Shown here: positions 1 through 64,000 of the stretch, piece by piece
How the letters are laid out: the number at the start of each line of letters is the position of its first letter
How positions within the stretch are numbered: the first letter of the stretch is position 1
NCBI GenBank assembly: GCA_013287585.1
Contig: JABDDN010000005.1
Span: 1-64,000, forward strand
Source: Nitrososphaerota archaeon
Lineage (GTDB): Archaea > Thermoproteota > Nitrososphaeria > Nitrososphaerales > Nitrosopumilaceae
DNA length: 64,000 nt
Direction of reading: 5' to 3'
Translations under genes and position numbers: made by a program
Notes under the pieces: model-generated
Databases searched by the model: none
What the model saw: only the letters and a program-made list of their open reading frames with translations
Told to the model about the DNA's origin: nothing

Positions 1-24
1 CATTTTTTTTCTGTCATATTGCTT

Positions 25-1170
25 CTAATAGAATATCTGTTTCTTGATTAAATCTTTGTTCAATTCAGTCTTTTCCAAATAGTTTACAATTTTTTTAGAG
101 GCATTACCATTACCATAGACATAAGACATTTTTTGTGGTTTCTTTCTTATCTTTAGAGCTTTCATTATCTTCTGATAAATTAGATTAGTGTTAAAGTATT
201 CTACATGCTGAACATTTAGTCCTGTTTCTCGTCCTTTTTGACGTATTCCTATATTAACTACGGGAGTACCAAAATAGCTTGCATCAATTATTCCACTACT
301 AGAATTACCTATCAATACACCGCAATTTTTAATCATACTCAAATAATCTTTTCTTGGTAAGCTATTGTAGAGTCTAATGAATGAATATTTTTTGGAATAT
401 GATTTCAGATAATGAAAAATGATTTTATTTCCTGCATCTGAATTAGGAGCAATTGCGATAGTTTGCCTTTTTGTCCTAACTACAGCTCGCAGTGTTGCAA
501 GAATCTGTTGTCCTACAAGATCTGTCTCGGTTGTAATTGGGTGCTGAACTAGCAGGATCTCATTATCTGAAAACTCTAATCCATACTTTTCCCGGATTTC
601 TTTTCTTGTACTGATTTTACTAACAATTTCATCTATTCCAGGAGAGCCAGTTAGAAATACATACTTTGGGTTCTCTCCCATCTTAATAATACGTTCTTTG
701 CTCTTCTTTGTGGCAGCAAAATGTATGTTTGACATCTTTGTTATTGCATGTCTATTATATTCATCAATTCCTCCCTGGGATTTATCACCACCATGAATAT
801 GGGCAATTGGTATATTCATGTGATATGCCGCAATTGCTGATGCTAACATTTCATCTCTATCACCCAATATCAAATTAATATCAGGCTTTAATTTTCTGAA
901 AACTTTGGAAAAAGATATGATCGCCTTACCTAATGCAAGTGACATATGATACAAGGAATCTTCTTTTGGCATCATGTCAACTGTAGCATGTATTTTAAAT
1001 CCATCTTTTTTTATCTCGTTTATGGTGTAACCATGTTTTTTTGACAAGTGCATTCCAGTTACAACCAAGATCAATTCTAGTTTTTTACTTGCTGAAATGG
1101 CCTTCAAGAGAGGTCTTAATATCCCATATTCAGCTCGTGTTCCAGTTGTGATTAGAATTTTCCTTCTCAT
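25..1170 (-). CDS. neuC: UDP-N-acetylglucosamine 2-epimerase, hydrolysing (NeuC-like)
   Basis: The 381-residue product matches the NeuC/LegG branch of UDP-sugar 2-epimerases. These make N-acetylmannosamine-type sugars for sialic or legionaminic acid synthesis in the cytoplasm. Seen: a GTRAEYG motif at residues 10-16, GDRDEML near 103, HIHGGD at 124-129, IDEYNRH at 135-141 and a GNSSSGI loop near 285. These are the usual nucleotide-sugar and catalytic landmarks, and the length is normal. It is transcribed away from a neuB fragment that starts 87 bases beyond its 5' end, so this was probably a nonulosonate locus. The exact sugar (sialic, legionaminic or bacillosamine type) cannot be told. Confidence 0.88.
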   Translation of the reverse strand: MRRKILITTGTRAEYGILRPLLKAISASKKLELILVVTGMHLSKKHGYTINEIKKDGFKIHATVDMMPKEDSLYHMSLALGKAIISFSKVFRKLKPDINLILGDRDEMLASAIAAYHMNIPIAHIHGGDKSQGGIDEYNRHAITKMSNIHFAATKKSKERIIKMGENPKYVFLTGSPGIDEIVSKISTRKEIREKYGLEFSDNEILLVQHPITTETDLVGQQILATLRAVVRTKRQTIAIAPNSDAGNKIIFHYLKSYSKKYSFIRLYNSLPRKDYLSMIKNCGVLIGNSSSGIIDASYFGTPVVNIGIRQKGRETGLNVQHVEYFNTNLIYQKIMKALKIRKKPQKMSYVYGNGNASKKIVNYLEKTELNKDLIKKQIFY

Positions 1171-1257
1171 TTTAACATTCTATTACTGAAAGCATATTTT
1201 ATTATATGTATAAAGCTGTTATTCACGTTTTTATTATCATTAGACCAAAATGAATCA

Positions 1258-1803
1258 ATGGTATTCATCGTAGCAGAAATTGGAGTAAACTGGGACGGTA
1301 ATTATGAATTGGTAAAGGATATGATGACTAATGCAAAAAGAGCAGGGTGTAATGCAGTAAAATTTCAAGCATATACAGAGGATATGGTAAAGAGCCATCC
1401 AGAACATAATAGATTAGTAAAATCCTCAATCACTAAATTTAATGTAGAAGAGATTAACAAACTCTCAAAATCCATTGGAATTGAGTGGTTTTGTACTCCA
1501 ATGTATGTGGAGGCAGTTGACTTTTTAGAGCCTTTTATTCAGAAATTCAAAATCCGAGAATTGGATGGAAGACCTCTACTAAATGATCAGACATCAGATC
1601 TATTGGAACGGGTACTAAGAACAGATAAGGAGATTATTGTAAGCTCACAACAGTCACCATATGGAACAAAATATTCCAAACATCCTAAAATCAAATGGCT
1701 CTATGTGGTTCCCAAATATCCTTGTCAGTTAACAGACTTGGATTTCAGAAAAATCAATGAGTTTGATGGTTACATTGTTCAATCTACTCTCATTCTACTA
1801 TAG
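1258..1803 (+). pseudogene. neuB: N-acetylneuraminate synthase-like (NeuB), truncated after N-terminal half
   Basis: The 181-residue frame carries the start of a NeuB-type barrel: AEIGVNWDGN at 6-15, AVKFQAY near 34-40, WFCTP near 78 and a YVVPKYP strand near 149. NeuB enzymes condense phosphoenolpyruvate with an N-acyl sugar and are normally about 340 residues with a C-terminal SAF domain. Here the frame runs off family sequence after FDGY (where a GYSDH-type motif is expected) and stops. Just past that point, in another frame, lies a hexapeptide acyltransferase tail, which suggests a deletion junction. The first ATG (1250) reads straight into a stop, so 1258 is the usable start. Some substitutions at usual active-site positions also fit decay. 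Confidence 0.72.
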
Positions 1804-1997
1804 ATAATAAAAAGGGAAAAGTTATTTTTAAAAAAAATTGTAAAATAGGAACTCACAGCACGATAATGCCAAATGTTACTGTTGGCAAAAATTCTATAGT
1901 AGCCGCCTATTCCTTTGTAAATAGAGATATTCCAGACAATGAAATATGGATAGGAATACCAGTCAAATTTAAATCTCAAATCAAAACTATTGATTAA
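1782..1997 (+). pseudogene. C-terminal remnant of a left-handed beta-helix (hexapeptide) acyltransferase
   Basis: In a different frame from the NeuB fragment, codons from about 1782 to the TAA at 1995-1997 read as hexapeptide-repeat sequence: KIGTHSTIMPNVTVGKNSIV, then a turn and IWIGIPVKF. This is the usual C-terminal end of NeuD/WbbJ-type sugar O- or N-acetyltransferases. No start codon with a plausible N-terminus is present. It is most simply the 3' end of an acyltransferase joined to neuB by a deletion near 1770-1785. Confidence 0.6.
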
Positions 1998-2010
1998 TTT
2001 AGGCGTATGA

Positions 2011-2109
2011 GTTAGTTGTTACAACTTGGATAAGAAAAATGTTGTAGCAGGGTTTAAGGGAAATTGGAGAGCCTATCTTATAACTTATCTCAAAGGCACA
2101 AAATATTAA
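2011..2109 (+). pseudogene. Short 3' coding remnant of unknown gene
   Basis: A 32-codon open stretch follows TGA at 2008-2010 and ends at TAA 2107-2109. It reads as protein-like sequence with VVAGFKGNWRAYLITYL near its end. There is no start codon. Its position beside two other truncated genes suggests a third remnant of the same decayed locus. The family is not recognised, and chance cannot be excluded. Confidence 0.25.
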
Positions 2110-2135
2110 TTAAAATTTAATTTGGAATGAGTAAT

Positions 2136-3161
2136 TTACTCTAATCTGGATGATAATTTGCTTTTGATAAAGTCAATTGACTGTATTGGAGATGGATCTA
2201 TTCCTGACAAAACTGCTCTATATATTGTTGAATAATCCAAAAGATAGATTAAATTGATAAGCTTAGATAAAATATTTCCTTTGATAGAAAAAATTTCCTT
2301 ATAATCAATTTTATTTTTTTGAAAATATTCCTTTATTATCTTCCATCTCTCTTTAGTTTTGATGTAATCATCGTATCCTTCCAATAATATCGGTTGTACA
2401 ATAGATTGTTTTTCCCAAGAAACAATTCCGTTGTGAGATGCCTCTAGTATGTCTTCTGCCATTACATGAATTTTAGAATTTTCTTGAAGTGAATTTTTGA
2501 ATCGTATTGCAGCAGCTTGTAGACCGTATGGATAATAAATAATTGGAATACCTGAAATCCATTGGGCTAATCTAAGGGATGGGTTTTTTTCAGTTAAATT
2601 GTCAGAAGAAATCTGTTTACTCAAACTTTCTAATTCAGTAATTGAATTCAGTATGTCATGTTTTTTAATTGGTAGAACAGGACCGAGTACTTTTAAAATT
2701 GTATATAAAAATCCGGTAAAAGACGCTCTAGGTGAATGTAACTGAGGTATGTTTCTATATTCTATTTTATTTTTAACACAATAACCTTGCATCTTGCCTC
2801 CAGACGAGAAGGCAACAATCTTACAGTCAGCTTTTTTTGCAGAATTTAGAACAGAAAGTGTTTCTACTGTATTTCCAGATATGCTTGTTGCTATAACTAG
2901 AGTATTAGAGTCAGCTGTGTTTGGAAGATGATATCCTTTTGTCACAGCAACATGAATCTTGGTTTTTGATAATATGGATGAAAAAATGTCTCCTAATGCT
3001 CCAGAACCTCCCATTCCAGCAAATACAATATGATCAATATCCGTAAAATCAACTGCGTCTTGGTCTGATTTGTATGATTTTTTAGCGATCTCTGGCCACA
3101 TATCATAGATTTTATGCATGCCTTGAAGATCATACCTATTCAAAGTAGAATGATTAAGCAA
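2136..3161 (-). CDS. Bifunctional phosphoglucose/phosphomannose isomerase (SIS fold)
   Basis: The 341-residue product has two sugar-isomerase (SIS) halves. The first holds GMGGSGALGD near residues 50-59, followed by a TSISGNTVETL loop near 93-103 that binds sugar phosphate. A GLQAAAIRFKNSLQENSK segment near 213-230 matches the archaeal PGI/PMI family. Those enzymes interconvert glucose-6-P or mannose-6-P with fructose-6-P in gluconeogenesis and glycan precursor supply. Length is normal for this family (about 300-340). It stands alone, divergent from mtnA, and is close to the sugar locus upstream, which also draws on hexose phosphates. Confidence 0.85.
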   Translation of the reverse strand: MLNHSTLNRYDLQGMHKIYDMWPEIAKKSYKSDQDAVDFTDIDHIVFAGMGGSGALGDIFSSILSKTKIHVAVTKGYHLPNTADSNTLVIATSISGNTVETLSVLNSAKKADCKIVAFSSGGKMQGYCVKNKIEYRNIPQLHSPRASFTGFLYTILKVLGPVLPIKKHDILNSITELESLSKQISSDNLTEKNPSLRLAQWISGIPIIYYPYGLQAAAIRFKNSLQENSKIHVMAEDILEASHNGIVSWEKQSIVQPILLEGYDDYIKTKERWKIIKEYFQKNKIDYKEIFSIKGNILSKLINLIYLLDYSTIYRAVLSGIDPSPIQSIDFIKSKLSSRLE

Positions 3162-3230
3162 CTATTCAATTGAAGATTGATTGCAATATAATGTTTAATC
3201 AACGAATTATACTCAAAACCAATTGCAAGG

Positions 3231-3240
3231 ATTATAAAAA
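3231..3240 (+). promoter_or_regulatory. TATA-like box for mtnA
   Basis: ATTATAAAAA is centred about 27 bases before the TTG at 3263. This spacing fits an archaeal TATA box driving a leaderless transcript and supports the TTG start. Confidence 0.5.
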
Positions 3241-3262
3241 AGTACTATTTCCAAACTAACTG

Positions 3263-4324
3263 TTGAAACCGCAAACTACGATTCATTCAAGTTTGAGAAC
3301 TGTAGAATGGAAGAAAAATACAGTTGTAATGATAGACCAAACTAAATTGCCAAATAAACTTGTTTTTGTGAAATATACTGATTATAATGATGTGGCAAAT
3401 GCAATCAAAACTCTCATAATTAGAGGTGCCCCTGCAATTGGAGTAGCTGGTGCATTTGGATTAGCTTTAGCAGCACTACAAAGCAAAGCAGAAACAAAAG
3501 AAAAATTATTAGCAGATCTAGAAAAAGCAAAAAAAATTCTATTTGAAACAAGACCCACAGCTGTAAATTTAGCATGGGGTCTTGAAAAAATAATGGAAGT
3601 AGCGAAAAAAGGCAAAACCGTACCTGAAATAAAAGAATCAATAATACAAACTGCAAAAAAAATGGCAGAAGATGATATTGTAACTAATATGACAATGGGA
3701 AAACATGGTGCAAAATTATTTGACAACAATGATACTATCATGACCCATTGTAATGCAGGGGCACTTGCCACAGTTGGATATGGTACCGCGTTGGGAGTTA
3801 TCCGTGCAACAAAAGAAAGTGGAAAGAAGATCAAAGTAATTGCAACAGAGACAAGACCAGTGATGCAAGGTTCACGTTTGACTGCTTTTGAACTAAAACA
3901 TGATGGTATTGATGTTAGTCTAATTCCTGATACTGCTGTAGGATATGCTATGGCTAAGGGATTAGTAACCAAAGTTATAGTAGGAGCAGATAGGATTTTA
4001 CGAACAGGTCATGTCTATAACAAGATTGGTACATATCAAGTGGCTACAATGGCTAAACAGCACAAAATTCCATTTTATGTGGCGGCTCCTCTTTCTACAT
4101 TTGACCTAAAAAGCAATCCTGACGATGTTGTTATAGAACAACGAAAAGCCAGTGAGGTTACTGGAATTGCAGGTAAAAAGACCGCCCCAGACGACATTAA
4201 TGTGATAAACCCTGCCTTTGATATGACCCCGCCAGAACTCATAACAGGTATAATAACAGAAGCAGGAGTTGCCAAATCACCTTTTGAAGAATCTATAAAA
4301 AAATTGTTCAAATCAAAGATGTAA
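3263..4324 (+). CDS. mtnA: S-methyl-5-thioribose-1-phosphate isomerase / aIF-2B-like
   Basis: The 353-residue protein belongs to the eIF2B-like isomerase family. Seen: RGAPAIG at 54-60, a catalytic Cys163 in THCNAGALAT, ETRPVMQGSRL at 196-206 and the second catalytic residue Asp243 in GADRI. MtnA converts methylthioribose-1-phosphate to methylthioribulose-1-phosphate in methionine salvage. Some archaeal relatives act on ribose-1,5-bisphosphate or 5-deoxyribose phosphates instead, and the sequence does not settle this. The start is TTG at 3263, 27 bases after a TATA-like box. A SufT-like gene follows 33 bases after the stop with its own TATA-like sequence. Confidence 0.9.
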   Translation: MKPQTTIHSSLRTVEWKKNTVVMIDQTKLPNKLVFVKYTDYNDVANAIKTLIIRGAPAIGVAGAFGLALAALQSKAETKEKLLADLEKAKKILFETRPTAVNLAWGLEKIMEVAKKGKTVPEIKESIIQTAKKMAEDDIVTNMTMGKHGAKLFDNNDTIMTHCNAGALATVGYGTALGVIRATKESGKKIKVIATETRPVMQGSRLTAFELKHDGIDVSLIPDTAVGYAMAKGLVTKVIVGADRILRTGHVYNKIGTYQVATMAKQHKIPFYVAAPLSTFDLKSNPDDVVIEQRKASEVTGIAGKKTAPDDINVINPAFDMTPPELITGIITEAGVAKSPFEESIKKLFKSKM

Positions 4325-4326
4325 GG

Positions 4327-4336
4327 TATTTATTTT
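4327..4336 (+). promoter_or_regulatory. TATA-like box for the SufT-PqqD gene
   Basis: TATTTATTTT lies about 27 bases upstream of the ATG at 4358. This favours that ATG, with a leaderless transcript, over an in-frame TTG at 4343. Confidence 0.4.
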
Positions 4337-4357
4337 CATAGATTGAAGAAATTGTTC

Positions 4358-4987
4358 ATGGCACAAGTAACATTACAACAAGTATTAGACTCACTAAAAC
4401 AATGCATGGATCCTGAAATCCCAATCAATATTGTGGACATGGGTCTAATTTATGGAGTCAAAGTGAATGATGACAATAAAGTAGATGTCAAAATGACCAT
4501 GACAACACGTGGCTGTCCTTTACATGAAACTTTAGTGAGTGATGTGAAAAGATATGTCCACAAAGTTCCTGGAGTTAGTGGTGTTAATGTTGAAATTGTA
4601 TGGGAGCCTGCATGGACACCAGAAAAAATGTCAGAAGAAGGAAAGAAGCTAATCAATTATGGAAAACAGAAAAGAATCACTCCAATAGATTATGAAACTG
4701 CAATGCCGCAAGGTGTAGGATCTGTTGTGAAACAAGAAGATGGTGCATTAGTTTTGATGAATGATCATGAACAAGGATTCATGGTAAATCAGGCAATCAT
4801 AGACTTTTGGAAATTATGTAACGGGCAAAGAAAGATAACGGAACTCGTTGATGCATTTGCAAAAATAACTGGCCTTCAACGTGGACAAGTAGAAAAAGAA
4901 GTCATTCAACTTGTACAGCAATTAAGGGACGGAGGATTAGTAATTATACCAGAACCCGAAGTTTCAAATGTTCAGTTTAAAAAATAA
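4358..4987 (+). CDS. SufT/MIP18-like (DUF59) protein with C-terminal PqqD-like domain
   Basis: The product (about 209 residues from this ATG) has two parts. Residues 1-95 are a MIP18/DUF59 domain: MDPEIPINIVDMGLIY and the hallmark RGCPLHETL with its conserved cysteine. Such proteins help deliver iron-sulfur clusters (SufT, Cia2). Residues 120-200 resemble a PqqD-type winged-helix peptide-binding domain (FMVNQAIIDFWKLCNG, then helices). An in-frame TTG at 4343 would add five residues, but the TATA-like box spacing favours 4358. A role in Fe-S maturation is inferred from the first domain; what the PqqD-like part binds is unknown. Confidence 0.75.
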   Translation: MAQVTLQQVLDSLKQCMDPEIPINIVDMGLIYGVKVNDDNKVDVKMTMTTRGCPLHETLVSDVKRYVHKVPGVSGVNVEIVWEPAWTPEKMSEEGKKLINYGKQKRITPIDYETAMPQGVGSVVKQEDGALVLMNDHEQGFMVNQAIIDFWKLCNGQRKITELVDAFAKITGLQRGQVEKEVIQLVQQLRDGGLVIIPEPEVSNVQFKK

Positions 4988-5004
4988 ATTTCTTACAAAA
5001 CTGA

Positions 5005-5244
5005 TTAAATTTCATTAATCTCTGTTATTGTTCCCAAAACAGAATCCATCTTAACAATGGCTTTTTTTTCATTAAATCCTAATGCAACGTACCAGTCGCC
5101 ACTTTCGTTGTCATACTTAGTTTCCAAGGTTTTGATTTGATCTTCAGTAACATTGTACTTTTTTATAATTCCTGATACTGCTAGAGGAATGGCTTCTTTT
5201 TCAGTAGGGAGTCTTCTTTTCATTAGCCCTATTCCTGGACTCAT
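5005..5244 (-). CDS. Conserved small protein of unknown function
   Basis: A 79-residue acidic/basic soluble protein with no signal peptide or membrane segment. Residues 15-45 look helical (KEAIPLAVSGIIKKYNVTED) and the rest forms alternating strand-like sequence (WYVALGFNEKKAIVKMDSVLGTITEI), which hints at a small alpha/beta (PepSY-like) fold. Met8 is an alternative start. It is convergent with the SufT-like gene, 17 bases away. I do not recognise the family. Confidence 0.55.
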   Translation of the reverse strand: MSPGIGLMKRRLPTEKEAIPLAVSGIIKKYNVTEDQIKTLETKYDNESGDWYVALGFNEKKAIVKMDSVLGTITEINEI

Positions 5245-5361
5245 AGATACCCTCTCATGATATGAGGTATAATAGTTACCATGTCAGTCAAAAAAGATCT
5301 AAGATTTGTCATAAGATCTGATCTTGTAAGGTTCTTGTGTCACGTCATATCATGATTACAA

Positions 5362-5664
5362 ATGAGTCTGTCAGAACCATTAAAGGATGCGCTTGTATCC
5401 TTAATAGATGATTTAATGGTAAATCCTCAGAATTTGCGAAACATGGCATCTGATTTGAAACCACTTACAAAAGATGATACCGAAGTGGCATTTGGAATTT
5501 TTGTAGGATATGTGACTGGAGGATTTGCAGAATTATTCTTTGAATCGCAAAAGCGTGGTATGACATCTATGGAAGCAGAAGAAATGCGAAAGATAATTTT
5601 TGAGCGAGCGCTTGAAATGAAAAAGGCAATAGCATATGTACGAGCTCAAGAAAGTAAAAGCTAA
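5362..5664 (+). CDS. Conserved small helical protein of unknown function
   Basis: A 100-residue, mostly helical soluble protein that begins MSLSEPLKDALVSLIDDLM. It has a central hydrophobic stretch (VAFGIFVGYVTGGFAELFF, about 43-61) and a charged C-terminal helix rich in Glu, Arg and Lys. That central segment could be a buried helix or a short membrane helix. Stop and start context is clean and the coding frame shows no competing frame. No family is recognised. Confidence 0.6.
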   Translation: MSLSEPLKDALVSLIDDLMVNPQNLRNMASDLKPLTKDDTEVAFGIFVGYVTGGFAELFFESQKRGMTSMEAEEMRKIIFERALEMKKAIAYVRAQESKS

Positions 5665-5716
5665 ATTTTAACAAACAAAATTCTATATATTACGTATAAA
5701 ACAAAGTTATTTCAAA

Positions 5717-6310
5717 ATGCGTCCATCCAATCTAATTTCTACTTTATTTCTTTCAAAAATTAAAACCATCCTCTTTGTTATATCGATTCTGGCTATCTGT
5801 GGTACTGTTACAGAGTTGTTAGGTGGAATATGGGATGCATCAACACATGCTCTACGAGCACCTGAAAAATTCTGGACAATTCAGCATGTTACAATTTATG
5901 CTGGTGTTGGAATGATTGTTAGTTCATCAGTTTTAGGTATGATTATTTTATTACTAAATTCTCAAAACAAAATTCTGTTTAAAGGAATAAAGATTCTACT
6001 TTTAGGTTCACTTTTACAATTTGTAGGGGGTTACGCTGATTCTATTTCACACGAAATATACGGCGTAGATGGTTTGGTAACTCCATCTCATCTTACAATT
6101 GAAACAGGCCTTTTTCTATGTGCTCTTGGTAGTTTTATGACATTTTGTCAACTTGACAAAAGAAAGACGAGAAAAGTTTTGCCTATTGCTATTATGACAG
6201 TGCTTTTGTCTGCATCATGGATATGTTTTAACTTGATTATACTTTTTACTTCAGTAGTATTGTGTATACCAGTTTACGATTTATTTTCCTCAGGGTGCGC
6301 AGTACTGTAA
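5717..6310 (+). CDS. Multi-spanning membrane protein of unknown function
   Basis: The 197-residue protein has about five predicted hydrophobic helices (near 15-33, 55-78, 90-105, 127-143 and 155-185). It begins MRPSNLISTLFLSKIKT. Between helices 1 and 2 lies a conserved-looking GGIWDASTHALRAPEKFW loop with His, and helix 3 is followed by SISHEIYGVDGL and HLTIETG. Repeated His in loops facing one side could bind metal or haem, but this is only a guess. Its 3' end overlaps the convergent gene at 6274 by 37 bases. Confidence 0.6.
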   Translation: MRPSNLISTLFLSKIKTILFVISILAICGTVTELLGGIWDASTHALRAPEKFWTIQHVTIYAGVGMIVSSSVLGMIILLLNSQNKILFKGIKILLLGSLLQFVGGYADSISHEIYGVDGLVTPSHLTIETGLFLCALGSFMTFCQLDKRKTRKVLPIAIMTVLLSASWICFNLIILFTSVVLCIPVYDLFSSGCAVL

Positions 6311-6768
6311 TTTCGCAATCTTTTGTAGCCAGACCATACAATCAAGCACGCTCCAATGAGTGCTATAGACGAGGGAAATGTGAAATCTGTTGATTTTGTA
6401 TTTCCAAACTCTGCTTCAATTTGTATAGGATTTTCAGAAAGGTTAGTTATTTCCAAAGTGTATTTTCCAGTATAACTAAACTCAAAATAGTTTACAGACA
6501 TTTTTGTTCCTATTCGTTTAAGATCCATCGTACTTCCCTGAGGATCTAATACTTTTACTAATATTGTTTCTTTTGAGTAATTTGGAATAGTGATTTTATA
6601 AAAACCAAGTCCTGTGTTTTTTAAATCTAAATCAATACTGGTACTTTCTTTTGTACTTATGTTCATATCTTGTGACGTTTTTTCTGCAGTAGAAAATGCA
6701 AGTGCTACCCAAATTGAACCAATAATCATCAGTGACAATCCAATTCTAAAAGGCATTAACTTTCTCAT
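6274..6768 (-). CDS. Membrane-anchored surface protein with N- and C-terminal helices
   Basis: The 164-residue protein has an N-terminal membrane helix (residues 8-25), an extracytoplasmic beta-rich domain (about 30-125, with FYKITIPNY, VKVLDPQGSTM and GKYTLEITNL) and a second helix (about 130-147) followed by a basic tail. The middle resembles pre-peptidase or emp24-like beta-sandwich modules. The 169-residue product at 63294-63803 has the same layout and similar strand motifs, so the two are probably paralogues. Function unknown. Confidence 0.6.
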   Translation of the reverse strand: MRKLMPFRIGLSLMIIGSIWVALAFSTAEKTSQDMNISTKESTSIDLDLKNTGLGFYKITIPNYSKETILVKVLDPQGSTMDLKRIGTKMSVNYFEFSYTGKYTLEITNLSENPIQIEAEFGNTKSTDFTFPSSIALIGACLIVWSGYKRLRNYSTAHPEENKS

Positions 6769-6810
6769 ACGTCTGACATTTACTTTCCTGTCTTAAAATT
6801 CACTCTATAA

Positions 6811-6885
6811 AGGGCCCGGTGGGATTCGAACCCACGACCTGGTGGTCCGAAGCCACCCGCACTATCCGGGCTATGCAACGGGTCC
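6811..6885 (-). tRNA. tRNA-Arg (anticodon TCG)
   Basis: The reverse strand folds into a full cloverleaf. The acceptor strands are GGACCCG and CGGGCCC, the D-arm is GCAT/GTGC, and the anticodon stem GGTGG/CCACC holds the loop CTTCGGA, giving anticodon TCG (reads CGA). The T-arm is GTGGG-TTCGAAT-CCCAC. No intron is present and CCA is not encoded. The third acceptor pair is A-C rather than Watson-Crick. Confidence 0.93.
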
Positions 6886-6928
6886 GATCAAGTAAGACTT
6901 TAACGGGGCTAAATATCTGTCTAGATAA

Positions 6929-8102
6929 TTGAAAATATCACAAAGAGTAGCTGGTGTTGAATATGCTATACGCGATATCACACTTTCTGCAAAAAAATTG
7001 GAAAAACAAGGACAGAAGATAACCTATCTTAACATAGGCGATCCTGTGGCATATGGATTTCAACCACCAGAAAATGTCAAAGACGCTTTAATCAAGGCAA
7101 TTAAAAACAATCAAAATTATTATGCTCCATCAGAAGGAATACAAGAACTAAGACAAGCTATTGCAGAAAAAGAAAAAAGAAAAGGACTTTTGACAACTGA
7201 AGATGACATTATTGTAACAAACGGTGTTTCAGAAGGATTAGAGATGCTAATGGCGTCTATTGTTGAACCAGGAGATGAAGTTTTGATTCCAGGTCCATAT
7301 TATCCACCATATGCTTCGTATGTGAGATTGTTTGGTGGAATTCCAGTAGAGTTTGGAGTAGATCTTAACAATTCTACTCCAGATCTTGACGATGTAAAAT
7401 CAAAGATTACGTCAAAAACTGTAGCAATATGCTTTATCAGTCCAAACAATCCGACGGGAGCTGTTTTTAGTGAAAAATCTCTCAAGGATTTAATTGATAT
7501 TGCAATTAAGAATGATCTGTACATAATCTGTGATGAAATATACGATCAAATAGTTTTTGATGAAAAGTTTGTGGGTATTGGAAAGGTCAGTGGTGATTCT
7601 CCTGTAATATTGTTAAATGGATTTTCCAAAGTACATCTAATGTCTGGTTGGAGAATTGGTTATATTGCATTTAATGATTCCAAGAAGCTTGATATTCTTC
7701 GTGAAAACGTTCCAAAGCTTGCTAGGGTGAGAATTGCATCTAATTTGCCAGTTCAATATGCTGCATTAGAATCACTTCGAGGTCCACAAGATTATATTCC
7801 TAAATTTGTTTCAGAGCTAAAAAAAACGAAGAGACTATGTCATCAAACGAATAAACGGAATGCATGGACTTAGCTGTCCAATTCCTAAAGGAGCTTTCTA
7901 CGCTTTTCCAAAAATAGAGAACAATAAATACAAATCAGATAAAGAATTTGTTCTTGAGCTTTTAAAATCAAAAGGAGTTCTCACAGTTCACGGTTCAGGA
8001 TTTGGCACAAAATATGGCAGCGGTCACTTTAGGATGGTATTTTTGCCTGAAATTAATGTGCTAGAAAAAGCACTTGACAAAATAGAAGAGTTTGTGACCT
8101 AA
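6929..8102 (+). pseudogene. Class I (alanine/aspartate-type) aminotransferase interrupted by a +1 frameshift
   Basis: The first frame (TTG 6929 to about 7820) encodes a PLP-dependent fold-type I aminotransferase: SPNNPTGAVFS, CDEIYDQIVFD and the PLP lysine K234 in NGFSKVHLMSG. After a run of eight A bases (7819-7826) the protein sequence continues in another frame (KRRDYVIKRINGMHGLSCPIPKGAFYAFPKI, to the stop at 8102). With seven A bases the two halves join into a normal protein of about 390 residues. As written, the first frame stops near 7873. A sequencing or assembly error is as likely as a real mutation; slippage at A8 could also restore some full-length protein. The likely role is alanine or aspartate transamination. 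Confidence 0.85.
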
Positions 8103-8497
8103 AATTTCCAAACAGTTGTTTTTCTTGGTAATATCTCTATAATGCAATTCGTGTCGTCTAATAATTCCTGAGCAGATTTTACTTTCAAACTTTTAAAATA
8201 TCTTTTTAGAATTCTTTTTGCAATAAATAACACTTGATTTTTTTCTAAAATCAATTTGGCTTTACCAATACCCATAACACCAAAAATGTCTGGAGATTTT
8301 ATTCCTACATCAACACAAAAACTTACTTTTGGATTCTTTTTGATGTTTTTTGCCTTTTTTGTTCTTGTGTTAGTTCCAACATAAAATTTTTTATTTCTAA
8401 ATTCATACCATACAGGAACAATGTGCGGATTATTTTTACTGTCAATTGTAGCAAGCCTCAAAATTTTCTGAGACTTTAAAAAGTCACATGTTTTCAT
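8099..8497 (-). CDS. PPOX-class flavin/F420-dependent oxidoreductase-like protein
   Basis: The 132-residue protein fits the pyridoxamine-5'-phosphate-oxidase split-barrel family: LRLATIDSKNNPHIVPVWYEF at about 13-33, FYVGTNTRTKKAKNI near 38-52 and PKVSFCVDV near 56-64. Members bind FMN or F420 as dimers and reduce diverse small molecules. An F420-type role is plausible because an NADP:F420 oxidoreductase gene lies just upstream. Its 3' end overlaps the aminotransferase stop by four bases, and its start overlaps the next membrane gene by 14 bases. Confidence 0.72.
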   Translation of the reverse strand: MKTCDFLKSQKILRLATIDSKNNPHIVPVWYEFRNKKFYVGTNTRTKKAKNIKKNPKVSFCVDVGIKSPDIFGVMGIGKAKLILEKNQVLFIAKRILKRYFKSLKVKSAQELLDDTNCIIEILPRKTTVWKF

Positions 8498-8711
8498 TTA
8501 CTTCCTTCCTTGTACCCATAAAGATCAAAAAACATCCAATTCCAATCATACCTGCAGATATTTTTTCATTAGTGATCTCAGGAGATGTGAAAAAATCAGC
8601 AACAAATTCTGGACCCCAAATAAGCAAATTTCTAATAAGAATGATTCCGGCCATTACTATAAACAAAACCCCCATCGCAGTAAACCAATTTCTGTTACGT
8701 CTATAATACAA
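8484..8711 (-). CDS. Small membrane protein, two helices
   Basis: A 75-residue protein with a basic N-terminus (MYYRRNRNW), a first membrane helix at about 11-31 and a second at about 52-66 with GMIGIGCFLIFMG. It overlaps the PPOX-like gene by 14 bases on the same strand, which suggests coupled expression. An equally long + strand frame here (8488-8706) lacks membrane logic and looks like a shadow. Function unknown. Confidence 0.5.
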   Translation of the reverse strand: MYYRRNRNWFTAMGVLFIVMAGIILIRNLLIWGPEFVADFFTSPEITNEKISAGMIGIGCFLIFMGTRKEVNENM

Positions 8712-8737
8712 ATCTGATATTGGTTGGTTATTCTTGC

Positions 8738-9409
8738 TTAAATTATCTTTATTCCGGGGTTTTTCATTTTGTTTTTAATCATGGCATTCAAAAGAATAGG
8801 CGTTGCTATTTCGGCAAGATAAGAAAGCGAGCCAGGACCAAGTAATATGGGTCTTAGAGATTTTATCTCTTTAATGAGTTCGTTTACAGTATCTATAGAA
8901 TTTTGGTCATCTCCACATACAAAAATATCAGAATCCAAGATTAGTTTTGAATCTATCAGTTTTTTTTCTGATATGGTATGAAACGCGGCAACAAGCTTTG
9001 ATTTATTTTTCATATGTTTTTGTACAAGTTCAAACGCAGATGGTTTTTTTTCTATAAAAGAAATGAATTCAAATCCTGCATCAGTCTTTGTTAATGGAAC
9101 AATAGGTGATATGACAACACAACTATCTTTCACATATGGCAGCAACTGAGAACAAATTGAATCAATATTCTCATACGGAATTGATAAAACCAACACGTCG
9201 CTTTCTGTTGCAACAGAAAGATTGTCTTTTCCTGTTATGGTGCCGTTAAATGTTCCATATTGTTCAGAAGCATTTTTAGAATATTCAAGAGCTGATTCTG
9301 TCGCTCTCATAGAATCCCTTGAACCAATTAAAACATCATGATTTTTGCACCATCTAATAGCAAAGCCTTTTCCCATTCCTCCAGTTCCGCCTATAATTCC
9401 AATCTTCAT
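8738..9409 (-). CDS. npdG: NADPH-dependent F420 reductase
   Basis: The 223-residue protein begins with a Rossmann motif GGTGGMGKG (7-15) and contains GSRD near 30, the usual NADP-phosphate-binding region. LSIPYENI and SPIVPL follow, and the C-terminal half (AAFHTISEKKL, then a VCGDDQ strand and GPGSLSYLAEIATPILL) is typical of archaeal F420H2:NADP+ oxidoreductase. The enzyme moves hydride between F420 and NADP in the cytoplasm. Length is normal. It precedes the small membrane gene and the PPOX-like gene on the same strand, a plausible F420 cluster. Confidence 0.88.
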   Translation of the reverse strand: MKIGIIGGTGGMGKGFAIRWCKNHDVLIGSRDSMRATESALEYSKNASEQYGTFNGTITGKDNLSVATESDVLVLSIPYENIDSICSQLLPYVKDSCVVISPIVPLTKTDAGFEFISFIEKKPSAFELVQKHMKNKSKLVAAFHTISEKKLIDSKLILDSDIFVCGDDQNSIDTVNELIKEIKSLRPILLGPGSLSYLAEIATPILLNAMIKNKMKNPGIKII

Positions 9410-9463
9410 AAAATCATGCTCTGGTAATGTTATTATTATCTCTATTCAATATCGTTTGTAATA

Positions 9464-10084
9464 TTGTCCTTGATTATTTTTTTACGCCATGCGCAAGCTA
9501 CAAACAATGTCGAAAGAGTTCTTGCTGGACGATCTGAAGGAATTCCATTAACAGAACTTGGACTACAACAGGCAGAAAAAATAGCGACTTTTCTACAACC
9601 GCTCAAAATTTCTGCGATTTATTCTAGTCCTATAGAGCGTGCTATACATACAGCAAAAATAGTGTCTGATAAACTAAATCTTCAGTATGAGGTAGATCCG
9701 CGATTAACAGAGATTGAGATGGGAAGCTTCTCAGGAATGTTATATGAAGAAATGTTTGCTAAACATGGTAATATTTTTTTAAAATTTTATCAAGATAATC
9801 CTATAATAGAACAAAATGGTGTTGAACCCTTTTCTAGTGTAAAAAAAAGAATTCTTGATATGGTTAACTATTGTTCTCAGAAACATGACAATGAAAATAT
9901 TTTACTTGTAACTCATATGGATCCAATCAAAGCAATGATCTCAACAGTTTTACAGCTAAAACCAGAATCTTTATACGAATTGATCATTAGAAATGCATCT
10001 GCTACAATAATGAAAAAAGAACAATCCAACTTTTCTATGGTTGCTATAAATTCAATGAGCTCTGATAGATATCATATTGATTAA
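9464..10084 (+). CDS. Histidine phosphatase superfamily protein (phosphoglycerate-mutase-like)
   Basis: The 206-residue protein opens with the phosphohistidine motif LRHAQATNN (catalytic His9), where RHA replaces the common RHG. GIPLTELGLQQAEKIATFL follows, then IYSSPIERAIHTA near 50 and a second His in VTHMDPIKA near 150. These residues build the two-His phosphatase centre. Substrates in this family range from sugar phosphates to cobamide or nucleotide phosphates and cannot be assigned. The start is TTG at 9464. It is divergent from npdG. Confidence 0.82.
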   Translation: MSLIIFLRHAQATNNVERVLAGRSEGIPLTELGLQQAEKIATFLQPLKISAIYSSPIERAIHTAKIVSDKLNLQYEVDPRLTEIEMGSFSGMLYEEMFAKHGNIFLKFYQDNPIIEQNGVEPFSSVKKRILDMVNYCSQKHDNENILLVTHMDPIKAMISTVLQLKPESLYELIIRNASATIMKKEQSNFSMVAINSMSSDRYHID

Positions 10085-10187
10085 AAGAATGATTTTTGCA
10101 ATAAAGATAAAATCTTTTATTGATTATAATTTAGATGAATGAATTGTTCATATTTAACAGAACTAATATCTATGGGATGGAGTGATC

Positions 10188-11186
10188 ATGAATAGGTTGA
10201 AAACAGCAACTATACTTTTCTTCTTTTTGATACTGGTCACCAATTTATCTATGGTGCAAGCCTTTGCATTACAAATGTCTACTGACAAGCAAGTGTATTC
10301 AGATGGTCAACCTCTTTTGGTGTATGGAACGGCACTGCCAAATGAACCGTTAATTATAAGACTTTTTGCTCCTGATGGTACAATTGCAAAGTTTGATCAA
10401 ATTACTGCAGATAACAGCGGTGGCTTTGATCACATACTAATACGATGGCCTAATGCCACTACAAATTTTGCATATGGTACATATTCTGTAGAAACAATAG
10501 CGAGTGCAGAAAAAGGCATTTCCCAAAAAATTGATGTCAAGTTTGCTCAATCATCATCTCTTGTACAAATCCCAATACAAAGAACTCTTAGCACAATCGT
10601 TTTTGCACCGCAAACAGCGGCAGTAAATCAACCCATTAGAGTATTTGTCCAAGTAACAAGTGATGGGGTTTTGGTTGCAGGTTCTACCACAAAACTTCTG
10701 GGTACTTCACATGTACATCTACCTGATGGTACTGTAGTAAGTCTCGGTGATTCATTCCAAACACTTCATCAGGGAATTTACTATGTTGATTATACGCCAC
10801 CTGAGGAAGGAACCTATGTATTTCATATAACTGCCTTTGATCAAGGAAGTATATCTCAAGGGTCTGGAGTTACAGTTGTACTCAAGCAGAACATTGAGGG
10901 AATATCAAATCAAATAATAAAACTAAACTCAGTTTTGGATTCTACATCACAAGAACTAGATAAGTTAAAATCAGAAATCGGAGGTTTCGGTCAAGTATTA
11001 AACAGTAGTCAACAATCAGTAACTCAAGCGAATCAGCACATAAATCAAAGTGTAAGTTCCATGTCAGTATCTGTCAATAATCTCGAGGCAGCGTCAGGAC
11101 AATTTAATTCATTATTTCTTCCCGTTGTTGCATTGATAGCAATAATTATTGCATTGCAAATAACAATTCTTGCTAGGCGAAGATAA
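10188..11186 (+). CDS. Secreted/surface protein with Ig-like domains and coiled coil
   Basis: Starting at ATG 10188 (a GTG at 10182 is in frame), the product has an N-terminal signal or anchor helix (about 5-25 ending VQAFA). Two beta-sandwich-like segments follow (VYSDGQPLLVYGTALPNEPL; AVNQPIRVFVQVTSDGVLV), then a coiled-coil stretch at about 240-300 rich in Gln, Ser and Asn. A C-terminal membrane helix is capped by ARRR. The layout is that of an exported, membrane-tethered surface protein. The giant subtilase gene begins five bases after its stop, so the two probably share a transcript and may act together outside the cell. Confidence 0.72.
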   Translation: MNRLKTATILFFFLILVTNLSMVQAFALQMSTDKQVYSDGQPLLVYGTALPNEPLIIRLFAPDGTIAKFDQITADNSGGFDHILIRWPNATTNFAYGTYSVETIASAEKGISQKIDVKFAQSSSLVQIPIQRTLSTIVFAPQTAAVNQPIRVFVQVTSDGVLVAGSTTKLLGTSHVHLPDGTVVSLGDSFQTLHQGIYYVDYTPPEEGTYVFHITAFDQGSISQGSGVTVVLKQNIEGISNQIIKLNSVLDSTSQELDKLKSEIGGFGQVLNSSQQSVTQANQHINQSVSSMSVSVNNLEAASGQFNSLFLPVVALIAIIIALQITILARRR

Positions 11187-11191
11187 CAATA

Positions 11192-14100
11192 ATGGCAAAG
11201 AAAGGCTTTTTTGTCATTCAGGAATTAACAATTTTTTTAATTTTCACGCTACTTTTTTCTACAGTTGCAAAGCCAGCTTCTGCTTTTTATGATGTTGATC
11301 TTATCCACCCAAATCAGTCTGTTGATTTTGTAGAAAAATCTGGCATTATAACATTCTTGCCAGAGCCATATGAAAATCCTGTAAAAAGATATGTAGTCTT
11401 TGGTTCTGGTTCTATCTCAGATGTAAGATTAATTGCACATAACTTAATCTATGATACAATCTCAAAAAATGGTTTTTTTTCCGTAGGAGTTTTTTCTCAG
11501 AACGATATCTTGAATCTTAAATTAAAAGGATATACAGTAATTGAAGATTTTCCTTTAGAGTTTGATTTTTTAAATCAATTTAATACAAATGTGATTGTTC
11601 AAGAAGGATCTAGAGTAGGCAAGATCCTTGGTACTGAAGATGTTTATCAAAAATACGGCTATACTGGAAAAGGAATAACAATCGGAATCGTAGATACGGG
11701 AACAGATTTTTCAAACCCCGATGTTCGAGATTCTGTTGCACGTGACAAAAATAATGCCCCAGTTATGATTGACGCTGACGGTCAGGGACTAGTTTTAACA
11801 AATGCAACTTTCATCGCAAACATAAATGATAAAGGAATAATAAAAAACTACACTGCAACAATTCCAAAAAACATTACTTCTAACATTTATGTGAATTCTA
11901 AGGGAGTATTTTTGAACCTCAACAAAAATGGGAATGGTACTAATATTCAAGTTTTCAACTCAATGTATCCTAAAGGCGGTAGTGGTCCTGTTCTTACTGG
12001 CACTACATCAAGCGACTATAAAATTGGAAAGAATAGTAAAAGTTTCATAATTTCAAAAAGTGGAATATACCACTTTGGTGTGATTTATGAAAATGTTTTA
12101 CAGGGTCAATCTTCACGCTTGCAACTTGTTCCAGTGCTTGTAGTTGATTCCAAAATAGCAGGTTTGTATGATACCGTAATACCTGACATGTCTGATTCCT
12201 GGAAAGATTTTACTCGTTTTGATCTATCTTTAGGTAGTGCTCCACAATATGATTATGATTTTACAGATGAGACTCCCATTACTTTGGGAAATGGAAAAGA
12301 ATTTCTTGTATATGGTTCAAACAATGATGGAAAATTAGATTATAGCGCAGGTACTGTTGGTGCACGAGTACTTGATGTTTATGGAGTGATAGCAAAATCA
12401 CCAATGATTGATAAAAAAATTGGTGCAACCAATGGGACTCTATTGGTTCCAATCGATACAAAAGGAAATTACTTTGGTGTGATGTATGATTTTCAAGGTC
12501 ATGGAACTTCTACAGCTGCGTCAATAGCATCAAAAGGAATTGAAAAGTATGATATTTACGGTAACACTACAAAGTATTCTCTAAGAGGTGTAGCACCTGG
12601 AGCAAAAATCGTTCCAATCAAAGCACTGTGGTTTGGTGATGCAGTGTATGGTTGGCTGTGGGCTGCTGGATTTAATCAAGAAAAAAATGCTTGGGTCTTT
12701 GACGGAAAACCTAGAGTTGACATACTGTCAAATAGCTGGGGGATCTCTACTTTTCCGATTCTACAATCAGTGCCAGGGCTTGACATACAATCTCTATTGT
12801 TAAGTGCACTTGAAGTACCAGGTTCTCTTGACAAAAACTATCCGGGTATACTTGTAGTGAGTAGTGCAGGAAATGCAGGACATGGATATGGAACTTTGGG
12901 GACTCCAGATGCTGCACCATATGCATTGACAATAGGAGCTGTAACAAACAATGTGTACATTGGTTCTGGTTCGTTTAAGAATCAACCAAGATTTGGAAAT
13001 AGCACTTATTTCTCAGGTGATGTTGCAGGTTTTTCAAGTAGAGGACCTAGCTTAGTAGGTGATCCAAAACCTGATTTGATGGGAATTGGTGAATACAGCT
13101 TTACTCCAACAAGTGTTACAAAATATAACAAAAATGCAACTGATCCATTTGCACTTTTTGGCGGAACAAGTTTGGCAGCTCCACTTGTTGCTGGTTCTGC
13201 AGCTGTGTTGATGGAAAGTCTAAAACAGAAAGGCGAACAATATGATACATTTAAAATAGAAAATATTCTGATGTCAACCGCAACTGATCTGAAAAATGAT
13301 CCATTTACACAAGGATCTGGATTAGTAAATGTAACAAATGCTATAAATTTTGTTAAGGGAAAAGATGATACATTTATTGTATATAACAATGAGTCATACT
13401 CTAACATAAAAAAGATCTTAGACGTTCCAATTAAAGCATTGAATTCATCTTCGATGGGATTGGAAAGATTCCAATTAAACAATAATTCTTTTCCACAAAC
13501 TTCGTGGTTTGGAGGCAGACTGCTTCCTGGTGATAGAACATCTGCCACCTTTACTATTGAAAACCCAACAAACAAAACACTTGAAATTAAAATAGCACCA
13601 AAAGTTCTTGAATTGATCAAGAAGTCACAATACAATGACACTACTATTGTACATCTACAAGATCCTCTGTTGAATAAACCTGGAGTCTATAGACCAAATT
13701 ATGTACCTCTTGAAAATGTAAAAGATCATTTTGATCTGCATTCTTTCTTCCAAGAATCAAAACCTATTCCAAATGATGCATCATTGATGATCCTTGATCT
13801 CAACTTTCCATTTTCAGATTTTTTGAATATGTCATCTAAAATGTACGCTGACGATATCAAGATTTCATCTCTTTACCTATATGATTGGAACGACAAAAAT
13901 AAAGACGGTAAACCTGACTACACAGAACTTTCTATGGTAAACAGAGGAGGATCATGGGGAACAGTTCAACAACTACAAGTCTCAGATCCTAATTTGAAAA
14001 TCAAACATGTTCCACTAGTTGGTGTGTACCCTGTCCCAACAAGATTTTCTTATTGGCAGGGAGATACAAAGAAAAACTCTACCTCAATGGATTATACCAT

Positions 14101-15475
14101 TACTGCTAGTTATTATAAAAAACAAAATTGGAATGATATATGGGTAAACTATAATGATATACAAGTTGCACCGTACAGTTCCACTCAAGTGGTGGCAACA
14201 CTTGTTGTACCGTTAGATTCCATGCCTGGTATTCATCAAGGATTTCTTTCATTCAAAGATAGTTTACATGAAGTTAATGTTCCAGTTTCCTTTGGAGTCT
14301 TAAAGAAACTTCAACCAAAAGATTTGCCTACTGTTATACAAAGTACGCAAAATGGTGATGTATTATATGGAAATGGATACATTGGTGGTGCGTTTGACAT
14401 GGCAAATAGGTATAACGCAGGTGATTGGAGACAATATTATTTTGATGTTCAAGACAGAACAATAAATGCAGCTTCATTAAATATTTCGTGGGAAAATAAG
14501 GACACAAATCTATCTGTGTTTGTAGTAGATCCTCAAGGAAGAATTGTACAGACAAATGTTCCAGCAGGAATATTAGGACAATTTCAGGGTTGGCCAACTG
14601 GTGATTGGCTTGGTACTAGCACTCCATTTAGTGAAGGTGGAGGATTTTATCCTATAAAAAACAAAGATGCAACATCAACCATATTGTATGCCCCAATTAA
14701 TCAGACTGGAACATATTCCATTTTAATGCACTCAACTTTGTTTGGAGGACAATCTGTAGCTGAACCATTAACAATAACTGCAAAATTCTCTACTATTCTA
14801 CCTGATGAAAATGGTCCAAAAATACAATTTGGTATACCTGAGTTTATTAATAATACATTCAAAATTCAACCAAAAATAATAGGAGAAGATATTGACAGCA
14901 TAAAATATTATCTTGATGGGGTTGGACCACAAAAATTTAATGAAACCATATTCTCGATCATACCTCAACAACTGACTGAAGGTGCGCATATTATTAGATT
15001 AGTTGTAACAGATACAGTTGGACACACAATATCAAAGGAATCTCTATTTACTATTGATAATACTGCACCTGAAATCATTTTCAAATCTTTAACAAATGGT
15101 TCAACCATCTCAAACATATTCATAATAGATCTTCAAATAAACGAACAGAATCTTTTAGATCATGGAGGAATAACAGTTATTCTACCACACCAAAAAATAT
15201 TGGATAAGAATTCTGTACCATTTGATACAAGAACATTAGAAAATGGAAAATATGACATCACGGTTTTAGCAATAGACAAGGCAGGAAATAAAGCATCACA
15301 GACGATAATAGTACACATTGACAATAATGCTATAAGTAAAATATTCTCTCCAGAAAGAAATGGATCGTCTAATGAAATTTACTATACATTAACAGAAATA
15401 ATAATTGGGATTTCTGCAGCAACTGCCATAATTATAATTACTTTCAAAAAATTCAAAATTTCGAAGCGAAGTTAG
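11192..15475 (+). CDS. Large membrane-anchored subtilisin-family (S8) serine protease
   Basis: The 1427-residue protein has an N-terminal export signal (about 8-31, cut near ASA) and a subtilase domain with the full triad: Asp168 in GIVDTGTDF, His437 in FQGHGTSTAA and Ser660 in GGTSLAAPLVAG. The oxyanion Asn lies in SSAGNAGHGYGT. An insert of about 230 residues separates Asp and His, as in pyrolysin or tripeptidyl-peptidase-like S8 enzymes. Residues 760-1370 are beta-rich modules including Ig-like or PKD-like repeats (ENGKYDITVLAIDKAGN). A C-terminal membrane helix at about 1400-1418 ends in a lysine-rich tail. It should act on the cell surface. Co-transcription with the preceding gene is likely. 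Confidence 0.9.
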   Translation: MAKKGFFVIQELTIFLIFTLLFSTVAKPASAFYDVDLIHPNQSVDFVEKSGIITFLPEPYENPVKRYVVFGSGSISDVRLIAHNLIYDTISKNGFFSVGVFSQNDILNLKLKGYTVIEDFPLEFDFLNQFNTNVIVQEGSRVGKILGTEDVYQKYGYTGKGITIGIVDTGTDFSNPDVRDSVARDKNNAPVMIDADGQGLVLTNATFIANINDKGIIKNYTATIPKNITSNIYVNSKGVFLNLNKNGNGTNIQVFNSMYPKGGSGPVLTGTTSSDYKIGKNSKSFIISKSGIYHFGVIYENVLQGQSSRLQLVPVLVVDSKIAGLYDTVIPDMSDSWKDFTRFDLSLGSAPQYDYDFTDETPITLGNGKEFLVYGSNNDGKLDYSAGTVGARVLDVYGVIAKSPMIDKKIGATNGTLLVPIDTKGNYFGVMYDFQGHGTSTAASIASKGIEKYDIYGNTTKYSLRGVAPGAKIVPIKALWFGDAVYGWLWAAGFNQEKNAWVFDGKPRVDILSNSWGISTFPILQSVPGLDIQSLLLSALEVPGSLDKNYPGILVVSSAGNAGHGYGTLGTPDAAPYALTIGAVTNNVYIGSGSFKNQPRFGNSTYFSGDVAGFSSRGPSLVGDPKPDLMGIGEYSFTPTSVTKYNKNATDPFALFGGTSLAAPLVAGSAAVLMESLKQKGEQYDTFKIENILMSTATDLKNDPFTQGSGLVNVTNAINFVKGKDDTFIVYNNESYSNIKKILDVPIKALNSSSMGLERFQLNNNSFPQTSWFGGRLLPGDRTSATFTIENPTNKTLEIKIAPKVLELIKKSQYNDTTIVHLQDPLLNKPGVYRPNYVPLENVKDHFDLHSFFQESKPIPNDASLMILDLNFPFSDFLNMSSKMYADDIKISSLYLYDWNDKNKDGKPDYTELSMVNRGGSWGTVQQLQVSDPNLKIKHVPLVGVYPVPTRFSYWQGDTKKNSTSMDYTITASYYKKQNWNDIWVNYNDIQVAPYSSTQVVATLVVPLDSMPGIHQGFLSFKDSLHEVNVPVSFGVLKKLQPKDLPTVIQSTQNGDVLYGNGYIGGAFDMANRYNAGDWRQYYFDVQDRTINAASLNISWENKDTNLSVFVVDPQGRIVQTNVPAGILGQFQGWPTGDWLGTSTPFSEGGGFYPIKNKDATSTILYAPINQTGTYSILMHSTLFGGQSVAEPLTITAKFSTILPDENGPKIQFGIPEFINNTFKIQPKIIGEDIDSIKYYLDGVGPQKFNETIFSIIPQQLTEGAHIIRLVVTDTVGHTISKESLFTIDNTAPEIIFKSLTNGSTISNIFIIDLQINEQNLLDHGGITVILPHQKILDKNSVPFDTRTLENGKYDITVLAIDKAGNKASQTIIVHIDNNAISKIFSPERNGSSNEIYYTLTEIIIGISAATAIIIITFKKFKISKRS

Positions 15476-15481
15476 ACAAGG

Positions 15482-15489
15482 TTTATATG
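15482..15489 (+). promoter_or_regulatory. TATA-like box for the Rieske/cytochrome b operon
   Basis: TTTATATG is centred about 29 bases before the ATG at 15515. It lies just after the subtilase stop and fits a leaderless archaeal promoter. Confidence 0.55.
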
Positions 15490-15514
15490 CAATTTTTTCA
15501 AAAACGAAAGCTAG

Positions 15515-16126
15515 ATGTCTGAACAGGATTCTGGAACTAGGAATGTTCTGTCTAGGCGTGATTTTTTAAAGTTATTGGCAGCTGCAGGAACTGCTCTTAC
15601 GTTTACTCCTTTTGTTCCTTGGGGCCAATTCATGCCAAATCCTTCAAATACCGTTCTGCAAAAAGCTCAAGTTATGCTACCAGATGGCACTCAAGCAAAC
15701 GTAAAAACTTTCCCAAAAAATAGCTCTCAAGTAGTTACTTATCCATTAACTGGAGATTCAGTTCTTGATCAAGAAGCGTTCAGAAAATGGCAGTTTATCA
15801 GACTCCCATCAGAACTTGGTGGAGACACAGAAGATGTTAGTGCTTTTCGTGTGTATAGTATGGTGTGTTTACATTTATGGTGTCTTTGGAAATACTGGCC
15901 TCAAGAAGGAAGAAAAAGAGGAGAATGTCCATGTCATGGAAGCATGTACAATCCGCTTACCGGCAAAGCTTTTGCAGGACCGGCATCACTCCAAGCTCCG
16001 CCCTCAAATGTTCTTGCAACATTATACCTTGAGGCAGATAATGATGGAAATTTATGGTTTCTACCAGCTAAATGGGACATAAATGTTAATGGAATTATAG
16101 GATATGGTCGCATCCTTAAAACGTAG
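15515..16126 (+). CDS. Rieske iron-sulfur protein of a cytochrome bc-type complex
   Basis: The 203-residue protein has a twin-arginine signal (SRRDFLK, Arg14-Arg15) with a hydrophobic anchor at about 19-33. Its Rieske centre is complete: Cys118-Leu-His120 and Cys138-x-x-His141 bind the [2Fe-2S] cluster, with Cys123 and Cys140 placed for the usual disulfide. The insertion between the two boxes is short (14 residues from Cys123). It should take electrons from quinol and pass them outward to a copper carrier. Its 3' end overlaps the cytochrome b start by 23 bases. Confidence 0.92.
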   Translation: MSEQDSGTRNVLSRRDFLKLLAAAGTALTFTPFVPWGQFMPNPSNTVLQKAQVMLPDGTQANVKTFPKNSSQVVTYPLTGDSVLDQEAFRKWQFIRLPSELGGDTEDVSAFRVYSMVCLHLWCLWKYWPQEGRKRGECPCHGSMYNPLTGKAFAGPASLQAPPSNVLATLYLEADNDGNLWFLPAKWDINVNGIIGYGRILKT

Positions 16127-17666
16127 AAACGGTCTAGTAGATCTCTTCTACTGGATTTGGGATGGATTTGAAAGAACCATTTTCATTGGAACTAAATTTT
16201 CATTTCCTGCAAGATTTGTAAGTCCATTTGGATTTCTTGGAATGCTTACATTTGTAACTTTTATCATCTTGGGAATTTCTGGAGCACTTTTGATGTTTTA
16301 TTATGAACCAATACTAGATAGAGCATGGGACAGTGTTGCAAAAATAAACAATACAGTTCCATTTGGTTTTATGATAAGAAATATTCATTATCATGCATCT
16401 AACGCAATGGTTCTTTTAGCAGTATTACACATGTATTATCAATACTTTAGCGGAAGATACAAGATAAGAAACGAACTCATCTGGTTTACTGGAGTCATTC
16501 TTGGTACAGTGACAATCCTTGAAGCTTTTACAGGTTATGATATAATATTTAGTGAACGAGCTGAACTTGCACTCAGTATCGCTGCGTCACTTACAAACTC
16601 TATACCGGTAGCAGGACCAACTATACGTGATGCCATGTTTGGCTCGGGATTTGCAGACTTTATTTTACGATTCTATACACAACATGTATTTGTTTTACCA
16701 ATAGTAATGCTAGGTCTAATGGCAGTACACATGCCACGATTTTTGGTCTTTGATATTCCGATGGTAATGGCAATTTCTGGTGCCATATTTATCACAGGTG
16801 GAGTCTTTCCAGTTGATCTTGGTTCCAAATTTCAACCCACAGTACCTCCTGGTATTACTGTACCAGAATGGTATCTTACAGGAATTTACGCATTTCTTAG
16901 GACACAATATGACAAATTTGTAACTGGAGTAGCTTGGCCTGCAATGTTTATCATAGCTCTTGCTTTGACTCCGTTTATTGACAGGTACAAAAAATTCTCG
17001 TGGAAGGACAGACCTATCATTACAGCATTTGGAATAACGGGAATAGCTCAGGTTATGGTGACCACATACTGGGGATTCTATATTTCGCCAGACGCAACAA
17101 AAGCGCTTGTAGCTAGGCTTGTCATAGATCCTGTATTCTTTTATACAGTAATGTTATTGCTGGTTCCAATTGGATTTGGTTTCTCATATATGATGATTAA
17201 GCTTGCCAAAGAAGCTGAAAGAAAAGCAAAGCTTGTAGCATCAAAAGGACCACATAAAGTAGCTCAAATAAACTTGTCAGGAAAATGGATCAATTGGCTT
17301 ATTGTTGCACTTTTAGCATTCCAAGTTTATCTTAACATTGCAGCATACAATGCAGCATTATCTGGAATGAAAAACTTTTCACTCTTTCTAGTAGGATTGA
17401 TTTTAATGGTATTTGCTGGCATGTTCCATCTTTACAGACACGGACTAAGTGAAGCAAAGAAAATTCCAACTCCCCCGCCACAAGCAGCTACTGAAATTCC
17501 AAAACCAATAGGTGCTTCGCCAGACTCTGCTACAACACTTCTTGGAAAAGAAAATTCATCGTCAATAACAGCCTCTAATGCTGTACCAGCTCCTGAAATA
17601 AAAACTGCAAATCTAGAAAATGTCAGAGAACCAACGGTTGGAACATCTGATCTTAAAAAGCCATAA
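16104..17666 (+). CDS. Cytochrome b/b6-like subunit of complex III
   Basis: The 520-residue membrane protein carries both haem-ligand pairs of cytochrome b: His95 and His109 (spacing 14) and His194 and His209 (spacing 15). The quinol-site PEWY motif is at 254-257. The 15-residue second spacing matches the b6 type, and here b6-like and subunit-IV-like halves are fused in one chain. After about residue 380 there is extra hydrophobic sequence and then a Pro/Ala/Ser-rich tail of about 60 residues. Partners are the Rieske protein upstream and the cupredoxin downstream. Together they form a quinol:cupredoxin oxidoreductase. Confidence 0.92.
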   Translation: MVASLKRRNGLVDLFYWIWDGFERTIFIGTKFSFPARFVSPFGFLGMLTFVTFIILGISGALLMFYYEPILDRAWDSVAKINNTVPFGFMIRNIHYHASNAMVLLAVLHMYYQYFSGRYKIRNELIWFTGVILGTVTILEAFTGYDIIFSERAELALSIAASLTNSIPVAGPTIRDAMFGSGFADFILRFYTQHVFVLPIVMLGLMAVHMPRFLVFDIPMVMAISGAIFITGGVFPVDLGSKFQPTVPPGITVPEWYLTGIYAFLRTQYDKFVTGVAWPAMFIIALALTPFIDRYKKFSWKDRPIITAFGITGIAQVMVTTYWGFYISPDATKALVARLVIDPVFFYTVMLLLVPIGFGFSYMMIKLAKEAERKAKLVASKGPHKVAQINLSGKWINWLIVALLAFQVYLNIAAYNAALSGMKNFSLFLVGLILMVFAGMFHLYRHGLSEAKKIPTPPPQAATEIPKPIGASPDSATTLLGKENSSSITASNAVPAPEIKTANLENVREPTVGTSDLKKP

Positions 17667-17695
17667 ATTATTTTCTAATTCACACGATCGAATAA

Positions 17696-17704
17696 CTTTA
17701 TATG
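17696..17704 (+). promoter_or_regulatory. TATA-like box for the cupredoxin gene
   Basis: CTTTATATG is centred about 28 bases upstream of TTG 17728. The spacing argues that the cupredoxin starts there on a leaderless transcript, rather than at the upstream in-frame codon 17620 inside cytochrome b. Confidence 0.5.
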
Positions 17705-17727
17705 ACAAACAAAAAAATTATTATCAG

Positions 17728-18192
17728 TTGAGCCTTCCAAGTTCAAGTCATGCGTACGGGATAGGACTAATTGCAGTTATAGTTGGGGCTGCTGTTGGAG
17801 TTTCATATTATCAATTATATTTCGTTCCAGAATATAATGCAAAACCACATATTGATCCAAAAATTCTACAGGCTATTCAGACAACAATAGCTATTGCAAA
17901 AGGTTCAGTAGATACGACCCAAACGCAAAACTTTGTGCCAAAAATACAAACTGTTCAATTAGGAATTGATAATCTATTGGTGTGGCAAAATAACGATGAT
18001 GCGGGTCATTATGTTACCCCTGTGAAACCATTCAAAGATCTCTACAGTGGAGACTTTGGTTCTGATGCAATATTGTCTGGTAAGAGTTACACTTTCTTAT
18101 TCACACAAGAAGGAACTATACCCTATTACTGTAAAGTTCATCCTTGGATGACGGGCGAGATTGACATTGTGCATGGTGCTACAACTTCTTAA
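17728..18192 (+). CDS. Membrane-anchored cupredoxin (plastocyanin-like)
   Basis: Starting at TTG 17728 gives 154 residues with an N-terminal membrane helix (about 10-32) and one blue-copper domain facing outward. Type 1 copper ligands are visible: His94 in AGHYVTP, then Cys135, His138 and Met141 in YYCKVHPWM. Such proteins replace cytochrome c in ammonia-oxidising archaea and carry electrons from the bc complex to the terminal oxidase. Its position right after cytochrome b supports that role. The frame is open back to 17620, but that region is cytochrome b coding sequence. Confidence 0.88.
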   Translation: MSLPSSSHAYGIGLIAVIVGAAVGVSYYQLYFVPEYNAKPHIDPKILQAIQTTIAIAKGSVDTTQTQNFVPKIQTVQLGIDNLLVWQNNDDAGHYVTPVKPFKDLYSGDFGSDAILSGKSYTFLFTQEGTIPYYCKVHPWMTGEIDIVHGATTS

Positions 18193-18234
18193 TCGTCTTT
18201 CTATTTAGTTCATGATTTGAATTATCATAGTTCT

Positions 18235-18585
18235 TTAGGGCATTAACTTAGCAAAGACAATATCACTTTCAATCTCTTTGTGTTCTTGTATTATGGATAC
18301 ACGAAACTTTACATCATGAGTTTGATTTGGTTCAAATTCTATCATTGCTGTAAATTCTACCATGTTTTGTGGCATGTCGTTTTTGTTAATGAATAATCGT
18401 GATAAATTTTGAGAAATGACTTTACCATTATATGACTTGTAAACTATGAGTTGATTTGAATTTAATATCTGTGTGTTCACAACAACACCATCATATCGAC
18501 CAGAATAATTCACTTGAATCTTACCTTTAATCTCAGTATGAGGCTTTATGTTCAAACTTTCCATCTTTATTTCTACATCCTTCAT
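18235..18585 (-). CDS. Small beta-rich (arrestin-like?) protein of unknown function
   Basis: From ATG 18585 the product is about 116 residues, almost all beta-strand-like (EIKGKIQVNYSGRYDGVVV; FTAMIEFEPNQ; HDVKFRVSI). It resembles arrestin/Ig-like sandwiches, but no family is certain. The frame is open to ATG 18636, which would add a short hydrophobic leader (LIFLTSYLFSLFYAY). A TATTTATTTT-like box about 26-30 bases before 18585 on this strand supports the shorter form. It sits just outside the proposed left end of the mobile element. Confidence 0.5.
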   Translation of the reverse strand: MKDVEIKMESLNIKPHTEIKGKIQVNYSGRYDGVVVNTQILNSNQLIVYKSYNGKVISQNLSRLFINKNDMPQNMVEFTAMIEFEPNQTHDVKFRVSIIQEHKEIESDIVFAKLMP

Positions 18586-18674
18586 AGTATATGCGTAAAA
18601 TAATGAAAATAAATAACTTGTGAGAAAAATGAGCAAATTTGAAAATCATGTTATGTTTTTGAATTAAAAATGAC

Positions 18675-18687
18675 GCGGGCCCGAAGG
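18675..18687 (+). other. Putative attL (tRNA-Arg 3'-end copy)
   Basis: GCGGGCCCGAAGG is identical to 30109-30121, which covers the last bases of tRNA-Arg(TCT) plus its immediate downstream GC. It sits in otherwise AT-rich intergenic DNA, where a GC-rich 13-mer is unlikely by chance. No remaining tRNA body is present here. Confidence 0.55.
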
Positions 18688-18779
18688 TTCGCGACAAAAC
18701 AGTTTTAGCGCGTCCACCCCCATTTTTTTGAATTTTTAATAACTTATTGTACATTTGTTAGCAGGTATAAAGTTTTGAT

Positions 18780-19529
18780 TTATCCTAGTTCTGAATCTAG
18801 TTCTTGTTGGAAAGCAGAAAATGGCTGGGATCCACCTAATTCCATGTATCCTTTTTTGTCATTTCCTATGAAAAACGTAGGTGTTCCATCAACACCATAT
18901 CTTGATCCGTCCAGTTGATCCTTGTTTATTTTGTCAGCATATTTTCCAGAATCAAGACATGAATTGAAGCTGTTGGCATCAAGTCCCGATTCAGATGCAT
19001 ATTGTTTGAATGTTTTGGCAGCATCTGTAGTACTAAGTTGAGCCCAACTAGTTTGATTTTCAAACAATGTGTTATGATATTCCCAGAATTTGCCCTGTTC
19101 ATTTGCACACTCTGCAGCTATAGCTGCTGCCATTGCATTAGGATGCAAGTTTTCTAGGGGAAAATTTTTGAAAACAAGTCTTACCTTTCCTGATTCGATG
19201 TATCTTTTTTCTACATCCGGTAATGTCTGAGAAAAGAACTCACCACAGAAAGGACATTGAAAATCCGAAAATTCGATCATTGTAACAGGCGCATTAGGAT
19301 TTCCCATGACAGGACTGTCACCTATGGAAATAGCAATTCTTGTTTGGGTGGATGGTTGAGTTGGAGTCTGTGTCGGTATTGGTTGATAAGTATTTTGTGT
19401 CGTGGTTTTTGTTTCCCCCAAATTCCCAATGACATATCCACCAAGAAAGGCTGCAATAACTAGTGCTGAAGCTATTCCAATAATTAGTTTGTTAAAAGTT
19501 GATTTCTTTATTGTAATATCTCCAGACAT
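18780..19529 (-). CDS. DsbA-like thiol oxidoreductase, membrane-anchored
   Basis: The 249-residue protein has an N-terminal membrane helix (about 14-36), a Thr/Gln/Pro-rich linker (about 40-63) and a thioredoxin fold with the active site CPFC (Cys92-Cys95) and the cis-proline loop GVDGTPTFFIG near 214-224. The helical insertion with LHPNAMAAAIAAECANEQGKF is typical of DsbA/DSBA-like oxidoreductases. It should form or rearrange disulfides outside the membrane. The next gene inside the element encodes a secreted cysteine-rich protein, a plausible client. Such genes are common on thaumarchaeal chromosomes, so cargo status is inferred from position only. Confidence 0.88.
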   Translation of the reverse strand: MSGDITIKKSTFNKLIIGIASALVIAAFLGGYVIGNLGETKTTTQNTYQPIPTQTPTQPSTQTRIAISIGDSPVMGNPNAPVTMIEFSDFQCPFCGEFFSQTLPDVEKRYIESGKVRLVFKNFPLENLHPNAMAAAIAAECANEQGKFWEYHNTLFENQTSWAQLSTTDAAKTFKQYASESGLDANSFNSCLDSGKYADKINKDQLDGSRYGVDGTPTFFIGNDKKGYMELGGSQPFSAFQQELDSELG

Positions 19530-19633
19530 TATTAAGTATCCGCCTTATTTCACTGTGTTACATTTAAGTGCGTTTGACTTAATTGCATTAATGGATGTGC
19601 AAAAGTGATACTGCACGTCTACAATTTCATATT

Positions 19634-19741
19634 TTAAATCCATATCTTTCCAGCTAGGAATTCTTCGGTAAAAATGTTTTCTACATAATTCACGATAAGA
19701 AGAACCTTTTCAGCTTCTGTATTCGCTTGATTGAGACAGTT
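19634..19741 (-). pseudogene. Possible 3' coding remnant
   Basis: On this strand an open stretch of about 36 codons ends at TAA (19634-19636) and reads NQANTEAEKVLLIVNYVENI followed by FTEEFLAGKIWI. It has no start codon and a TAG closes it upstream. The amino-acid make-up is protein-like, but the family is unknown and chance is possible. The rest of the 283-base gap (19530-19812) shows nothing. Confidence 0.15.
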
Positions 19742-19812
19742 TTTGAGGCAAGTTTTCTAATCTTGAAGACAAATATCAAAACTCTAACCATGGATTGTTA
19801 ATGCACAGATCA

Positions 19813-21483
19813 TTAACAAATACCACATCTTGTGCAGCAATCAGGATCTGGAAGACCTGATTCTGCCCTATATTGACATATGTGGATACTCATAGCTGAA
19901 CAATTCCCATTACCACCCCCACCTCCTCCACCGCCACCTCCTTCTGGCGTATTCCAACATTTCCCGTCTGAGTGGTAATACGGATAATCACCACCACACT
20001 TGTGACATTTGCCGTCTGATTGATAATAATACGGATAAGCGGAATCAAAACATGGCGTCTTCCAGCATTGTCCATTGTGAGAGTATGGATAGCCAGCATT
20101 TGACCCTACACCGCATTGTGGCCCGTTATAGCATTTCCCGTCTGATTGAGAATAATACGGATAATCACCACCACACTTGTGACATTTGCCGTCTGATTGA
20201 GAATAGTATGGATAAGCGGAATCAAAACATGGCGTCTTCCAGCATTGTCCATTGTGAGAGTATGGATAGCCAGCATTTGACCCTACACCGCATTGTGGCC
20301 CGTTATAGCATTTCCCGTCTGATTGAGAATAATACGGATAATCACCACCACACTTGTGACATTTGCCGTCTGATTGAGAATAGTATGGATAAGCGGAATC
20401 AAAACATGGCGTCTTCCAGCATTGTCCATTGTGAGAGTATGGATAGCCAGCATTTGACCCTACACCGCATTGTGGCCCGTTATAGCATTTCCCGTCTGAT
20501 TGAGAATAATACGGATAATCACCACCACACTTGTGACATTTGCCGTCTGATTGAGAATAGTATGGATAATCGCTACTGCACTGAGGCTGATTTTGAATGA
20601 GAGCCGATGCCACATAGTTGATGACATCTTGGTTGCATTCAAGGTCAGTATGAGAGAGTTGGAGAAATAGATGAGTACGACCAGGAAGCCCATCTCCGAG
20701 AGCACTTGAAATAGGAATCATCCCATCATTTGGTTGACCGTTGAAAAACATAGCTGATTCGCCTGGAAAAAATGGCTTTTCTCCTACAATCTTAATAAAA
20801 TTAGTATTATCATGTTTATTAATTATCGAGTGCTTTATAGAATACAGTAAAGAACTACCTGGTTGAAGCTCTTCGAGCACCCCATTATCCTTCATTTTTT
20901 GGAGATCATCGGCTTTAGCTGAAAGACCTGCTGGAACTGCCATTGAAATTAATTTAGTCAAAAAAGATCCCGTGATTGGAGTTCCATCAATAGGACCACC
21001 CAAGAGTACCATGTTGTTAACATGTAGAGATGTTTTGAGTGCTGCATCCATGGAAACAACAGTGCCCATACTATGGGCCTCAATATCTACATGTGCTCCA
21101 GAATTCTGTAGCCGATCTAGAAAACTGGCTAAAGCATCTCCACTATGTTCTATACTTTTAGTATAATCATAGTTGAATCCAACTACTCTGTCATAATGTC
21201 CTCTGTTCATAATATCGTTTATACAACTCATCCCATTGCTGTCTCTGAAAGCACCGTCAACATTGCTAAAAATACCATGGACTAAGACAAGAGTTTTTTT
21301 GTCATTGCCCAACTGAAAGCTTTCAGGAAGAGAAATAAATTTTTGACCGTCCCACAATACGGGACCATAATTCGTTGATGTTTGAGCAGATACATGAATT
21401 ACATGAAAAGGCAATATCAAAGCAGGAAAATTTAACATTAAAATCAATACAGTACAAAGAGCAACCTTCCCAACCCAGCCCAT
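19813..21483 (-). CDS. Secreted alpha/beta-hydrolase (lipase-like) with tandem cysteine-rich repeats
   Basis: The 556-residue protein starts with a signal peptide (about 1-34, VSA). An alpha/beta-hydrolase domain follows (about 38-300), with LVLVHGIFSNVDGAF for the oxyanion region and nucleophile Ser138 in EAHSMGT, as in triacylglycerol-lipase or PGAP1-like esterases. Residues 300-510 are repeats of YPYYSQSDGKC type, arranged in a 59-residue unit that occurs about three times with near-identical DNA. A glycine run of nine or ten and a final Cys-rich tail (CCTRCGIC) follow. The repeats hold many Cys and Tyr residues and probably form disulfide-linked binding modules. The real substrate is unknown. 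Confidence 0.8.
   Translation of the reverse strand: MGWVGKVALCTVLILMLNFPALILPFHVIHVSAQTSTNYGPVLWDGQKFISLPESFQLGNDKKTLVLVHGIFSNVDGAFRDSNGMSCINDIMNRGHYDRVVGFNYDYTKSIEHSGDALASFLDRLQNSGAHVDIEAHSMGTVVSMDAALKTSLHVNNMVLLGGPIDGTPITGSFLTKLISMAVPAGLSAKADDLQKMKDNGVLEELQPGSSLLYSIKHSIINKHDNTNFIKIVGEKPFFPGESAMFFNGQPNDGMIPISSALGDGLPGRTHLFLQLSHTDLECNQDVINYVASALIQNQPQCSSDYPYYSQSDGKCHKCGGDYPYYSQSDGKCYNGPQCGVGSNAGYPYSHNGQCWKTPCFDSAYPYYSQSDGKCHKCGGDYPYYSQSDGKCYNGPQCGVGSNAGYPYSHNGQCWKTPCFDSAYPYYSQSDGKCHKCGGDYPYYSQSDGKCYNGPQCGVGSNAGYPYSHNGQCWKTPCFDSAYPYYYQSDGKCHKCGGDYPYYHSDGKCWNTPEGGGGGGGGGGNGNCSAMSIHICQYRAESGLPDPDCCTRCGIC
19975..20575. repeat. 177-bp tandem repeat coding the Cys/Tyr-rich modules
   Basis: Landmarks such as CCGCATTGTGGCCCG recur at 20111, 20288 and 20465, giving an exact 177-base period (59 codons) with partial units at both ends. 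Copies are almost identical at DNA level, which implies recent duplication or gene conversion. Frames on the other strand through this region are by-products of the repeat. Confidence 0.85.
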
Positions 21484-21610
21484 TTTCTATGCTATATTTG
21501 TTACAATATTAAAAGATGATCTTATATTCTAAAAAAACTATCAAAATTTTATATATTTTAGAATTTTAGTTGTAAATTTTTATTAAATGTCTACAGGAGT
21601 AAATTGAATT

Positions 21611-21820
21611 ATGTATTGTAGCATATGTCACAGAGACTCATCTACTGATTTCAAGAAATGTCCAAATTGTGGACATCCTTCAAAAAAGGCAAAAATTATT
21701 TCAATTTTAAAAAATATCGTTCGACGTGGTGATAGTTTTCATCTTTGTTGCACTCTATGTTGGAGTCCTGTAAGACTCGCTACAAAACTCCTTCCAATGT
21801 TTTATTTTCGGTCTACTTGA
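21611..21820 (+). CDS. Small zinc-ribbon protein whose 3' end runs into a dispersed repeat
   Basis: The 69-residue frame begins MYCSICHRDS and has CxxC pairs at CSIC (3-6) and CPNC (17-20), a typical zinc ribbon, followed by a Lys/Ile-rich helix. From about residue 51 the codons are part of the dispersed 30-base repeat (21763-21792), so the C-terminus (SPVRLATKLL onward) is probably not native. It may be a zinc-ribbon gene truncated by the repeat. The upstream region is AT-rich. Function unknown. Confidence 0.4.
   Translation: MYCSICHRDSSTDFKKCPNCGHPSKKAKIISILKNIVRRGDSFHLCCTLCWSPVRLATKLLPMFYFRST
21763..21792 (+). repeat. Dispersed hairpin-like repeat, copy 1
   Basis: GAGTC-CTGTAA-GACTC forms a perfect 5-bp stem with a 6-base loop, followed by GCTACAAAACTCC and a T-rich stretch. 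It is related to four other copies at 23428, 24130, 24723 and 25578, all on the + strand. Confidence 0.75.
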
Positions 21821-21871
21821 TAATTCCAGCTTGGCTCATGTATTTGAGTACGTTTTCAAACTCTGTCTGAC

Positions 21872-22984
21872 TTAGTTATTAATGATTCTAAGTGATGAAA
21901 ATAAATCGTTAGTTGTCATTATATTCTCAAAGTCTTTTTGCAAATGATTTTCTACATACTCTTGTGCATGGTTGAATATCCATGTCGGATTTTGTATTTT
22001 TTTGTCAAAATCACCAATGGAGTAATAAAGACGATTGAATCCTTCTGTATCTAAAGAATCCCTCTTGACAACTAAATATGTTGGTTCAGAATCCTCTGCT
22101 GGGATGATTTGTACGTTAAAATCATTATTAGATAAATGAAAAATTTGCAATGGCGGTTGTATCACAATGCCATTTGTTCCTCTATCAAGAAATTGTTTAA
22201 TCAGATCTTGAGGATCAGTAACAAAGCTAACATGCCCATGCGAGAGTTTGTCAGCCGCATGATAACGATGAACACTTCCTTTGAGAACACTAATTTCTCT
22301 TCCACTTTCATAACCTCTTGATAAGAATACGAGTGGAGAATACCACTTACCCAGAATAATTTTTTCATTACTAAAGTTAGGTTCTGTTTTTAACATTTCA
22401 GATAATCTGCTGTGAACAATGGAGGCCATTCCTATTTTGTCCTCTTCAAATAATTCTAGTTCGTAGCTACTGTTTTTGTGCTGATCCTTTATTTGTTCTA
22501 TGGCTCCAACATTTCCTAGAAGACTTTTCTCTAGATCATGCAATTGTGTTTGATATTGTTCTCCGAACCTCAATACCTCTTGTTTTTTTGTCCTTCTCTT
22601 TGATATGCTCTTTCTACCTCTCAAAATGACCTCTCTGAGTTCTGGTTTAATTGAATCAAGGCTTTTTCTAGTTTGAAATGGTGTGAATCTATATGGCGCC
22701 TTAACAAAACTTTCATATGTTTTTAAAACACGAATTCCTTTTTCTGTGATTCTAGATTTTTTAGATCCTCTTTTCATTTTTCCTTGTTCAGATTCATACA
22801 TCTCAGAAAAGGTTTTGTTTCCGTGCACTAGGCCTTGTCGATGTAGACTAATGATGGTAGATACTGTGGTATTGTAATTATACCCATGACCTGCTGCTGA
22901 AATTTGTTCGAGCTGATTTTTATCTGGATTTTCGTATTGGAAACGAAGTATCTCTATTTCAGCACGGCGAAATCTTTTCTCCAT
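21872..22984 (-). CDS. Winged-helix-like protein of unknown function, C-terminus shortened
   Basis: The 370-residue soluble protein opens with an HTH-like region (about 5-95: RAEIEILRFQYENP, then TTVSTIISLHRQGLVHG and KKSRITEKGIRVLKTY), which suggests DNA binding. A coiled, charged middle follows (about 95-180), and then an alpha/beta part with KIILGKWYSPLVFLSRGYE and FVTDPQDLIKQFL. The family of the C-terminal part is not recognised. After the stop, another frame continues with LSQTEFENVLKYMSQAGIIK and a stop at 21813. One missing base near 21872 would therefore explain a lost 20-residue tail. Confidence 0.55.
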   Translation of the reverse strand: MEKRFRRAEIEILRFQYENPDKNQLEQISAAGHGYNYNTTVSTIISLHRQGLVHGNKTFSEMYESEQGKMKRGSKKSRITEKGIRVLKTYESFVKAPYRFTPFQTRKSLDSIKPELREVILRGRKSISKRRTKKQEVLRFGEQYQTQLHDLEKSLLGNVGAIEQIKDQHKNSSYELELFEEDKIGMASIVHSRLSEMLKTEPNFSNEKIILGKWYSPLVFLSRGYESGREISVLKGSVHRYHAADKLSHGHVSFVTDPQDLIKQFLDRGTNGIVIQPPLQIFHLSNNDFNVQIIPAEDSEPTYLVVKRDSLDTEGFNRLYYSIGDFDKKIQNPTWIFNHAQEYVENHLQKDFENIMTTNDLFSSLRIINN

Positions 22985-23086
22985 TAAATATAGTACGGCA
23001 TTTTAGTATTTATTGGGATCTAGAGCTCGACCTAGATCGGTCAAATCTAGGGCGTTAATTAATTATACTTCCATGTAAGTTGAACT

Positions 23087-23365
23087 ATGAAGTTCATACA
23101 TTTGATACTCACTGTCGTATCGCTGGCTTCTGGTATTGGTGTTGCGAATGCATATCATCAAGACATTGTTTTCGCAATACTTTCGCCCATGCTTGTGGCA
23201 ACATTTACTCACTTCCTAAACAATCATCAAAAATACTTGTCAAAAAAGAGTCATAAGAAATCAAAGAAAAAAGGCAAAAGATTCCTAAATAAGCAAGCAT
23301 GGGCATCAGTTCTTAACTTCATTCTCATATTGAACCAGAAACTGAGAGGATTTGTTTTGCCATAA
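23087..23365 (+). CDS. Small membrane protein with lysine-rich loop
   Basis: The 92-residue protein has an N-terminal hydrophobic segment (about 4-22, signal-like), a second at about 27-44, a strongly basic KKSHKKSKKKGKR stretch at about 54-66 and a short hydrophobic C-terminus. The topology suggests a membrane protein with a cytoplasmic basic segment. A copy of the dispersed repeat lies 62 bases after its stop. Function unknown. Confidence 0.45.
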   Translation: MKFIHLILTVVSLASGIGVANAYHQDIVFAILSPMLVATFTHFLNNHQKYLSKKSHKKSKKKGKRFLNKQAWASVLNFILILNQKLRGFVLP

Positions 23366-23427
23366 TATTACACATATCACTACAAAAATAATCTTGAACA
23401 AATCATTATCACAAGTGGAAAAGGTTC

Positions 23428-23456
23428 GAGTCCTGTAAGGCGCGTTACAAAACTTC
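23428..23456 (+). repeat. Dispersed hairpin-like repeat, copy 2
   Basis: GAGTCCTGTAAGGCGCGTTACAAAACTTC follows AAAAGGTTC and is followed by T-rich sequence. The stem is imperfect here. The flanking GGTTCG plus CG..ACAAAAC is also present, in shorter form, at the left end of the element (18686-18700). Confidence 0.7.
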
Positions 23457-23575
23457 TATTCAATTTTTCTAAAACCTCTTTTAGGATGAATTTGATGTGA
23501 TGTTTAACAGTAGATAGCACAGCATGAAGTGAATTTTATCAAAACCCCGATATACCAATCACGTATACGCATGTT

Positions 23576-24085
23576 ATGAGGCAGGCCATTGATAATCCTA
23601 TATGGATTACGATAACGGACAAATCAATGCTAATTATGATTTTGCGCTCCTACCGCGATGAGGACAAGAGTAAAATTCTTGAGGTAGCAACAAGACCAAA
23701 AACTATCCCTGAAATTGTTGATGAATCCAAGTTATCTAAAACTTTGACATATCGAAAAGTACATTCATTATTACGAGATTATCTCTTGTTTCCAGCTGGT
23801 CATACCCTAATGAAAAATCAAAAACTGGTAACAAAATATGTTGCGCTGTTTGAGAAACTCGAGATCAACACAGTAAAAAATGATATATCAGTCAGAGCAA
23901 AAATCAATAAAGACAGTCCTAGTATTTTTTTCAAGATGGTAGGTGACAAGGTAGGTTCTACACTCGAAGAAAAAATCATTAGGAAAATTAAACATTCCCA
24001 AAACGAGCAAGAGACGATCAGACGCCTAGTAAAACATATTGAAAAAAGTGGTTTGAAGAAGGTAAAATTAACTAAAAGAAATTAA
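23576..24085 (+). CDS. Winged-helix transcriptional regulator (ArsR-like fold)
   Basis: The 169-residue protein (a later Met near residue 19 or 21 may be the true start) carries a compact winged-helix: KSKILEVATRPKTIPEIVDE, SKLSKTLTYRKVHSLLRDYLL and a wing-like LFPAGHTLMKNQKLVTKYV. Many such single-domain regulators occur in thaumarchaea. The basic C-terminal 60 residues look helical. It probably controls element or neighbouring genes, but no target is visible. A dispersed repeat copy lies 44 bases after its stop. Confidence 0.62.
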   Translation: MRQAIDNPIWITITDKSMLIMILRSYRDEDKSKILEVATRPKTIPEIVDESKLSKTLTYRKVHSLLRDYLLFPAGHTLMKNQKLVTKYVALFEKLEINTVKNDISVRAKINKDSPSIFFKMVGDKVGSTLEEKIIRKIKHSQNEQETIRRLVKHIEKSGLKKVKLTKRN

Positions 24086-24129
24086 TCATAACAAATGTTC
24101 GGCCTTTCACCACCTAAAACCAATGGTTA

Positions 24130-24150
24130 GAGTCCTGTAAGACTCGTTAC
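24130..24150 (+). repeat. Dispersed hairpin-like repeat, copy 3
   Basis: GAGTCCTGTAAGACTCGTTAC with a perfect GAGTC/GACTC stem, then TATTTTTGTC. It lies just downstream of the winged-helix gene. Confidence 0.7.
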
Positions 24151-24257
24151 TATTTTTGTCGTTGTACGGTACGGTTTCTTAATCAATATGTTGTTTTTAG
24201 GTAGTGTTCTATATGTAGGACATGGTTCTTCGTGTTTTTTGTCGAGACATGGACAGA

Positions 24258-24527
24258 TTAAGATTCCATAATTTTAAAAAAATCAAACATGTCTTTTTCG
24301 TTAACTAGTTCTTCACCTAATTGCAATTTGACATCGTTTATTATGGAATTGTAATCTTCCTTGTACACATTTTTGAGTACAGTTCTCAAATATTCTGGAT
24401 GTTTATAAGAATCCCTAATATGAAGATTGTAAAGAGAGCTAAGTTTAGCTTGTACTAAATGACGTTTGGTATCTCCTTTTCTTATTAAGACTGACTCTAT
24501 TACTGCTCGCAAGGCAATTAGGGGCAT
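24258..24527 (-). CDS. Small soluble protein of unknown function
   Basis: The 89-residue frame from ATG 24527 is mostly helical (RAVIESVLIRKGDTKRHLVQ; YLRTVLKNVYKEDYNSII; ELVNEKDMFDFFKIM). Upstream codons stay open for about 19 more residues (PEKKPHVYEFTWEKHE) but offer no ATG, GTG or TTG, so the N-terminus may be truncated. It is the only minus-strand gene between repeat copies 3 and 4. Not recognised. Confidence 0.4.
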   Translation of the reverse strand: MPLIALRAVIESVLIRKGDTKRHLVQAKLSSLYNLHIRDSYKHPEYLRTVLKNVYKEDYNSIINDVKLQLGEELVNEKDMFDFFKIMES

Positions 24528-24722
24528 TTCGTGTTTCTCCCATGTGAACTCATAAACATGCGGTTTCTTTTCAGGTAGTTAACTATTTCCACATGTGGTT
24601 ACAGATTTTATTATAATATCATAAAAGAACAAAATTACGATGCTTGTTTTTTATCACTTGCATTTTGAATCAATACTTTCTATTCTAGTTCAGACTATAA
24701 CATGTCTGAACCCACTGAAGGT

Positions 24723-24740
24723 GAGTCCTGTAAGGCTCGT
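24723..24740 (+). repeat. Dispersed hairpin-like repeat, copy 4
   Basis: GAGTCCTGTAAGGCTCGT has a stem with one G-T pair. The 3' ACAAAAC part is lost. It lies 80 bases before the PEFG-CTERM-like gene, in a 275-base gap that otherwise shows nothing clear. Confidence 0.6.
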
Positions 24741-24802
24741 GCATGATTTGTTGGAAAGCGATTAAACCCAAAATGTTTTTGAGTTTTGAAATGCCTTAAG
24801 AT

Positions 24803-25588
24803 ATGATGTCTTTTTCCTTGAAAGCATTATTTTTTGGAATTGTTGTGTTTTCAATAGTTCTGACAATGCATTCAGTATTCGCTGACACTTGGTACGAAGG
24901 CAAAGGATTGAAACAAGGAGATTACTTCAGATACAGTGTTTGCTTTACTGACTGGCATAACTGTACTCCTATAGAGCTTGACTTTTGGATTCAGAATAAA
25001 ACTAGTGATGACAGTGGTTATAATGTACAGTTTCTTGCTATTGATGGAAGCAATATACAAAAAGGTCATACAGTATTTGGAATGATAACACCAGACCCAG
25101 AACACTCTGATCCAAATATTGCTGATTATACCTATGTTTACAAAAGCACCATAAACTTGCTTGGTAATATTGCAACATCTGAAAGTCCAATGGACTTTAA
25201 TTCTCCAACATGGTATCACCATGGAATAGTTGGAAATGGAGTGGGACCAATGAGTCAAGAACAAGTAACTGTTCAAGCAGGTACATACAATGCATGGATT
25301 ATTGGTTGGCACAAAGGTGTTGATAACAAAATCTGGGTAGTACCAAATCTTCCTTTTCCAATAAAAGCAGCAACATACATTGATTGTGCGTGTGGTAAAC
25401 CACCACCTCTTTTTACTTTCGAATTGTTAGAAATGAAAAATAGTCCATATTCACCGATTAATCAAACTTCAACAGAACCAGCGCATTCTGCTTTACCTGA
25501 GTTTGGTTCTCTTGCAGGAATGATTATCGTATTATCAATAATTGGCGTTGTTTTAATTTCTAGAAAATTCAACTATCGAGTCATGTAA
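24803..25588 (+). CDS. Secreted protein with PEFG-CTERM-like sorting signal
   Basis: The 261-residue protein has an N-terminal signal peptide (about 6-27, ending VFA), an extracellular beta-rich domain with several Trp and Cys residues (YSVCFTDWHNCTPIELDFW; a CACGK pair near 199) and a C-terminal tripartite signal. That signal is PEFGSLAG at about 233-240, a hydrophobic helix, then RKFNYRVM. It matches the thaumarchaeal PEFG-CTERM pattern, a proposed substrate for archaeosortase processing and surface attachment. The last codons and stop are provided by a dispersed repeat copy. Function of the outer domain unknown. Confidence 0.72.
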   Translation: MMSFSLKALFFGIVVFSIVLTMHSVFADTWYEGKGLKQGDYFRYSVCFTDWHNCTPIELDFWIQNKTSDDSGYNVQFLAIDGSNIQKGHTVFGMITPDPEHSDPNIADYTYVYKSTINLLGNIATSESPMDFNSPTWYHHGIVGNGVGPMSQEQVTVQAGTYNAWIIGWHKGVDNKIWVVPNLPFPIKAATYIDCACGKPPPLFTFELLEMKNSPYSPINQTSTEPAHSALPEFGSLAGMIIVLSIIGVVLISRKFNYRVM

Positions 25589-25606
25589 GACCCGTTACAA
25601 AACTCC
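25578..25606 (+). repeat. Dispersed hairpin-like repeat, copy 5
   Basis: GAGTCATGTAAGACCCGTTACAAAACTCC overlaps the stop codon of the PEFG-CTERM-like gene and is followed by TTTCTCAATTTTTTATTTTAATT. The hairpin has one mismatched pair. Confidence 0.7.
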
Positions 25607-25711
25607 TTTCTCAATTTTTTATTTTAATTAACAGCAAACGAGTTTATCGATAAAGAATAAAAATGGTTTACCCCCAACTTTACTCGTAGAAACATGCTGT
25701 TGTCGTAAAAG

Positions 25712-26284
25712 TTATAGTTTAAAGTAGATCAAAATTAAACCTGCAATTATAGCACCAGCAATTGCAATTATTAACTGATACAAATATTTTTTAAAAAATT
25801 TCATGTATCTATTTGATGACTCGTCATTTTGTAATTGTTTTAATGTTGTTTCTATTATTTTTGAGGATTCTATTAAGTTAGAATTCGTCACATCGAATTT
25901 AAAATCATTAATTAGTTTATAAAATACTGCGGTTATTCCTTCTGCCCAAACTTGATCTTCTGATTCACTAGATATTCTAAAATTCGTTTTCTTATCACAG
26001 TCGAAACCAATTGTTAACGACATATCCTCTAATAATAACATAAAAAAACATCTACCTTTTTTAAATTCAAAATGTTCAAGAAACTTTTCTATTGAAGATT
26101 CAGAAATTGTTTCAGATTCTGCCCCAAACTTAAATGTTAAAGATCCCAAATTAAATGACTTGCTATCAAGGTTTGCTATTTTTCGTTGTTTAGAATATTC
26201 CTCTGACATCTCTTTTCCTATGGTTGAAATTAATTCGATCGAGAATTGCTTAGTTATCTCTTTGGTACTAACATGTTTCTTCAT
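25712..26284 (-). CDS. Tail-anchored protein of unknown function
   Basis: The 190-residue protein is soluble and charged for about 165 residues, then ends in a single membrane helix (LYQLIIAIAGAIIAGLILIYF). There is no signal peptide, so it is likely held at the inner face by its C-terminus. The central part alternates strands (SKSFNLGSLTFKFGAES; FFMLLLEDMSLTIGFDC). The family is not recognised; roadblock-like folds are one possibility but unsupported. Confidence 0.5.
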   Translation of the reverse strand: MKKHVSTKEITKQFSIELISTIGKEMSEEYSKQRKIANLDSKSFNLGSLTFKFGAESETISESSIEKFLEHFEFKKGRCFFMLLLEDMSLTIGFDCDKKTNFRISSESEDQVWAEGITAVFYKLINDFKFDVTNSNLIESSKIIETTLKQLQNDESSNRYMKFFKKYLYQLIIAIAGAIIAGLILIYFKL

Positions 26285-26529
26285 AGTTATTGTTCTAGAC
26301 TTAATTTTGACATAAATATGTGCTTGTAATAATTCTGTAGGTTTTTATTTTACTGGATAATTTTTCATATTTTTGTAATGTTATAGATCCGAAAACATAC
26401 CTTTCTACTTCACATGATAACTATAATTTCAATGTCAAAACTAGTTCTTTTTGTCTAAATAACCCTCAGTTCTTCTCTTATGGATTCTCCTAAAGTCCAT
26501 GTTTTCTATATCATTAACTATTAGCTTCT

Positions 26530-26555
26530 GATCGATGATCGATCAATATTATATG
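26530..26555 (+). promoter_or_regulatory. Near-palindrome and TATA-like box before the 26.6-kb membrane gene
   Basis: TGATCGATGATCGATCA-type sequence (about 26529-26545) abuts AATATTATAT. The TATA-like part is 20-40 bases upstream of the possible starts at 26566, 26575 and 26587. The palindrome could be an operator. The remaining 281-base gap (26285-26565) is AT-rich and shows nothing else. Confidence 0.35.
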
Positions 26556-26565
26556 CAACTTTGCT

Positions 26566-26922
26566 GTGTATACAGTGACCACAAGTATGTCATACATTGC
26601 AGTTGGTGTAGGCATTTTTGGAATAATACTTACAGCTTGTGTTCTTTTGTATGTAAACAGCATAGTGAATCCCGTAATCAATACGGCTACAGACCGAATG
26701 GAGACTAGTCTAAAACCAATAACTAACCAAGTACCACAGGGAAATAATCTGATACAAGCAGGAAAACAGTTGGATACAGCACAATCACAAGTTGAGGATC
26801 TAAACCACGTAAAAGAAGCAGCTAATACAGGAGTGTTGAAAAATACGTGGTCTTTCGGAACACCTTTGATGATTGTTGTTGCCGCAATTGCAGCAATATT
26901 TGCCAAACTTCGCTCAGGATGA
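26566..26922 (+). CDS. Small membrane protein with two helices and polar middle
   Basis: The frame gives up to 118 residues. GTG 26566, GTG 26575 and ATG 26587 are all possible starts, and TATA spacing favours the latter two. It has a membrane helix (IAVGVGIFGIILTACVLLYV, about 11-30), a Gln/Asn/Asp-rich helical middle (about 35-95) and a C-terminal helix (TPLMIVVAAIAAIFA). A minus-strand frame of similar length overlaps it but lacks this organisation. Function unknown; a holin-like role is conceivable but unsupported. Confidence 0.5.
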   Translation: MYTVTTSMSYIAVGVGIFGIILTACVLLYVNSIVNPVINTATDRMETSLKPITNQVPQGNNLIQAGKQLDTAQSQVEDLNHVKEAANTGVLKNTWSFGTPLMIVVAAIAAIFAKLRSG

Positions 26923-26980
26923 GACAACACTACAGACAGAAAAATTTATTGAATGTACTGATAACTTGACAGAATCAAAA

Positions 26981-27664
26981 TCAATGTTGGTAATTAGGTT
27001 GAATGCTATGACTTTGAAGATAAGGTAAGAATCTTTTATCTACGCTTATCAAATCGGATGCAAAACTTTCGTATAGAGTACTATTGATACCCGTACCATC
27101 TTTGTAGTAGATGTATTGCCCAACAGTGTGTACTTTAAGCCAATTATCCGAATCAAGAACATTTGCCCTATGATATGTTGGCAAATCTCTTTGACAGACA
27201 TCAGCTATGTGATGTAGAATGAATAAACCTCCAATCATATTAATTATATTTTCAAAAGTCGCTTGAAAAATCCCTACTGGCATTTTATGTTTTATTTTAT
27301 TATATGCCTGCCACCATTTTGGATTGTTATTAGGAAAGGGACGATAAACTACTTTTGATCCTGACAAAATAACACCTTGAGAAGAGAGTAATGAGTTAAC
27401 ATTTAATGCCTTATAGTAGGAAGGAAATTCATCACTACAAGTAACGCCTGTTTGTTGTTTTATTATTTCAAACATTCCTAGTATTTGTGGACCAAGATAT
27501 AGAGACAAATTAACAAGTTTTGGAGAATAAATGTCTAAAGGATTACGATTAAACGGAATTATTTCATTGAATTGAAGAAATTCATATTCGGAGTTATGAT
27601 ATTGTCGTTGCATCTCAATTAGATCTGTTGTTAAAATACTGTTTGGATCTTTATATGGTCCCAT
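26981..27664 (-). CDS. Soluble protein of unknown function, possibly HEPN-like
   Basis: The 227-residue protein has no signal or membrane helix. A central WWQAYNKIKHKMP (about 117-129), followed by ATFENIINMIGGLFILHHIADV, resembles the W-x-x-YNxxKH pattern seen in several all-helical HEPN-like families, some of which act in defence or toxin systems. The canonical RxxxxH RNase motif is not clearly present, so this is weak. Its place near the integrase in an integrated element is compatible with an accessory defence role. Confidence 0.5.
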   Translation of the reverse strand: MGPYKDPNSILTTDLIEMQRQYHNSEYEFLQFNEIIPFNRNPLDIYSPKLVNLSLYLGPQILGMFEIIKQQTGVTCSDEFPSYYKALNVNSLLSSQGVILSGSKVVYRPFPNNNPKWWQAYNKIKHKMPVGIFQATFENIINMIGGLFILHHIADVCQRDLPTYHRANVLDSDNWLKVHTVGQYIYYKDGTGINSTLYESFASDLISVDKRFLPYLQSHSIQPNYQH

Positions 27665-27716
27665 GATTAATTTTTACTTGCATTTTGAATTAAGGTTATC
27701 CATTTGTTATCTTCTT

Positions 27717-28001
27717 CTATTCTGAACAATAAGGACAAGATACTTCATCAGTCTCTTTTTTGATAAGCCACGGAAATTTACGACCACATTCCAGACAAAT
27801 CATAACTCTTCTCTTCCAGAGCCTTGTACGGTAATAAGGAATCATAAATCTAGATATTTTTCTAAATCGAAGTTTTCCTTCTTCAGTTAAAAAATAAATT
27901 CCAAGTACTGATTTTGCGCCTTTTATCCCACGATTTCTAGGATCTTTATAGTGAGTCCTTGCGTGATTGTATCTTTTTGCTATTGAAATTACGTACTCCA
28001 T
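27717..28001 (-). CDS. Small basic protein with C-terminal zinc ribbon
   Basis: The 94-residue protein is basic and winged-helix-like at first (ISIAKRYNHARTHYKDPRNRG; GIYFLTEEGKLRFRKISRFM), and ends with CLECGRKF and CPYC, a Cys4 zinc ribbon at about 69-92. The combination suggests nucleic-acid binding. It is in line with the HEPN-like gene on the same strand, 52 bases apart. No family name can be given. Confidence 0.5.
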   Translation of the reverse strand: MEYVISIAKRYNHARTHYKDPRNRGIKGAKSVLGIYFLTEEGKLRFRKISRFMIPYYRTRLWKRRVMICLECGRKFPWLIKKETDEVSCPYCSE

Positions 28002-28076
28002 TGAGCTATCACTGAGCTATCAGATTTTTGTTATTTTTGCAAATAATAAAGACAGATTATGACGTTGGTATTGATT

Positions 28077-28478
28077 TTAGAGCCTTGTACTTGATCTTCC
28101 TCTCTTTCTAGGAAGTTTTTTTCTGCCTTTTTTCCTGTTTTTAACAAAGACATTGTCAAAATGTGAAAATATCTTGTCTCTACCAGCAGTTAATTTTTCA
28201 TATTCAGAGTCTCGTTGTTCCTTTGGAAATTCTTTCAAGACTTGCTTAATTTCAGCATTCATGAGTCTATTGTATTTTTTGACAATTCTTGTTATTTTTT
28301 TAAGAATTTTGCTGTCTGAGGCGGTATACAATTCCCCTCCAGCAATCAATCTGCTAAGAAATTCAATGCCAGTTTTAAGAGAATAATTATAATTCCAACC
28401 ATATTCATCATGCAAAATATCAAGAATCCTTTTTTCTTCTGATGTGAATCTTGCTCTAACAGTATGCCATTCTGTCAT
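28077..28478 (-). CDS. Basic protein of unknown function, divergent from the AbrB-integrase genes
   Basis: The 133-residue protein starts MTEWHTVRARFTSEEKRILD, with an N-terminal pattern like small DNA-binding or plasmid-accessory proteins, followed by helices (YGWNYNYSLKTGIEFLSRLI). It ends in a strongly basic tail (KNRKKGRKKLPRKRGRSS). It is transcribed divergently from the AbrB-like gene across a gap of about 50 bases, so the two may share a control region. A DNA-binding role in element maintenance is inferred from charge and position. Confidence 0.5.
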   Translation of the reverse strand: MTEWHTVRARFTSEEKRILDILHDEYGWNYNYSLKTGIEFLSRLIAGGELYTASDSKILKKITRIVKKYNRLMNAEIKQVLKEFPKEQRDSEYEKLTAGRDKIFSHFDNVFVKNRKKGRKKLPRKRGRSSTRL

Positions 28479-28529
28479 GAAAACTTGTCTACAAATTTAG
28501 ATATTAATTTTCGTCTATACTATGATTCT

Positions 28530-28748
28530 GTGAGTCAAAATACAAAAAACAGGGAATTAGATCTTGGAACAAGGAAAATCTCACGTATGAATTTCAGCTA
28601 TATTGTAACAATTCCCAAGATTTTTGTACAAAATGCGCTGAATGGAGAAACCGCGAAGATAGTAAGAATGACCATGTTGGAAGATGGATCTCTAAAGATT
28701 ACACCAATCCGAGAAAAAACCGAACCTGCTGATCTTGTCATAATGTGA
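28530..28748 (+). CDS. SpoVT/AbrB-like DNA-binding protein
   Basis: From GTG 28530 the product is about 72 residues, with RKISRMNFSYIVTIPKIFVQ as the swapped-hairpin AbrB core and a following strand pair (TAKIVRMTMLEDGSLKITPI). Such small dimers act as transition-state regulators or antitoxins. Upstream in-frame sequence to 28464 overlaps the divergent gene's start and is likely untranslated. A TATTTAGATATT-like box about 30 bases before the GTG fits a leaderless start. Four bases separate its stop from the integrase ATG, so it probably forms an operon with it and may regulate it. Confidence 0.62.
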   Translation: MSQNTKNRELDLGTRKISRMNFSYIVTIPKIFVQNALNGETAKIVRMTMLEDGSLKITPIREKTEPADLVIM

Positions 28749-28752
28749 TTAC

Positions 28753-30030
28753 ATGAAAAGAGTAAATACTACAAATCCACTTGCATTTTCAGATGAGGAC
28801 CGCAGAGCTGTGCGGTCTGATGCGGGAAAAAAATTGACATACAACGACACAATCCATAAGGCACAAACCGTTCGAAAGAGTCCAACAAAGAAAGAAAGAC
28901 TGCTAGCCGATCCAGACGTAAGAAGATGGTACAAAAATGTAGCAAGAGGTAGTCCAAATTCAGCCGAAATAAACCTAAGAAGGCTGAGCAAATTCTGCGA
29001 GGATCATCAAATCACACCGATGCAAGTTGCAGAATTGGGAATCAAAGACATCAGGGAAATAACAGATCTTCTACAAGACCACATATCATGGATGGAAAGC
29101 AGAGGCAATGCTCCACAATACATCAAGGGAACCATAACTGCGGTAAAGTCATGGCTGCATCATTTTGATGTCTTCATAAAAAGAAGAATCAAGATAGCAA
29201 ATGTAGACTCGACACCAACTTTAGAAAAAGAGAGAGTGCCACAAGGAAACGAACTTGCAGAACTTTTCAGCAGGGCAAATCTCAGGGCTGGTGCCATAAT
29301 GTCACTGATTGGCAAAGCTGGTCTAAGACCTGAAGTGATGGGAAACTATAACGCGACAGACGGGCTGATGATAAAGGATCTACCTGAACTTGTCCTAAAA
29401 GAAGGTCTGGCTACATTTGCAAGCAAACAGCCAAGAATCGTGGTAAGAAAGACACTCTCAAAAGCAGATCACGAATACTATACCTTCCTGACAGACTTTG
29501 GAACAAAGAGGCTGTTAGCCTATCTAAATGAGAGGCTAATTTCGGGAGAATCGCTAATGCCTGAATCTCCAGTCATAGCGCCCTTCACAAGGTATGGCAG
29601 ACATAGAGGAGAGAACATTGGCAAAAGATTTGTGGAGACATTGACAATCCGCAGGGAAATCCACAAAACAATGCGACCAAGATTTCTGTGGAGACCGTAT
29701 GTGCTAAGAGCTTTCTTTGACACGCAACTACTCATCGCAGAATCTCGTGGAAAGATTGCACATGACTTTCGTGTATTCTTTATGGGACACAAGGGAAACA
29801 TGGAAGCAAAGTACACAACCAACAAGGGAATTCTTCCAGACTCGCTCATTGATGAAATGAGAAATGCATTTAGTCGAAGTGAAGAATTTCTTGATCTGGA
29901 AAAAGGCGAAGTTCCTCCACTTGAAAAACAAAAAGAAGAAACAAAAGAAAAACTTGGAAATCTAACACAAGAAGAAATGGATCTGTTGCAAAAATTGTTA
30001 CAGAAAATTGGCGACAAGAAAACAGAATAA
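28753..30030 (+). CDS. Tyrosine recombinase / integrase
   Basis: The 425-residue protein has an N-terminal SAM-like core-binding domain (about 60-160) and a C-terminal catalytic domain. The likely catalytic residues are Arg in KAGLRPEVMG (about 195), Arg in RPYVLRAFFDTQL, His in FFMGHKGNMEAKY and the nucleophile Tyr in AKYTTNK. The last 40 residues are Glu/Lys-rich. It is the archaeal chromosomal-integrase type that inserts elements into tRNA genes, here 78 bases from tRNA-Arg(TCT). By eye its sequence is richer in GC than its neighbours, which fits acquired DNA. It follows the AbrB-like gene by four bases. Confidence 0.9.
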   Translation: MKRVNTTNPLAFSDEDRRAVRSDAGKKLTYNDTIHKAQTVRKSPTKKERLLADPDVRRWYKNVARGSPNSAEINLRRLSKFCEDHQITPMQVAELGIKDIREITDLLQDHISWMESRGNAPQYIKGTITAVKSWLHHFDVFIKRRIKIANVDSTPTLEKERVPQGNELAELFSRANLRAGAIMSLIGKAGLRPEVMGNYNATDGLMIKDLPELVLKEGLATFASKQPRIVVRKTLSKADHEYYTFLTDFGTKRLLAYLNERLISGESLMPESPVIAPFTRYGRHRGENIGKRFVETLTIRREIHKTMRPRFLWRPYVLRAFFDTQLLIAESRGKIAHDFRVFFMGHKGNMEAKYTTNKGILPDSLIDEMRNAFSRSEEFLDLEKGEVPPLEKQKEETKEKLGNLTQEEMDLLQKLLQKIGDKKTE

Positions 30031-30108
30031 ATAACACAGAATCAAAATGTTGTACATCTCGAACGGAAAATAGTTGACAAAACGACAGGACGCGTTAATA
30101 CAGATAAA

Positions 30109-30121
30109 GCGGGCCCGAAGG
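30109..30121 (+). other. Putative attR at the tRNA-Arg(TCT) 3' end
   Basis: GCGGGCCCGAAGG comprises the final acceptor strand of the minus-strand tRNA plus two adjacent bases. It is identical to 18675-18687. Just inside it lie GGACGCG (30088-30094) and GACAAAAC (30076-30083), which have counterparts inside the left end. Confidence 0.55.
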
Positions 30122-30184
30122 GCTTCGATCCCTTGACCACTGGATTAGAAGTCCAGTGCTCTGTCCAAGCTGAGCTACGGGCCC
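30110..30184 (-). tRNA. tRNA-Arg (anticodon TCT)
   Basis: The reverse strand has acceptor GGGCCCG/CGGGCCC, a D-arm GCTC..GAGC, the anticodon stem CTGGA/TCCAG with loop CTTCTAA (anticodon TCT, reads AGA), and the T-arm AGGG-ATCGAAG-CCCT. No intron; CCA not encoded. It is intact despite serving as the likely integration site, because the element carries in a copy of the 3' end. Confidence 0.94.
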
Positions 30185-30219
30185 AAGATTGGGCATTGGG
30201 CTACCATATTAAGGGTTTT

Positions 30220-31068
30220 TCACAACCAACTTTTTTTGTTTAGGTCTCTTTCCATTTTGAAAAGAAATTGTTGTGAATATCCTGCATATACACCAAAATA
30301 CTCTATGATTTTTTCATGAATGTCCTCATAATTTTTTTCTGTGAGTGATTTTTCTATCAAACCAGAAAATTTCTTTGAATAATATTTCTGGAGAATTCTT
30401 TGCGTCCACCTATCAATTGGAAATGCCTCTAATTTTTCAAGTGAGAATAAGAGTATGCAATCTGCAACTTTGTTTCCAATACCGTAAATCTCTTTTAATT
30501 CTTGTTTCGCTGAATTATAATCTGTTTTTTTTAAGAAATTAAACTCTATAGCACCAGAATTAACAGTTATTGCTGCATTCTTTACGTATTTTGCTCTAAA
30601 TCCAAGACCGCATGAAAGTAAATCATTCAGACTAGCCTTTGCAAGCTTATCAACATCAGGAAAAGTGAAAAATTCATGACCGTCAAAATCTGTTTTCTTA
30701 CCAAATTTTTGGCAGAGTCGTTTTAACATTTGTTTAATGTTTTGTATGGATGAATTTGATGAACAAATAAAAGAGATATAGCATTGAAATGGATCTTGTC
30801 TAAGTAACCTTAGACCTGGAAAGTGTTTTACAGCAGATCTTACAAGAATGTCTTTGTTTATCTCTTTTAGAATTTTTTTCATATTGTCATCTTGTCTGAA
30901 AAAATTACTGACCTTTTTTTGTGACGAAGTTATATCAAAAGGATTTTGTTCTACTCTTAAAATCTCTGCGCCATTTATCCCATGCCATATTCCGTCAATT
31001 TTGTCCCAGAGAAAAACTTGACCGCTATTGATAGTACTATCTATATTTATTCTTGAAAATTCTTGCAT
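30220..31068 (-). CDS. 8-oxoguanine DNA glycosylase (OGG-type, HhH-GPD)
   Basis: From ATG 31068 the product is about 282 residues. It has an N-terminal OGG-type domain (STINSGQVFLW), a helix-hairpin-helix with YGIGNKVADCILLFSL, where the Lys is the Schiff-base nucleophile, and FPIDRW with the catalytic Asp (about 30 residues from the start of the HhH). It removes oxidised guanine and nicks the abasic site. The frame allows an ATG at 31086, but that would overlap the beta-CASP gene's stop; the shorter start sits directly beside that gene, suggesting co-transcription. Confidence 0.85.
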   Translation of the reverse strand: MQEFSRINIDSTINSGQVFLWDKIDGIWHGINGAEILRVEQNPFDITSSQKKVSNFFRQDDNMKKILKEINKDILVRSAVKHFPGLRLLRQDPFQCYISFICSSNSSIQNIKQMLKRLCQKFGKKTDFDGHEFFTFPDVDKLAKASLNDLLSCGLGFRAKYVKNAAITVNSGAIEFNFLKKTDYNSAKQELKEIYGIGNKVADCILLFSLEKLEAFPIDRWTQRILQKYYSKKFSGLIEKSLTEKNYEDIHEKIIEYFGVYAGYSQQFLFKMERDLNKKSWL

Positions 31069-31069
31069 T

Positions 31070-32326
31070 TTAAACGGTAATCTCATCGCCCAATTTTGGC
31101 GCTATGGCATCAAACCCAAACTTTTCATGAATTTCTTCTGCAAATTTCGTGCATGAATCACTGTCTCCGTGAACCGTTAGAACTTTTGGATTTCCTTTGA
31201 TTCGCTTCATCATTTCAAAAAGACCAGTTCTATCAACATGGCCAGAAAACTCGAATTGTCTTACTTCAGCTTCTGCCTTTACATCGTTTCCTCTAATGTT
31301 AGCTTTGCCAGTATCCAATAATTTTCTGCCAGGGGTGCCTTCACCCTGATATGATACAAGAGCTATTCCGTTTTTTTTGTCAAGTGCGAGCTGTTGTAAA
31401 TAATAAACTGCAGAACCGCCAACTAACATTCCAGCTGGGGAGATCACTACACATGGTTCTTTTAGAGCGCGCTTTCTTTCCTGCTCTCCTCTTATCCATT
31501 CGGCGTGGTTGATTGAATCTGCAAATACCTTTGGATCGCGAAGGTATTCTGGATACCGAAGCATTATTTCATTAACCTTGACTGCCATTCCGTCCATGAT
31601 CACTTTGTGCTTAAATTTAGCATTTTTTAGGACGCATGCAATTTCTTGTGATCTCTCTACAGAAAACGAAGGCACAAAAAGTGAACCCTTCCTGTCCAAA
31701 ACCTCGTAAGCAAACTCGATGAATTTTTCCTCAGTTTCTTCCCGCGGCATCTGGTTTGTTTGTGAGTAGGTACTTTCTGTAATCATCAAATCAATTTCGC
31801 CAAAGTCAAGATCAGCTTCTCGTAACATTCTGGATCCTCGCGGATTTATGTCGCCAGTGTAGAAAAGCCTCTTGCCCCCTGATTCCACTATGACTGAACC
31901 GCCACCAACAACATGTCCTGACTCGTGGAGTTCAAAGGATGCATTGCCTCGGGTGATTTTTTGCTTGAACTCTATCTCTTTAGAACGCATCATCATATTG
32001 GTAACTTCAGGCATCCCAAATGGGAGTGTGTTTTTTCCCAATCTTAACATGTCCTCAATCAAAAGTCTAGAGAGATCTAATGTTGGTGCTGTTAAATAAA
32101 CATCCATACCATCATTTACAAAAAGTGCTGGTACGTTGCCTGAGTGGTCAAGGTGTGCATGTGTGACAACTACTGCATTGATGTCTTTGGGCCTTACGTG
32201 CATTGGATATGCTGGCTCTTTTCCCAGTGAAACACCATAGTCCAAAAGAAAATTAGCGCCATCACAATTAACTTGAAATGCCGATCTACCTACCTCTTGG
32301 GCAGCCCCAAGTACTTTTACTTGCAA
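31070..32326 (-). CDS. Beta-CASP metallo-beta-lactamase ribonuclease (aCPSF2-like)
   Basis: The 418-residue protein carries the metal motif HAHLDHSG (about 56-63), further metal ligands in the ESGHVVGGGS region and YTGDIN, and a beta-CASP segment with SPAGMLVGGSAVYYL and a late FSGHVDRTGL. KH domains typical of aCPSF1 are absent, so it is the shorter aCPSF2-like class. Such enzymes cut or trim RNA and act in mRNA 3' processing or decay. It is co-directional with the OGG gene (two-base gap). Confidence 0.87.
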   Translation of the reverse strand: MQVKVLGAAQEVGRSAFQVNCDGANFLLDYGVSLGKEPAYPMHVRPKDINAVVVTHAHLDHSGNVPALFVNDGMDVYLTAPTLDLSRLLIEDMLRLGKNTLPFGMPEVTNMMMRSKEIEFKQKITRGNASFELHESGHVVGGGSVIVESGGKRLFYTGDINPRGSRMLREADLDFGEIDLMITESTYSQTNQMPREETEEKFIEFAYEVLDRKGSLFVPSFSVERSQEIACVLKNAKFKHKVIMDGMAVKVNEIMLRYPEYLRDPKVFADSINHAEWIRGEQERKRALKEPCVVISPAGMLVGGSAVYYLQQLALDKKNGIALVSYQGEGTPGRKLLDTGKANIRGNDVKAEAEVRQFEFSGHVDRTGLFEMMKRIKGNPKVLTVHGDSDSCTKFAEEIHEKFGFDAIAPKLGDEITV

Positions 32327-32441
32327 GAATTCAAAGTCTTCTCAAAGGACCTTTAAACCTTTAGCGTTTTTCAATCTGTCAATTATAATATCTGTATAAT
32401 TTACAAAAGACTTAATTAGATCAAATAAAGATGATCTGACC

Positions 32442-32663
32442 ATGGGTAGAACCTTTGAACAATGGTGGAATACCATCCCAAAAGACCTTCGAGACAAAGT
32501 TCGAAAGGGCGATGAGGGAAACAAACCATTACTAAACCAGATAAATTGGATTTGGGTTCATAATATGATGAATCAAAAGGGTGATCTAAATCCTTCTGCC
32601 GCTGAATTACTTGATTGGGTAACGAGCGGACAAATAGACGCAATGCGTCAAACCAAGAAGTAA
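32442..32663 (+). CDS. Conserved small protein of unknown function
   Basis: The 73-residue soluble protein starts MGRTFEQWWNTIPKDLRDKVRKG, with a Trp-rich first helix, and continues with INWIWVHNMMNQKGDLNPSAAEL and LDWVTSGQIDAM. The even spread of aromatic residues and charges is protein-like, and competing frames on the other strand are poorer. Only the TATA-like TCAAATAAA near 32417-32425 hints at a promoter. Function unknown. Confidence 0.6.
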   Translation: MGRTFEQWWNTIPKDLRDKVRKGDEGNKPLLNQINWIWVHNMMNQKGDLNPSAAELLDWVTSGQIDAMRQTKK

Positions 32664-32752
32664 AATAATCATTATACTTTCTTTTTTGTTTTTTATTTTC
32701 TATATTCTATTGTGAAAAATTTCTATAACTCTGTTATGGATTTTGCAGATGG

Positions 32753-32760
32753 TTTAAATA
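32753..32760 (+). promoter_or_regulatory. TATA-like box for the ferredoxin gene
   Basis: TTTAAATA lies about 30 bases before ATG 32786. This favours that ATG over the in-frame GTG at 32768. Confidence 0.5.
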
Positions 32761-32785
32761 GCAAACGGTGAAGATCAAAATCAGA

Positions 32786-33088
32786 ATGCCAATAGCAATC
32801 ATTCCAGACATAGATGAACAAAGATGTATAGGCTGTGCGCTTTGCGTAGAGATCTGTACTTCTCTTGGTCCAGACGTACTTCGTGTCAAGCCCGTTGAGG
32901 GTTGGAAGAGAGGTAAAGCATTTGTCTTTTATCCAGAAAGATGCATCTCAGACGGTGCATGCATCGGAGTTTGCCCAACAAAAGCAATCTTTTGGATGAG
33001 ACCAATGAACTACACTGCTGGTCAACCAGTTCCTCTCCACAAGAACGGAGTATTCGTAAAAGGCTGGGCAGAAGACGCCGCACTATAA
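32786..33088 (+). CDS. Ferredoxin, 7Fe ([3Fe-4S]/[4Fe-4S]) type
   Basis: The product (about 100 residues from ATG 32786) has two cluster motifs. The first is the full CIGCALCVEIC. The second, CISDGACIGVCP, has Asp where the second Cys is usually found, as in Sulfolobus-type zinc/7Fe ferredoxins. The result should be one [4Fe-4S] and one [3Fe-4S] cluster, or an Asp-ligated [4Fe-4S]. It is a soluble electron carrier for 2-oxoacid oxidoreductases and similar enzymes. It stands alone with its own promoter. Confidence 0.88.
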   Translation: MPIAIIPDIDEQRCIGCALCVEICTSLGPDVLRVKPVEGWKRGKAFVFYPERCISDGACIGVCPTKAIFWMRPMNYTAGQPVPLHKNGVFVKGWAEDAAL

Positions 33089-33122
33089 GCGGAATCTGTT
33101 CTCGCACTCTTTTTTATTATTT

Positions 33123-34640
33123 TTAAATTCGATTAAGAAATTTTATTTTGATCTTTTTTGGAAGCATTTTTGCATAATGTTTTAGAAATTTATCGTTTGC
33201 AATGTATGCTGTTTTAAAGCCGTTGTTTGTAAAGAATTCCTTCCAAGTATCTGTAAACTCTGGAAATTCTTCTTCACTAAATGATGCTCTTGGTATAACA
33301 TAGTGTGCTGCTGGATACATATCTGATATTTCAAGTGGGATTATTCCAAGGAAAGGATTGAATTGACAGAACTGAATGTCTTCATAATTTTTGGCAAATT
33401 TTTTTCTTAGTTTGTTATATTCTTCTGAAAGATAAAATGGTCGCATTGTCCCATCTGGTATTATTACTATCGTGTTCTTGTTTGACTTGAAATTACGAAC
33501 CATATTGTGAAATGCTGTTATTTCTGGGCGGTGCTGGTCTTCTTTTGAATACAGAAAGATAGCTTTTTCCTTGAATCTTGGAGTAGTATTCATAAAATAC
33601 TGATGATTTTCAGTAAAGACATCTATAGTTTCGAAAAGCTTGGGATGTGATCTGGCCTTTTTAAGAACATATTCCCACAACCTTCCCTCATGAATGGTCT
33701 CCTTTACCCTATCCACTTCAGCTTTTATTACGTACAGGTTGTGTAGTGCAACCTGGTTTATCCTTTCTACATTTTCAAGTGACTGGATTTCTCTTGGAGT
33801 ATGTTTTGAACACACTTCACAATTACAAGAAAAGTATGCCATGTCCTCTAGTCTCATGGTGCTATCTTCCATAATGTATCTGCCATGTTTTGCATAGAGC
33901 ATATACGATGCGGAATCAAAAGTATCACATCCAAGAGCAACGGCAAATGGAATTGTTAATGGATGGCCTGCGCCAAAAAGATGTAAAGGAATGGAATCAG
34001 GCATTTGTCTTTTAGCTGTGATTATCATATTTGCAAGAAGTTTGTATTCATATGATTCCATGAATTCAACTGGGCTGCCAAGAGCTAACATATCAAACCC
34101 ATATTCTACCAAAGTCTTTGTTGATCTCTTTACCAGATCAAAGTGCTCTCCACCTTGGATTGGACCTAGCCAGATCTGACCATTTTTTTCAGAATTGTCA
34201 AGTGTTTCTTTGGAAACTTTGAGTGTGTGATCGACATAGGACTTTGCTCTCTTTTTTGAAAGACCGTATCCGGTTGGTCTATCAAGCGGAATTGCAAAAT
34301 CAGTTCTTATTTTTTGTTCAAATAACGCCATGTCTTTAGGATCGACGTCAACTTTTCCATATTCTAGTACTTGATAACCACCAGAATCTGTCATTATTGC
34401 ACCATCATAATTTATGATGTCATGAATTCCACGTTTTGCTGCTTCATCTCCATAGTTGTTCATTGTGATGTAAGCATTTGTTATGACAAGATCAAAACCC
34501 ATCTCTCTGATTTTTTTAGGAGGAATTGTCTGCTTTACAGGATGAATCACTGGTACATATGCTGGCGTCTCAACTTTGCCATGGTTTGTGTGTAGTATTC
34601 CTATTCTTGCAGCAAGATCGCTCTTTTTAATCTCAAACAT
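33123..34640 (-). CDS. tgtA: Archaeosine tRNA-guanine transglycosylase (ArcTGT)
   Basis: The 505-residue protein exchanges guanine-15 in archaeal tRNAs for preQ0. Seen: the substrate-binding Asp and loop TDSGGYQVLEYG (about 85-96), the barrel motif GPIQGG (about 159-164), LALGSPVEF near 185 and a zinc site with CNCEVC and a later His. After the barrel there is a C-terminal domain similar to archaeal C1/C2, but the chain ends without a clear PUA module, which is shorter than many archaeal relatives. An adenylate-kinase-like gene is nearby on the same strand. Confidence 0.9.
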   Translation of the reverse strand: MFEIKKSDLAARIGILHTNHGKVETPAYVPVIHPVKQTIPPKKIREMGFDLVITNAYITMNNYGDEAAKRGIHDIINYDGAIMTDSGGYQVLEYGKVDVDPKDMALFEQKIRTDFAIPLDRPTGYGLSKKRAKSYVDHTLKVSKETLDNSEKNGQIWLGPIQGGEHFDLVKRSTKTLVEYGFDMLALGSPVEFMESYEYKLLANMIITAKRQMPDSIPLHLFGAGHPLTIPFAVALGCDTFDSASYMLYAKHGRYIMEDSTMRLEDMAYFSCNCEVCSKHTPREIQSLENVERINQVALHNLYVIKAEVDRVKETIHEGRLWEYVLKKARSHPKLFETIDVFTENHQYFMNTTPRFKEKAIFLYSKEDQHRPEITAFHNMVRNFKSNKNTIVIIPDGTMRPFYLSEEYNKLRKKFAKNYEDIQFCQFNPFLGIIPLEISDMYPAAHYVIPRASFSEEEFPEFTDTWKEFFTNNGFKTAYIANDKFLKHYAKMLPKKIKIKFLNRI

Positions 34641-34672
34641 TTCTTATATCATCTGCGGAGCATTATTTGAAG

Positions 34673-35230
34673 TTAGTAGGGAAAGAACCTCTTCAAATCT
34701 CCTTTTTTTGAAATTAATCCAAGCCAATCTACTCGGTCTTCTTGAAATTTACTTTTTTCAAAAAGCATTTCGATTCTTTTAACAACTTTGGAAACTGAAC
34801 TAAGACTAGTATCAATTTGATGAGTCTTTGCTGGACCAAATTTTTTTAAAGCATCATAGAATGTGATTCCTAAAATCTCACTGCCCAAATTTTCTATTGT
34901 TTTTTGTTTAGAATATTTTCTTTTTTTATAAATTGGAATCAACTTGTATGGACTTTTTCTTAGAATTATTGCCATGCTGACTTTATTTCTTGGTATGACA
35001 TATGGAGCCAAGTGTCCTACTATTAGAGAATGAGATATAATTTTTTTATCTAGAATTTTTTGCAAAGCTTTTGTATCTACATCTAGCGTTTCTTTTCCTG
35101 GTACAAATATGCCGTTTTCTATAGCTACCTTGTTTATGTCAATAAGATCAAGATTGAGATTTTTTGCAATCTGTTTTGCCACAGTATGCTTCCCTACTCC
35201 GGGATTTCCAGTTATTACTATAGACAACAC
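34673..35230 (-). CDS. Adenylate kinase-like NTPase (Fap7/AK6 family)
   Basis: The 185-residue protein starts with a P-loop, GNPGVGKHT (8-16), followed by LIDINKVAIENG and a VGHLAPYVIP segment near 71-80. The family (hCINAP/AK6, yeast Fap7) combines weak adenylate-kinase activity with a role in late small-ribosomal-subunit maturation. Adjacent genes act on tRNA and translation, which fits. The start is ATG at 35230. An alternative broad-specificity kinase role cannot be excluded. Confidence 0.8.
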   Translation of the reverse strand: MLSIVITGNPGVGKHTVAKQIAKNLNLDLIDINKVAIENGIFVPGKETLDVDTKALQKILDKKIISHSLIVGHLAPYVIPRNKVSMAIILRKSPYKLIPIYKKRKYSKQKTIENLGSEILGITFYDALKKFGPAKTHQIDTSLSSVSKVVKRIEMLFEKSKFQEDRVDWLGLISKKGDLKRFFPY

Positions 35231-35300
35231 ATACCATCAAATCAAATTGGATTAAACGATTTCTGCAATACTAATAAGAGTAACCATTAGAAAGATTCCC

Positions 35301-36494
35301 ATGCAAATAGGACTGCTGGGCAAAACAAATGTTGGTAAATCTACCTTTTTTTCAGCTGCAACAGAGACTACTGCTCAAATTGGAAATTATCCGTTTACTA
35401 CAATTGAGCCAAATGTAGGAATTGCATATGTGAAGACAGAATGTGCATGCAAACATTTTGGAATTAATCATACACATCCTCTTTGTGTTAGAGGAACTAG
35501 ATTCATTCCTGTGAAACTAATTGATGTGGCAGGTCTTGTTCCTGGTGCACATGAGGGCAAGGGATTAGGCAACAAATTTTTAGATGATGCAAGACAAGCC
35601 GAAGTTTTAATTCATGTAGTTGATGCTTCCGGTTCCACTGATATTCTAGGTCACTCTGTTCCAGCAGGAACGCATGATCCACTTGAGGATTCAAGATTTG
35701 TTGAAGAAGAGTTTGATCAGTGGATGAAACAAATCCTGCAGCGTGAATGGCAAAAGCTAACGCGAGAAATGGAAAACAAAGGTGCAAAACTTGTACAAGG
35801 AATAGCTCAAAGATTCAGTGGACTTGGCATAAAAGAGTACGACATTGAAATTTTAATTCAGCATCTAAACCTGCAAATGAAAAAACCTGCAGATTGGACT
35901 GAAAATGATCTGTACACATTTGTAAAAGAATTAAGAAAAAAAACAAGACCGATGATAATCGCTGCAAACAAGGCAGATCTATGCCATGACCTGTCTGTTG
36001 TTGATAAGCTAAAAGCACATGGACCAGTAATTGCATGTAGTGCAGAAACAGAACTGCTTTTACGAAAGGCATCAAAGAGCGGTCTTGTTGATTATTCTCC
36101 AGGAGAAAAAAATTTCAAAATAAAATATGGGATTAGTCTAAATCCCCAACAACAAAAGGCTCTTGATCTTGCAAACAAGGTAATTACTAAAATTGGAACA
36201 ACCGGTGTACAACAGATCTTAAATGCTGCATGCTTTGATCTTCTTAAACTAATTACTGTGTATCCTGTTGAAGATGAAACCAAACTTTCAAACAAGGACG
36301 GAGAGGTACTGCCAGATGCACGGTTGTTATTTCCAGGTTCTACAGCAAAAGACTTGGCCCAGACAGTGCATGCTGACTTGGCAAAGGGATTTTTGCATGC
36401 CATAGATGCTAAAACAAAACAGAGGATAGGAGCACAGCATCAATTAAAAAACGGTGATGTCATAAAAATAGTGTCAACTTTGAGTAGGGGATAA
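35301..36494 (+). CDS. OBG/YchF-related GTPase with TGS domain
   Basis: The 397-residue protein has a G1 motif GKTNVGKST (7-15), a FTTIEPN switch region (32-38), G3 in DVAGLVPGAHEGKGLG and G4 in ANKAD near 228-232. The C-terminal TGS domain starts near LLFPGSTAKDLAQ and ends NGDVIKIVSTLSRG. The type is the archaeal/eukaryotic Obg-like family thought to act with ribosomes. The kae1 gene begins one base after its stop, so translation is probably coupled. Confidence 0.87.
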   Translation: MQIGLLGKTNVGKSTFFSAATETTAQIGNYPFTTIEPNVGIAYVKTECACKHFGINHTHPLCVRGTRFIPVKLIDVAGLVPGAHEGKGLGNKFLDDARQAEVLIHVVDASGSTDILGHSVPAGTHDPLEDSRFVEEEFDQWMKQILQREWQKLTREMENKGAKLVQGIAQRFSGLGIKEYDIEILIQHLNLQMKKPADWTENDLYTFVKELRKKTRPMIIAANKADLCHDLSVVDKLKAHGPVIACSAETELLLRKASKSGLVDYSPGEKNFKIKYGISLNPQQQKALDLANKVITKIGTTGVQQILNAACFDLLKLITVYPVEDETKLSNKDGEVLPDARLLFPGSTAKDLAQTVHADLAKGFLHAIDAKTKQRIGAQHQLKNGDVIKIVSTLSRG

Positions 36495-36495
36495 A

Positions 36496-37479
36496 ATGTT
36501 AGGTCTTGGTATTGAAAGCACTGCACATACATTTTCATGTGCAATATTAGAAAAAAAAGGAAAGAAGGGAAAAATTCTTTCAGACATTAGAAGAATCTAT
36601 AGACCTCCTGATGGTGAGGGAATTCATCCACGTGAAGCCTCTAGGCATCATGCTGAAAACTCACCAGAGGTTCTCTCAGAATGCCTGCAAAAAGCTGGCG
36701 TAAAAATGAATGATCTTGATATTATTTCATATGCAGCAGGACCTGGACTGGGACCTTGTCTGAGAATTGGTGCAGTTGTTGCAAGATCATTGGCATCATA
36801 TTATAAAATTCCAGTATATCCAGTGAATCATGCATTGGGACACATTGAGCTTGGAAAGATGCTAACTGGTGCAAAAGATCCTTTGGTATTACTTGTTTCT
36901 GGAGGCCATACCATGATACTTGCATTCTTATCAAAAAAATGGCGAGTCTTTGGAGAAACTTTGGACATTACACTAGGACAACTCTTAGATCAAATTGGAA
37001 GATCAGCTGGATTTGCATCACCATGTGGAACAAAAATTGAAGAGCTTGCATCAAAGTCAACCAATTATGTCAACCTTCCATATGTAGTAAAAGGAAATGA
37101 TGTTTCATTTTCTGGTCTTCTTTCTGCAACAAAGCAAATAATGCCAAAGGGTTTGGAGGATGCTTGTTTTTCATTACAGGAAACTGCATTTGCAATGATT
37201 GGCGAAGCTACAGAACGTGCGCTTTCATTTACAGGCAAAAAGGAACTGTTGATAGTAGGTGGTGTTGCTGCAAACAAAAGGCTATCAGAAATTCTACAAA
37301 GCGTCTGCAAAAGACACAACTGCAAATTTTTTGTTTCTCCAAGGCAATATGCAGGTGACTGTGGTTCTCAAATCTCTTGGACAGGTTTGTTAGAATCTTC
37401 CACAAAACAAGGTGTTCCTTTAGAAGAAACTTTTGTGAAACAATCTTGGAGACTTGATACTGTAGAGGTAATGTATTAG
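36496..37479 (+). CDS. kae1: KEOPS complex catalytic subunit Kae1 (tRNA t6A synthase)
   Basis: The 327-residue ASKHA-fold protein transfers threonyl-carbamoyl to A37 of ANN-decoding tRNAs. Seen: LGIESTAHTFS at the start, the metal-binding NHALGHIE (His at about 114 and 118), LLVSGGHT, the nucleotide-binding GGVAANKRL near 255-263 and GDCGSQISW near the end. Length is typical (about 325). It follows the GTPase by one base. bud32 lies 415 bases past its stop on the same strand. Confidence 0.93.
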   Translation: MLGLGIESTAHTFSCAILEKKGKKGKILSDIRRIYRPPDGEGIHPREASRHHAENSPEVLSECLQKAGVKMNDLDIISYAAGPGLGPCLRIGAVVARSLASYYKIPVYPVNHALGHIELGKMLTGAKDPLVLLVSGGHTMILAFLSKKWRVFGETLDITLGQLLDQIGRSAGFASPCGTKIEELASKSTNYVNLPYVVKGNDVSFSGLLSATKQIMPKGLEDACFSLQETAFAMIGEATERALSFTGKKELLIVGGVAANKRLSEILQSVCKRHNCKFFVSPRQYAGDCGSQISWTGLLESSTKQGVPLEETFVKQSWRLDTVEVMY

Positions 37480-37799
37480 TTTTTTTGTGCTGATATCGCT
37501 TCTTCTATTGCCTTGAGCCATTTGCCTGTGTTAAATACGCCAAATTTGTACGTCTTTTCGCCCTGATCTGTCTTTACTTTGATTCTGACTTTTGTTATTA
37601 ACCAGCCCTCTTTACCGGCCTCAACGATCTGGTTTAGTTTGACATCAAGAACAGTCTCGCCAATTTTTTTTGAAAAATCTGCTATCCTGCCTTTTGTCTT
37701 ATCAAAGGCAACTCGCATATTTGTTAATGTCAAAACTCCAATACCTAATGAATCCTCCGAACAATCCTCTTGCATTATTCTTTTTTCTGATTCTTCCAT
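37476..37799 (-). CDS. PH/GRAM-like small protein of unknown function
   Basis: The 107-residue protein is beta-rich with GIGVLTLTNMRVAFDK (about 19-34), a VDVKLNQIVEAGKEGW-like strand pattern, and a C-terminal helix WLKAIEEAISAQ. The order of strands plus final helix resembles a PH/GRAM-type domain, which can bind lipids or proteins. It lies on the opposite strand between kae1 and bud32, overlapping the kae1 stop by four bases. Unknown partner. Confidence 0.55.
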   Translation of the reverse strand: MEESEKRIMQEDCSEDSLGIGVLTLTNMRVAFDKTKGRIADFSKKIGETVLDVKLNQIVEAGKEGWLITKVRIKVKTDQGEKTYKFGVFNTGKWLKAIEEAISAQKN

Positions 37800-37893
37800 G
37801 ATGATATGATCTTCATCTACATGTTATAACTCTATTTTCTGCTAAGAGAAAGGATTGTCATTTAAATTACGTTTTAAGTTAGTATACACGCTA

Positions 37894-38514
37894 TTGAAAT
37901 TGTTAAAAAAAGGTGCAGAGGCTGACATTTATCTCACAATGTGGAATGGAAAGAAAGCCGTTTTAAAAATTAGACAAAAAAAAGATTACCGAAATGATAT
38001 ACTTGACAAAAGAATACGAATGCAAAGGACAGTGCGAGAATCTGAAATAATTTCTGACATCAAGTCGTTTGGAGTCCGCTCACCGCTGGTATATTTTGTT
38101 GATCCAAAAAAATGTGAAATCTATATTCAATATATTGATGGAATTCCAGCTAAAGATCTCTCAAACCCTAAAATAATTAAAACATGTGAGGAGATAGGAA
38201 AGATTGTGGGGTTGCTGCACAAAAATGGAATCATGCATGGAGATCTTACCACATCAAACTTTATTGTACAAAAAGACAAAGTTTTTGTCATTGATTTTGG
38301 GCTTGCACAAAGGACAAATAAGACGGAAGATCACGCAATAGATCTTAGATTGTTAAAAGAAATTCTAAACAGTGCACATGCTCATATTGTGGAAAAAGCT
38401 TGGACTTCATTCCTTAAGGGGTATAAAAAAATAGTTGGCGTTTCAAGACATAATCGTGTTCTAATACAGGTGTCTGTCATAGAAAGCCGAGGAAGATACG
38501 CTAACGTTGTCTAA
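37894..38514 (+). CDS. bud32: KEOPS complex kinase/ATPase Bud32
   Basis: The protein is about 206 residues, starting at TTG 37894 (KLLKKGAEADIYL, where the family normally begins). It has a nucleotide-loop region, Lys in KAVLKIRQKKDYR, the catalytic HGDLTTSNF and the metal motif IDFGLA, then the basic tail expected to contact tRNA. An in-frame upstream TTG at 37855 would add 13 residues, but a TTTAAATT box about 29 bases upstream of 37894 favours the short form. It overlaps rdgB by eight bases; kae1 is just upstream, so the two KEOPS genes are clustered. Confidence 0.9.
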   Translation: MKLLKKGAEADIYLTMWNGKKAVLKIRQKKDYRNDILDKRIRMQRTVRESEIISDIKSFGVRSPLVYFVDPKKCEIYIQYIDGIPAKDLSNPKIIKTCEEIGKIVGLLHKNGIMHGDLTTSNFIVQKDKVFVIDFGLAQRTNKTEDHAIDLRLLKEILNSAHAHIVEKAWTSFLKGYKKIVGVSRHNRVLIQVSVIESRGRYANVV

Positions 38515-39067
38515 TGTTTTATTTGCGTCTTCAAATGAAAACAAGTACAAAGAAGCAAAAGCGATCCTATCAAAATTTGACATAAATCTAGACTTTTTCA
38601 AATGTCGTCTTGAAGAAATTCAGGCAGATACCTTAGAAGAAATAGCACTACACAAAGTCACTCAAGCATTTTCACAATGCTCAAAACCAGTAATCGTAGA
38701 AGATGATGGGCTTTTTATTGAATCGCTAGGTGGTTTTCCTGGTCCTTACTCGGCTTTTGCATTTAAGACAATTGGAAACAAGGGAATTCTAAATTTATTA
38801 AAAACAAAAAGAAATGCAAAATTTCAATCTGTCATAGCATACTGTGAAAGAAAAAATGATGTGATGCTGTTCAAGGCTTCAGTAGATGGAAAGATTTCGA
38901 GAAAACTAATGGGCATCAAATGGGGATACGATCCCATCTTTATTCCAGCAGGTCAAAACAAAACATATGCCAAATTAAGAGAGAAAAATTTGGTTTCACA
39001 CAGATATCTTGCACTACGAAAATTTGCTATGTGGCATTTGCATGGGCAGCAATCCAGCGATCGATAA
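38507..39067 (+). CDS. rdgB: XTP/dITP diphosphatase (HAM1/RdgB family)
   Basis: The 186-residue protein hydrolyses non-canonical purine triphosphates. Seen: FASSNENKYKEAKAIL (6-21), EDDGLFIESLGGFPGPYSA (about 65-83) and WGYDPIF near 144. These are the substrate and magnesium sites of the family. It overlaps bud32 by eight bases, a common arrangement in this lineage, and its 3' end overlaps the convergent taw1 gene by 41 bases. Confidence 0.92.
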   Translation: MSNVLFASSNENKYKEAKAILSKFDINLDFFKCRLEEIQADTLEEIALHKVTQAFSQCSKPVIVEDDGLFIESLGGFPGPYSAFAFKTIGNKGILNLLKTKRNAKFQSVIAYCERKNDVMLFKASVDGKISRKLMGIKWGYDPIFIPAGQNKTYAKLREKNLVSHRYLALRKFAMWHLHGQQSSDR

Positions 39068-40055
39068 TCCTGTTTTGATTCTGCAGTACTACAATTCTAG
39101 AAACTGAACTCTCATCCATTACTGAATAAATCTCACTTTGTTTTACAATCTGATCTGCGAAATGTCTTACTTCGGGCATTTCTAGTGTGTTTGAATATTC
39201 CAGTCTGTTTGTAGAGCGTCCAACATGCATGTAGGATTTTGTTTCAATAAAATGAACATTGGCACGCTTGAACATTTGTGCAAACTTTGGGATCAACTCC
39301 TCGCCAGTGTTGTAATCTTTGATCAAAGTGATCCTAAGTACTGTTCTTGTATTTAGCTTTGAAAGCATCTCAAGACTGGTATTCCATCTTTTCCATGCAT
39401 CACTGTATCTTGGTTTGTTTATTTTTTGGAATGTTTCTTCATCTGGTGCATTTGTAGAAAGATAAAGCTGTGTTGGTAAGGCATCTTCATCTTGTAATCT
39501 CTGTATCATATCTGGCTCTTGGCCGTTTGTTACAAGAAAAATGGATTTAGTTTCAGGAAAAGTCTTTAGATATTTTATCAACTGGGGAAGCTGCGGATAC
39601 ATTGTTGGCTCTCCAGATAGAGAAATGGCATAATGGCTTGGAAGCAATGACTCATCAAGCTTTTTTCTGTCCTGTCGGGGGTCGCCATAATGACCCATGA
39701 TCAACTTTCTTCTCTCTTCCATCAGATTGGTGACAATCTCTTCTGGTGTTGCTACTTTATCTGGAGGCATTTGCATAGAATTGTAAAACTCCATTGGTCT
39801 CCAGCAGTACACGCATCTGTTCTCACAATACATTCCGGCTGGAGAGAACTCCATGCACCGGTGGGTTGTTATTCCATAAAATTTCATTTTGTAACAATCA
39901 CCTTCACCTTTGAATGATTTTTTTGTCCAATGACACAGCTCTACGGTAGAATGGTCAGAGACTCCATACTTTGCCTTTTTTAGCTGGCTTGTTATCTTTG
40001 GCGTAATCTGTATTATTTCGTTATTGGACTCAACAGTCTCGCCAGAACAGCTCAT
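39027..40055 (-). CDS. taw1: 4-demethylwyosine synthase (radical SAM, Taw1/TYW1)
   Basis: The 342-residue protein builds the tricyclic core of wyosine at G37 of tRNA-Phe. Seen: the radical-SAM triad CENRCVYCW (about 77-85), an earlier Cys-rich stretch for a second cluster (ELCHWTKKS, GDCYKMKFYG, HRCMEFSP), SLSGEPTMYP near 145 and the LVTNGQEPD strand near 171. Archaeal Taw1 lacks the flavodoxin domain of TYW1, as here. The 41-base tail overlap with rdgB is convergent. Length is typical. Confidence 0.92.
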   Translation of the reverse strand: MSCSGETVESNNEIIQITPKITSQLKKAKYGVSDHSTVELCHWTKKSFKGEGDCYKMKFYGITTHRCMEFSPAGMYCENRCVYCWRPMEFYNSMQMPPDKVATPEEIVTNLMEERRKLIMGHYGDPRQDRKKLDESLLPSHYAISLSGEPTMYPQLPQLIKYLKTFPETKSIFLVTNGQEPDMIQRLQDEDALPTQLYLSTNAPDEETFQKINKPRYSDAWKRWNTSLEMLSKLNTRTVLRITLIKDYNTGEELIPKFAQMFKRANVHFIETKSYMHVGRSTNRLEYSNTLEMPEVRHFADQIVKQSEIYSVMDESSVSRIVVLQNQNRIIDRWIAAHANAT

Positions 40056-40124
40056 AGGTTTTATTTCTCCTAGTTTTAATTAAATCTACAGATAATGCTT
40101 AAAATTTTAGCATGCGTATTGGTT

Positions 40125-40358
40125 TTATAGGCATGCGTTGTTTTCTACTGGAATACACAAAATTTTTTGCAAATAAATCATGCCATAAAATACTAAAGCA
40201 GAACTTATTCCCATGGCAACATACCACTTTATACCTTTTAGCATAATTTGAAATATTTTTCCAGTCATAAATAAACCTACAGCTGATTGTCGAGTTTGAT
40301 TAGATATCAAAATTCTTACATCAAATTTACAAAATTGTATTGAGATATTTTTTAGCAT
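40125..40358 (-). CDS. Possible small membrane protein
   Basis: From Met at about 40358 the frame gives 77 residues with one convincing helix, GIKWYVAMGISSALVFYGMIYL. Earlier codons to 40406 are also open. The N-terminal part is unremarkable and a much shorter protein starting at an internal Met is possible. It fills most of the gap between taw1 and the alcohol dehydrogenase gene. Weakly supported. Confidence 0.3.
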   Translation of the reverse strand: MLKNISIQFCKFDVRILISNQTRQSAVGLFMTGKIFQIMLKGIKWYVAMGISSALVFYGMIYLQKILCIPVENNACL

Positions 40359-40448
40359 GTTACAGATAGACAATTTATAATAAAACAAAATTTTATGAAC
40401 AGACAATTTGCATAACTATCTTATATTGCAGGCAAAATACCACTAGAC

Positions 40449-41501
40449 ATGGATGCTGCAAGGATAGTTAAGATAAACGAACCCTTGGAAGTTCAAAAAC
40501 TTGAAACTCCAAAACCAAAAGGCTCTCAAGTTTTAATTAAAGTTCAATCTGCAGGTGTTTGTCACAGTGATATTCACCTTTGGGAGGGAGGCTATCAAGG
40601 TATTGGGGATCAATTTATGAAAACAACTGATAGGGGAGTAAAATATCCATTGACTCCTGGACACGAGATTGCAGGAGTCGTAGATACCATGGGTGAAGAA
40701 GTAGAGGGGTTTGCAAAAAATGACAAAGTTCTGGTTTTTCCTTGGATAGGAGAAGGTCTGTGTCCTGCATGTAGAGTAGGAGAAGAAAATTTATGTGATA
40801 AACCAAGGTCACTTGGAGTTTACAATGACGGTGGTTATGCAGAATACGTACTTGTTCCAAATTACAAATATCTTGCAAAAATTGGAGACATGGATACTGA
40901 TACTAGTGCACCCTTATCATGTTCAGCACTAACAGCATATGGTGCAGTAAAGAATACCTCAATAAAACCATCAGATAATGTTGTTATCGTCGGTGCCGGT
41001 GGATTGGGTTTGATGGCAATGCAGCTTGCAAAAGCCGTTACTGGTGCAAGGATTATTGCTATGGATGTAAATGATGATAAATTACAAGTTGCAAAACAAA
41101 GTGGTGCAGATCTTATTATTAATTCAAAGAAAGAAGATGCGGTAAAAGCTGTAATGGAATTAACTGGCAATCTTGGTGCTGATGCTGTAATTGATTTTGT
41201 CAATGCAACCAACACCGTAGAAATAGACATGCAAATACTTCGACGAAGAGCTAGAGTAGTCCTTGTAGGACTTTTTGGTGGAGCATTACAGCTAAATTTA
41301 GTTACAATGCCAACAAGAGCATACAAGCTTATTGGCTCATACACTGGCTCGATGACTGATATGATTGAATTAATCTCTCTTGCAAATAGAGGTGTGATTA
41401 AACCTCTTGTTTCAAATCGATTCAAGCTTAATCAGGCCACAGAAGCACTGTCAATGCTAAAAGCAGGCAAGATAATCGGTAGAGGAATAATAAACCCCTG
41501 A
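40449..41501 (+). CDS. Zinc-dependent alcohol dehydrogenase, Sulfolobus-like
   Basis: The 350-residue medium-chain dehydrogenase has catalytic zinc ligands in CHSDIHLW (Cys38) and GHEIAG (His about 69). Its structural-zinc lobe reads GEGLCPACRVGEENLC, where Glu replaces the first Cys exactly as in the Sulfolobus enzyme. The coenzyme site is GAGGLGLMAMQLA and an acidic residue follows in IIAMDVN, which favours NAD. Substrates are probably primary or secondary alcohols or aldehydes. It stands alone just upstream of tRNA-His. Confidence 0.88.
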   Translation: MDAARIVKINEPLEVQKLETPKPKGSQVLIKVQSAGVCHSDIHLWEGGYQGIGDQFMKTTDRGVKYPLTPGHEIAGVVDTMGEEVEGFAKNDKVLVFPWIGEGLCPACRVGEENLCDKPRSLGVYNDGGYAEYVLVPNYKYLAKIGDMDTDTSAPLSCSALTAYGAVKNTSIKPSDNVVIVGAGGLGLMAMQLAKAVTGARIIAMDVNDDKLQVAKQSGADLIINSKKEDAVKAVMELTGNLGADAVIDFVNATNTVEIDMQILRRRARVVLVGLFGGALQLNLVTMPTRAYKLIGSYTGSMTDMIELISLANRGVIKPLVSNRFKLNQATEALSMLKAGKIIGRGIINP

Positions 41502-41592
41502 CTTTTCGTTTTTTGATTTTTACTTACGCAACAGACAAATTCTAACTGTATCAGTTAAGATTAATACTGGACTGGAAAGGAACGTTCTTTGT

Positions 41593-41665
41593 GGCCCTTG
41601 TAGTACAGTGGCCAGTATAGGGGACTGTGGATCCCCGGACAGGGGTTCGATTCCCCTCAAGGGCC
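41593..41665 (+). tRNA. tRNA-His (anticodon GTG)
   Basis: The fold has the extra G-1 (41593) paired to C73 (41665), acceptor GCCCTTG/CAAGGGC, the anticodon stem GGGGA/TCCCC with loop CTGTGGA (anticodon GTG), and the T-arm AGGGG-TTCGATT-CCCCT. G-1 is genome-encoded, the hallmark of this tRNA. No intron. Confidence 0.95.
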
Positions 41666-41671
41666 TTTTTT
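41666..41671 (+). terminator. T-run after tRNA-His
   Basis: A run of T bases directly follows the tRNA 3' end, as expected for archaeal termination. It lies at the 3' end of the minus-strand gene that follows. Confidence 0.5.
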
Positions 41672-42020
41672 AAAATATTCCGAATTTGCTTGATTCCATC
41701 TCTTCTTTGATGGCTAGCTTGACTTTCAGGTTCTTCTGAGTAACCTTCTCGGTAAGCCAAGTCAAAAATTTCTTTTCAAGACCATTTCCCTTAATTCTAT
41801 CAAAATCAGGACCAAGCTGGTCTGATAGTCTTCTTACCATCGTTTTATTGACACAAACCACGTAAAAGTGCCAACCAAAGGCAAATTCAGAATCAGTGAC
41901 AATAAACTCGTTTTCACCATGTACCATCTGCTCCAGATTGCTTAGTGTAGAAATTATCGCCTTGCTGGTGTTATCATAATCAATGGCAGACACGTTGATG
42001 TTTATTCTTTCTTCCATCAA
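41670..42020 (-). CDS. Conserved soluble protein of unknown function
   Basis: The 116-residue protein (second Met is an equal start) has FAFGWHFYVVCVNKTMVRRL in the middle and a Lys-rich helical C-terminus (LTWLTEKVTQKNLKVKLAIKEEM). No signal or membrane helix. It is minus-strand and ends four bases from tRNA-His. A ligand-binding ACT-like or small alpha/beta fold is possible but not supported by a named motif. Confidence 0.55.
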   Translation of the reverse strand: MMEERININVSAIDYDNTSKAIISTLSNLEQMVHGENEFIVTDSEFAFGWHFYVVCVNKTMVRRLSDQLGPDFDRIKGNGLEKKFLTWLTEKVTQKNLKVKLAIKEEMESSKFGIF

Positions 42021-42068
42021 ATTCCATACGTCAATTCCAGATAAAAAGCTGACTGATTAATTGTTCAT

Positions 42069-42836
42069 CTAATCTTCATTTAACAAATACTCTACATCAA
42101 TGTTAAAGTACGTCCGTAGCAGGCTGATGTAGTTTTTTATGGGTATGGGTATTTCATGCCCGCACGCAACTCCAAGATTTTTTGCATTAATCCATATGAC
42201 AAGAGATTGTAGTATAGTAAGAAAGCGATCGTTACCGGCATCTGGTGAGCCTACTGCTCTAGTATATCTTTCAGCAAATTCCCATGCTACTACAAAATCT
42301 ATACAATCTGTTCCAAATACAGAAAGAAGTTGTTCTTGCAAGCTGGATGCATTCTTAAACGGAACCATGTTCAAGATGTATGGAAAGTCTACCATGTCTG
42401 GTAGGATGCCTGGAAGCGGTCCCCAAATTGTTATTATTCTACAGCCTTCTTTCAGACTGGAAAATTTTGGCATCATTTTTTCAATCATGGATTGATCTGA
42501 AAACCAAAAAAGAATCACACTAGCATCACTGATGTCTGATTCTAAAATATCCTGACACTGCAGAATTCCATTTGAAATTTTCTTTTCTTCTAATAATTTT
42601 TTTGCAATAGATATTTTTTCTTTGTCATTGTCTATTCCTACTGCCTTTTTTACACCAAATTCTTCTGCAGCGATTGCTATACCATTTCCGTTTCCACATC
42701 CAAGATGATAAAACACATCATTCTTGTTTAGTTGAGAAAATCGAAATATCTCTCTAAAAGCATTGTCTGGAAGCTGTACATCCTGACCTGATATTATAGA
42801 CTGAGGAAGTGATGCTAGATAATCTTCTATTTTCAC
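42069..42836 (-). CDS. Class I SAM-dependent methyltransferase-like protein
   Basis: The 255-residue protein has the SAM-binding core: FYHLGCGNGNGIAIAAEEFG (motif I, about 42-61), AVGIDNDKEKI (motif II) and a following ILFWFSD strand. The N-terminal residues and fold resemble DOT1-like or rRNA/protein methyltransferases, though the glycine motif HLGCGNG is slightly atypical. The C-terminal 90 residues are mostly helical. The target is unknown. It precedes UPF0147 by 26 bases on the same strand. Confidence 0.7.
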   Translation of the reverse strand: MKIEDYLASLPQSIISGQDVQLPDNAFREIFRFSQLNKNDVFYHLGCGNGNGIAIAAEEFGVKKAVGIDNDKEKISIAKKLLEEKKISNGILQCQDILESDISDASVILFWFSDQSMIEKMMPKFSSLKEGCRIITIWGPLPGILPDMVDFPYILNMVPFKNASSLQEQLLSVFGTDCIDFVVAWEFAERYTRAVGSPDAGNDRFLTILQSLVIWINAKNLGVACGHEIPIPIKNYISLLRTYFNIDVEYLLNED

Positions 42837-42862
42837 AAGTAATCCAATTTATTTTACTAAAT

Positions 42863-43132
42863 TTATTCCCTTATTCTCTCAAGTGCGGAAACTGCTTGCC
42901 ATAGTGTTACCCGTACATAGGATGGCATGTTAGGATCCTGCGTTATTTCATCTAGTGTACTAATAGCATTTGAGGCTCTCACAGCAACTGCATGTTCTTG
43001 TTTTCTAAGCTCAATAATCAACTCACTTATGCTTTTTTTGATATTTTTTGGAGTAGAAGGATTTGAAACTATGTCATCAAGCGTAGTAATGGCCGCGTTT
43101 AGTGTTTCTGTGTTTTGAGCTTTGTCGACCAT
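42863..43132 (-). CDS. UPF0147 family protein
   Basis: The 89-residue all-helical protein contains two similar halves: TLDDIVSNPSTPKNIKK (about 17-33) and TLDEITQDPNMPSYVRV (about 64-80). Each ends in a short helix. This is the hallmark of the archaeal UPF0147 family, which has HEAT-like architecture. Function is unknown, though the family is widespread in archaea. It sits in a minus-strand run with the methyltransferase-like gene. Confidence 0.85.
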   Translation of the reverse strand: MVDKAQNTETLNAAITTLDDIVSNPSTPKNIKKSISELIIELRKQEHAVAVRASNAISTLDEITQDPNMPSYVRVTLWQAVSALERIRE

Positions 43133-43179
43133 TGTACATCTGAGCTAACCTAATTGTGTTGATTTTATAAAGTTTGCAC

Positions 43180-43488
43180 TTAGAGCTCTAGGAAGACATT
43201 TTCAGATTCTACTACTACTTTGTATGAATTCAAATCTTTTATTTTTGCTGGAAATGCGTGAAGCTTGCCTGCTTTACAATCAAACTTTGCGCCATGCCAA
43301 CCACATGTCAAAATGGCGCCTTCCAAAGTCCCTTCTGAAAGACTTGCACCAGCATGTGTACAAGTGTCATCCATGGCGTAAAAATTACCATCTACATTTA
43401 CTACAAGTATCTCTTTTCCGTCTGCAGTAACTTTCTGCATCTTGCCAGCTGGAATGTCAGCTGCTCTGCCCACGATTATTTTTCCCAT
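43180..43488 (-). CDS. Rieske-type [2Fe-2S] ferredoxin
   Basis: The 102-residue soluble protein has the complete Rieske boxes CTHAGASLSEG (about 43-53) and CGWHGAKFDCKAGK (about 62-75), without a membrane helix or signal. It resembles NirD-like and dioxygenase ferredoxins rather than the bc-complex Rieske at 15515. A cytoplasmic electron-transfer role is inferred; the partner enzyme is not obvious. The next gene on the strand is FAH-like, 48 bases away, a possible link to aromatic or oxo-acid metabolism. Confidence 0.9.
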   Translation of the reverse strand: MGKIIVGRAADIPAGKMQKVTADGKEILVVNVDGNFYAMDDTCTHAGASLSEGTLEGAILTCGWHGAKFDCKAGKLHAFPAKIKDLNSYKVVVESENVFLEL

Positions 43489-43536
43489 ACTGGTTTTGAA
43501 TTTCTAACGCAATTAATGTTTATTGTATTTTGGATT

Positions 43537-44397
43537 CTAAACAAATTTTACAGTGTTTTCAAGCTTGCCAAGGCCTTCTATTTCCATCTCTATTTTATCC
43601 CCGTCTTTCAAAAAGACTGCATCTGGTTTGTTTAACATCACTCCAGCTGGAGTTCCAGTTGATATGATGTCGCCTTTCTCTAAAGTCATAACTTTGCTTA
43701 GCATAGAAACAATGGTGTAAACTCCCAAGAACATGTTTGAAGTAGAGGAATTTTGTCTTACAATGCCATTTACCTTCGTTAACATTTTCAGATTTTGTGG
43801 ATTAGGTACTTCATCTGCAGTGGTAATCCACGGTCCACATGGAGCAAAGGTATCGAATCCTTTTGCACGAGTAAATTGTTTGTCTTTTGCCTGAATATCT
43901 CTAGCAGAAGCATCGTTTAAAATCATATATCCAAAAATTGCACTTTTGGCTTGTTCTTCAGTGATGTTCTTGCAATCTTTTCCTATGATTAATGCCAGTT
44001 CTATTTCATAGTCCAGCTTTGAGACAAATGATGGGCAGATTATCTCAGAAGTAGCTCCATTTAGTGTAGTTCTTGGTTTTATTATTATTGCAGGCTCATC
44101 TGGAGGTATGAGATTTTGTTCTTTGGCATGATCTTTGTAATTAAATGCAAGACAAATGATCTTGGAAGGATTTGGTATTGGTGCAAGAAACTTTACATCT
44201 AAAATGTTTTGCGTAAAATTTAATTTTGGAATTTTAGGTTTTACCTCGTCATACCACCCATCAAAAAGAAAGTCCTTAATGTTCTGTGGTATGGGAATTC
44301 CTGTTTGAGATGTAATCCCATCTTTAGTAATTACATTATTACCATTTACAAAACCATATGTTTCCATATTGTTTGTTAACAATCTTGCGATTTTCAT
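43537..44397 (-). CDS. Fumarylacetoacetate hydrolase (FAH) family protein
   Basis: From ATG 44397 the product is about 286 residues. Seen: KIICLAFNYKDHAKE (about 67-81), the acidic metal-site residue in LDYEIELALIIGKDCKN near 122, the conserved KGFDTFAPCGPW near 178 and a C-terminal GDIISTGTPAGV near 246. FAH family members cleave C-C bonds or act as oxaloacetate decarboxylases or tautomerases. No specific substrate can be fixed. It follows gltX with a six-base gap, probably in the same operon. Confidence 0.85.
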   Translation of the reverse strand: MKIARLLTNNMETYGFVNGNNVITKDGITSQTGIPIPQNIKDFLFDGWYDEVKPKIPKLNFTQNILDVKFLAPIPNPSKIICLAFNYKDHAKEQNLIPPDEPAIIIKPRTTLNGATSEIICPSFVSKLDYEIELALIIGKDCKNITEEQAKSAIFGYMILNDASARDIQAKDKQFTRAKGFDTFAPCGPWITTADEVPNPQNLKMLTKVNGIVRQNSSTSNMFLGVYTIVSMLSKVMTLEKGDIISTGTPAGVMLNKPDAVFLKDGDKIEMEIEGLGKLENTVKFV

Positions 44398-44402
44398 TTT
44401 TT

Positions 44403-46112
44403 TCACTTGTGAGTATAGATTGCTTGCATCGCAGAATCTTTCCTGCAATAACCAAATCTGACAAATTGAATTTCTGCGCCCTCATTTAATTCTAAGTAGT
44501 GATTTTCTGTATAAGCTTGTAGAGTTTCGAGACTATCCTCGTTGAATTTTTCATTTACAAAGAGAGTTTTTGGTATCAAAATGTTTAGTTTTATTGCAGT
44601 TTTTTGTGGAATCCATTGAATCTTTGGCAATTCTGCCTTGAAATCATTATCTGAATACTCTGCTTCTATCTCTGATCCGGTCTTTGTTATTTTTACATTG
44701 TAAAGTTCGATCAACCTAATTTGATTTCCGACTTTGAGAGTTTTTGCATCAGATCCAGAGATGTAAAAATTACCGTCAATTTCCACATGCCTCTTACCCA
44801 TCTCGCTTCTTTGTGGGTGATTGGGAAGTTCGGCTTGTGTAAGCATGTTGTTCTTTATTGTTATTTTTACAGGCTCTGTTACCATGAACAGTCTGATGCT
44901 TGTTACATCGATTATTTTTCGGTTAAATGATTCCAGTGTGTCAAATGGTGCAAGTGTATCTGATTTTGTAAAGCTTAGTGAAAGAACAAATTTTCTGATT
45001 GCCTCTGGAACTATTCCCCTTCTGCGCATTGCCTCAAGTGTGGGCAACCTTGGATCGTCATATCCTGATACTTTGCCATCTTGAACCAACGGCTTTAGAA
45101 TTCTTTTTGAGACAGGCATGCCTTCAAACTCTAATCTTGAAAATTCTAACATCTTCGGCTTTCTCATTCCAAGCTTGTCCAAAATAGCTTGGTAAAGCTC
45201 ATTTCGAAGCTCATACTCTTTTGTCCTAAATGCATGAGTTACTCCGTCTAGGCTGTCTTCTATGGCAACTGCAAAATCATAGTTTGGCCAGACTCTGTAT
45301 TTGTCAATAAGCAATGGGTGAATTTGATCTATTATTCTAAACATTGCTGGATCACGCATTACTGTATTTTCAGACTGCATGTCGCCGCGAAATCTTACAA
45401 TTGCTTCTCCAGGTTTGTATTTCTTAAACATGTCATGCCATCTTTTGATATTTTGATCATGATCTCCTGCACGGCATTTGCAAGCTTTCATCTCTCTTCG
45501 ATTCTTGCTTATTGTTTCTTTGTCACAGGTACAAACATATGCATTACCTGCTTCAATCATCTCCAATCCTTTTTTGTATATTAATTCCATATCATCTGAC
45601 GTGTTTTTGATTTGATCATATCTTACTCCCAGCCAATCAAGTCCGACTTTAATTGCCGCATAATATTCTAGCCTTTCATTTTCAGGATTTGTATCATCAA
45701 ATCGTAGTATTAGTTTTCCACCATACATCTTTGCATATTCTTCATCAATGATTGCAGCTTTTGCATGACCTATATGCGGATAACCGTTTGGTTCTGGAGG
45801 AAATCTTGTTACCACTTTTCCCTGTTCTGCACCTTCAAGTGGCGGCAATCCCACTCTTTCGTGTTTTGGTTTTACTATTAGTAATTCTGGAAAACTACTT
45901 TCAAGCTCAGCTTTTTGCTCAGCTAATGAAATTTTGTTAATATCTGAAATAATTTCTGTAATTAATGGCATTATCTCCTTTGCCTTGGTCCTAAGATCTG
46001 GCCTTGAACCAAGTATTTTTGATATTACTGCATCGTTACGGGTTTTTCCCTCATGTTCTGAAGCATTTTGTAAAGCTATTCCCCTGATAGCTTTTCTGAC
46101 ATCAGCTTCCAA
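44403..46112 (-). CDS. gltX: Glutamyl-tRNA synthetase, archaeal type
   Basis: The 569-residue enzyme charges tRNA-Glu and, in archaea, also tRNA-Gln before amidation. Seen: the class I HIGH-type motif in PEPNGYPHIGHAKA (about 106-119), a FDDTNPENER segment, the PVSKRIL (KMSKS-like) loop and a C-terminal beta-barrel anticodon domain as in eukaryotic-type enzymes. An N-terminal extension of about 100 residues is normal for archaea. It starts directly after the idsA stop, so the two are probably coupled. Confidence 0.94.
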   Translation of the reverse strand: MEADVRKAIRGIALQNASEHEGKTRNDAVISKILGSRPDLRTKAKEIMPLITEIISDINKISLAEQKAELESSFPELLIVKPKHERVGLPPLEGAEQGKVVTRFPPEPNGYPHIGHAKAAIIDEEYAKMYGGKLILRFDDTNPENERLEYYAAIKVGLDWLGVRYDQIKNTSDDMELIYKKGLEMIEAGNAYVCTCDKETISKNRREMKACKCRAGDHDQNIKRWHDMFKKYKPGEAIVRFRGDMQSENTVMRDPAMFRIIDQIHPLLIDKYRVWPNYDFAVAIEDSLDGVTHAFRTKEYELRNELYQAILDKLGMRKPKMLEFSRLEFEGMPVSKRILKPLVQDGKVSGYDDPRLPTLEAMRRRGIVPEAIRKFVLSLSFTKSDTLAPFDTLESFNRKIIDVTSIRLFMVTEPVKITIKNNMLTQAELPNHPQRSEMGKRHVEIDGNFYISGSDAKTLKVGNQIRLIELYNVKITKTGSEIEAEYSDNDFKAELPKIQWIPQKTAIKLNILIPKTLFVNEKFNEDSLETLQAYTENHYLELNEGAEIQFVRFGYCRKDSAMQAIYTHK

Positions 46113-47093
46113 TTATTGACTCCTCTCTACTACAAAATCTAAAAGAGACAATAGCTCATTTTTTGCTGAACCCTTGTAGCTTGATAATGATTTTTTTGCT
46201 GCGTTAGAATACTGTAAAGCCTTTTTTCTAACTGAATTTTCTATTCCCATAGATGATATTATTTTTACTGCATTTTCTAATTCTTTTTTTGATATGGTGG
46301 AATTTCCAAATGCATTTAGAATTGTTTTCTTTTTCTGACCACTCGCTTTGTTTATTGCAAGAAGTATAGGAAGTGATTTTTTACCTTCGCGTAAATCATT
46401 TCCAACAGGTTTTTTTGTAACTTTCGGATCTCCAATTATGCCAATTAAATCGTCAACTATTTGAAATGCAACTCCTAGATTTATTCCAAAAGAAGAAAGA
46501 TTTGCAACGTCTTTGCTTTTTGTATTTGCGCTAATTGCTCCCATTGCACATGCAGTGGCAAATAGAGCTGATGTCTTTTTTTCTATCATTTCGATGTATT
46601 GTTTTTCTGTAGGGGTTTTTTTTGACTGGGCCATCATTATGTCAAGTGCTTGACCTTCACACACCTCACTACATGCCTTGGCAAGATTGGAAACTAATCT
46701 AAGACGTACATCTTTTGGCATCTTGGAATCATGTGAAATTGTTTCAAATGCTTTTGAAAACAAGACATCTCCAGCCAAGATACCTACCGGTATTCCAAAT
46801 TTAGTATGTGTTGTAGGTACACCATGTCGCATTTCGTCATTATCCATGATGTCATCATGAATTAATGTGAAATTGTGAACCATTTCTATTGCTGCAGCTG
46901 CAGGCAATGCTTGTTTTATATCACCACCTAGAATTTCACAGCTCTTTATGACCATAAATGGCCTTAATCTCTTACCGCCATGCTCTATGAGATATGAAGC
47001 TGCCTCGTAGATCTCTTCTGGATTGCCATGAAGACATGAGAGAAGAAACGAATTTACTTTTTTTGCATTTTTTGATATGGAATTAAATGACAT
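46113..47093 (-). CDS. idsA: Polyprenyl (geranylgeranyl) diphosphate synthase
   Basis: From ATG 47093 the protein is about 326 residues. Its start overlaps the idi stop (TAATG). Seen: the first aspartate-rich motif in LIHDDIMDNDE and the second in VDDLIGIIGD, followed by the KKPVGNDLREGKKSLP motif. Bulky residues before the first motif set product length near C20, for archaeal membrane lipids. The catalytic pattern is that of an active trans-prenyl synthase. It forms the end of the isoprenoid block with idi and ipk. Confidence 0.92.
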   Translation of the reverse strand: MSFNSISKNAKKVNSFLLSCLHGNPEEIYEAASYLIEHGGKRLRPFMVIKSCEILGGDIKQALPAAAAIEMVHNFTLIHDDIMDNDEMRHGVPTTHTKFGIPVGILAGDVLFSKAFETISHDSKMPKDVRLRLVSNLAKACSEVCEGQALDIMMAQSKKTPTEKQYIEMIEKKTSALFATACAMGAISANTKSKDVANLSSFGINLGVAFQIVDDLIGIIGDPKVTKKPVGNDLREGKKSLPILLAINKASGQKKKTILNAFGNSTISKKELENAVKIISSMGIENSVRKKALQYSNAAKKSLSSYKGSAKNELLSLLDFVVERSQ

Positions 47094-47728
47094 TATTTTT
47101 TGAGCTCCCATTTGTTGTCAGGAAAATGATGCTTGAGTGGTTTTTCAAGAATTTGTTTGACATCCTCTCTAATCCACTTGTTCAAAATTGAACTGTGTTG
47201 TGATAGTATGTCTTTTTTGGATTCTGACAAAAAATACAACGCAACAATCATCCACGGACAGTAGATCTGAGGTGATTTTTTAATGTCATTTAGAAGATCA
47301 TCTAATGTATTCCATTTTATGTCCTTGATTTCTTCTTTTACTAATTTTATTTTTGTAGGATCATCAACTATGCCAATCAAAGTTCCACATACTTCGTTTT
47401 CAGAACCAATGTCCTTGTATGGAACATGGTATTCAAATTTGAACAGGTAATCAAGCTTGCAAGATATTCCTAATTCTTCTGGTAGTCTTCTTTCTGCAGA
47501 CGAAACATATGTCTCTGATTGTCTTGGGTGACTTGCTACAGTTCCGTCCCAGTCACCTGGCCATAACATCTTGTCCCTGCTGCGCTGTGTTAGAAGCAAC
47601 TTTCCATCTCTATTAAACAAAAGAATTGTAAAAGCTCTATGCAACTTACCATTTGGCAAATGACACTTTATCTTTTCCTCAGTTCCTATTGGGTTATCAT
47701 TACTATCTACCAGAATCAAATATTCCAT
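47093..47728 (-). CDS. idi: Type I isopentenyl-diphosphate isomerase-like Nudix protein
   Basis: From ATG 47728 the protein is about 211 residues with the IDI-type Nudix core: LHRAFTILLFNRDGKLLLTQR, then WPGDWDGTVASHPRQSET and the Nudix-helix-like AERRLPEELGI. The ENEVCGTL segment keeps the Glu of the family. But the catalytic Cys position (Cys-x-His-Pro in Escherichia coli and plants) is Ala here (ASHP). It lies between ipk and idsA, so its role in isopentenyl/dimethylallyl interconversion is likely by context; activity without the Cys is uncertain. An upstream ATG at 47764 would overlap ipk. Confidence 0.82.
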   Translation of the reverse strand: MEYLILVDSNDNPIGTEEKIKCHLPNGKLHRAFTILLFNRDGKLLLTQRSRDKMLWPGDWDGTVASHPRQSETYVSSAERRLPEELGISCKLDYLFKFEYHVPYKDIGSENEVCGTLIGIVDDPTKIKLVKEEIKDIKWNTLDDLLNDIKKSPQIYCPWMIVALYFLSESKKDILSQHSSILNKWIREDVKQILEKPLKHHFPDNKWELKK

Positions 47729-47738
47729 GTCTGTCCTT

Positions 47739-48479
47739 TTATCCTCTGAATACAGTCCCTTCAAATTTTTTACCTTTTATAGCGTTTACAATTCTCTCAG
47801 GTTTGTTACCATTTACCAAAAACACGTTAACTCCAACCTTTGAAATCATAGTAGCCTCTTTTATTTTACGAGTCATGCCACCCGTAACGTCCATTCCTAC
47901 CTTTGAAATGGTAGTCTTCTGACTCTTTATCTCATAAAGGAGTTTTTTTGTTTTCATGTCTGAATATACTCCATCTACATTTAACACAAAAATTACTAAC
48001 CTTGGTTTTAGAACTTTTGCCAAGATTTCCATAATTTTATCTCCAGATAAAATGTAGAACTTGTTTTGACCGTGCCATAATACATCGCCATATGATACCG
48101 GAACAAGTCCGTCTTTGGCAATTCTTAAAATCTCTTTTACTTTTTTAGTGTCAGCTTTATCACCAAACATAAAATCAGTTGGAGGTAAGCAGTAAGGATT
48201 TAGTTTATTTTTTAAAAATGAGTCCAAGATTATCTTGTTCAATTCTATCATGGAATTTTTTACTATTGCTACACCTTTCTTACTATATTTTGCAGGTTTT
48301 GTGTGCATGTTATATCTTACGGACCAATAGTGGCCAAATGATCCTCCACCATGTACTATGATTATAGGCTCTCTTATTTTTTTTAATTGAATGGCAATCT
48401 TGTTTATTGCCGAAATGTTTGGAGTCAGAGGCTTTTGTTTATTGGTTATGATGGAACCCCCAAGCTTTATCAAAATCAT
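47739..48479 (-). CDS. ipk: Isopentenyl phosphate kinase
   Basis: The 246-residue amino-acid-kinase-fold protein starts with the phosphate-binding KLGGSIITNK, has VHGGGSFGHYW (about 43-53; the His of GHY is the catalytic residue in this family) and a late DVTGGMTRKI segment. It phosphorylates isopentenyl phosphate to the diphosphate in the archaeal version of the mevalonate pathway, where the classical last two kinases are missing. mvk lies nearby and idi and idsA are just downstream, so most of the pathway from mevalonate onward is encoded locally. Confidence 0.92.
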   Translation of the reverse strand: MILIKLGGSIITNKQKPLTPNISAINKIAIQLKKIREPIIIVHGGGSFGHYWSVRYNMHTKPAKYSKKGVAIVKNSMIELNKIILDSFLKNKLNPYCLPPTDFMFGDKADTKKVKEILRIAKDGLVPVSYGDVLWHGQNKFYILSGDKIMEILAKVLKPRLVIFVLNVDGVYSDMKTKKLLYEIKSQKTTISKVGMDVTGGMTRKIKEATMISKVGVNVFLVNGNKPERIVNAIKGKKFEGTVFRG

Positions 48480-48583
48480 ATTTTTTCAGCAATTCTCTCG
48501 GTTTAAAAAGTATCTATCTGCAAGAAAACCAAAATTTCATTCCTAGGCACAAGCATGAGCAACATAAACCCAAAAAAGATGTT

Positions 48584-49012
48584 TCAAGTTTCTATTGCCT
48601 TTGTAAAATCATCAAAATACTCATTAATGATTTTTTGAATCTTATTTGCTGAAAAAATACTGGTAAATCTAAGAATGCCTCTTAACCTCAAGTCAATATC
48701 GATTGTGATTCTGGTACCTTCTGGCACGCTTTCATATTTTTTTGTAAAATGGCTGCCCCTTGCATCTCCGGACAGAACAAAAGTTTCATGAATTTCAGGC
48801 TGTTTTATCACATTTTTAGTCATGACAGCAAATTCTTTGCCTGCTATTTTTCCATGAATTTCAACTACAGAAGTAAACTCGCGAACTGAGCGTATCCTGA
48901 TTAGTTTGAAATATTGCGGTAGCTTTGATGTAAAACTCTCAAAATCAGTTCCTGCTTTGAATGCCTTTTCTCTTTCTACATTGACAGTCTTTACAAGTTG
49001 TATTTTTTGCAA
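48584..49012 (-). CDS. SRPBCC/START-like lipid-binding-fold protein
   Basis: The 142-residue protein has the helix-grip pattern: KTVNVEREKAFKAGTDFESF at the start, middle strands (SVVEIHGKIAGKEFAVM; GSHFTKKYESVPEGTRITI) and a long C-terminal helix (IQKIINEYFDDFTKAI). The family binds hydrophobic ligands such as quinones or isoprenoids. Its place inside the mevalonate cluster, eight bases after mvk on the same strand, hints at a lipid- or quinone-related function; ligand unknown. Confidence 0.68.
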   Translation of the reverse strand: MQKIQLVKTVNVEREKAFKAGTDFESFTSKLPQYFKLIRIRSVREFTSVVEIHGKIAGKEFAVMTKNVIKQPEIHETFVLSGDARGSHFTKKYESVPEGTRITIDIDLRLRGILRFTSIFSANKIQKIINEYFDDFTKAIET

Positions 49013-49020
49013 TTTTATTC

Positions 49021-49971
49021 CTAAGTGTATACAAGTCCATTAAAATCAATTTTAGCAGAAAAACATTCACTATGGGTTTTTAGATTAGATAGGGTTTTTT
49101 CAAGATTAGACTTATCCACAAGTGCAATTATGCACCCTCCACCGCCAGCACCAGTTATTTTTGCACCAAATGAAGTTTTTTTAGCCTCTCTCACCAAAAG
49201 TGCAAGCTTTTCAGTGGAGATGTTTATTCTTTCCAATAAATCTTGATTCTTTGACATTAGCAAACCAAGTGATTTTAGATCATTTTTTTCTATAGACACA
49301 AGAGCATTTTGAATTAGGATTGATTCCTGATCACAAAATGAAGCAAATAAGTCCTCATTATTTTCCCGGAATCTTCTTACGTTTTCAACAATCTCGCTAG
49401 TAAAATGTGCTTGTTTTGAATTTGCAATCACAAGATCAAAATTAGCGTTTGAGTTGATCTTTTTAAAACCATTTTTCATATCATATTCCATTAGTCCGCC
49501 AAAAGTACAGACAGAACAGTCTGCCCCTGACGTATTTTCAAATATGGTACGTTCAGCTTCTATTGCAATTTTCAAAATTTCCTCTTTTGGTAGCTTTTCA
49601 AATAATCCCATAACTGATGCCGCAACTGCAACACAACAGGCAGATGAGGAGCCAAGACCAATGCCTGCAGGAATCTCAGAGTCTATCTTTATTTCAACTC
49701 CAACATTTTTCCCCGATTTTTCTAATGCTTTTTTTGCAATATACAAAAATGGTTTCATTACATCCATGGATCTGTCCGACGTTGATAGTGAATCTGTATT
49801 TATTTCCACATTACCAATATCGGATTTTATCTTGATCTTTTTTTCATCAATTATTTGTGATGTGGCTGTAATTCGCTTATCAATAGAACAAAGTATCGCC
49901 TTTATGCCGTATACAACAAAATGCTCGCCAAATAAAATGACCTTTCCAGGTGCTGAAGCAACAGATTTCAT
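49021..49971 (-). CDS. mvk: Mevalonate kinase
   Basis: The 316-residue GHMP-family kinase has SAPGKVILFGEHFVVYG at the start, the ATP-binding PAGIGLGSSSACCVA near 90-104 and the C-terminal GAGGGGCIIALVD. It makes 5-phosphomevalonate for isoprenoid lipids. ATGA coupling with the MEMO-like gene (overlap 49968-49971) and short spacing to the SRPBCC gene indicate one operon. The length is typical of archaeal Mvk. Confidence 0.93.
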   Translation of the reverse strand: MKSVASAPGKVILFGEHFVVYGIKAILCSIDKRITATSQIIDEKKIKIKSDIGNVEINTDSLSTSDRSMDVMKPFLYIAKKALEKSGKNVGVEIKIDSEIPAGIGLGSSSACCVAVAASVMGLFEKLPKEEILKIAIEAERTIFENTSGADCSVCTFGGLMEYDMKNGFKKINSNANFDLVIANSKQAHFTSEIVENVRRFRENNEDLFASFCDQESILIQNALVSIEKNDLKSLGLLMSKNQDLLERINISTEKLALLVREAKKTSFGAKITGAGGGGCIIALVDKSNLEKTLSNLKTHSECFSAKIDFNGLVYT

Positions 49972-50804
49972 GAAAACACAATCGATGCATATCCTACCAC
50001 GGAACTCTTGTCACCTGTTACATCGCCGCTTGTAGCATACTTTAGTAACCTTCCTTCTTTTGCTCCAAGCTCCTTGCAGGCCATCATGGTAGACGCGATC
50101 GCTCCATATCCGCATGCGCTAACTTGTTTTTCTTGTAAAACTCTGTAAAATTCATCTAAATCTAAATTTAAGATTGGTTCTATTAGGGCAGAATCCTGCT
50201 TGTGCGCAAAATTGTTTTCTTCATAATGTGTAAAATCAGAGGAACCAACAACCATTATTTTTCGCATCTTTGCAATCTTTGCTATTGCAGAGCCTATCTT
50301 TTTAGCAGTTTGGTAGTCTTGATTTATCAAAATTATGGGAAGTATCTTGAATTTATGAGAATAAATTTCTTGAAGCATTGGTATCTGGACTTCTAAACTA
50401 TGATCCCTCGTATGGGAAAAAAAATCCAACTCGATGTCTTTGAAAATTTTGTTTATCTCCATGGCACATTCAGTGTCAACTTCTACTTCGCCAAGAGGAG
50501 TTTTCCACATGCCTTCTTTCATCACTGCAACATTACAGCCTATTCCATAATGGTTTGGGCCGGTAATTATGACAAGTTCAGGTTTTTGTGATGATATAGA
50601 GTAAAAAGAATTTGTTGCTACTGGACCCGAATACATGTAACCTGCATGTGGAGATATGATGCCAAGAATTTTTTCATTGTTTGATGTTGGGGGAATTTTT
50701 CCCGGTCCAAAAGGATGCAAAAAACAATCATGTATGGCAGTTTTTAACTCATTTTTTTCTTTTGGATAGAACATGCCAGCAACAGCCGGTGTTCTTACCT
50801 GCAT
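49968..50804 (-). CDS. MEMO1 family protein
   Basis: From ATG 50804 the product is about 278 residues, starting QVRTPAVAGMFYP. Further landmarks are ISPHAGYMYSGPVA (about 52-65), TGPNHYGIG and the His/Asp pattern SSDFTHYEENN. These match the archaeal MEMO/AmmeMemoRadiSam family, related to class II extradiol dioxygenases. Enzymatic activity is not established. The frame continues upstream to 50906, but that region overlaps rps2. It sits between rps2 and mvk, a position kept in many archaea. Confidence 0.87.
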   Translation of the reverse strand: MQVRTPAVAGMFYPKEKNELKTAIHDCFLHPFGPGKIPPTSNNEKILGIISPHAGYMYSGPVATNSFYSISSQKPELVIITGPNHYGIGCNVAVMKEGMWKTPLGEVEVDTECAMEINKIFKDIELDFFSHTRDHSLEVQIPMLQEIYSHKFKILPIILINQDYQTAKKIGSAIAKIAKMRKIMVVGSSDFTHYEENNFAHKQDSALIEPILNLDLDEFYRVLQEKQVSACGYGAIASTMMACKELGAKEGRLLKYATSGDVTGDKSSVVGYASIVFS

Positions 50805-50808
50805 TACT

Positions 50809-51480
50809 TTATTGCCTCGGAGCTCTACCGAATCTTGGTGTAGGTTTTTCTGATTCTTCTTCCAACTCTTCTTCTGTAATCTTGGTCTCAAAGTCATCAA
50901 TTTCATATTTCATTGATTCATTTGCTTTAAGCTGGCCTTTTTGCAAAAGTATCTCTCTTGCCAAAAGCCAGTATATTGCAGCTAACGATTTTCTTCCTCT
51001 GTTGTTGGCTGGAATAATAAGATCAATCTTGGATGTTATGTTGTCTGTGTTTGAAATACCGATTACTGGAATTCCTGCATTTGTCGCTTCAAGTATAGCT
51101 TGTTCATCAGTTTGTGGATCAGAAATTAAAATTAATTGTGGTTCTATGTAATATGGCAATAGTGGATTTGTCAGAGTTCCTGGCATGAATCTTCCAAGCA
51201 TTGGGGTAGCGCCAGTTACCTCACAGAATTTTTCTATTGGTGTTGTTGCATATTCTCTTCCAGAGCATACTATCACTCTTGAAATCTCTGCCCTGTTTAT
51301 GAATTTGGCCGCAGTTTGAATTCTTGCTAGGGTTTTCTTACTGTCAATAATGTAAAGTCCTTCATTAGTAGCCTTTGTAATAAATGGAACCATGAATTTT
51401 GTTTTAACTTGAGTTCCTACCCTGATACCAGTAGATAGAACGTATTTTTCCATATGCTCAAATTCTTCTTGCTTACTCAT
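50809..51480 (-). CDS. rps2: 30S ribosomal protein uS2
   Basis: The 223-residue protein matches archaeal/eukaryotic S2 (SA/RPSA): VGTQVKTKFMVPFI near 22-35, IDSKKTLARIQTAAKFI near 45-61, GRFMPGTLTNP (96-106), DPQTDEQAILEATNAGIPVIG (about 120-140). An acidic C-terminal tail follows. Typical length. It follows enolase with a nine-base gap in the rpoN-eno-rps2 order common in archaea. Confidence 0.95.
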   Translation of the reverse strand: MSKQEEFEHMEKYVLSTGIRVGTQVKTKFMVPFITKATNEGLYIIDSKKTLARIQTAAKFINRAEISRVIVCSGREYATTPIEKFCEVTGATPMLGRFMPGTLTNPLLPYYIEPQLILISDPQTDEQAILEATNAGIPVIGISNTDNITSKIDLIIPANNRGRKSLAAIYWLLAREILLQKGQLKANESMKYEIDDFETKITEEELEEESEKPTPRFGRAPRQ

Positions 51481-51489
51481 GTTGTGTTT

Positions 51490-52728
51490 TTAAATCTCTG
51501 CCATTCCATGTATTAAATCATACTCTGTGATACGAAGCAATTCATTGAGCTTTGCTACTCTTTCGCCTCCAACTACACCAACTTTTAACATCTTTGATTT
51601 TGTTGCGATTCCTATATGTGTTATGTGTGAATCTATAGCTTCTCCAGATCTATGTGATGTGATCAGTTTAATCTTATTTTTGCGAGCTTCCTTTGCAAAT
51701 TCAAGTGCGTCATAAAGACTTCCAGCTTGATTTACTTTCAAGATGGCGGCATTACATGCCTTTAATTTTGCTGCTTTTTTGAGAATTTCCGTATTTGTGA
51801 CAACCAAATCGTCACCAGTTATCAAAACTTTAGGAAATTTGGAGGTCAGAATCGCCATTTCTTCAAAGGCTTCTTCATGAACTGCATCTTCAGCATAAAC
51901 AAGTTTGTATTTTTTTATTATTTCTGAGACAAATTCTATTTGCTCTTCAGGAGTGTTTTCAAAACCTTCTCTATCGTAAACGTATTTCTTTTTCTTTTCA
52001 TTCCATTGAGTAGATGATGCAAAATCTACACCAAGTGTGACTTCTTTTCCTAAAGTATAGCCCAAATTTTCGCAAGCCTTTGCAGAAAGTTCTAGTGCCT
52101 TTTGATTGTCTAGTTTAGGTGCCCATCCACCTTCATCACCACGTCCATTAGTAAATCCAGAATCATTTTTTTGAAGAACTTTTCTTAGTTCTTTATGTAC
52201 TGCAAAGTTTACCTCTATTGCATCATTTACTGTTTTTGAGCCCTTGGCACAGATCAAAATCTCTTGAATGTCTGGAGTTCCAGGACCAGCATGTGCCCCA
52301 CCACCTAAAATATTTCCTAGTGGAAAAGGAAACCTCAAGTCAGTATCCTTTGTTAATAATTTGAACAGCGGTATGCCAAGGGCTTTGGCTGCTGAATCTA
52401 CAGCTGCAATGGTAACTGCAAAAGCAACTGAACCTCCTATCTTTGAATAGCTAGTAGAAGAATCAATTTTCTTTATTGTATCATGAATTGATTTTAAGTT
52501 AGAAGGATCAAGTCCTATGAATTTTTTTAAATTTGAATTAAGAGCAACCAGACTTTTTTCTGGATTATTATCAGGAAAACTTACTGCCTCATGTTTCCCA
52601 ACACTAGCACCTGAGGGAGCACAAACTCTGCCAAGATGTGATTTATCAGATACAATGTCGACTTCAATTGTTTTACTTCCCCTACTATTGTAGAGTAGCC
52701 TTCCTTTTATGGAAGTAATTTTCGGCAT
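51490..52728 (-). CDS. eno: Enolase
   Basis: The 412-residue protein interconverts 2-phosphoglycerate and phosphoenolpyruvate. Seen: GASVGKHEAV (about 39-48), the catalytic Glu/metal region GRGDEGGWAPKL, metal Asp in VYAEDAV and ITGDDLVVTN, the catalytic Lys in ILKVNQAGSL, and SHRSGEAIDSHI for phosphate. Length is normal. It begins two bases from the rpoN stop, so the ribosome, polymerase and glycolytic genes share a transcript. Confidence 0.95.
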   Translation of the reverse strand: MPKITSIKGRLLYNSRGSKTIEVDIVSDKSHLGRVCAPSGASVGKHEAVSFPDNNPEKSLVALNSNLKKFIGLDPSNLKSIHDTIKKIDSSTSYSKIGGSVAFAVTIAAVDSAAKALGIPLFKLLTKDTDLRFPFPLGNILGGGAHAGPGTPDIQEILICAKGSKTVNDAIEVNFAVHKELRKVLQKNDSGFTNGRGDEGGWAPKLDNQKALELSAKACENLGYTLGKEVTLGVDFASSTQWNEKKKKYVYDREGFENTPEEQIEFVSEIIKKYKLVYAEDAVHEEAFEEMAILTSKFPKVLITGDDLVVTNTEILKKAAKLKACNAAILKVNQAGSLYDALEFAKEARKNKIKLITSHRSGEAIDSHITHIGIATKSKMLKVGVVGGERVAKLNELLRITEYDLIHGMAEI

Positions 52729-52729
52729 C

Positions 52730-52966
52730 CTATTCTAACTCAGATTGCACTTCTTGCTGTCTTCTTCGAATTGCTTCGTAGAATGGAATAACTTGGTGAA
52801 TTGTTTCAACCGACGTTAACAACATCGCTCTGCAACAATATCTTTTGAATCCAAAAGAATCAAGAACTTTTGCTGGATCTTCTCCGGATTTTACTCTTGT
52901 TTGATAATCCTTAAATTTGTCAGCTATTAAATTTCCACAAGTAAAACATCTGACAGGAATTAACAT
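52730..52966 (-). CDS. rpoN: DNA-directed RNA polymerase subunit N (Rpb10)
   Basis: The 78-residue protein has the diagnostic zinc-bundle: CFTCGN at 7-12 and RYCCR near 42-46. It is a core subunit bridging RpoD and RpoL in the archaeal polymerase. Length is slightly more than the minimal 65-70, with an acidic C-terminal tail. It heads the long minus-strand cluster. Confidence 0.95.
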
Positions 52967-52988
52967 ATTTTCAAAAAGTAATCAAGGC

Positions 52989-52996
52989 TTATAAAA
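52989..52996 (+). promoter_or_regulatory. TATA-like box for tRNA-Leu
   Basis: TTATAAAA is centred about 28 bases before the tRNA 5' end at 53021. It is the best promoter candidate for the tRNA. Confidence 0.5.
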
Positions 52997-53020
52997 ACCA
53001 TACATGGGTATTTGCATAAT

Positions 53021-53105
53021 GCGGGAGTCGCCCAGCCTGGCCAAAGGCGCTAGCTTGAGGGGCTAGTATCTTAGGATTTCGAGGGTTCAAATCCCTTCTC
53101 CCGCA
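53021..53105 (+). tRNA. tRNA-Leu (anticodon GAG)
   Basis: The fold has acceptor GCGGGAG/CTCCCGC, the anticodon stem CTAGC/GCTAG with loop TTGAGGG (anticodon GAG, reads CUC), a long variable arm (class II, ATCTTAGGAT region) and T-arm GAGGG-TTCAAAT-CCCTT. Discriminator A, as for Leu. No intron. Confidence 0.94.
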
Positions 53106-53197
53106 CTTGAAAATTTTTCTAAACAAATCAAATTTGACTTACTTGATAAAAGTAGTAGATATTGGATCTTAACAAACAAAATTAAAACGAATTTTTA

Positions 53198-53908
53198 ATG
53201 AAAATTATTCTTGCTGGAATAATACTTGGTATGCTTTTGATATTTTCTAATATTCATGTATCTGATTCATATCTGCAGTATAATCTTCTTGTTACAGTAA
53301 AACCAGCAAAATCACCAATCAAAGATACTGAATTTCCAATTATAATAGGAACAGTTACGAACGAAGCAAGCAAACCCATTGTAGGCGCTCTTGTCAAAAT
53401 TACATTTGCAAAAGAGGTTGTTACTACTACCACTGATCAATATGGAAATTTCAAATATGATTCTGTACTGCCAATTTTGGCTGGCTATTATATGATAAAT
53501 GCAGTTGTCACAAAGACTGGTTATTCCACAGGGTTGGCTAGTTCAACTTTAATGGTAAACTCACCTCCAACTATTACATATAATAGAGGTATTACAGGAG
53601 ACCCAATAGTTACTGGAAACTATACTGTCTATCTTGGTAAAGTAACTGATTGGAATCTTGAAACGACCTGTTTCGTAAAGTTTGGTGATCAATTTAAGAG
53701 GTTTTTAAAAACATGTGATCTTTATAATTTAGCACCTACTGATTTTAAGACAGATGCGACAGTAGTTCACTCACTTGCTGTAATACAACATAATGCAGAT
53801 TATGGACTCTTTCCTGTAAGTGATTATTTTAATGGCTTGATGCTAAATAACAATGCACAATATAGGTATGTAGAAAATGTCTGGAAAAATTATACTGTAC
53901 CTAATTAA
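53198..53908 (+). CDS. Secreted protein with carboxypeptidase-regulatory-like domain
   Basis: The 236-residue protein has a signal peptide (about 1-25, ending HVSDS). A beta-sandwich with KPIVGALVKITFAKEVVTTTT and DQYGNFKYDSVLPILAGYY follows (about 55-105), as in CarboxypepD_reg/Ig-like modules. The C-terminal third (residues 125-230) has two Cys (TCFVKFGDQ and KTCDLYN) and aromatic residues. No C-terminal anchor or sorting motif. It is probably an exported surface-associated protein of unknown role. Confidence 0.62.
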   Translation: MKIILAGIILGMLLIFSNIHVSDSYLQYNLLVTVKPAKSPIKDTEFPIIIGTVTNEASKPIVGALVKITFAKEVVTTTTDQYGNFKYDSVLPILAGYYMINAVVTKTGYSTGLASSTLMVNSPPTITYNRGITGDPIVTGNYTVYLGKVTDWNLETTCFVKFGDQFKRFLKTCDLYNLAPTDFKTDATVVHSLAVIQHNADYGLFPVSDYFNGLMLNNNAQYRYVENVWKNYTVPN

Positions 53909-53919
53909 TTTTAAAAAAA

Positions 53920-54534
53920 TTACTTTTTAAATTTGTTAATCGAATCAATAAGTGCAGAACGCCTTATTTCTTCAGTTACCGCCGCTCTTGCATCCTCGAT
54001 TAGTATTCTGTTTACATCGAGTTTTCTTCGGGTTTCATTTACCAATTTATCATAGATGGCAAAAGGATACAAGGAAAGATAGAGATTTTCCATTATTTCA
54101 AAGAATTTGCTTGCATCCTTAGCTTTTCCCGCTCTTATAGAATCGTAAACTAGTCTTTTTAGTTCACCAATACAATCAAGTAAACCAAGTATGTATGATT
54201 CTCCTTTTACTCCTAATGATTCTGCTGATGGTATTTCTGACTTCTGTACTATTGCAAGAAATGCAGATGCTTCAACAAGCTCTTGCTCCGATGTCATAAT
54301 ATGTCTATACAATTCTGCATTTGATTTTTTTCTTATTTCATCAAGTAGTTTTTTTGCTTTGGCCGCTTTTTCTTTTCCATCTACAATATCTAATTTATGA
54401 ACAGAAATTATTGCTTGGCTACATAGGATGACTACTTCACGTGTTCTCTTGATGATATATTCGCGTGAATTTTGAGCTTCCTCTAGTGATTTTGATATTT
54501 TGGATAACGATGATTTAACATTCTTCAATGACAT
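53920..54534 (-). CDS. Translin family protein
   Basis: The 204-residue all-helical protein contains NSREYIIKRTREVVILCSQAI (about 22-42), RHIMTSEQELVEASAF near 81-96, and a helical bundle with SESLGVKGESYILGLLDCIGEL and YPFAIYDKLVNETRRKLDV near the end. These match the archaeal translin/TRAX family, which forms octamers that bind RNA or DNA and, for TRAX-like members, cleave RNA. It is divergent from nnrE across a short gap. Confidence 0.86.
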   Translation of the reverse strand: MSLKNVKSSLSKISKSLEEAQNSREYIIKRTREVVILCSQAIISVHKLDIVDGKEKAAKAKKLLDEIRKKSNAELYRHIMTSEQELVEASAFLAIVQKSEIPSAESLGVKGESYILGLLDCIGELKRLVYDSIRAGKAKDASKFFEIMENLYLSLYPFAIYDKLVNETRRKLDVNRILIEDARAAVTEEIRRSALIDSINKFKK

Positions 54535-54606
54535 GTAAGATAGATGAAAAACTAGGATAAAGTCGTTTGGTAAAGCCCTTATTTGACATTATTTTTGAGT
54601 TATCAT

Positions 54607-55257
54607 ATGGATATAACAGTCAAACAAATGATGCAGATAGAGGAAAACGGTCATCAGATGGGATTTAAAAGAAATTTCATGATGGAAAATGCAGGAGCAT
54701 CTGTTGCAAGATACTTGGCAGAAAAATTTCCAGACATTTCATCAAAAAAAATTCTTGTTTTTGCTGGACTTGGAAATAATGGAGGTGATGCTCTAGTAGT
54801 TGCAAGACATTTGGCTGGTTTTGGATCCGATGTCAAAGTATTACTACTTGGAAATCCAGAAAAAATAAAAACAGATGAATCTAGGATAAACTGGGCAATA
54901 CTTGAAAAAATGAATTCAATAGATTTGGTAATTGCGTCTGACATTAGTGATCTTGATCTAAAAGCAGATGTTGTTATTGATGGAATTTTGGGAACGGGAA
55001 TTTCTGGGAAAATTAGGGAACCATATGCATCTGCAATTGATTCTATAAACAAACTAAATACATTCAAGATTGCAATAGACATTCCATCAGGTCTTGATCC
55101 AGATACTGGAAATACAAACGACAAATGTGTCAAAGCTGATGTAACTATAACATTTCATAAAATGAAAGTAGGGATGCCAAAGAGAAAAGATATGTGTGGA
55201 ACTATTCTGGTTGAAAAAATTGGTATACCTCCAGAGGCCGAGGTTGGCGTACTATGA
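54607..55257 (+). CDS. nnrE: NAD(P)H-hydrate epimerase (YjeF N-terminal domain)
   Basis: From ATG 54607 the product is about 216 residues. Seen: GLGNNGGDALVVARHLA (about 56-72) of the family's nucleotide site, DVVIDGILGTGISGKI with the catalytic Asp, and IDIPSGLDPDTG. It repairs damaged NAD(P)HX by epimerisation. The usual dehydratase partner domain (NnrD) is not fused here. The frame begins at 54583, but the shorter Met matches family starts. The next gene overlaps by four bases (ATGA). Confidence 0.88.
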   Translation: MDITVKQMMQIEENGHQMGFKRNFMMENAGASVARYLAEKFPDISSKKILVFAGLGNNGGDALVVARHLAGFGSDVKVLLLGNPEKIKTDESRINWAILEKMNSIDLVIASDISDLDLKADVVIDGILGTGISGKIREPYASAIDSINKLNTFKIAIDIPSGLDPDTGNTNDKCVKADVTITFHKMKVGMPKRKDMCGTILVEKIGIPPEAEVGVL

Positions 55258-55868
55258 AAGTACATCAAATACAAGTTGGAAATATGCAGAACTTTACCTA
55301 CATTTTAGAGGATGAAGACACTGATACTGCCATAGTTTTAGATCCTTCATGGGATCTTGAGGAGATCCAAAAGGTGATAGAAAAGAATAATCTGAAGGTA
55401 AAATACATTGTAAATACACATCACCATTTTGATCATACTATAGGTAATGAATACATGACAAAAATCACGGGTGCAAAAATAATACAACATAGTGCTTCTA
55501 CATTAAAGAACGATATGACAGTATCAGATGGTGATAAAATAAAATTTGGAAATTCGGAGCTTACCGTCTTTCATACCCCCGGTCATTCAAAGGATAGCAT
55601 ATGCCTTATCGGTGATGGAAAAATTTTTTCAGGTGATACGCTTTTTGTTGGTAATTGTGGTAGAGTTGATCTTCCTGGTGGAAGTGCAAAGGAACTCTAT
55701 CATAGTTTGTTTGATATTCTTCATAAAATGGATGAAAAACTAGTTCTTTATCCTGGTCATAACTATGGAAGCTATCCCTCATCTACATTAGGAAAAGAAA
55801 AAAAGACAAATTTTGTTTTACAGCCTAGGACAGAACAAGAATTTCTTGAATTTATGAATAGTGAATAA
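55254..55868 (+). CDS. Metallo-beta-lactamase-fold hydrolase (glyoxalase II-like)
   Basis: The 204-residue protein has the two-metal motif THHHFDH (about 59-65), a His in FHTPGHSKDSI, an Asp in FSGDTLFVGNCGR and a late His in YPGHNYG. This is the complete glyoxalase II/hydroxyacylglutathione-hydrolase-like signature. Since archaea usually lack glutathione, the thioester substrate is probably different. It overlaps nnrE by four bases and is followed four bases later by a CobT-like gene, suggesting an operon. Confidence 0.86.
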   Translation: MKVHQIQVGNMQNFTYILEDEDTDTAIVLDPSWDLEEIQKVIEKNNLKVKYIVNTHHHFDHTIGNEYMTKITGAKIIQHSASTLKNDMTVSDGDKIKFGNSELTVFHTPGHSKDSICLIGDGKIFSGDTLFVGNCGRVDLPGGSAKELYHSLFDILHKMDEKLVLYPGHNYGSYPSSTLGKEKKTNFVLQPRTEQEFLEFMNSE

Positions 55869-55871
55869 AAA

Positions 55872-56933
55872 TTGCAAGATATAGAAATTTTAGGAAACAC
55901 CCAAAGGGGAATTGATTTTGTAAAAAAAGTTGAAAATAAAAAATTTGTATTTTCATTAGTAATTTCATATACTGCTACTTGCGAGATACCTGGAATTACT
56001 GTTGCTGGAGCAAACCCTGATCTGCTAAAGTTTACTGCAGCTGCTGATGCAGAGTTTCTTCATTATGGATATTGTAAATCAATTGATGCAATACCTATGA
56101 CTCCTGATGGAAAACCAACTCCAGCTCTACTTACTAAAACTGCACTAGAGGCTGCAAGCATCCCAAGCTTTGTTGTCAATGCCGGAAGCAGGGTTATTCC
56201 AAAACTACCATGTTTAGAGATCGGATTAGAGCCAGGAAAAAATATTGCACAGGAACCAGGCCTTGATCAAAACTCTGTCAAAAAGGCTGTTGAATATGGA
56301 AGAATTGTAGGAAGGTCTCTTGGTGCTTCAACTGACTGTCTAATAATCGGTGAAAGTATTCCTGGAGGCACTACAACAGCTCTTGCTGTAATGACTGGGT
56401 TTGGCATACAGGCTACAGTAAGTAGTAGCATGCCGGAGAATCCTATCATGTTAAAAAAACAAACGGTACAATCTGCATTAAAAAGACTGGAATCTAAAGA
56501 TCCTTACGACATTATTTCACAGTTAGGGGATCCAATGATTCCTACTGTTGCAGGAATACTTGGTACAGCCTCAGAATCTACAAATGTAATTTTGGCAGGA
56601 GGTACACAAATGGCAGCAGTTCTAGCATTTGCAAAACATATTGGTTTTAATGAAACAAATACTGCGCTTGGAACTACCTCATACATCATAAATGATAATA
56701 TGGCAAACCTTGTGGAATTAATAAAACAAATCTCTGACATTCCAATACTTGTTGCAAAACTAAAACTAGGTGAATCAAAAATTTCTGGACTGAGATCTTA
56801 TGCAGAAGGATTTGTAAAGGAAGGTGCTGGTGCTGGCGGTGCATCAATTGCATGCATGTTAAAAACTGGCATAGGATCAGAAAAATTACTCTTATTAACA
56901 GAAAGAGAATACAATAGAGTTATTTCACAGTAA
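55872..56933 (+). CDS. CobT-like nicotinate-nucleotide phosphoribosyltransferase family protein
   Basis: The 353-residue protein starts at TTG 55872 and matches the archaeal UPF0284/CobT-related family: VAGANPDLLKFTAAADAEF near 44-62, GESIPGGTTTALAVMTGFG near 154-172 and KEGAGAGGASIAC near 317-329. Bacterial CobT activates 5,6-dimethylbenzimidazole for cobalamin; thaumarchaea make cobalamin, so a lower-ligand role is plausible but the archaeal family's reaction is less certain. Its last 14 bases overlap the convergent glmS stop. Confidence 0.8.
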   Translation: MQDIEILGNTQRGIDFVKKVENKKFVFSLVISYTATCEIPGITVAGANPDLLKFTAAADAEFLHYGYCKSIDAIPMTPDGKPTPALLTKTALEAASIPSFVVNAGSRVIPKLPCLEIGLEPGKNIAQEPGLDQNSVKKAVEYGRIVGRSLGASTDCLIIGESIPGGTTTALAVMTGFGIQATVSSSMPENPIMLKKQTVQSALKRLESKDPYDIISQLGDPMIPTVAGILGTASESTNVILAGGTQMAAVLAFAKHIGFNETNTALGTTSYIINDNMANLVELIKQISDIPILVAKLKLGESKISGLRSYAEGFVKEGAGAGGASIACMLKTGIGSEKLLLLTEREYNRVISQ

Positions 56934-58680
56934 CAGACTTTGCTAAATTCCTTGGATAATCTGGGTCTGTATCCTTTTCAAGAGCGGCATAATATGCTAA
57001 GAGTTGAATTGGAATTATTTCGATAAGGGGAAATAATGCTTCATTAATTTCCGGTATTTCTATCCAGTGATCGTATACATCGTTTGGCTTATCAGAGATT
57101 CCAATTATTTTTGCACCACGAGCTTTTATTTGATGAGCGCTTGCTAAAGTGTCAACATAAGTAGAATCATTAGGATTTATTATTATTACAAATACATTAG
57201 AATCCATTAGTGCCAAGGGCCCATGTTTTAATTCTCCGCCCGGAAGACCTTCTGCATGGATGTAGGTAAGCTCTTTTAGTTTTAGTGATGCCTCTGATGC
57301 AATTGCATAATGAATTCCTCTACCAAGTACATAAATGTCAGAAATAGTTTTGAGATTTCTTGCAATATCCTGAATCTTTGTGTGATCAGAAAGTATCTTT
57401 GTTATACATGTGGAAACCTTATCAAGATCTAATCCAATACAACCTCCGCATAATTTATCGGCAATTTTATATAAAATAGAAAGTTGTGCTGTAAAACTTT
57501 TAGTCGCAGCAACGCCAATTTCAGGTCCACAATTCAGGCCAATAGAAATGGAGGCTGATTGTACTAGTGATGATGTCATTATATTAACAATAGATATGAT
57601 TTTTGCTCCTTCTTTTTGAGCAATTTTCACAGCTTCTAAGACATCAGCGCTTTCTCCACTTTGAGAAAGCGCGATAAGAATTGATTGCTGATCAAAATTG
57701 TTTGGAGAATGTGCTACTTCGCTAGATAATATAGGCTCTATCTTTATTTTTGCATATTTTGAAAAAATATGTTTTGCCACAAGAGCTGCGTTGTAGCTTG
57801 TACCGCTTCCTGTCAAGTAAAGATTCTTTGCATGTTTTACAAACTCTGTTGTCAAATCAAGCTCCATCTTAGTGGATTCTCCTGCTTTTAGTATTGTATC
57901 GGGCTGCTCAGAAATTTCTTTGAGAGTAAAATGTGCATAATCTCCCTTGTATACATCAGCAAGTTCTTTTGAAATTTTAGTTATTTGATGTTGTACTGGG
58001 TTGCCATCAAAATCAAAAAATTGAATGCCTTTTAGATTGATGATGACAAACTCTCGGTTGTCTGGATAAATCACTTCATCAGTATGCTCTACAAATCCTA
58101 AAACATCACTTGAAATGAAATAACCGTTTTTTCCTACACCGATGATTAGCGGTTCATGAAATCTTGCTGCTGCAAGTGTGCCGTCTTCAAACACTGCAAC
58201 AAAAGCATAGTTTCCTTTCAAGGATGACACTGTCTGAATCATGGATTTTTTGACATCTTTTGTTTGATCAAAATTGTGTTGCAAAAGATTTGCAATGACT
58301 TCACTGTCTGTTTCACTTTTAAAGACATATCCTTTTTGTTGCAGGTCTTTTTTTAATTCTTCAAAATTATCAATTATTCCATTATGCACTATGGCAACTT
58401 CACCAGTACTGGATGGATGTGGGTGTGCGTTTGTTTCAGTTACGCCGCCATGTGTTGCCCATCTTGTATGGCCTATTCCAACTGAACCCAAAAGCATGTC
58501 AAGCTTTACTGCTTTGTTTACTTCAGCAACTTTTCCTACGCCCTTTCTCAAAGTAATCTGATTGCCTGAAATTGTGGCAACCCCAACACTATCATATCCT
58601 CTATACTCCATACGTTTTAGCCCTTTGACCAGTATGGGTGCAGCAGAACCGTCTCCAAGATAACCAATTATTGAACACAT
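56920..58680 (-). CDS. glmS: Glutamine--fructose-6-phosphate aminotransferase (isomerising)
   Basis: The 586-residue protein makes glucosamine-6-phosphate. Seen: nucleophile Cys2 with MCSIIGYLG, GHTRWATHGG and NGIIDN in the glutaminase half, then two SIS domains with TGSGTSYNAALVA, LSQSGESADVLEA and the C-terminal DYPRNLAKSVTVK with the catalytic Lys. Length is normal (about 580-610). It would feed UDP-GlcNAc synthesis, the precursor for N-glycans and for the NeuC-type epimerase near the window start. Confidence 0.95.
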   Translation of the reverse strand: MCSIIGYLGDGSAAPILVKGLKRMEYRGYDSVGVATISGNQITLRKGVGKVAEVNKAVKLDMLLGSVGIGHTRWATHGGVTETNAHPHPSSTGEVAIVHNGIIDNFEELKKDLQQKGYVFKSETDSEVIANLLQHNFDQTKDVKKSMIQTVSSLKGNYAFVAVFEDGTLAAARFHEPLIIGVGKNGYFISSDVLGFVEHTDEVIYPDNREFVIINLKGIQFFDFDGNPVQHQITKISKELADVYKGDYAHFTLKEISEQPDTILKAGESTKMELDLTTEFVKHAKNLYLTGSGTSYNAALVAKHIFSKYAKIKIEPILSSEVAHSPNNFDQQSILIALSQSGESADVLEAVKIAQKEGAKIISIVNIMTSSLVQSASISIGLNCGPEIGVAATKSFTAQLSILYKIADKLCGGCIGLDLDKVSTCITKILSDHTKIQDIARNLKTISDIYVLGRGIHYAIASEASLKLKELTYIHAEGLPGGELKHGPLALMDSNVFVIIINPNDSTYVDTLASAHQIKARGAKIIGISDKPNDVYDHWIEIPEINEALFPLIEIIPIQLLAYYAALEKDTDPDYPRNLAKSVTVK

Positions 58681-58730
58681 ATGATGATCTTAGCTACTTT
58701 CTCGATAATAATAATTGCGTGTAAGATATC

Positions 58731-59267
58731 TTACACTTGTGGTTGTTCTGTGATAACAGATTCGACTTCCTGTTTTTTTGGTTGTCCATAGTTTATACCT
58801 GGAGCCAAATGAATCTCGTTTTCTTCATCTATTTTAACGGTATATGAAGGAATTGTAACTACTCTATCTCCTATCATTACATGACCGTGTACTACTGCCT
58901 GTCTTGCTTGATATGGACTTTTTATCAACCCCTTTTTCTGAACCATTGTTTGTAATCTACGTGATAGTAAATCAGTTACTTTCAAATTTAAAACGTCATC
59001 AAGTGTAGAATTTTCTCTTACAAATCCAACTCTTGCTAGCGATTTCATTAATGTTGGTTCTTTTTTCTCTCTCACTTCTTGAGTTAGAGCTAAAAGTGAT
59101 CTTGCCTGTTTTCTTACTCTAGATAATTCTGTATGTGCTCTCCAAAGCTCTCTTTTATTTTTCAATCCAAAAGTTCCTAATACATAAAGCTCCTCATTTA
59201 GTAAATCATAGTTTAGTGGACGTTTTGGTTTTCTCCAAATTTTTCGTGGATTCTTAGGATCTCCCAA
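58731..59267 (-). CDS. rps4: 30S ribosomal protein uS4
   Basis: The 178-residue protein contains the S4 RNA-binding module: RRLQTMVQKKGLIKSPYQARQ near 103-123 and VVHGHVMIGDRVVTIPSYTV near 124-143. The archaeal N-terminus starts MGDPKNPRKIWRKPKRPLNYD. C-terminal PKKQEVESVITEQPQV is a short acidic tail. It follows rps13 with a nine-base gap, the standard archaeal order. Confidence 0.95.
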   Translation of the reverse strand: MGDPKNPRKIWRKPKRPLNYDLLNEELYVLGTFGLKNKRELWRAHTELSRVRKQARSLLALTQEVREKKEPTLMKSLARVGFVRENSTLDDVLNLKVTDLLSRRLQTMVQKKGLIKSPYQARQAVVHGHVMIGDRVVTIPSYTVKIDEENEIHLAPGINYGQPKKQEVESVITEQPQV

Positions 59268-59276
59268 TCAAATCAC

Positions 59277-59945
59277 CTATTTTGTTGGTTTCTTCTCCGC
59301 CGGTTTTGCAGCTGCTGGTTTAGAATCTTTTGCTGGAGCTGCTGCGCCACCCTTTGCTGGAGCTGCTGGAGCTGCTGCGCCACCCTTTGCTGGAGCTGCT
59401 GGAGCTGCTGCGCCACCCTTTGCTGGAGCTGCTGCGCCTTCTGCTGGAGCTGCTGCGCCTTCTGGAACTGCACCAGGTGGAAGAACCTTGCCTCCCTTAC
59501 GAACTCCTACTGCACCACCCTTTCTTCCGGTAGTGCGTGTCCTCTGACCTCTAACCTTTAATCCATAAGTATGACGAAAACCTCTCCAACTGTTTGTATT
59601 TTTTTCCCGCTCGATATCATTTCTAACATTAAATTCTATATCTGAAGTAATCAAGTGCAAGTTTTCTCCAGAATCCATATCCTTTCGTCTATTTAGAAAC
59701 CATGAAGGTACATTAATTGATGATGGATTTTTCATTACCTTTTCTATTTCCTCTACTTGAGATTCGGTGAGAAATCCTATATTGCTATTCTGGTCTATCT
59801 TAAGAACATCTAAGATTGCTTTGGCAAAGTTGTACCCTATTCCTCTTACTTGACTTACCCCTATGATCATTTTTTTTGCTCCAGGAACGTCTTTTCCTGC
59901 AATCCTAACAATATGTCTGTATTCTTGTGAAGACAAGTAAAACAA
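59277..59945 (-). CDS. rps13: 30S ribosomal protein uS13 with Ala/Pro-rich repeated tail
   Basis: The 222-residue protein has the usual uS13 body: [31 protein letters not shown], then [13 protein letters not shown] and [22 protein letters not shown] (about 123-144). Residues from about 150 to 222 are an unusual tail built of [11 protein letters not shown]-like 11-residue units, encoded by a 33-base repeat, ending in a Lys/Ala-rich segment. The tail should extend from the 30S head. An internal start is possible, but the ATG at 59945 is conventional. It precedes rps4 on the same strand. Confidence 0.92.
59333..59465. repeat. 33-bp repeats in the rps13 tail
   Basis: GGAGCTGCTGCGCCACCCTTTGCT-type units recur at a 33-base period with partial copies at each end, coding the [11 protein letters not shown] modules. 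Other-strand frames here are low-complexity by-products. Confidence 0.8.
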
Positions 59946-60019
59946 AATTTCCTAAACCCCGATAAAAACCATGCTAAAGCAAACAATACTTTAAATCGCA
60001 TTTAGGCTAATTTACCATA

Positions 60020-61654
60020 TTGATGCAGGAATTTGAAAATCTTGTAAGACGAAGCTATTCTTCAACTCCGAAATATACTGAAGTAATGGCAGGTCTCCCT
60101 GAAGATTATAAACAAATCAAGACTCTAAGTGATCTTTTAGAAATTAACTACAAAATAATTGGAGCTAAAGAACAACTTCGACAAAACCTAATTTCAAAAA
60201 TGCTGACAAATGAGACCAAATATCCGGAAATTATTGGATTTGAGGATGATGTAATTCCTGCACTAGATAGAGCAATCTTGGCGTGTCATGATGTGATGCT
60301 AGTTGGACAAATTGGCCAAGCAAAAACAAAGATTGCTCACATCATTTCCAAGAATCTGTTGTCACCAATCCCGGTTATCAAAGGAAGCATAACAAATGAT
60401 TCTCCAATGGATCTGCCACAAGACGAAATGATTTCATTATTAGAAGATAAAGAAAGCACAACATCGGTTCCAAAATTTTACATGGATTCTGAAAGTATGG
60501 AAAAAATTCGTAACAATAAACTTGATACTAAAATTGAATGGGTTGAGGGCAAGGACAGATACAAGTATGTACTTGCTACACCTGATATATCCGTCAAAGA
60601 TCTTGTTGGACAGATAGATGCAATTAAAATTACAAAAAAAGGAACCGAGATGTATCAAATTGAATCGTATTCGCCAGGTCAGTTGATGCAAGCAAAACAC
60701 GGTCTCTTTTGCATAGATGAATTACCTGTGCTTGATACAAGAAAACAAGTAGCACTACTTTCTGTTCTTCAGGAGGGTAAGTTTACAACTGGAGCTTATC
60801 CTGTTATATTTGAACCAAAGACTGTCTTTTTTGCAACTGCAAACCCGATTGATTATACCCATTCTGGTAAGATAATAGAGCCTCTTTATGACCGACTAAA
60901 AAGCCACATTCACACTCATTATCCAAAATCAATAGAGGATGAAATGTTAATCATAATACAAGAAGCAAAGATCTCAAAATCATTCATTCCAATTTTCATG
61001 TTAAGAATTTTAGCAAAAATAATTCAAGATGCCCGTGTAAGTAATGAAGTAAATCAAGACAAGGGAGTTAGTGTACGCATGGGGGTGCATAGCCTGGAGC
61101 TTTTAGTTGGTGAATCTGAACGAGCACGAGCTGTATCGCACAAAGTTCTTGCAATTCCACGACCTTCTGACATATTTTGTATCGGTCAAGCTACAAAATT
61201 TGAGCTTGCAGAAATGGATGACACCATTACAAATAGAGAGAAAGTACTCAACAATTTAATTACAATCTCACTTAAAGAGACTTCACTTGAATATGTAAAA
61301 GGGACTGATCTCTCCATACTGGAGCGGATTAAACAAGAATTTGTGGGCAAGACATTTCAAGTTTCTCAAAAGATCCTAGGCGCAAATAGTATGCAAACTT
61401 CATATGAAAACCAACTAAGGAATTTTGAAACTATGAGATCTTTGATTGGAACAATATATGAAAAAATATCAGATGAACAAAAAGAATTTGAGAAAAAAAC
61501 ACAGAAACATAATATAAGATCTGAATATCTCTCCATATCCGAAAATGCAAAAAGTGAACTAAGAGCTGCGATAACAGAGTTGGTGCTAGAAGGACTATGT
61601 GCAATAGATCCAAAAATTCTTGACAAAAAAGAGGCCGGATTTGTTGCAGCCTAG
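60020..61654 (+). CDS. MoxR/ChlI-like AAA+ ATPase
   Basis: The 544-residue ATPase has a Walker A, VGQIGQAKTKI (near 95-104; Gly-x-x-Gly-x-x-Lys-Thr), and Walker B, GLFCIDELPVL (about 230-240). Sensor-like sequences FFATANPIDY near 275 and YDRLKSHI near 292 follow. It is related to magnesium-chelatase I subunits and MoxR proteins, which act as chaperone-like motors with VWA partners. A long C-terminal helical part (residues 440-544) is unusual. The VWA gene begins inside its last 35 bases, so a complex is likely. Its cargo is unknown. Confidence 0.83.
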   Translation: MMQEFENLVRRSYSSTPKYTEVMAGLPEDYKQIKTLSDLLEINYKIIGAKEQLRQNLISKMLTNETKYPEIIGFEDDVIPALDRAILACHDVMLVGQIGQAKTKIAHIISKNLLSPIPVIKGSITNDSPMDLPQDEMISLLEDKESTTSVPKFYMDSESMEKIRNNKLDTKIEWVEGKDRYKYVLATPDISVKDLVGQIDAIKITKKGTEMYQIESYSPGQLMQAKHGLFCIDELPVLDTRKQVALLSVLQEGKFTTGAYPVIFEPKTVFFATANPIDYTHSGKIIEPLYDRLKSHIHTHYPKSIEDEMLIIIQEAKISKSFIPIFMLRILAKIIQDARVSNEVNQDKGVSVRMGVHSLELLVGESERARAVSHKVLAIPRPSDIFCIGQATKFELAEMDDTITNREKVLNNLITISLKETSLEYVKGTDLSILERIKQEFVGKTFQVSQKILGANSMQTSYENQLRNFETMRSLIGTIYEKISDEQKEFEKKTQKHNIRSEYLSISENAKSELRAAITELVLEGLCAIDPKILDKKEAGFVAA

Positions 61655-62987
61655 ATCCAAAAATTTTGTCTATTTTTTAAACCAAGAAAATGACAATAAA
61701 ATATCCAATACTGATGTGTCAAATAACACGCTACAAAAAATCCTCCAGACAATGGCAAAACAAGCTCTAAAAGAAAAAACACCTAATGTTCAGGAACTCG
61801 ATCGTATCTTAGAGGGAATTATTCAACAATCTAACGAAAAATCAGAAATACAACAAAACCAGGAAGAAAAAGAAACAGACATTCAAGGAACAGGTGAACC
61901 AATCACAAAGTACTTGCAAAAAATTGGTTATCTCAAGGACGAAAAAAAATGGCTGACAAACAAGGCATTTTTTGAGATCGGAGGAAAACTACTACATGAT
62001 GTAATGAAGTCGATAAGTGAAGGAGGATTTGGATTTCATGAAACAAAAAATGCTGGTGCAGGAAGTGTCATCATGGACACTACAAAAAAACTAGAACTTG
62101 GTGATGATGTGAGAAATCTTAACGTTCCACAAACCATACTAAACTCGATTCAAAGAATTAAAAAATCTTCAGAAATTAAATTTCCAATCTCTCTAAATAT
62201 TGATGACTTTGAAGAATTTGAGACAATTGAAGAGACCAAAGTTGCTGTTGTGTATTGCATTGATCTAAGCTCTACCATGAAATATTCTGTTAGTTCAGGA
62301 GAAGGAAGCAGGATAGAAGCTGCAAAAAAAGCACTTTGGGCTTTGTATGTTTTAAATAAAAAATTTTTTCCTAATGATTCTATTTACGTGGTTGGTTTTG
62401 GTTCTCTTGCATCAGAAGTAGATCCTTATGACATTCCATACCTGAAAACATATGATGCAAATGACAATTTTTTACATTATACCAATTATCAGGCAGCATT
62501 TAGACTAGCATTAAAAATTTTAAAACGTGACGGTTCTCAAAATAAAAGAATAGTAATGATAACTGATGGTCAACCAAGTGCTAGTTTTATTGATAACGAA
62601 TCTCAAAAAAAGGATATACTTTCTGATAAGCCATACTCTAACTTTTACAAACCTGATGAAGCCACACTTTTGAAACTACAAAATGAACGCGATATAAAAT
62701 TGGATATGGGTGGAGAGATGGTGTATCTTTGTTATCGATATAGACAGGTTGATCCAGTAATAGATGCCAAAACTCTCTTTGAGGCAAAAAAATGTAAGCG
62801 TGAAGGAATTGAAATTGATACTATTATGGTAAGTGAGGAAGTTGAACTTTTGAGTTATGTAGAAGGATTGGAAAGGCAGCTTAAAGGAAGGGCATATTAC
62901 ATAAACCCTGAGAATATTGATAAGATATTGATTACCGATTTCATTTCAAACAAGAAGAAAATATTAAGTTCAAAGCAGACATGGTAA
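61620..62987 (+). CDS. VWA-domain protein, partner of the MoxR-like ATPase
   Basis: The 455-residue protein has a polar, Gln/Glu-rich N-terminal region (about 30-90), then a helical part (about 95-200), and a C-terminal von Willebrand A fold. The MIDAS residues are in VYCIDLSSTM (Asp-x-Ser-x-Thr), a Thr region in HYTNYQAAFRL and an Asp in MITDGQPS. Such proteins pair with MoxR/ChlI-type ATPases in metal insertion or protein remodelling. The TTG start (61620) overlaps the ATPase; a TTG near 61641 is an alternative. The next gene overlaps by seven bases. Confidence 0.83.
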   Translation: MTKKRPDLLQPRSKNFVYFLNQENDNKISNTDVSNNTLQKILQTMAKQALKEKTPNVQELDRILEGIIQQSNEKSEIQQNQEEKETDIQGTGEPITKYLQKIGYLKDEKKWLTNKAFFEIGGKLLHDVMKSISEGGFGFHETKNAGAGSVIMDTTKKLELGDDVRNLNVPQTILNSIQRIKKSSEIKFPISLNIDDFEEFETIEETKVAVVYCIDLSSTMKYSVSSGEGSRIEAAKKALWALYVLNKKFFPNDSIYVVGFGSLASEVDPYDIPYLKTYDANDNFLHYTNYQAAFRLALKILKRDGSQNKRIVMITDGQPSASFIDNESQKKDILSDKPYSNFYKPDEATLLKLQNERDIKLDMGGEMVYLCYRYRQVDPVIDAKTLFEAKKCKREGIEIDTIMVSEEVELLSYVEGLERQLKGRAYYINPENIDKILITDFISNKKKILSSKQTW

Positions 62988-63301
62988 AAATGGATAAAAA
63001 TTATGACAAACAAAAAATGTTAGAAATTCTAGTAGATCCAGACGTTTCTATGATATTGTCCGAACTTGAAGATGGAAGCAAGGACTCTTTCTATCTTGTG
63101 GAAAAATTGCAGATATCTGACACGGAAATAAAAGAAAGATTAGCGTATGTAATACAATGTGGTTTTGTTAAACTAGATCTGATAGAAAATAAAGCCATTT
63201 ACACTGTTGATAAGGAAAAACTAAATGATATTATGGAGATGGATGAGAATTTTTCAGGAGTTGTTGACGGTTTAACTGAACTTGATCAATATCTTAACTG
63301 A
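62981..63301 (+). CDS. Winged-helix-like small protein, third gene of the MoxR-VWA operon
   Basis: The 106-residue protein is acidic and compact: ILVDPDVSMILSELEDGSKDS, FYLVEKLQISDTEIKERLAYVIQCGFVKLDLIENKAIYTVD. This helix-helix-hairpin order with a wing resembles winged-helix modules, and the negative charge suggests a protein- rather than DNA-binding role. It overlaps the VWA gene by seven bases, so it is probably part of the same complex. Convergent overlap with the next gene is eight bases. Confidence 0.62.
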   Translation: MVKMDKNYDKQKMLEILVDPDVSMILSELEDGSKDSFYLVEKLQISDTEIKERLAYVIQCGFVKLDLIENKAIYTVDKEKLNDIMEMDENFSGVVDGLTELDQYLN

Positions 63302-63803
63302 TATTGGTTTTACCACGATTCTTAACAAGATACATTATTCCTATTGCAAGCCCGCTTAGCCCTGTTATAAGCAGAATAAAACTACACATGTCTATTAGTG
63401 CTATGTTTTGTGGATAACTTCCTATTACTGCCAAAATTTGGATTTCTCGCGATCCTTGATTTTCAATTTGTATTTTGTATGTTCCATTAGTAGAAATGAT
63501 AAAATTTTCTTGGAGTGGGCTTTTTGTTATTGACTTTGATATGACTGTCTCACCTACAGGATTAAAAATACTTACTTTGATATTGTCATCTTTTTGAAAA
63601 TCTGTAATTTGAACAGAATAAACGCCATTTTGATTCTTTGATGGATCAAGATCTTTTGTTAATATCATTGATGCCCCAGGCAAAAGATTTTGTTGCTGAT
63701 TTATAACACTCCAATTTATTAGTTGAGATTCATAAAACGTAAATACAATTCCAATAATTACCAAAATTGCACTGATTATAATAACCAGCTTGAATTTTTT
63801 CAC
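63294..63803 (-). CDS. Membrane-anchored surface protein, paralogue of the 6.3-kb gene
   Basis: The 169-residue protein has an N-terminal helix (about 5-25), a beta-rich extracytoplasmic part (about 30-130; VYSVQITDFQ, IKVSIFNPVGETVIS, GTYKIQIENQG) and a C-terminal helix (about 136-158) with a basic tail. Order and motifs match 6274-6768. Both are convergent-overlapped with upstream genes. Function is unknown. The final 197 bases after it (63804-64000) hold no recognisable gene. Confidence 0.6.
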   Translation of the reverse strand: MKKFKLVIIISAILVIIGIVFTFYESQLINWSVINQQQNLLPGASMILTKDLDPSKNQNGVYSVQITDFQKDDNIKVSIFNPVGETVISKSITKSPLQENFIISTNGTYKIQIENQGSREIQILAVIGSYPQNIALIDMCSFILLITGLSGLAIGIMYLVKNRGKTNIS

Positions 63804-64000
63804 AGCAAAAGTTGAAGATAACCCTAGTTAAAACTTAGGATTATACATAAACAAATTGAAAATGTAAAACATGCTCCTAAGTTGTAATTTAGATTAATTT
63901 TTCTATATACAGTACAAATCATTCGACAACAATATTTGCAAGTTCTGTTGTTGATGTAAATGTAGAATGAATTTACGCACTACAGTATCCTTTATTCTTA

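Follow-up and report, generated by a model that had tools for sequence, protein, structure and literature searches.

A repeat-bearing secreted hydrolase beside a DsbA-like gene on an integrated element of a Nitrosopumilaceae archaeon

The window analyzed here, a 64,000-nucleotide stretch of archaeal DNA, contains an integrated mobile element that carries a gene for an exported α/β-hydrolase with an array of near-identical cysteine- and tyrosine-rich repeats, next to a gene for a DsbA-like thiol oxidoreductase (Table 1). We consider it about an even call that the hydrolase is a surface-held, secreted serine esterase or lipase-like enzyme with a disulfide-hairpin arm and the neighbouring DsbA as its oxidant, carried as cargo of a tRNA-Arg element in a Nitrosopumilaceae host. 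The eleven hairpin modules of the arm, each probably closed by one disulfide, would form a stack with exposed aromatic residues, which probably keeps the enzyme attached to a surface or polymer such as the cell envelope, exopolysaccharide or particles. The array would grow in length by unequal exchange of its 177-bp unit, and the membrane-anchored DsbA encoded next door would probably make the ∼15 disulfides outside the cell.

Table 1. Coordinates of the element, the repeat hydrolase and associated features in the window.
Feature	Position	Strand	Basis
Integrated mobile element, cryptic integrated element type, ∼11.4 kb, in tRNA-Arg(TCT) 3′ end	18675..30121	.	
att repeat GCGGGCCCGAAGG, 13 bp, tRNA-distal element end	18675..18687	+	
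att repeat GCGGGCCCGAAGG, 13 bp, 3′ end of tRNA-Arg	30109..30121	+	
tRNA-Arg (TCT), integration target	30109..30184	-	ARAGORN
Tyrosine-recombinase-like integrase, 425 aa, beside tRNA	28753..30030	+	phrog_1, motifs by eye, position
DsbA-like membrane-anchored thiol oxidoreductase, CPFC site, 249 aa	18780..19529	-	Pfam, alignment; anchor by eye
Secreted lipase-like hydrolase with repeat arm, 556 aa	19813..21483	-	ORF translation, Pfam
Signal peptide, residues 1–34	21382..21483	-	by eye, ends VSAQ
α/β-hydrolase domain, residues 35–301, triad S138/D253/H278	20581..21381	-	DUF7379, DUF900, alignment
Array of 11 two-Cys modules, residues 302–509	19957..20580	-	TRF, sequence, AlphaFold2
177-bp unit 1	20395..20571	-	
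177-bp unit 2, identical to unit 3	20218..20394	-	
177-bp unit 3	20041..20217	-	
Unit 4, partial, diverged, two modules	19957..20040	-	
Gly10 run	19912..19941	-	sequence
C-terminal tail with 6 Cys, 32 residues, after Gly10 run	19816..19911	-	sequence
Cargo gene, 370 aa, winged-helix-like N-terminus (by eye), no family match	21872..22984	-	
Exported PEFG-CTERM surface protein, 261 aa, cargo	24803..25588	+	TIGR04296, 26.5 bits vs cut-off 25

An integrated element in a tRNA-Arg gene

The order cytochrome b, cupredoxin, o133, tRNA-Arg and ogg is found as an empty site in two genomes of the same genus (G043 and G057) and in G003, a less close relative; in the window, ∼11.4 kb separates o133 from tRNA-Arg. 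When the flanks of the element are joined, they match G057 without interruption over 227 nt (91.6%) and G043 at 85%. The location of the hydrolase on a mobile element, suspected in the original prediction, is therefore borne out by the att repeats that bound the element and by the empty sites in relatives. Genes for a Rieske protein, cytochrome b, a cupredoxin and the PEFG-CTERM protein in the window point to an ammonia-oxidizing archaeon.

The integrase matches phrog_1 weakly (20.5 bits), and its motifs GLRPE, YVLRAFF and GHKGNMEAKYT were recognized by eye. It found no match among viral contigs, and its matches to TAL effectors were short-stretch noise. At the same tRNA-Arg site, the sister genome G005 of the same genus holds a different element with a 97% identical integrase gene and other cargo, which includes neither the hydrolase nor the DsbA. 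That element (L052, 1640-9000), given its unrelated cargo, marks the site as a cargo-exchange hot spot. A conserved sequence of the GGGGTGGACACGCTAAAACTGTTTTGGCGC type lies just inside the att end, at 600-660 of L055 and at 18675-18730 of the window, and perhaps represents integrase arm sites. Scans of cargo proteins against Pfam or PHROGs turned up no capsid, conjugation or casposon genes, and scans for bacterial promoters and terminators gave hits at chance level only. Elsewhere in the window, at 59331-59464, tandem repeats of 33 bp and 21 bp lie inside an ORF on the minus strand (59277-59945).

The hydrolase and its repeat arm

From the N to the C terminus, the protein consists of a signal peptide, an α/β-hydrolase domain (DUF7379), the repeat array, a glycine run and a Cys-rich tail. 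The hydrolase domain matches DUF7379 (PF24096) at 35.3 bits against a curated cut-off of 33, with residues 65–171 covering only profile positions 1–118 of 191, and DUF900 (PF05990) at 23.3 bits against a cut-off of 20.5. Together with the signal peptide recognized by eye, these matches uphold the secreted α/β-hydrolase that had been proposed. S138 and D253 are invariant across 21 sequences, namely the repeat hydrolase and 20 relatives from the same order; H278, located in SHTDL, pairs by eye with the CHxNL of the relatives after gap correction. The strand and helix order of the AlphaFold2 model, which is poor (pLDDT 51), fits an α/β-hydrolase, and its best fold matches are α/β hydrolases, none at E≤0.001.

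When 300 genomes of the phylum were searched directly, only the hydrolase itself was matched, relatives being reached only via the Pfam profile, which indicates that the protein is a divergent DUF7379 member. No relative of the whole protein was found in the genome-contig and viral-contig collections or, by tblastn, among plasmids and phages, and a sequence search of the PDB gave nothing meaningful. DUF7379 proteins occur in 32 of the 380 genomes of the order by Pfam profile search, and the N-termini of the 20 aligned relatives are export-signal-like. An exported protein of G078 with a 57% identical leader was rejected as a relative because the likeness is confined to that leader and the proteins are unrelated; a plus-strand ORF at 20052-20600 is a shadow of the 177-bp repeat.

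Tandem Repeats Finder assigns the array a period of 177, with 3.5 copies and 98% matches. Unit 1 differs from units 2 and 3 by one base in 177, and the longest exact self-match at a shift of 177 is 360 nt, far above chance. The original prediction of near-identical 177-base Cys/Tyr units in about three copies, together with a glycine run (here 10 residues), thus holds, and the near-identity of the units at the DNA level supports the recent expansion that it proposed. Each 59-residue unit is built from three smaller modules of ∼20 residues, giving 11 modules in the whole array. The module follows the pattern C-x3-7-YPY...G-x-C, and each of the 11 YPY cores is flanked by two cysteines. The mature protein has 30 cysteines, 2 in the hydrolase domain, 22 in the array and 6 in the tail, an even number in each. 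The 11-residue core YPYYSQSDGKC, present at two positions per unit, shows 4 synonymous and 0 non-synonymous differences, indicating that its protein sequence was kept while the DNA drifted; the modules thus predate the 177-bp expansion and were constrained at the protein level.

In the structure prediction that had been suggested as a check, AlphaFold2 modeled the first two units as repeated β-hairpins with a moderate mean pLDDT of 69, for which one disulfide per hairpin module would be the simplest reading; the array model found no significant relative among known folds, its weak list being headed by zinc-finger proteins and including R-spondin.

A profile search of 398 genomes of the phylum detected the module in six, which represent three genera of Nitrosopumilaceae. 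Outside the window it is carried by a 348-aa protein, a long surface-like protein, short, coiled-coil-like proteins that end in an Excalibur-like tail, and proteins in which one region resembles, by eye, a staphylococcal-nuclease domain. The related modules have the YPY core in common and keep one Cys pair ∼12–15 residues apart, without CxxC. The array has no family match in Pfam or among PDB sequences and no profile match to EGF, STIG1 or furin-like repeats. Its presence in other secreted proteins, nuclease-like ones with Excalibur included, answers a search that had been proposed; the module is rare as well as unnamed. Because the module is found on exported proteins of different make, it looks like a general extracellular accessory module. 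Two of the loci (L096, 721-1986; L098, 691-1644) encode exported proteins that combine a nuclease-like region (by eye) with YPY hairpins, the former with two Excalibur-like tails.

The neighbouring DsbA and its subgroup

The DsbA-like gene announced beside the hydrolase is real: its product matches Thioredoxin_4 (PF13462) at 126 bits and DSBA (PF01323) at 71.9 bits, and the two genes, 283 bp apart, may or may not be co-transcribed. The relatives of this DsbA comprise one 73% paralogue in the same genome and two others at 65–67%; its nearest relatives in other organisms come from Thaumarchaeota archaeon isolates REEA25 and REEA70. The paralogue lies 80 bp downstream of a gene for a STIG1-like secreted protein with 38 Cys, the pair occupying L090 13979-15762 on contig C8 of G000. 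The two 65–67% relatives are divergent neighbours of long exported proteins that look EGF-like, with NNGGC/CGPCPTGFTGNG repeats and 34 and 42 Cys (loci L088 8481-11330 and L089 9975-13315). All four copies of this subgroup adjoin secreted proteins with a heavy load of Cys, which fall into three unrelated kinds, as against 2 of 86 other DsbA loci, which are not all independent and whose Cys-rich neighbours were tallied by hand from the output of a 90-locus scan (two of the subgroup loci in duplicate, as L059/L111 and L060/L112, plus the 86 others). The window and related DNA, 222 kb in all, contain only five exported Cys-rich ORFs; four adjoin the DsbA genes of the subgroup, and the fifth was included because it carries the module.

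The DsbA tree requires two changes for the label, a value as low being reached in 1 of 500 shuffles, and gives no support for the four loci as a clade. Since the association was noticed and then counted on the same data, and two of the four loci are orthologous, it is a strong lead rather than proof. At the six module loci examined in other genomes there is no DsbA nearby, and DsbA (protein-disulfide isomerase arCOG02868) is known to travel often on the mobile elements of thaumarchaea, the table of Krupovic et al. (PMC6563490) giving it a count of 7. The DsbA therefore goes with a heavy Cys load and not with the YPY module. With that qualification, its proposed role as a helper of the hydrolase is made plausible by the association at all four subgroup loci.

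No family match to VKOR, which like DsbB can be the recycling partner of DsbA, was found in the 77%-complete genome of the window, which has several DsbA genes. A further case of the pairing is seen on a Nitrososphaeraceae contig (L114, 1160-3505), where a 46%-identical DsbA lies beside an exported 473-aa ORF with 20 Cys. Among viral contigs, the window DsbA found one 34% match. No description of a thaumarchaeal DsbA/Cys-rich pairing was found in a library of open-access papers.

Competing explanations and relation to known systems

The repeats could be a mere rigid, protease-resistant stalk or spacer, with a neutral expansion and a copy number of little effect. Unequal exchange readily expands tandem units, and the Gly10 run and Cys-rich tail suggest a linker-type architecture; but the exclusively synonymous drift of the core, and an aromatic YPY motif common to modules on other proteins, go beyond a spacer's needs and make this reading rather unlikely. 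An assembly artefact, with a true copy number different from that in the contig, is unlikely. The genome is a 47-contig draft and the 360-nt exact repeat exceeds short-read length and so is beyond counting by such reads, making three full units the number as assembled; yet the diverged edge unit bounds the array on one side, the single base of unit 1 marks the other, and all units share one frame. Such an error would in any case alter the number of repeats, not their existence.

Binding of zinc or copper by the array cysteines, in place of disulfides, would make the arm a metal-sequestering one. CxxC spacing in some units (GKCHKC), a zinc-ribbon match below its cut-off and the zinc-finger proteins at the top of the non-significant fold list fit this idea, which is nevertheless improbable given the wide Cys spacing without CxxC in related modules, the even Cys count of every segment, and an exported protein with an adjacent DsbA. 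It is more improbable still that the hydrolase serves as a weapon against neighbouring cells, with the element carrying this secreted lipase for the benefit of its host. A secreted hydrolase with an expandable, recognition-like arm among the cargo of a mobile element is what one might expect of a weapon, but no immunity-like partner was identified, no toxin family was matched in Pfam, PHROGs and the other profile libraries used, and the spread of DUF7379 proteins through the order, with export-signal-like N-termini in those aligned, fits scavenging or envelope turnover. We prefer the surface-held exoenzyme with a disulfide-hairpin arm, against which count the poor hydrolase model and moderate array model, the module loci with no DsbA nearby, the missing VKOR match in the 77%-complete genome and the small size of the DsbA subgroup, partly orthologous and lacking clade support.

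The integrated element, the α/β-hydrolase and the DsbA are of known kinds. What is new is a hairpin module that has no name, the recent expansion of this module on the hydrolase, and the recurrent pairing of a DsbA subgroup with unrelated Cys-loaded exoproteins. Few cells in soil and sea are as abundant as ammonia-oxidizing archaea, yet to our knowledge little is known about their use of secreted enzymes or their formation of extracellular disulfides. We tentatively raise the broader possibility, in which our confidence falls short of even, that these archaea carry cassettes of an exoprotein and a private oxidoreductase, in which a small DsbA subgroup accompanies unrelated disulfide-heavy secreted repeat proteins, and that YPY hairpins make up a new family of extracellular modules, which become attached to secreted enzymes of different kinds. 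If so, one transfer would give an archaeon a disulfide-rich surface protein or exoenzyme, and a mobile cassette that joins an exoenzyme and its expandable disulfide arm to an adjoining oxidase would tie mobile elements to surface and nutrient traits. The hydrolase and the DsbA offer a concrete candidate substrate–oxidase pair.

Krupovic et al. (PMC6563490) describe the cryptic integrated elements of thaumarchaea; of 68 elements that were mapped, 39 lie in tRNA genes, and the att median is 17 bp. The window element shares with the cryptic elements the tRNA 3′-end target, a short att, an integrase by the tRNA, mostly unknown cargo and DsbA-type cargo; it adds a secreted repeat hydrolase, the words 'hydrolase' and 'secreted' being absent from the text of that paper. 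The enzyme has the export signal, the G/A-x-S-x-G nucleophile elbow and the triad Asp and His of DUF7379/DUF900 hydrolases, some of which are exported in the same order, whereas it is only 19–27% identical to the order-level DUF7379 members aligned, none of which has a Cys-rich repeat arm. EGF-like, furin/R-spondin and STIG1 repeats resemble the array as extracellular tandem Cys-paired β-hairpins, a structure here predicted, but the YPY module has no sequence match in Pfam or the PDB and its fold matches are not significant. The window DsbA has the CPFC site and N-terminal membrane anchor common among DsbA-like thioredoxin-fold proteins (PF13462, PF01323); it differs from other DsbA proteins in belonging to a four-copy subgroup, 65–73% identical, that always lies beside Cys-rich secreted proteins.
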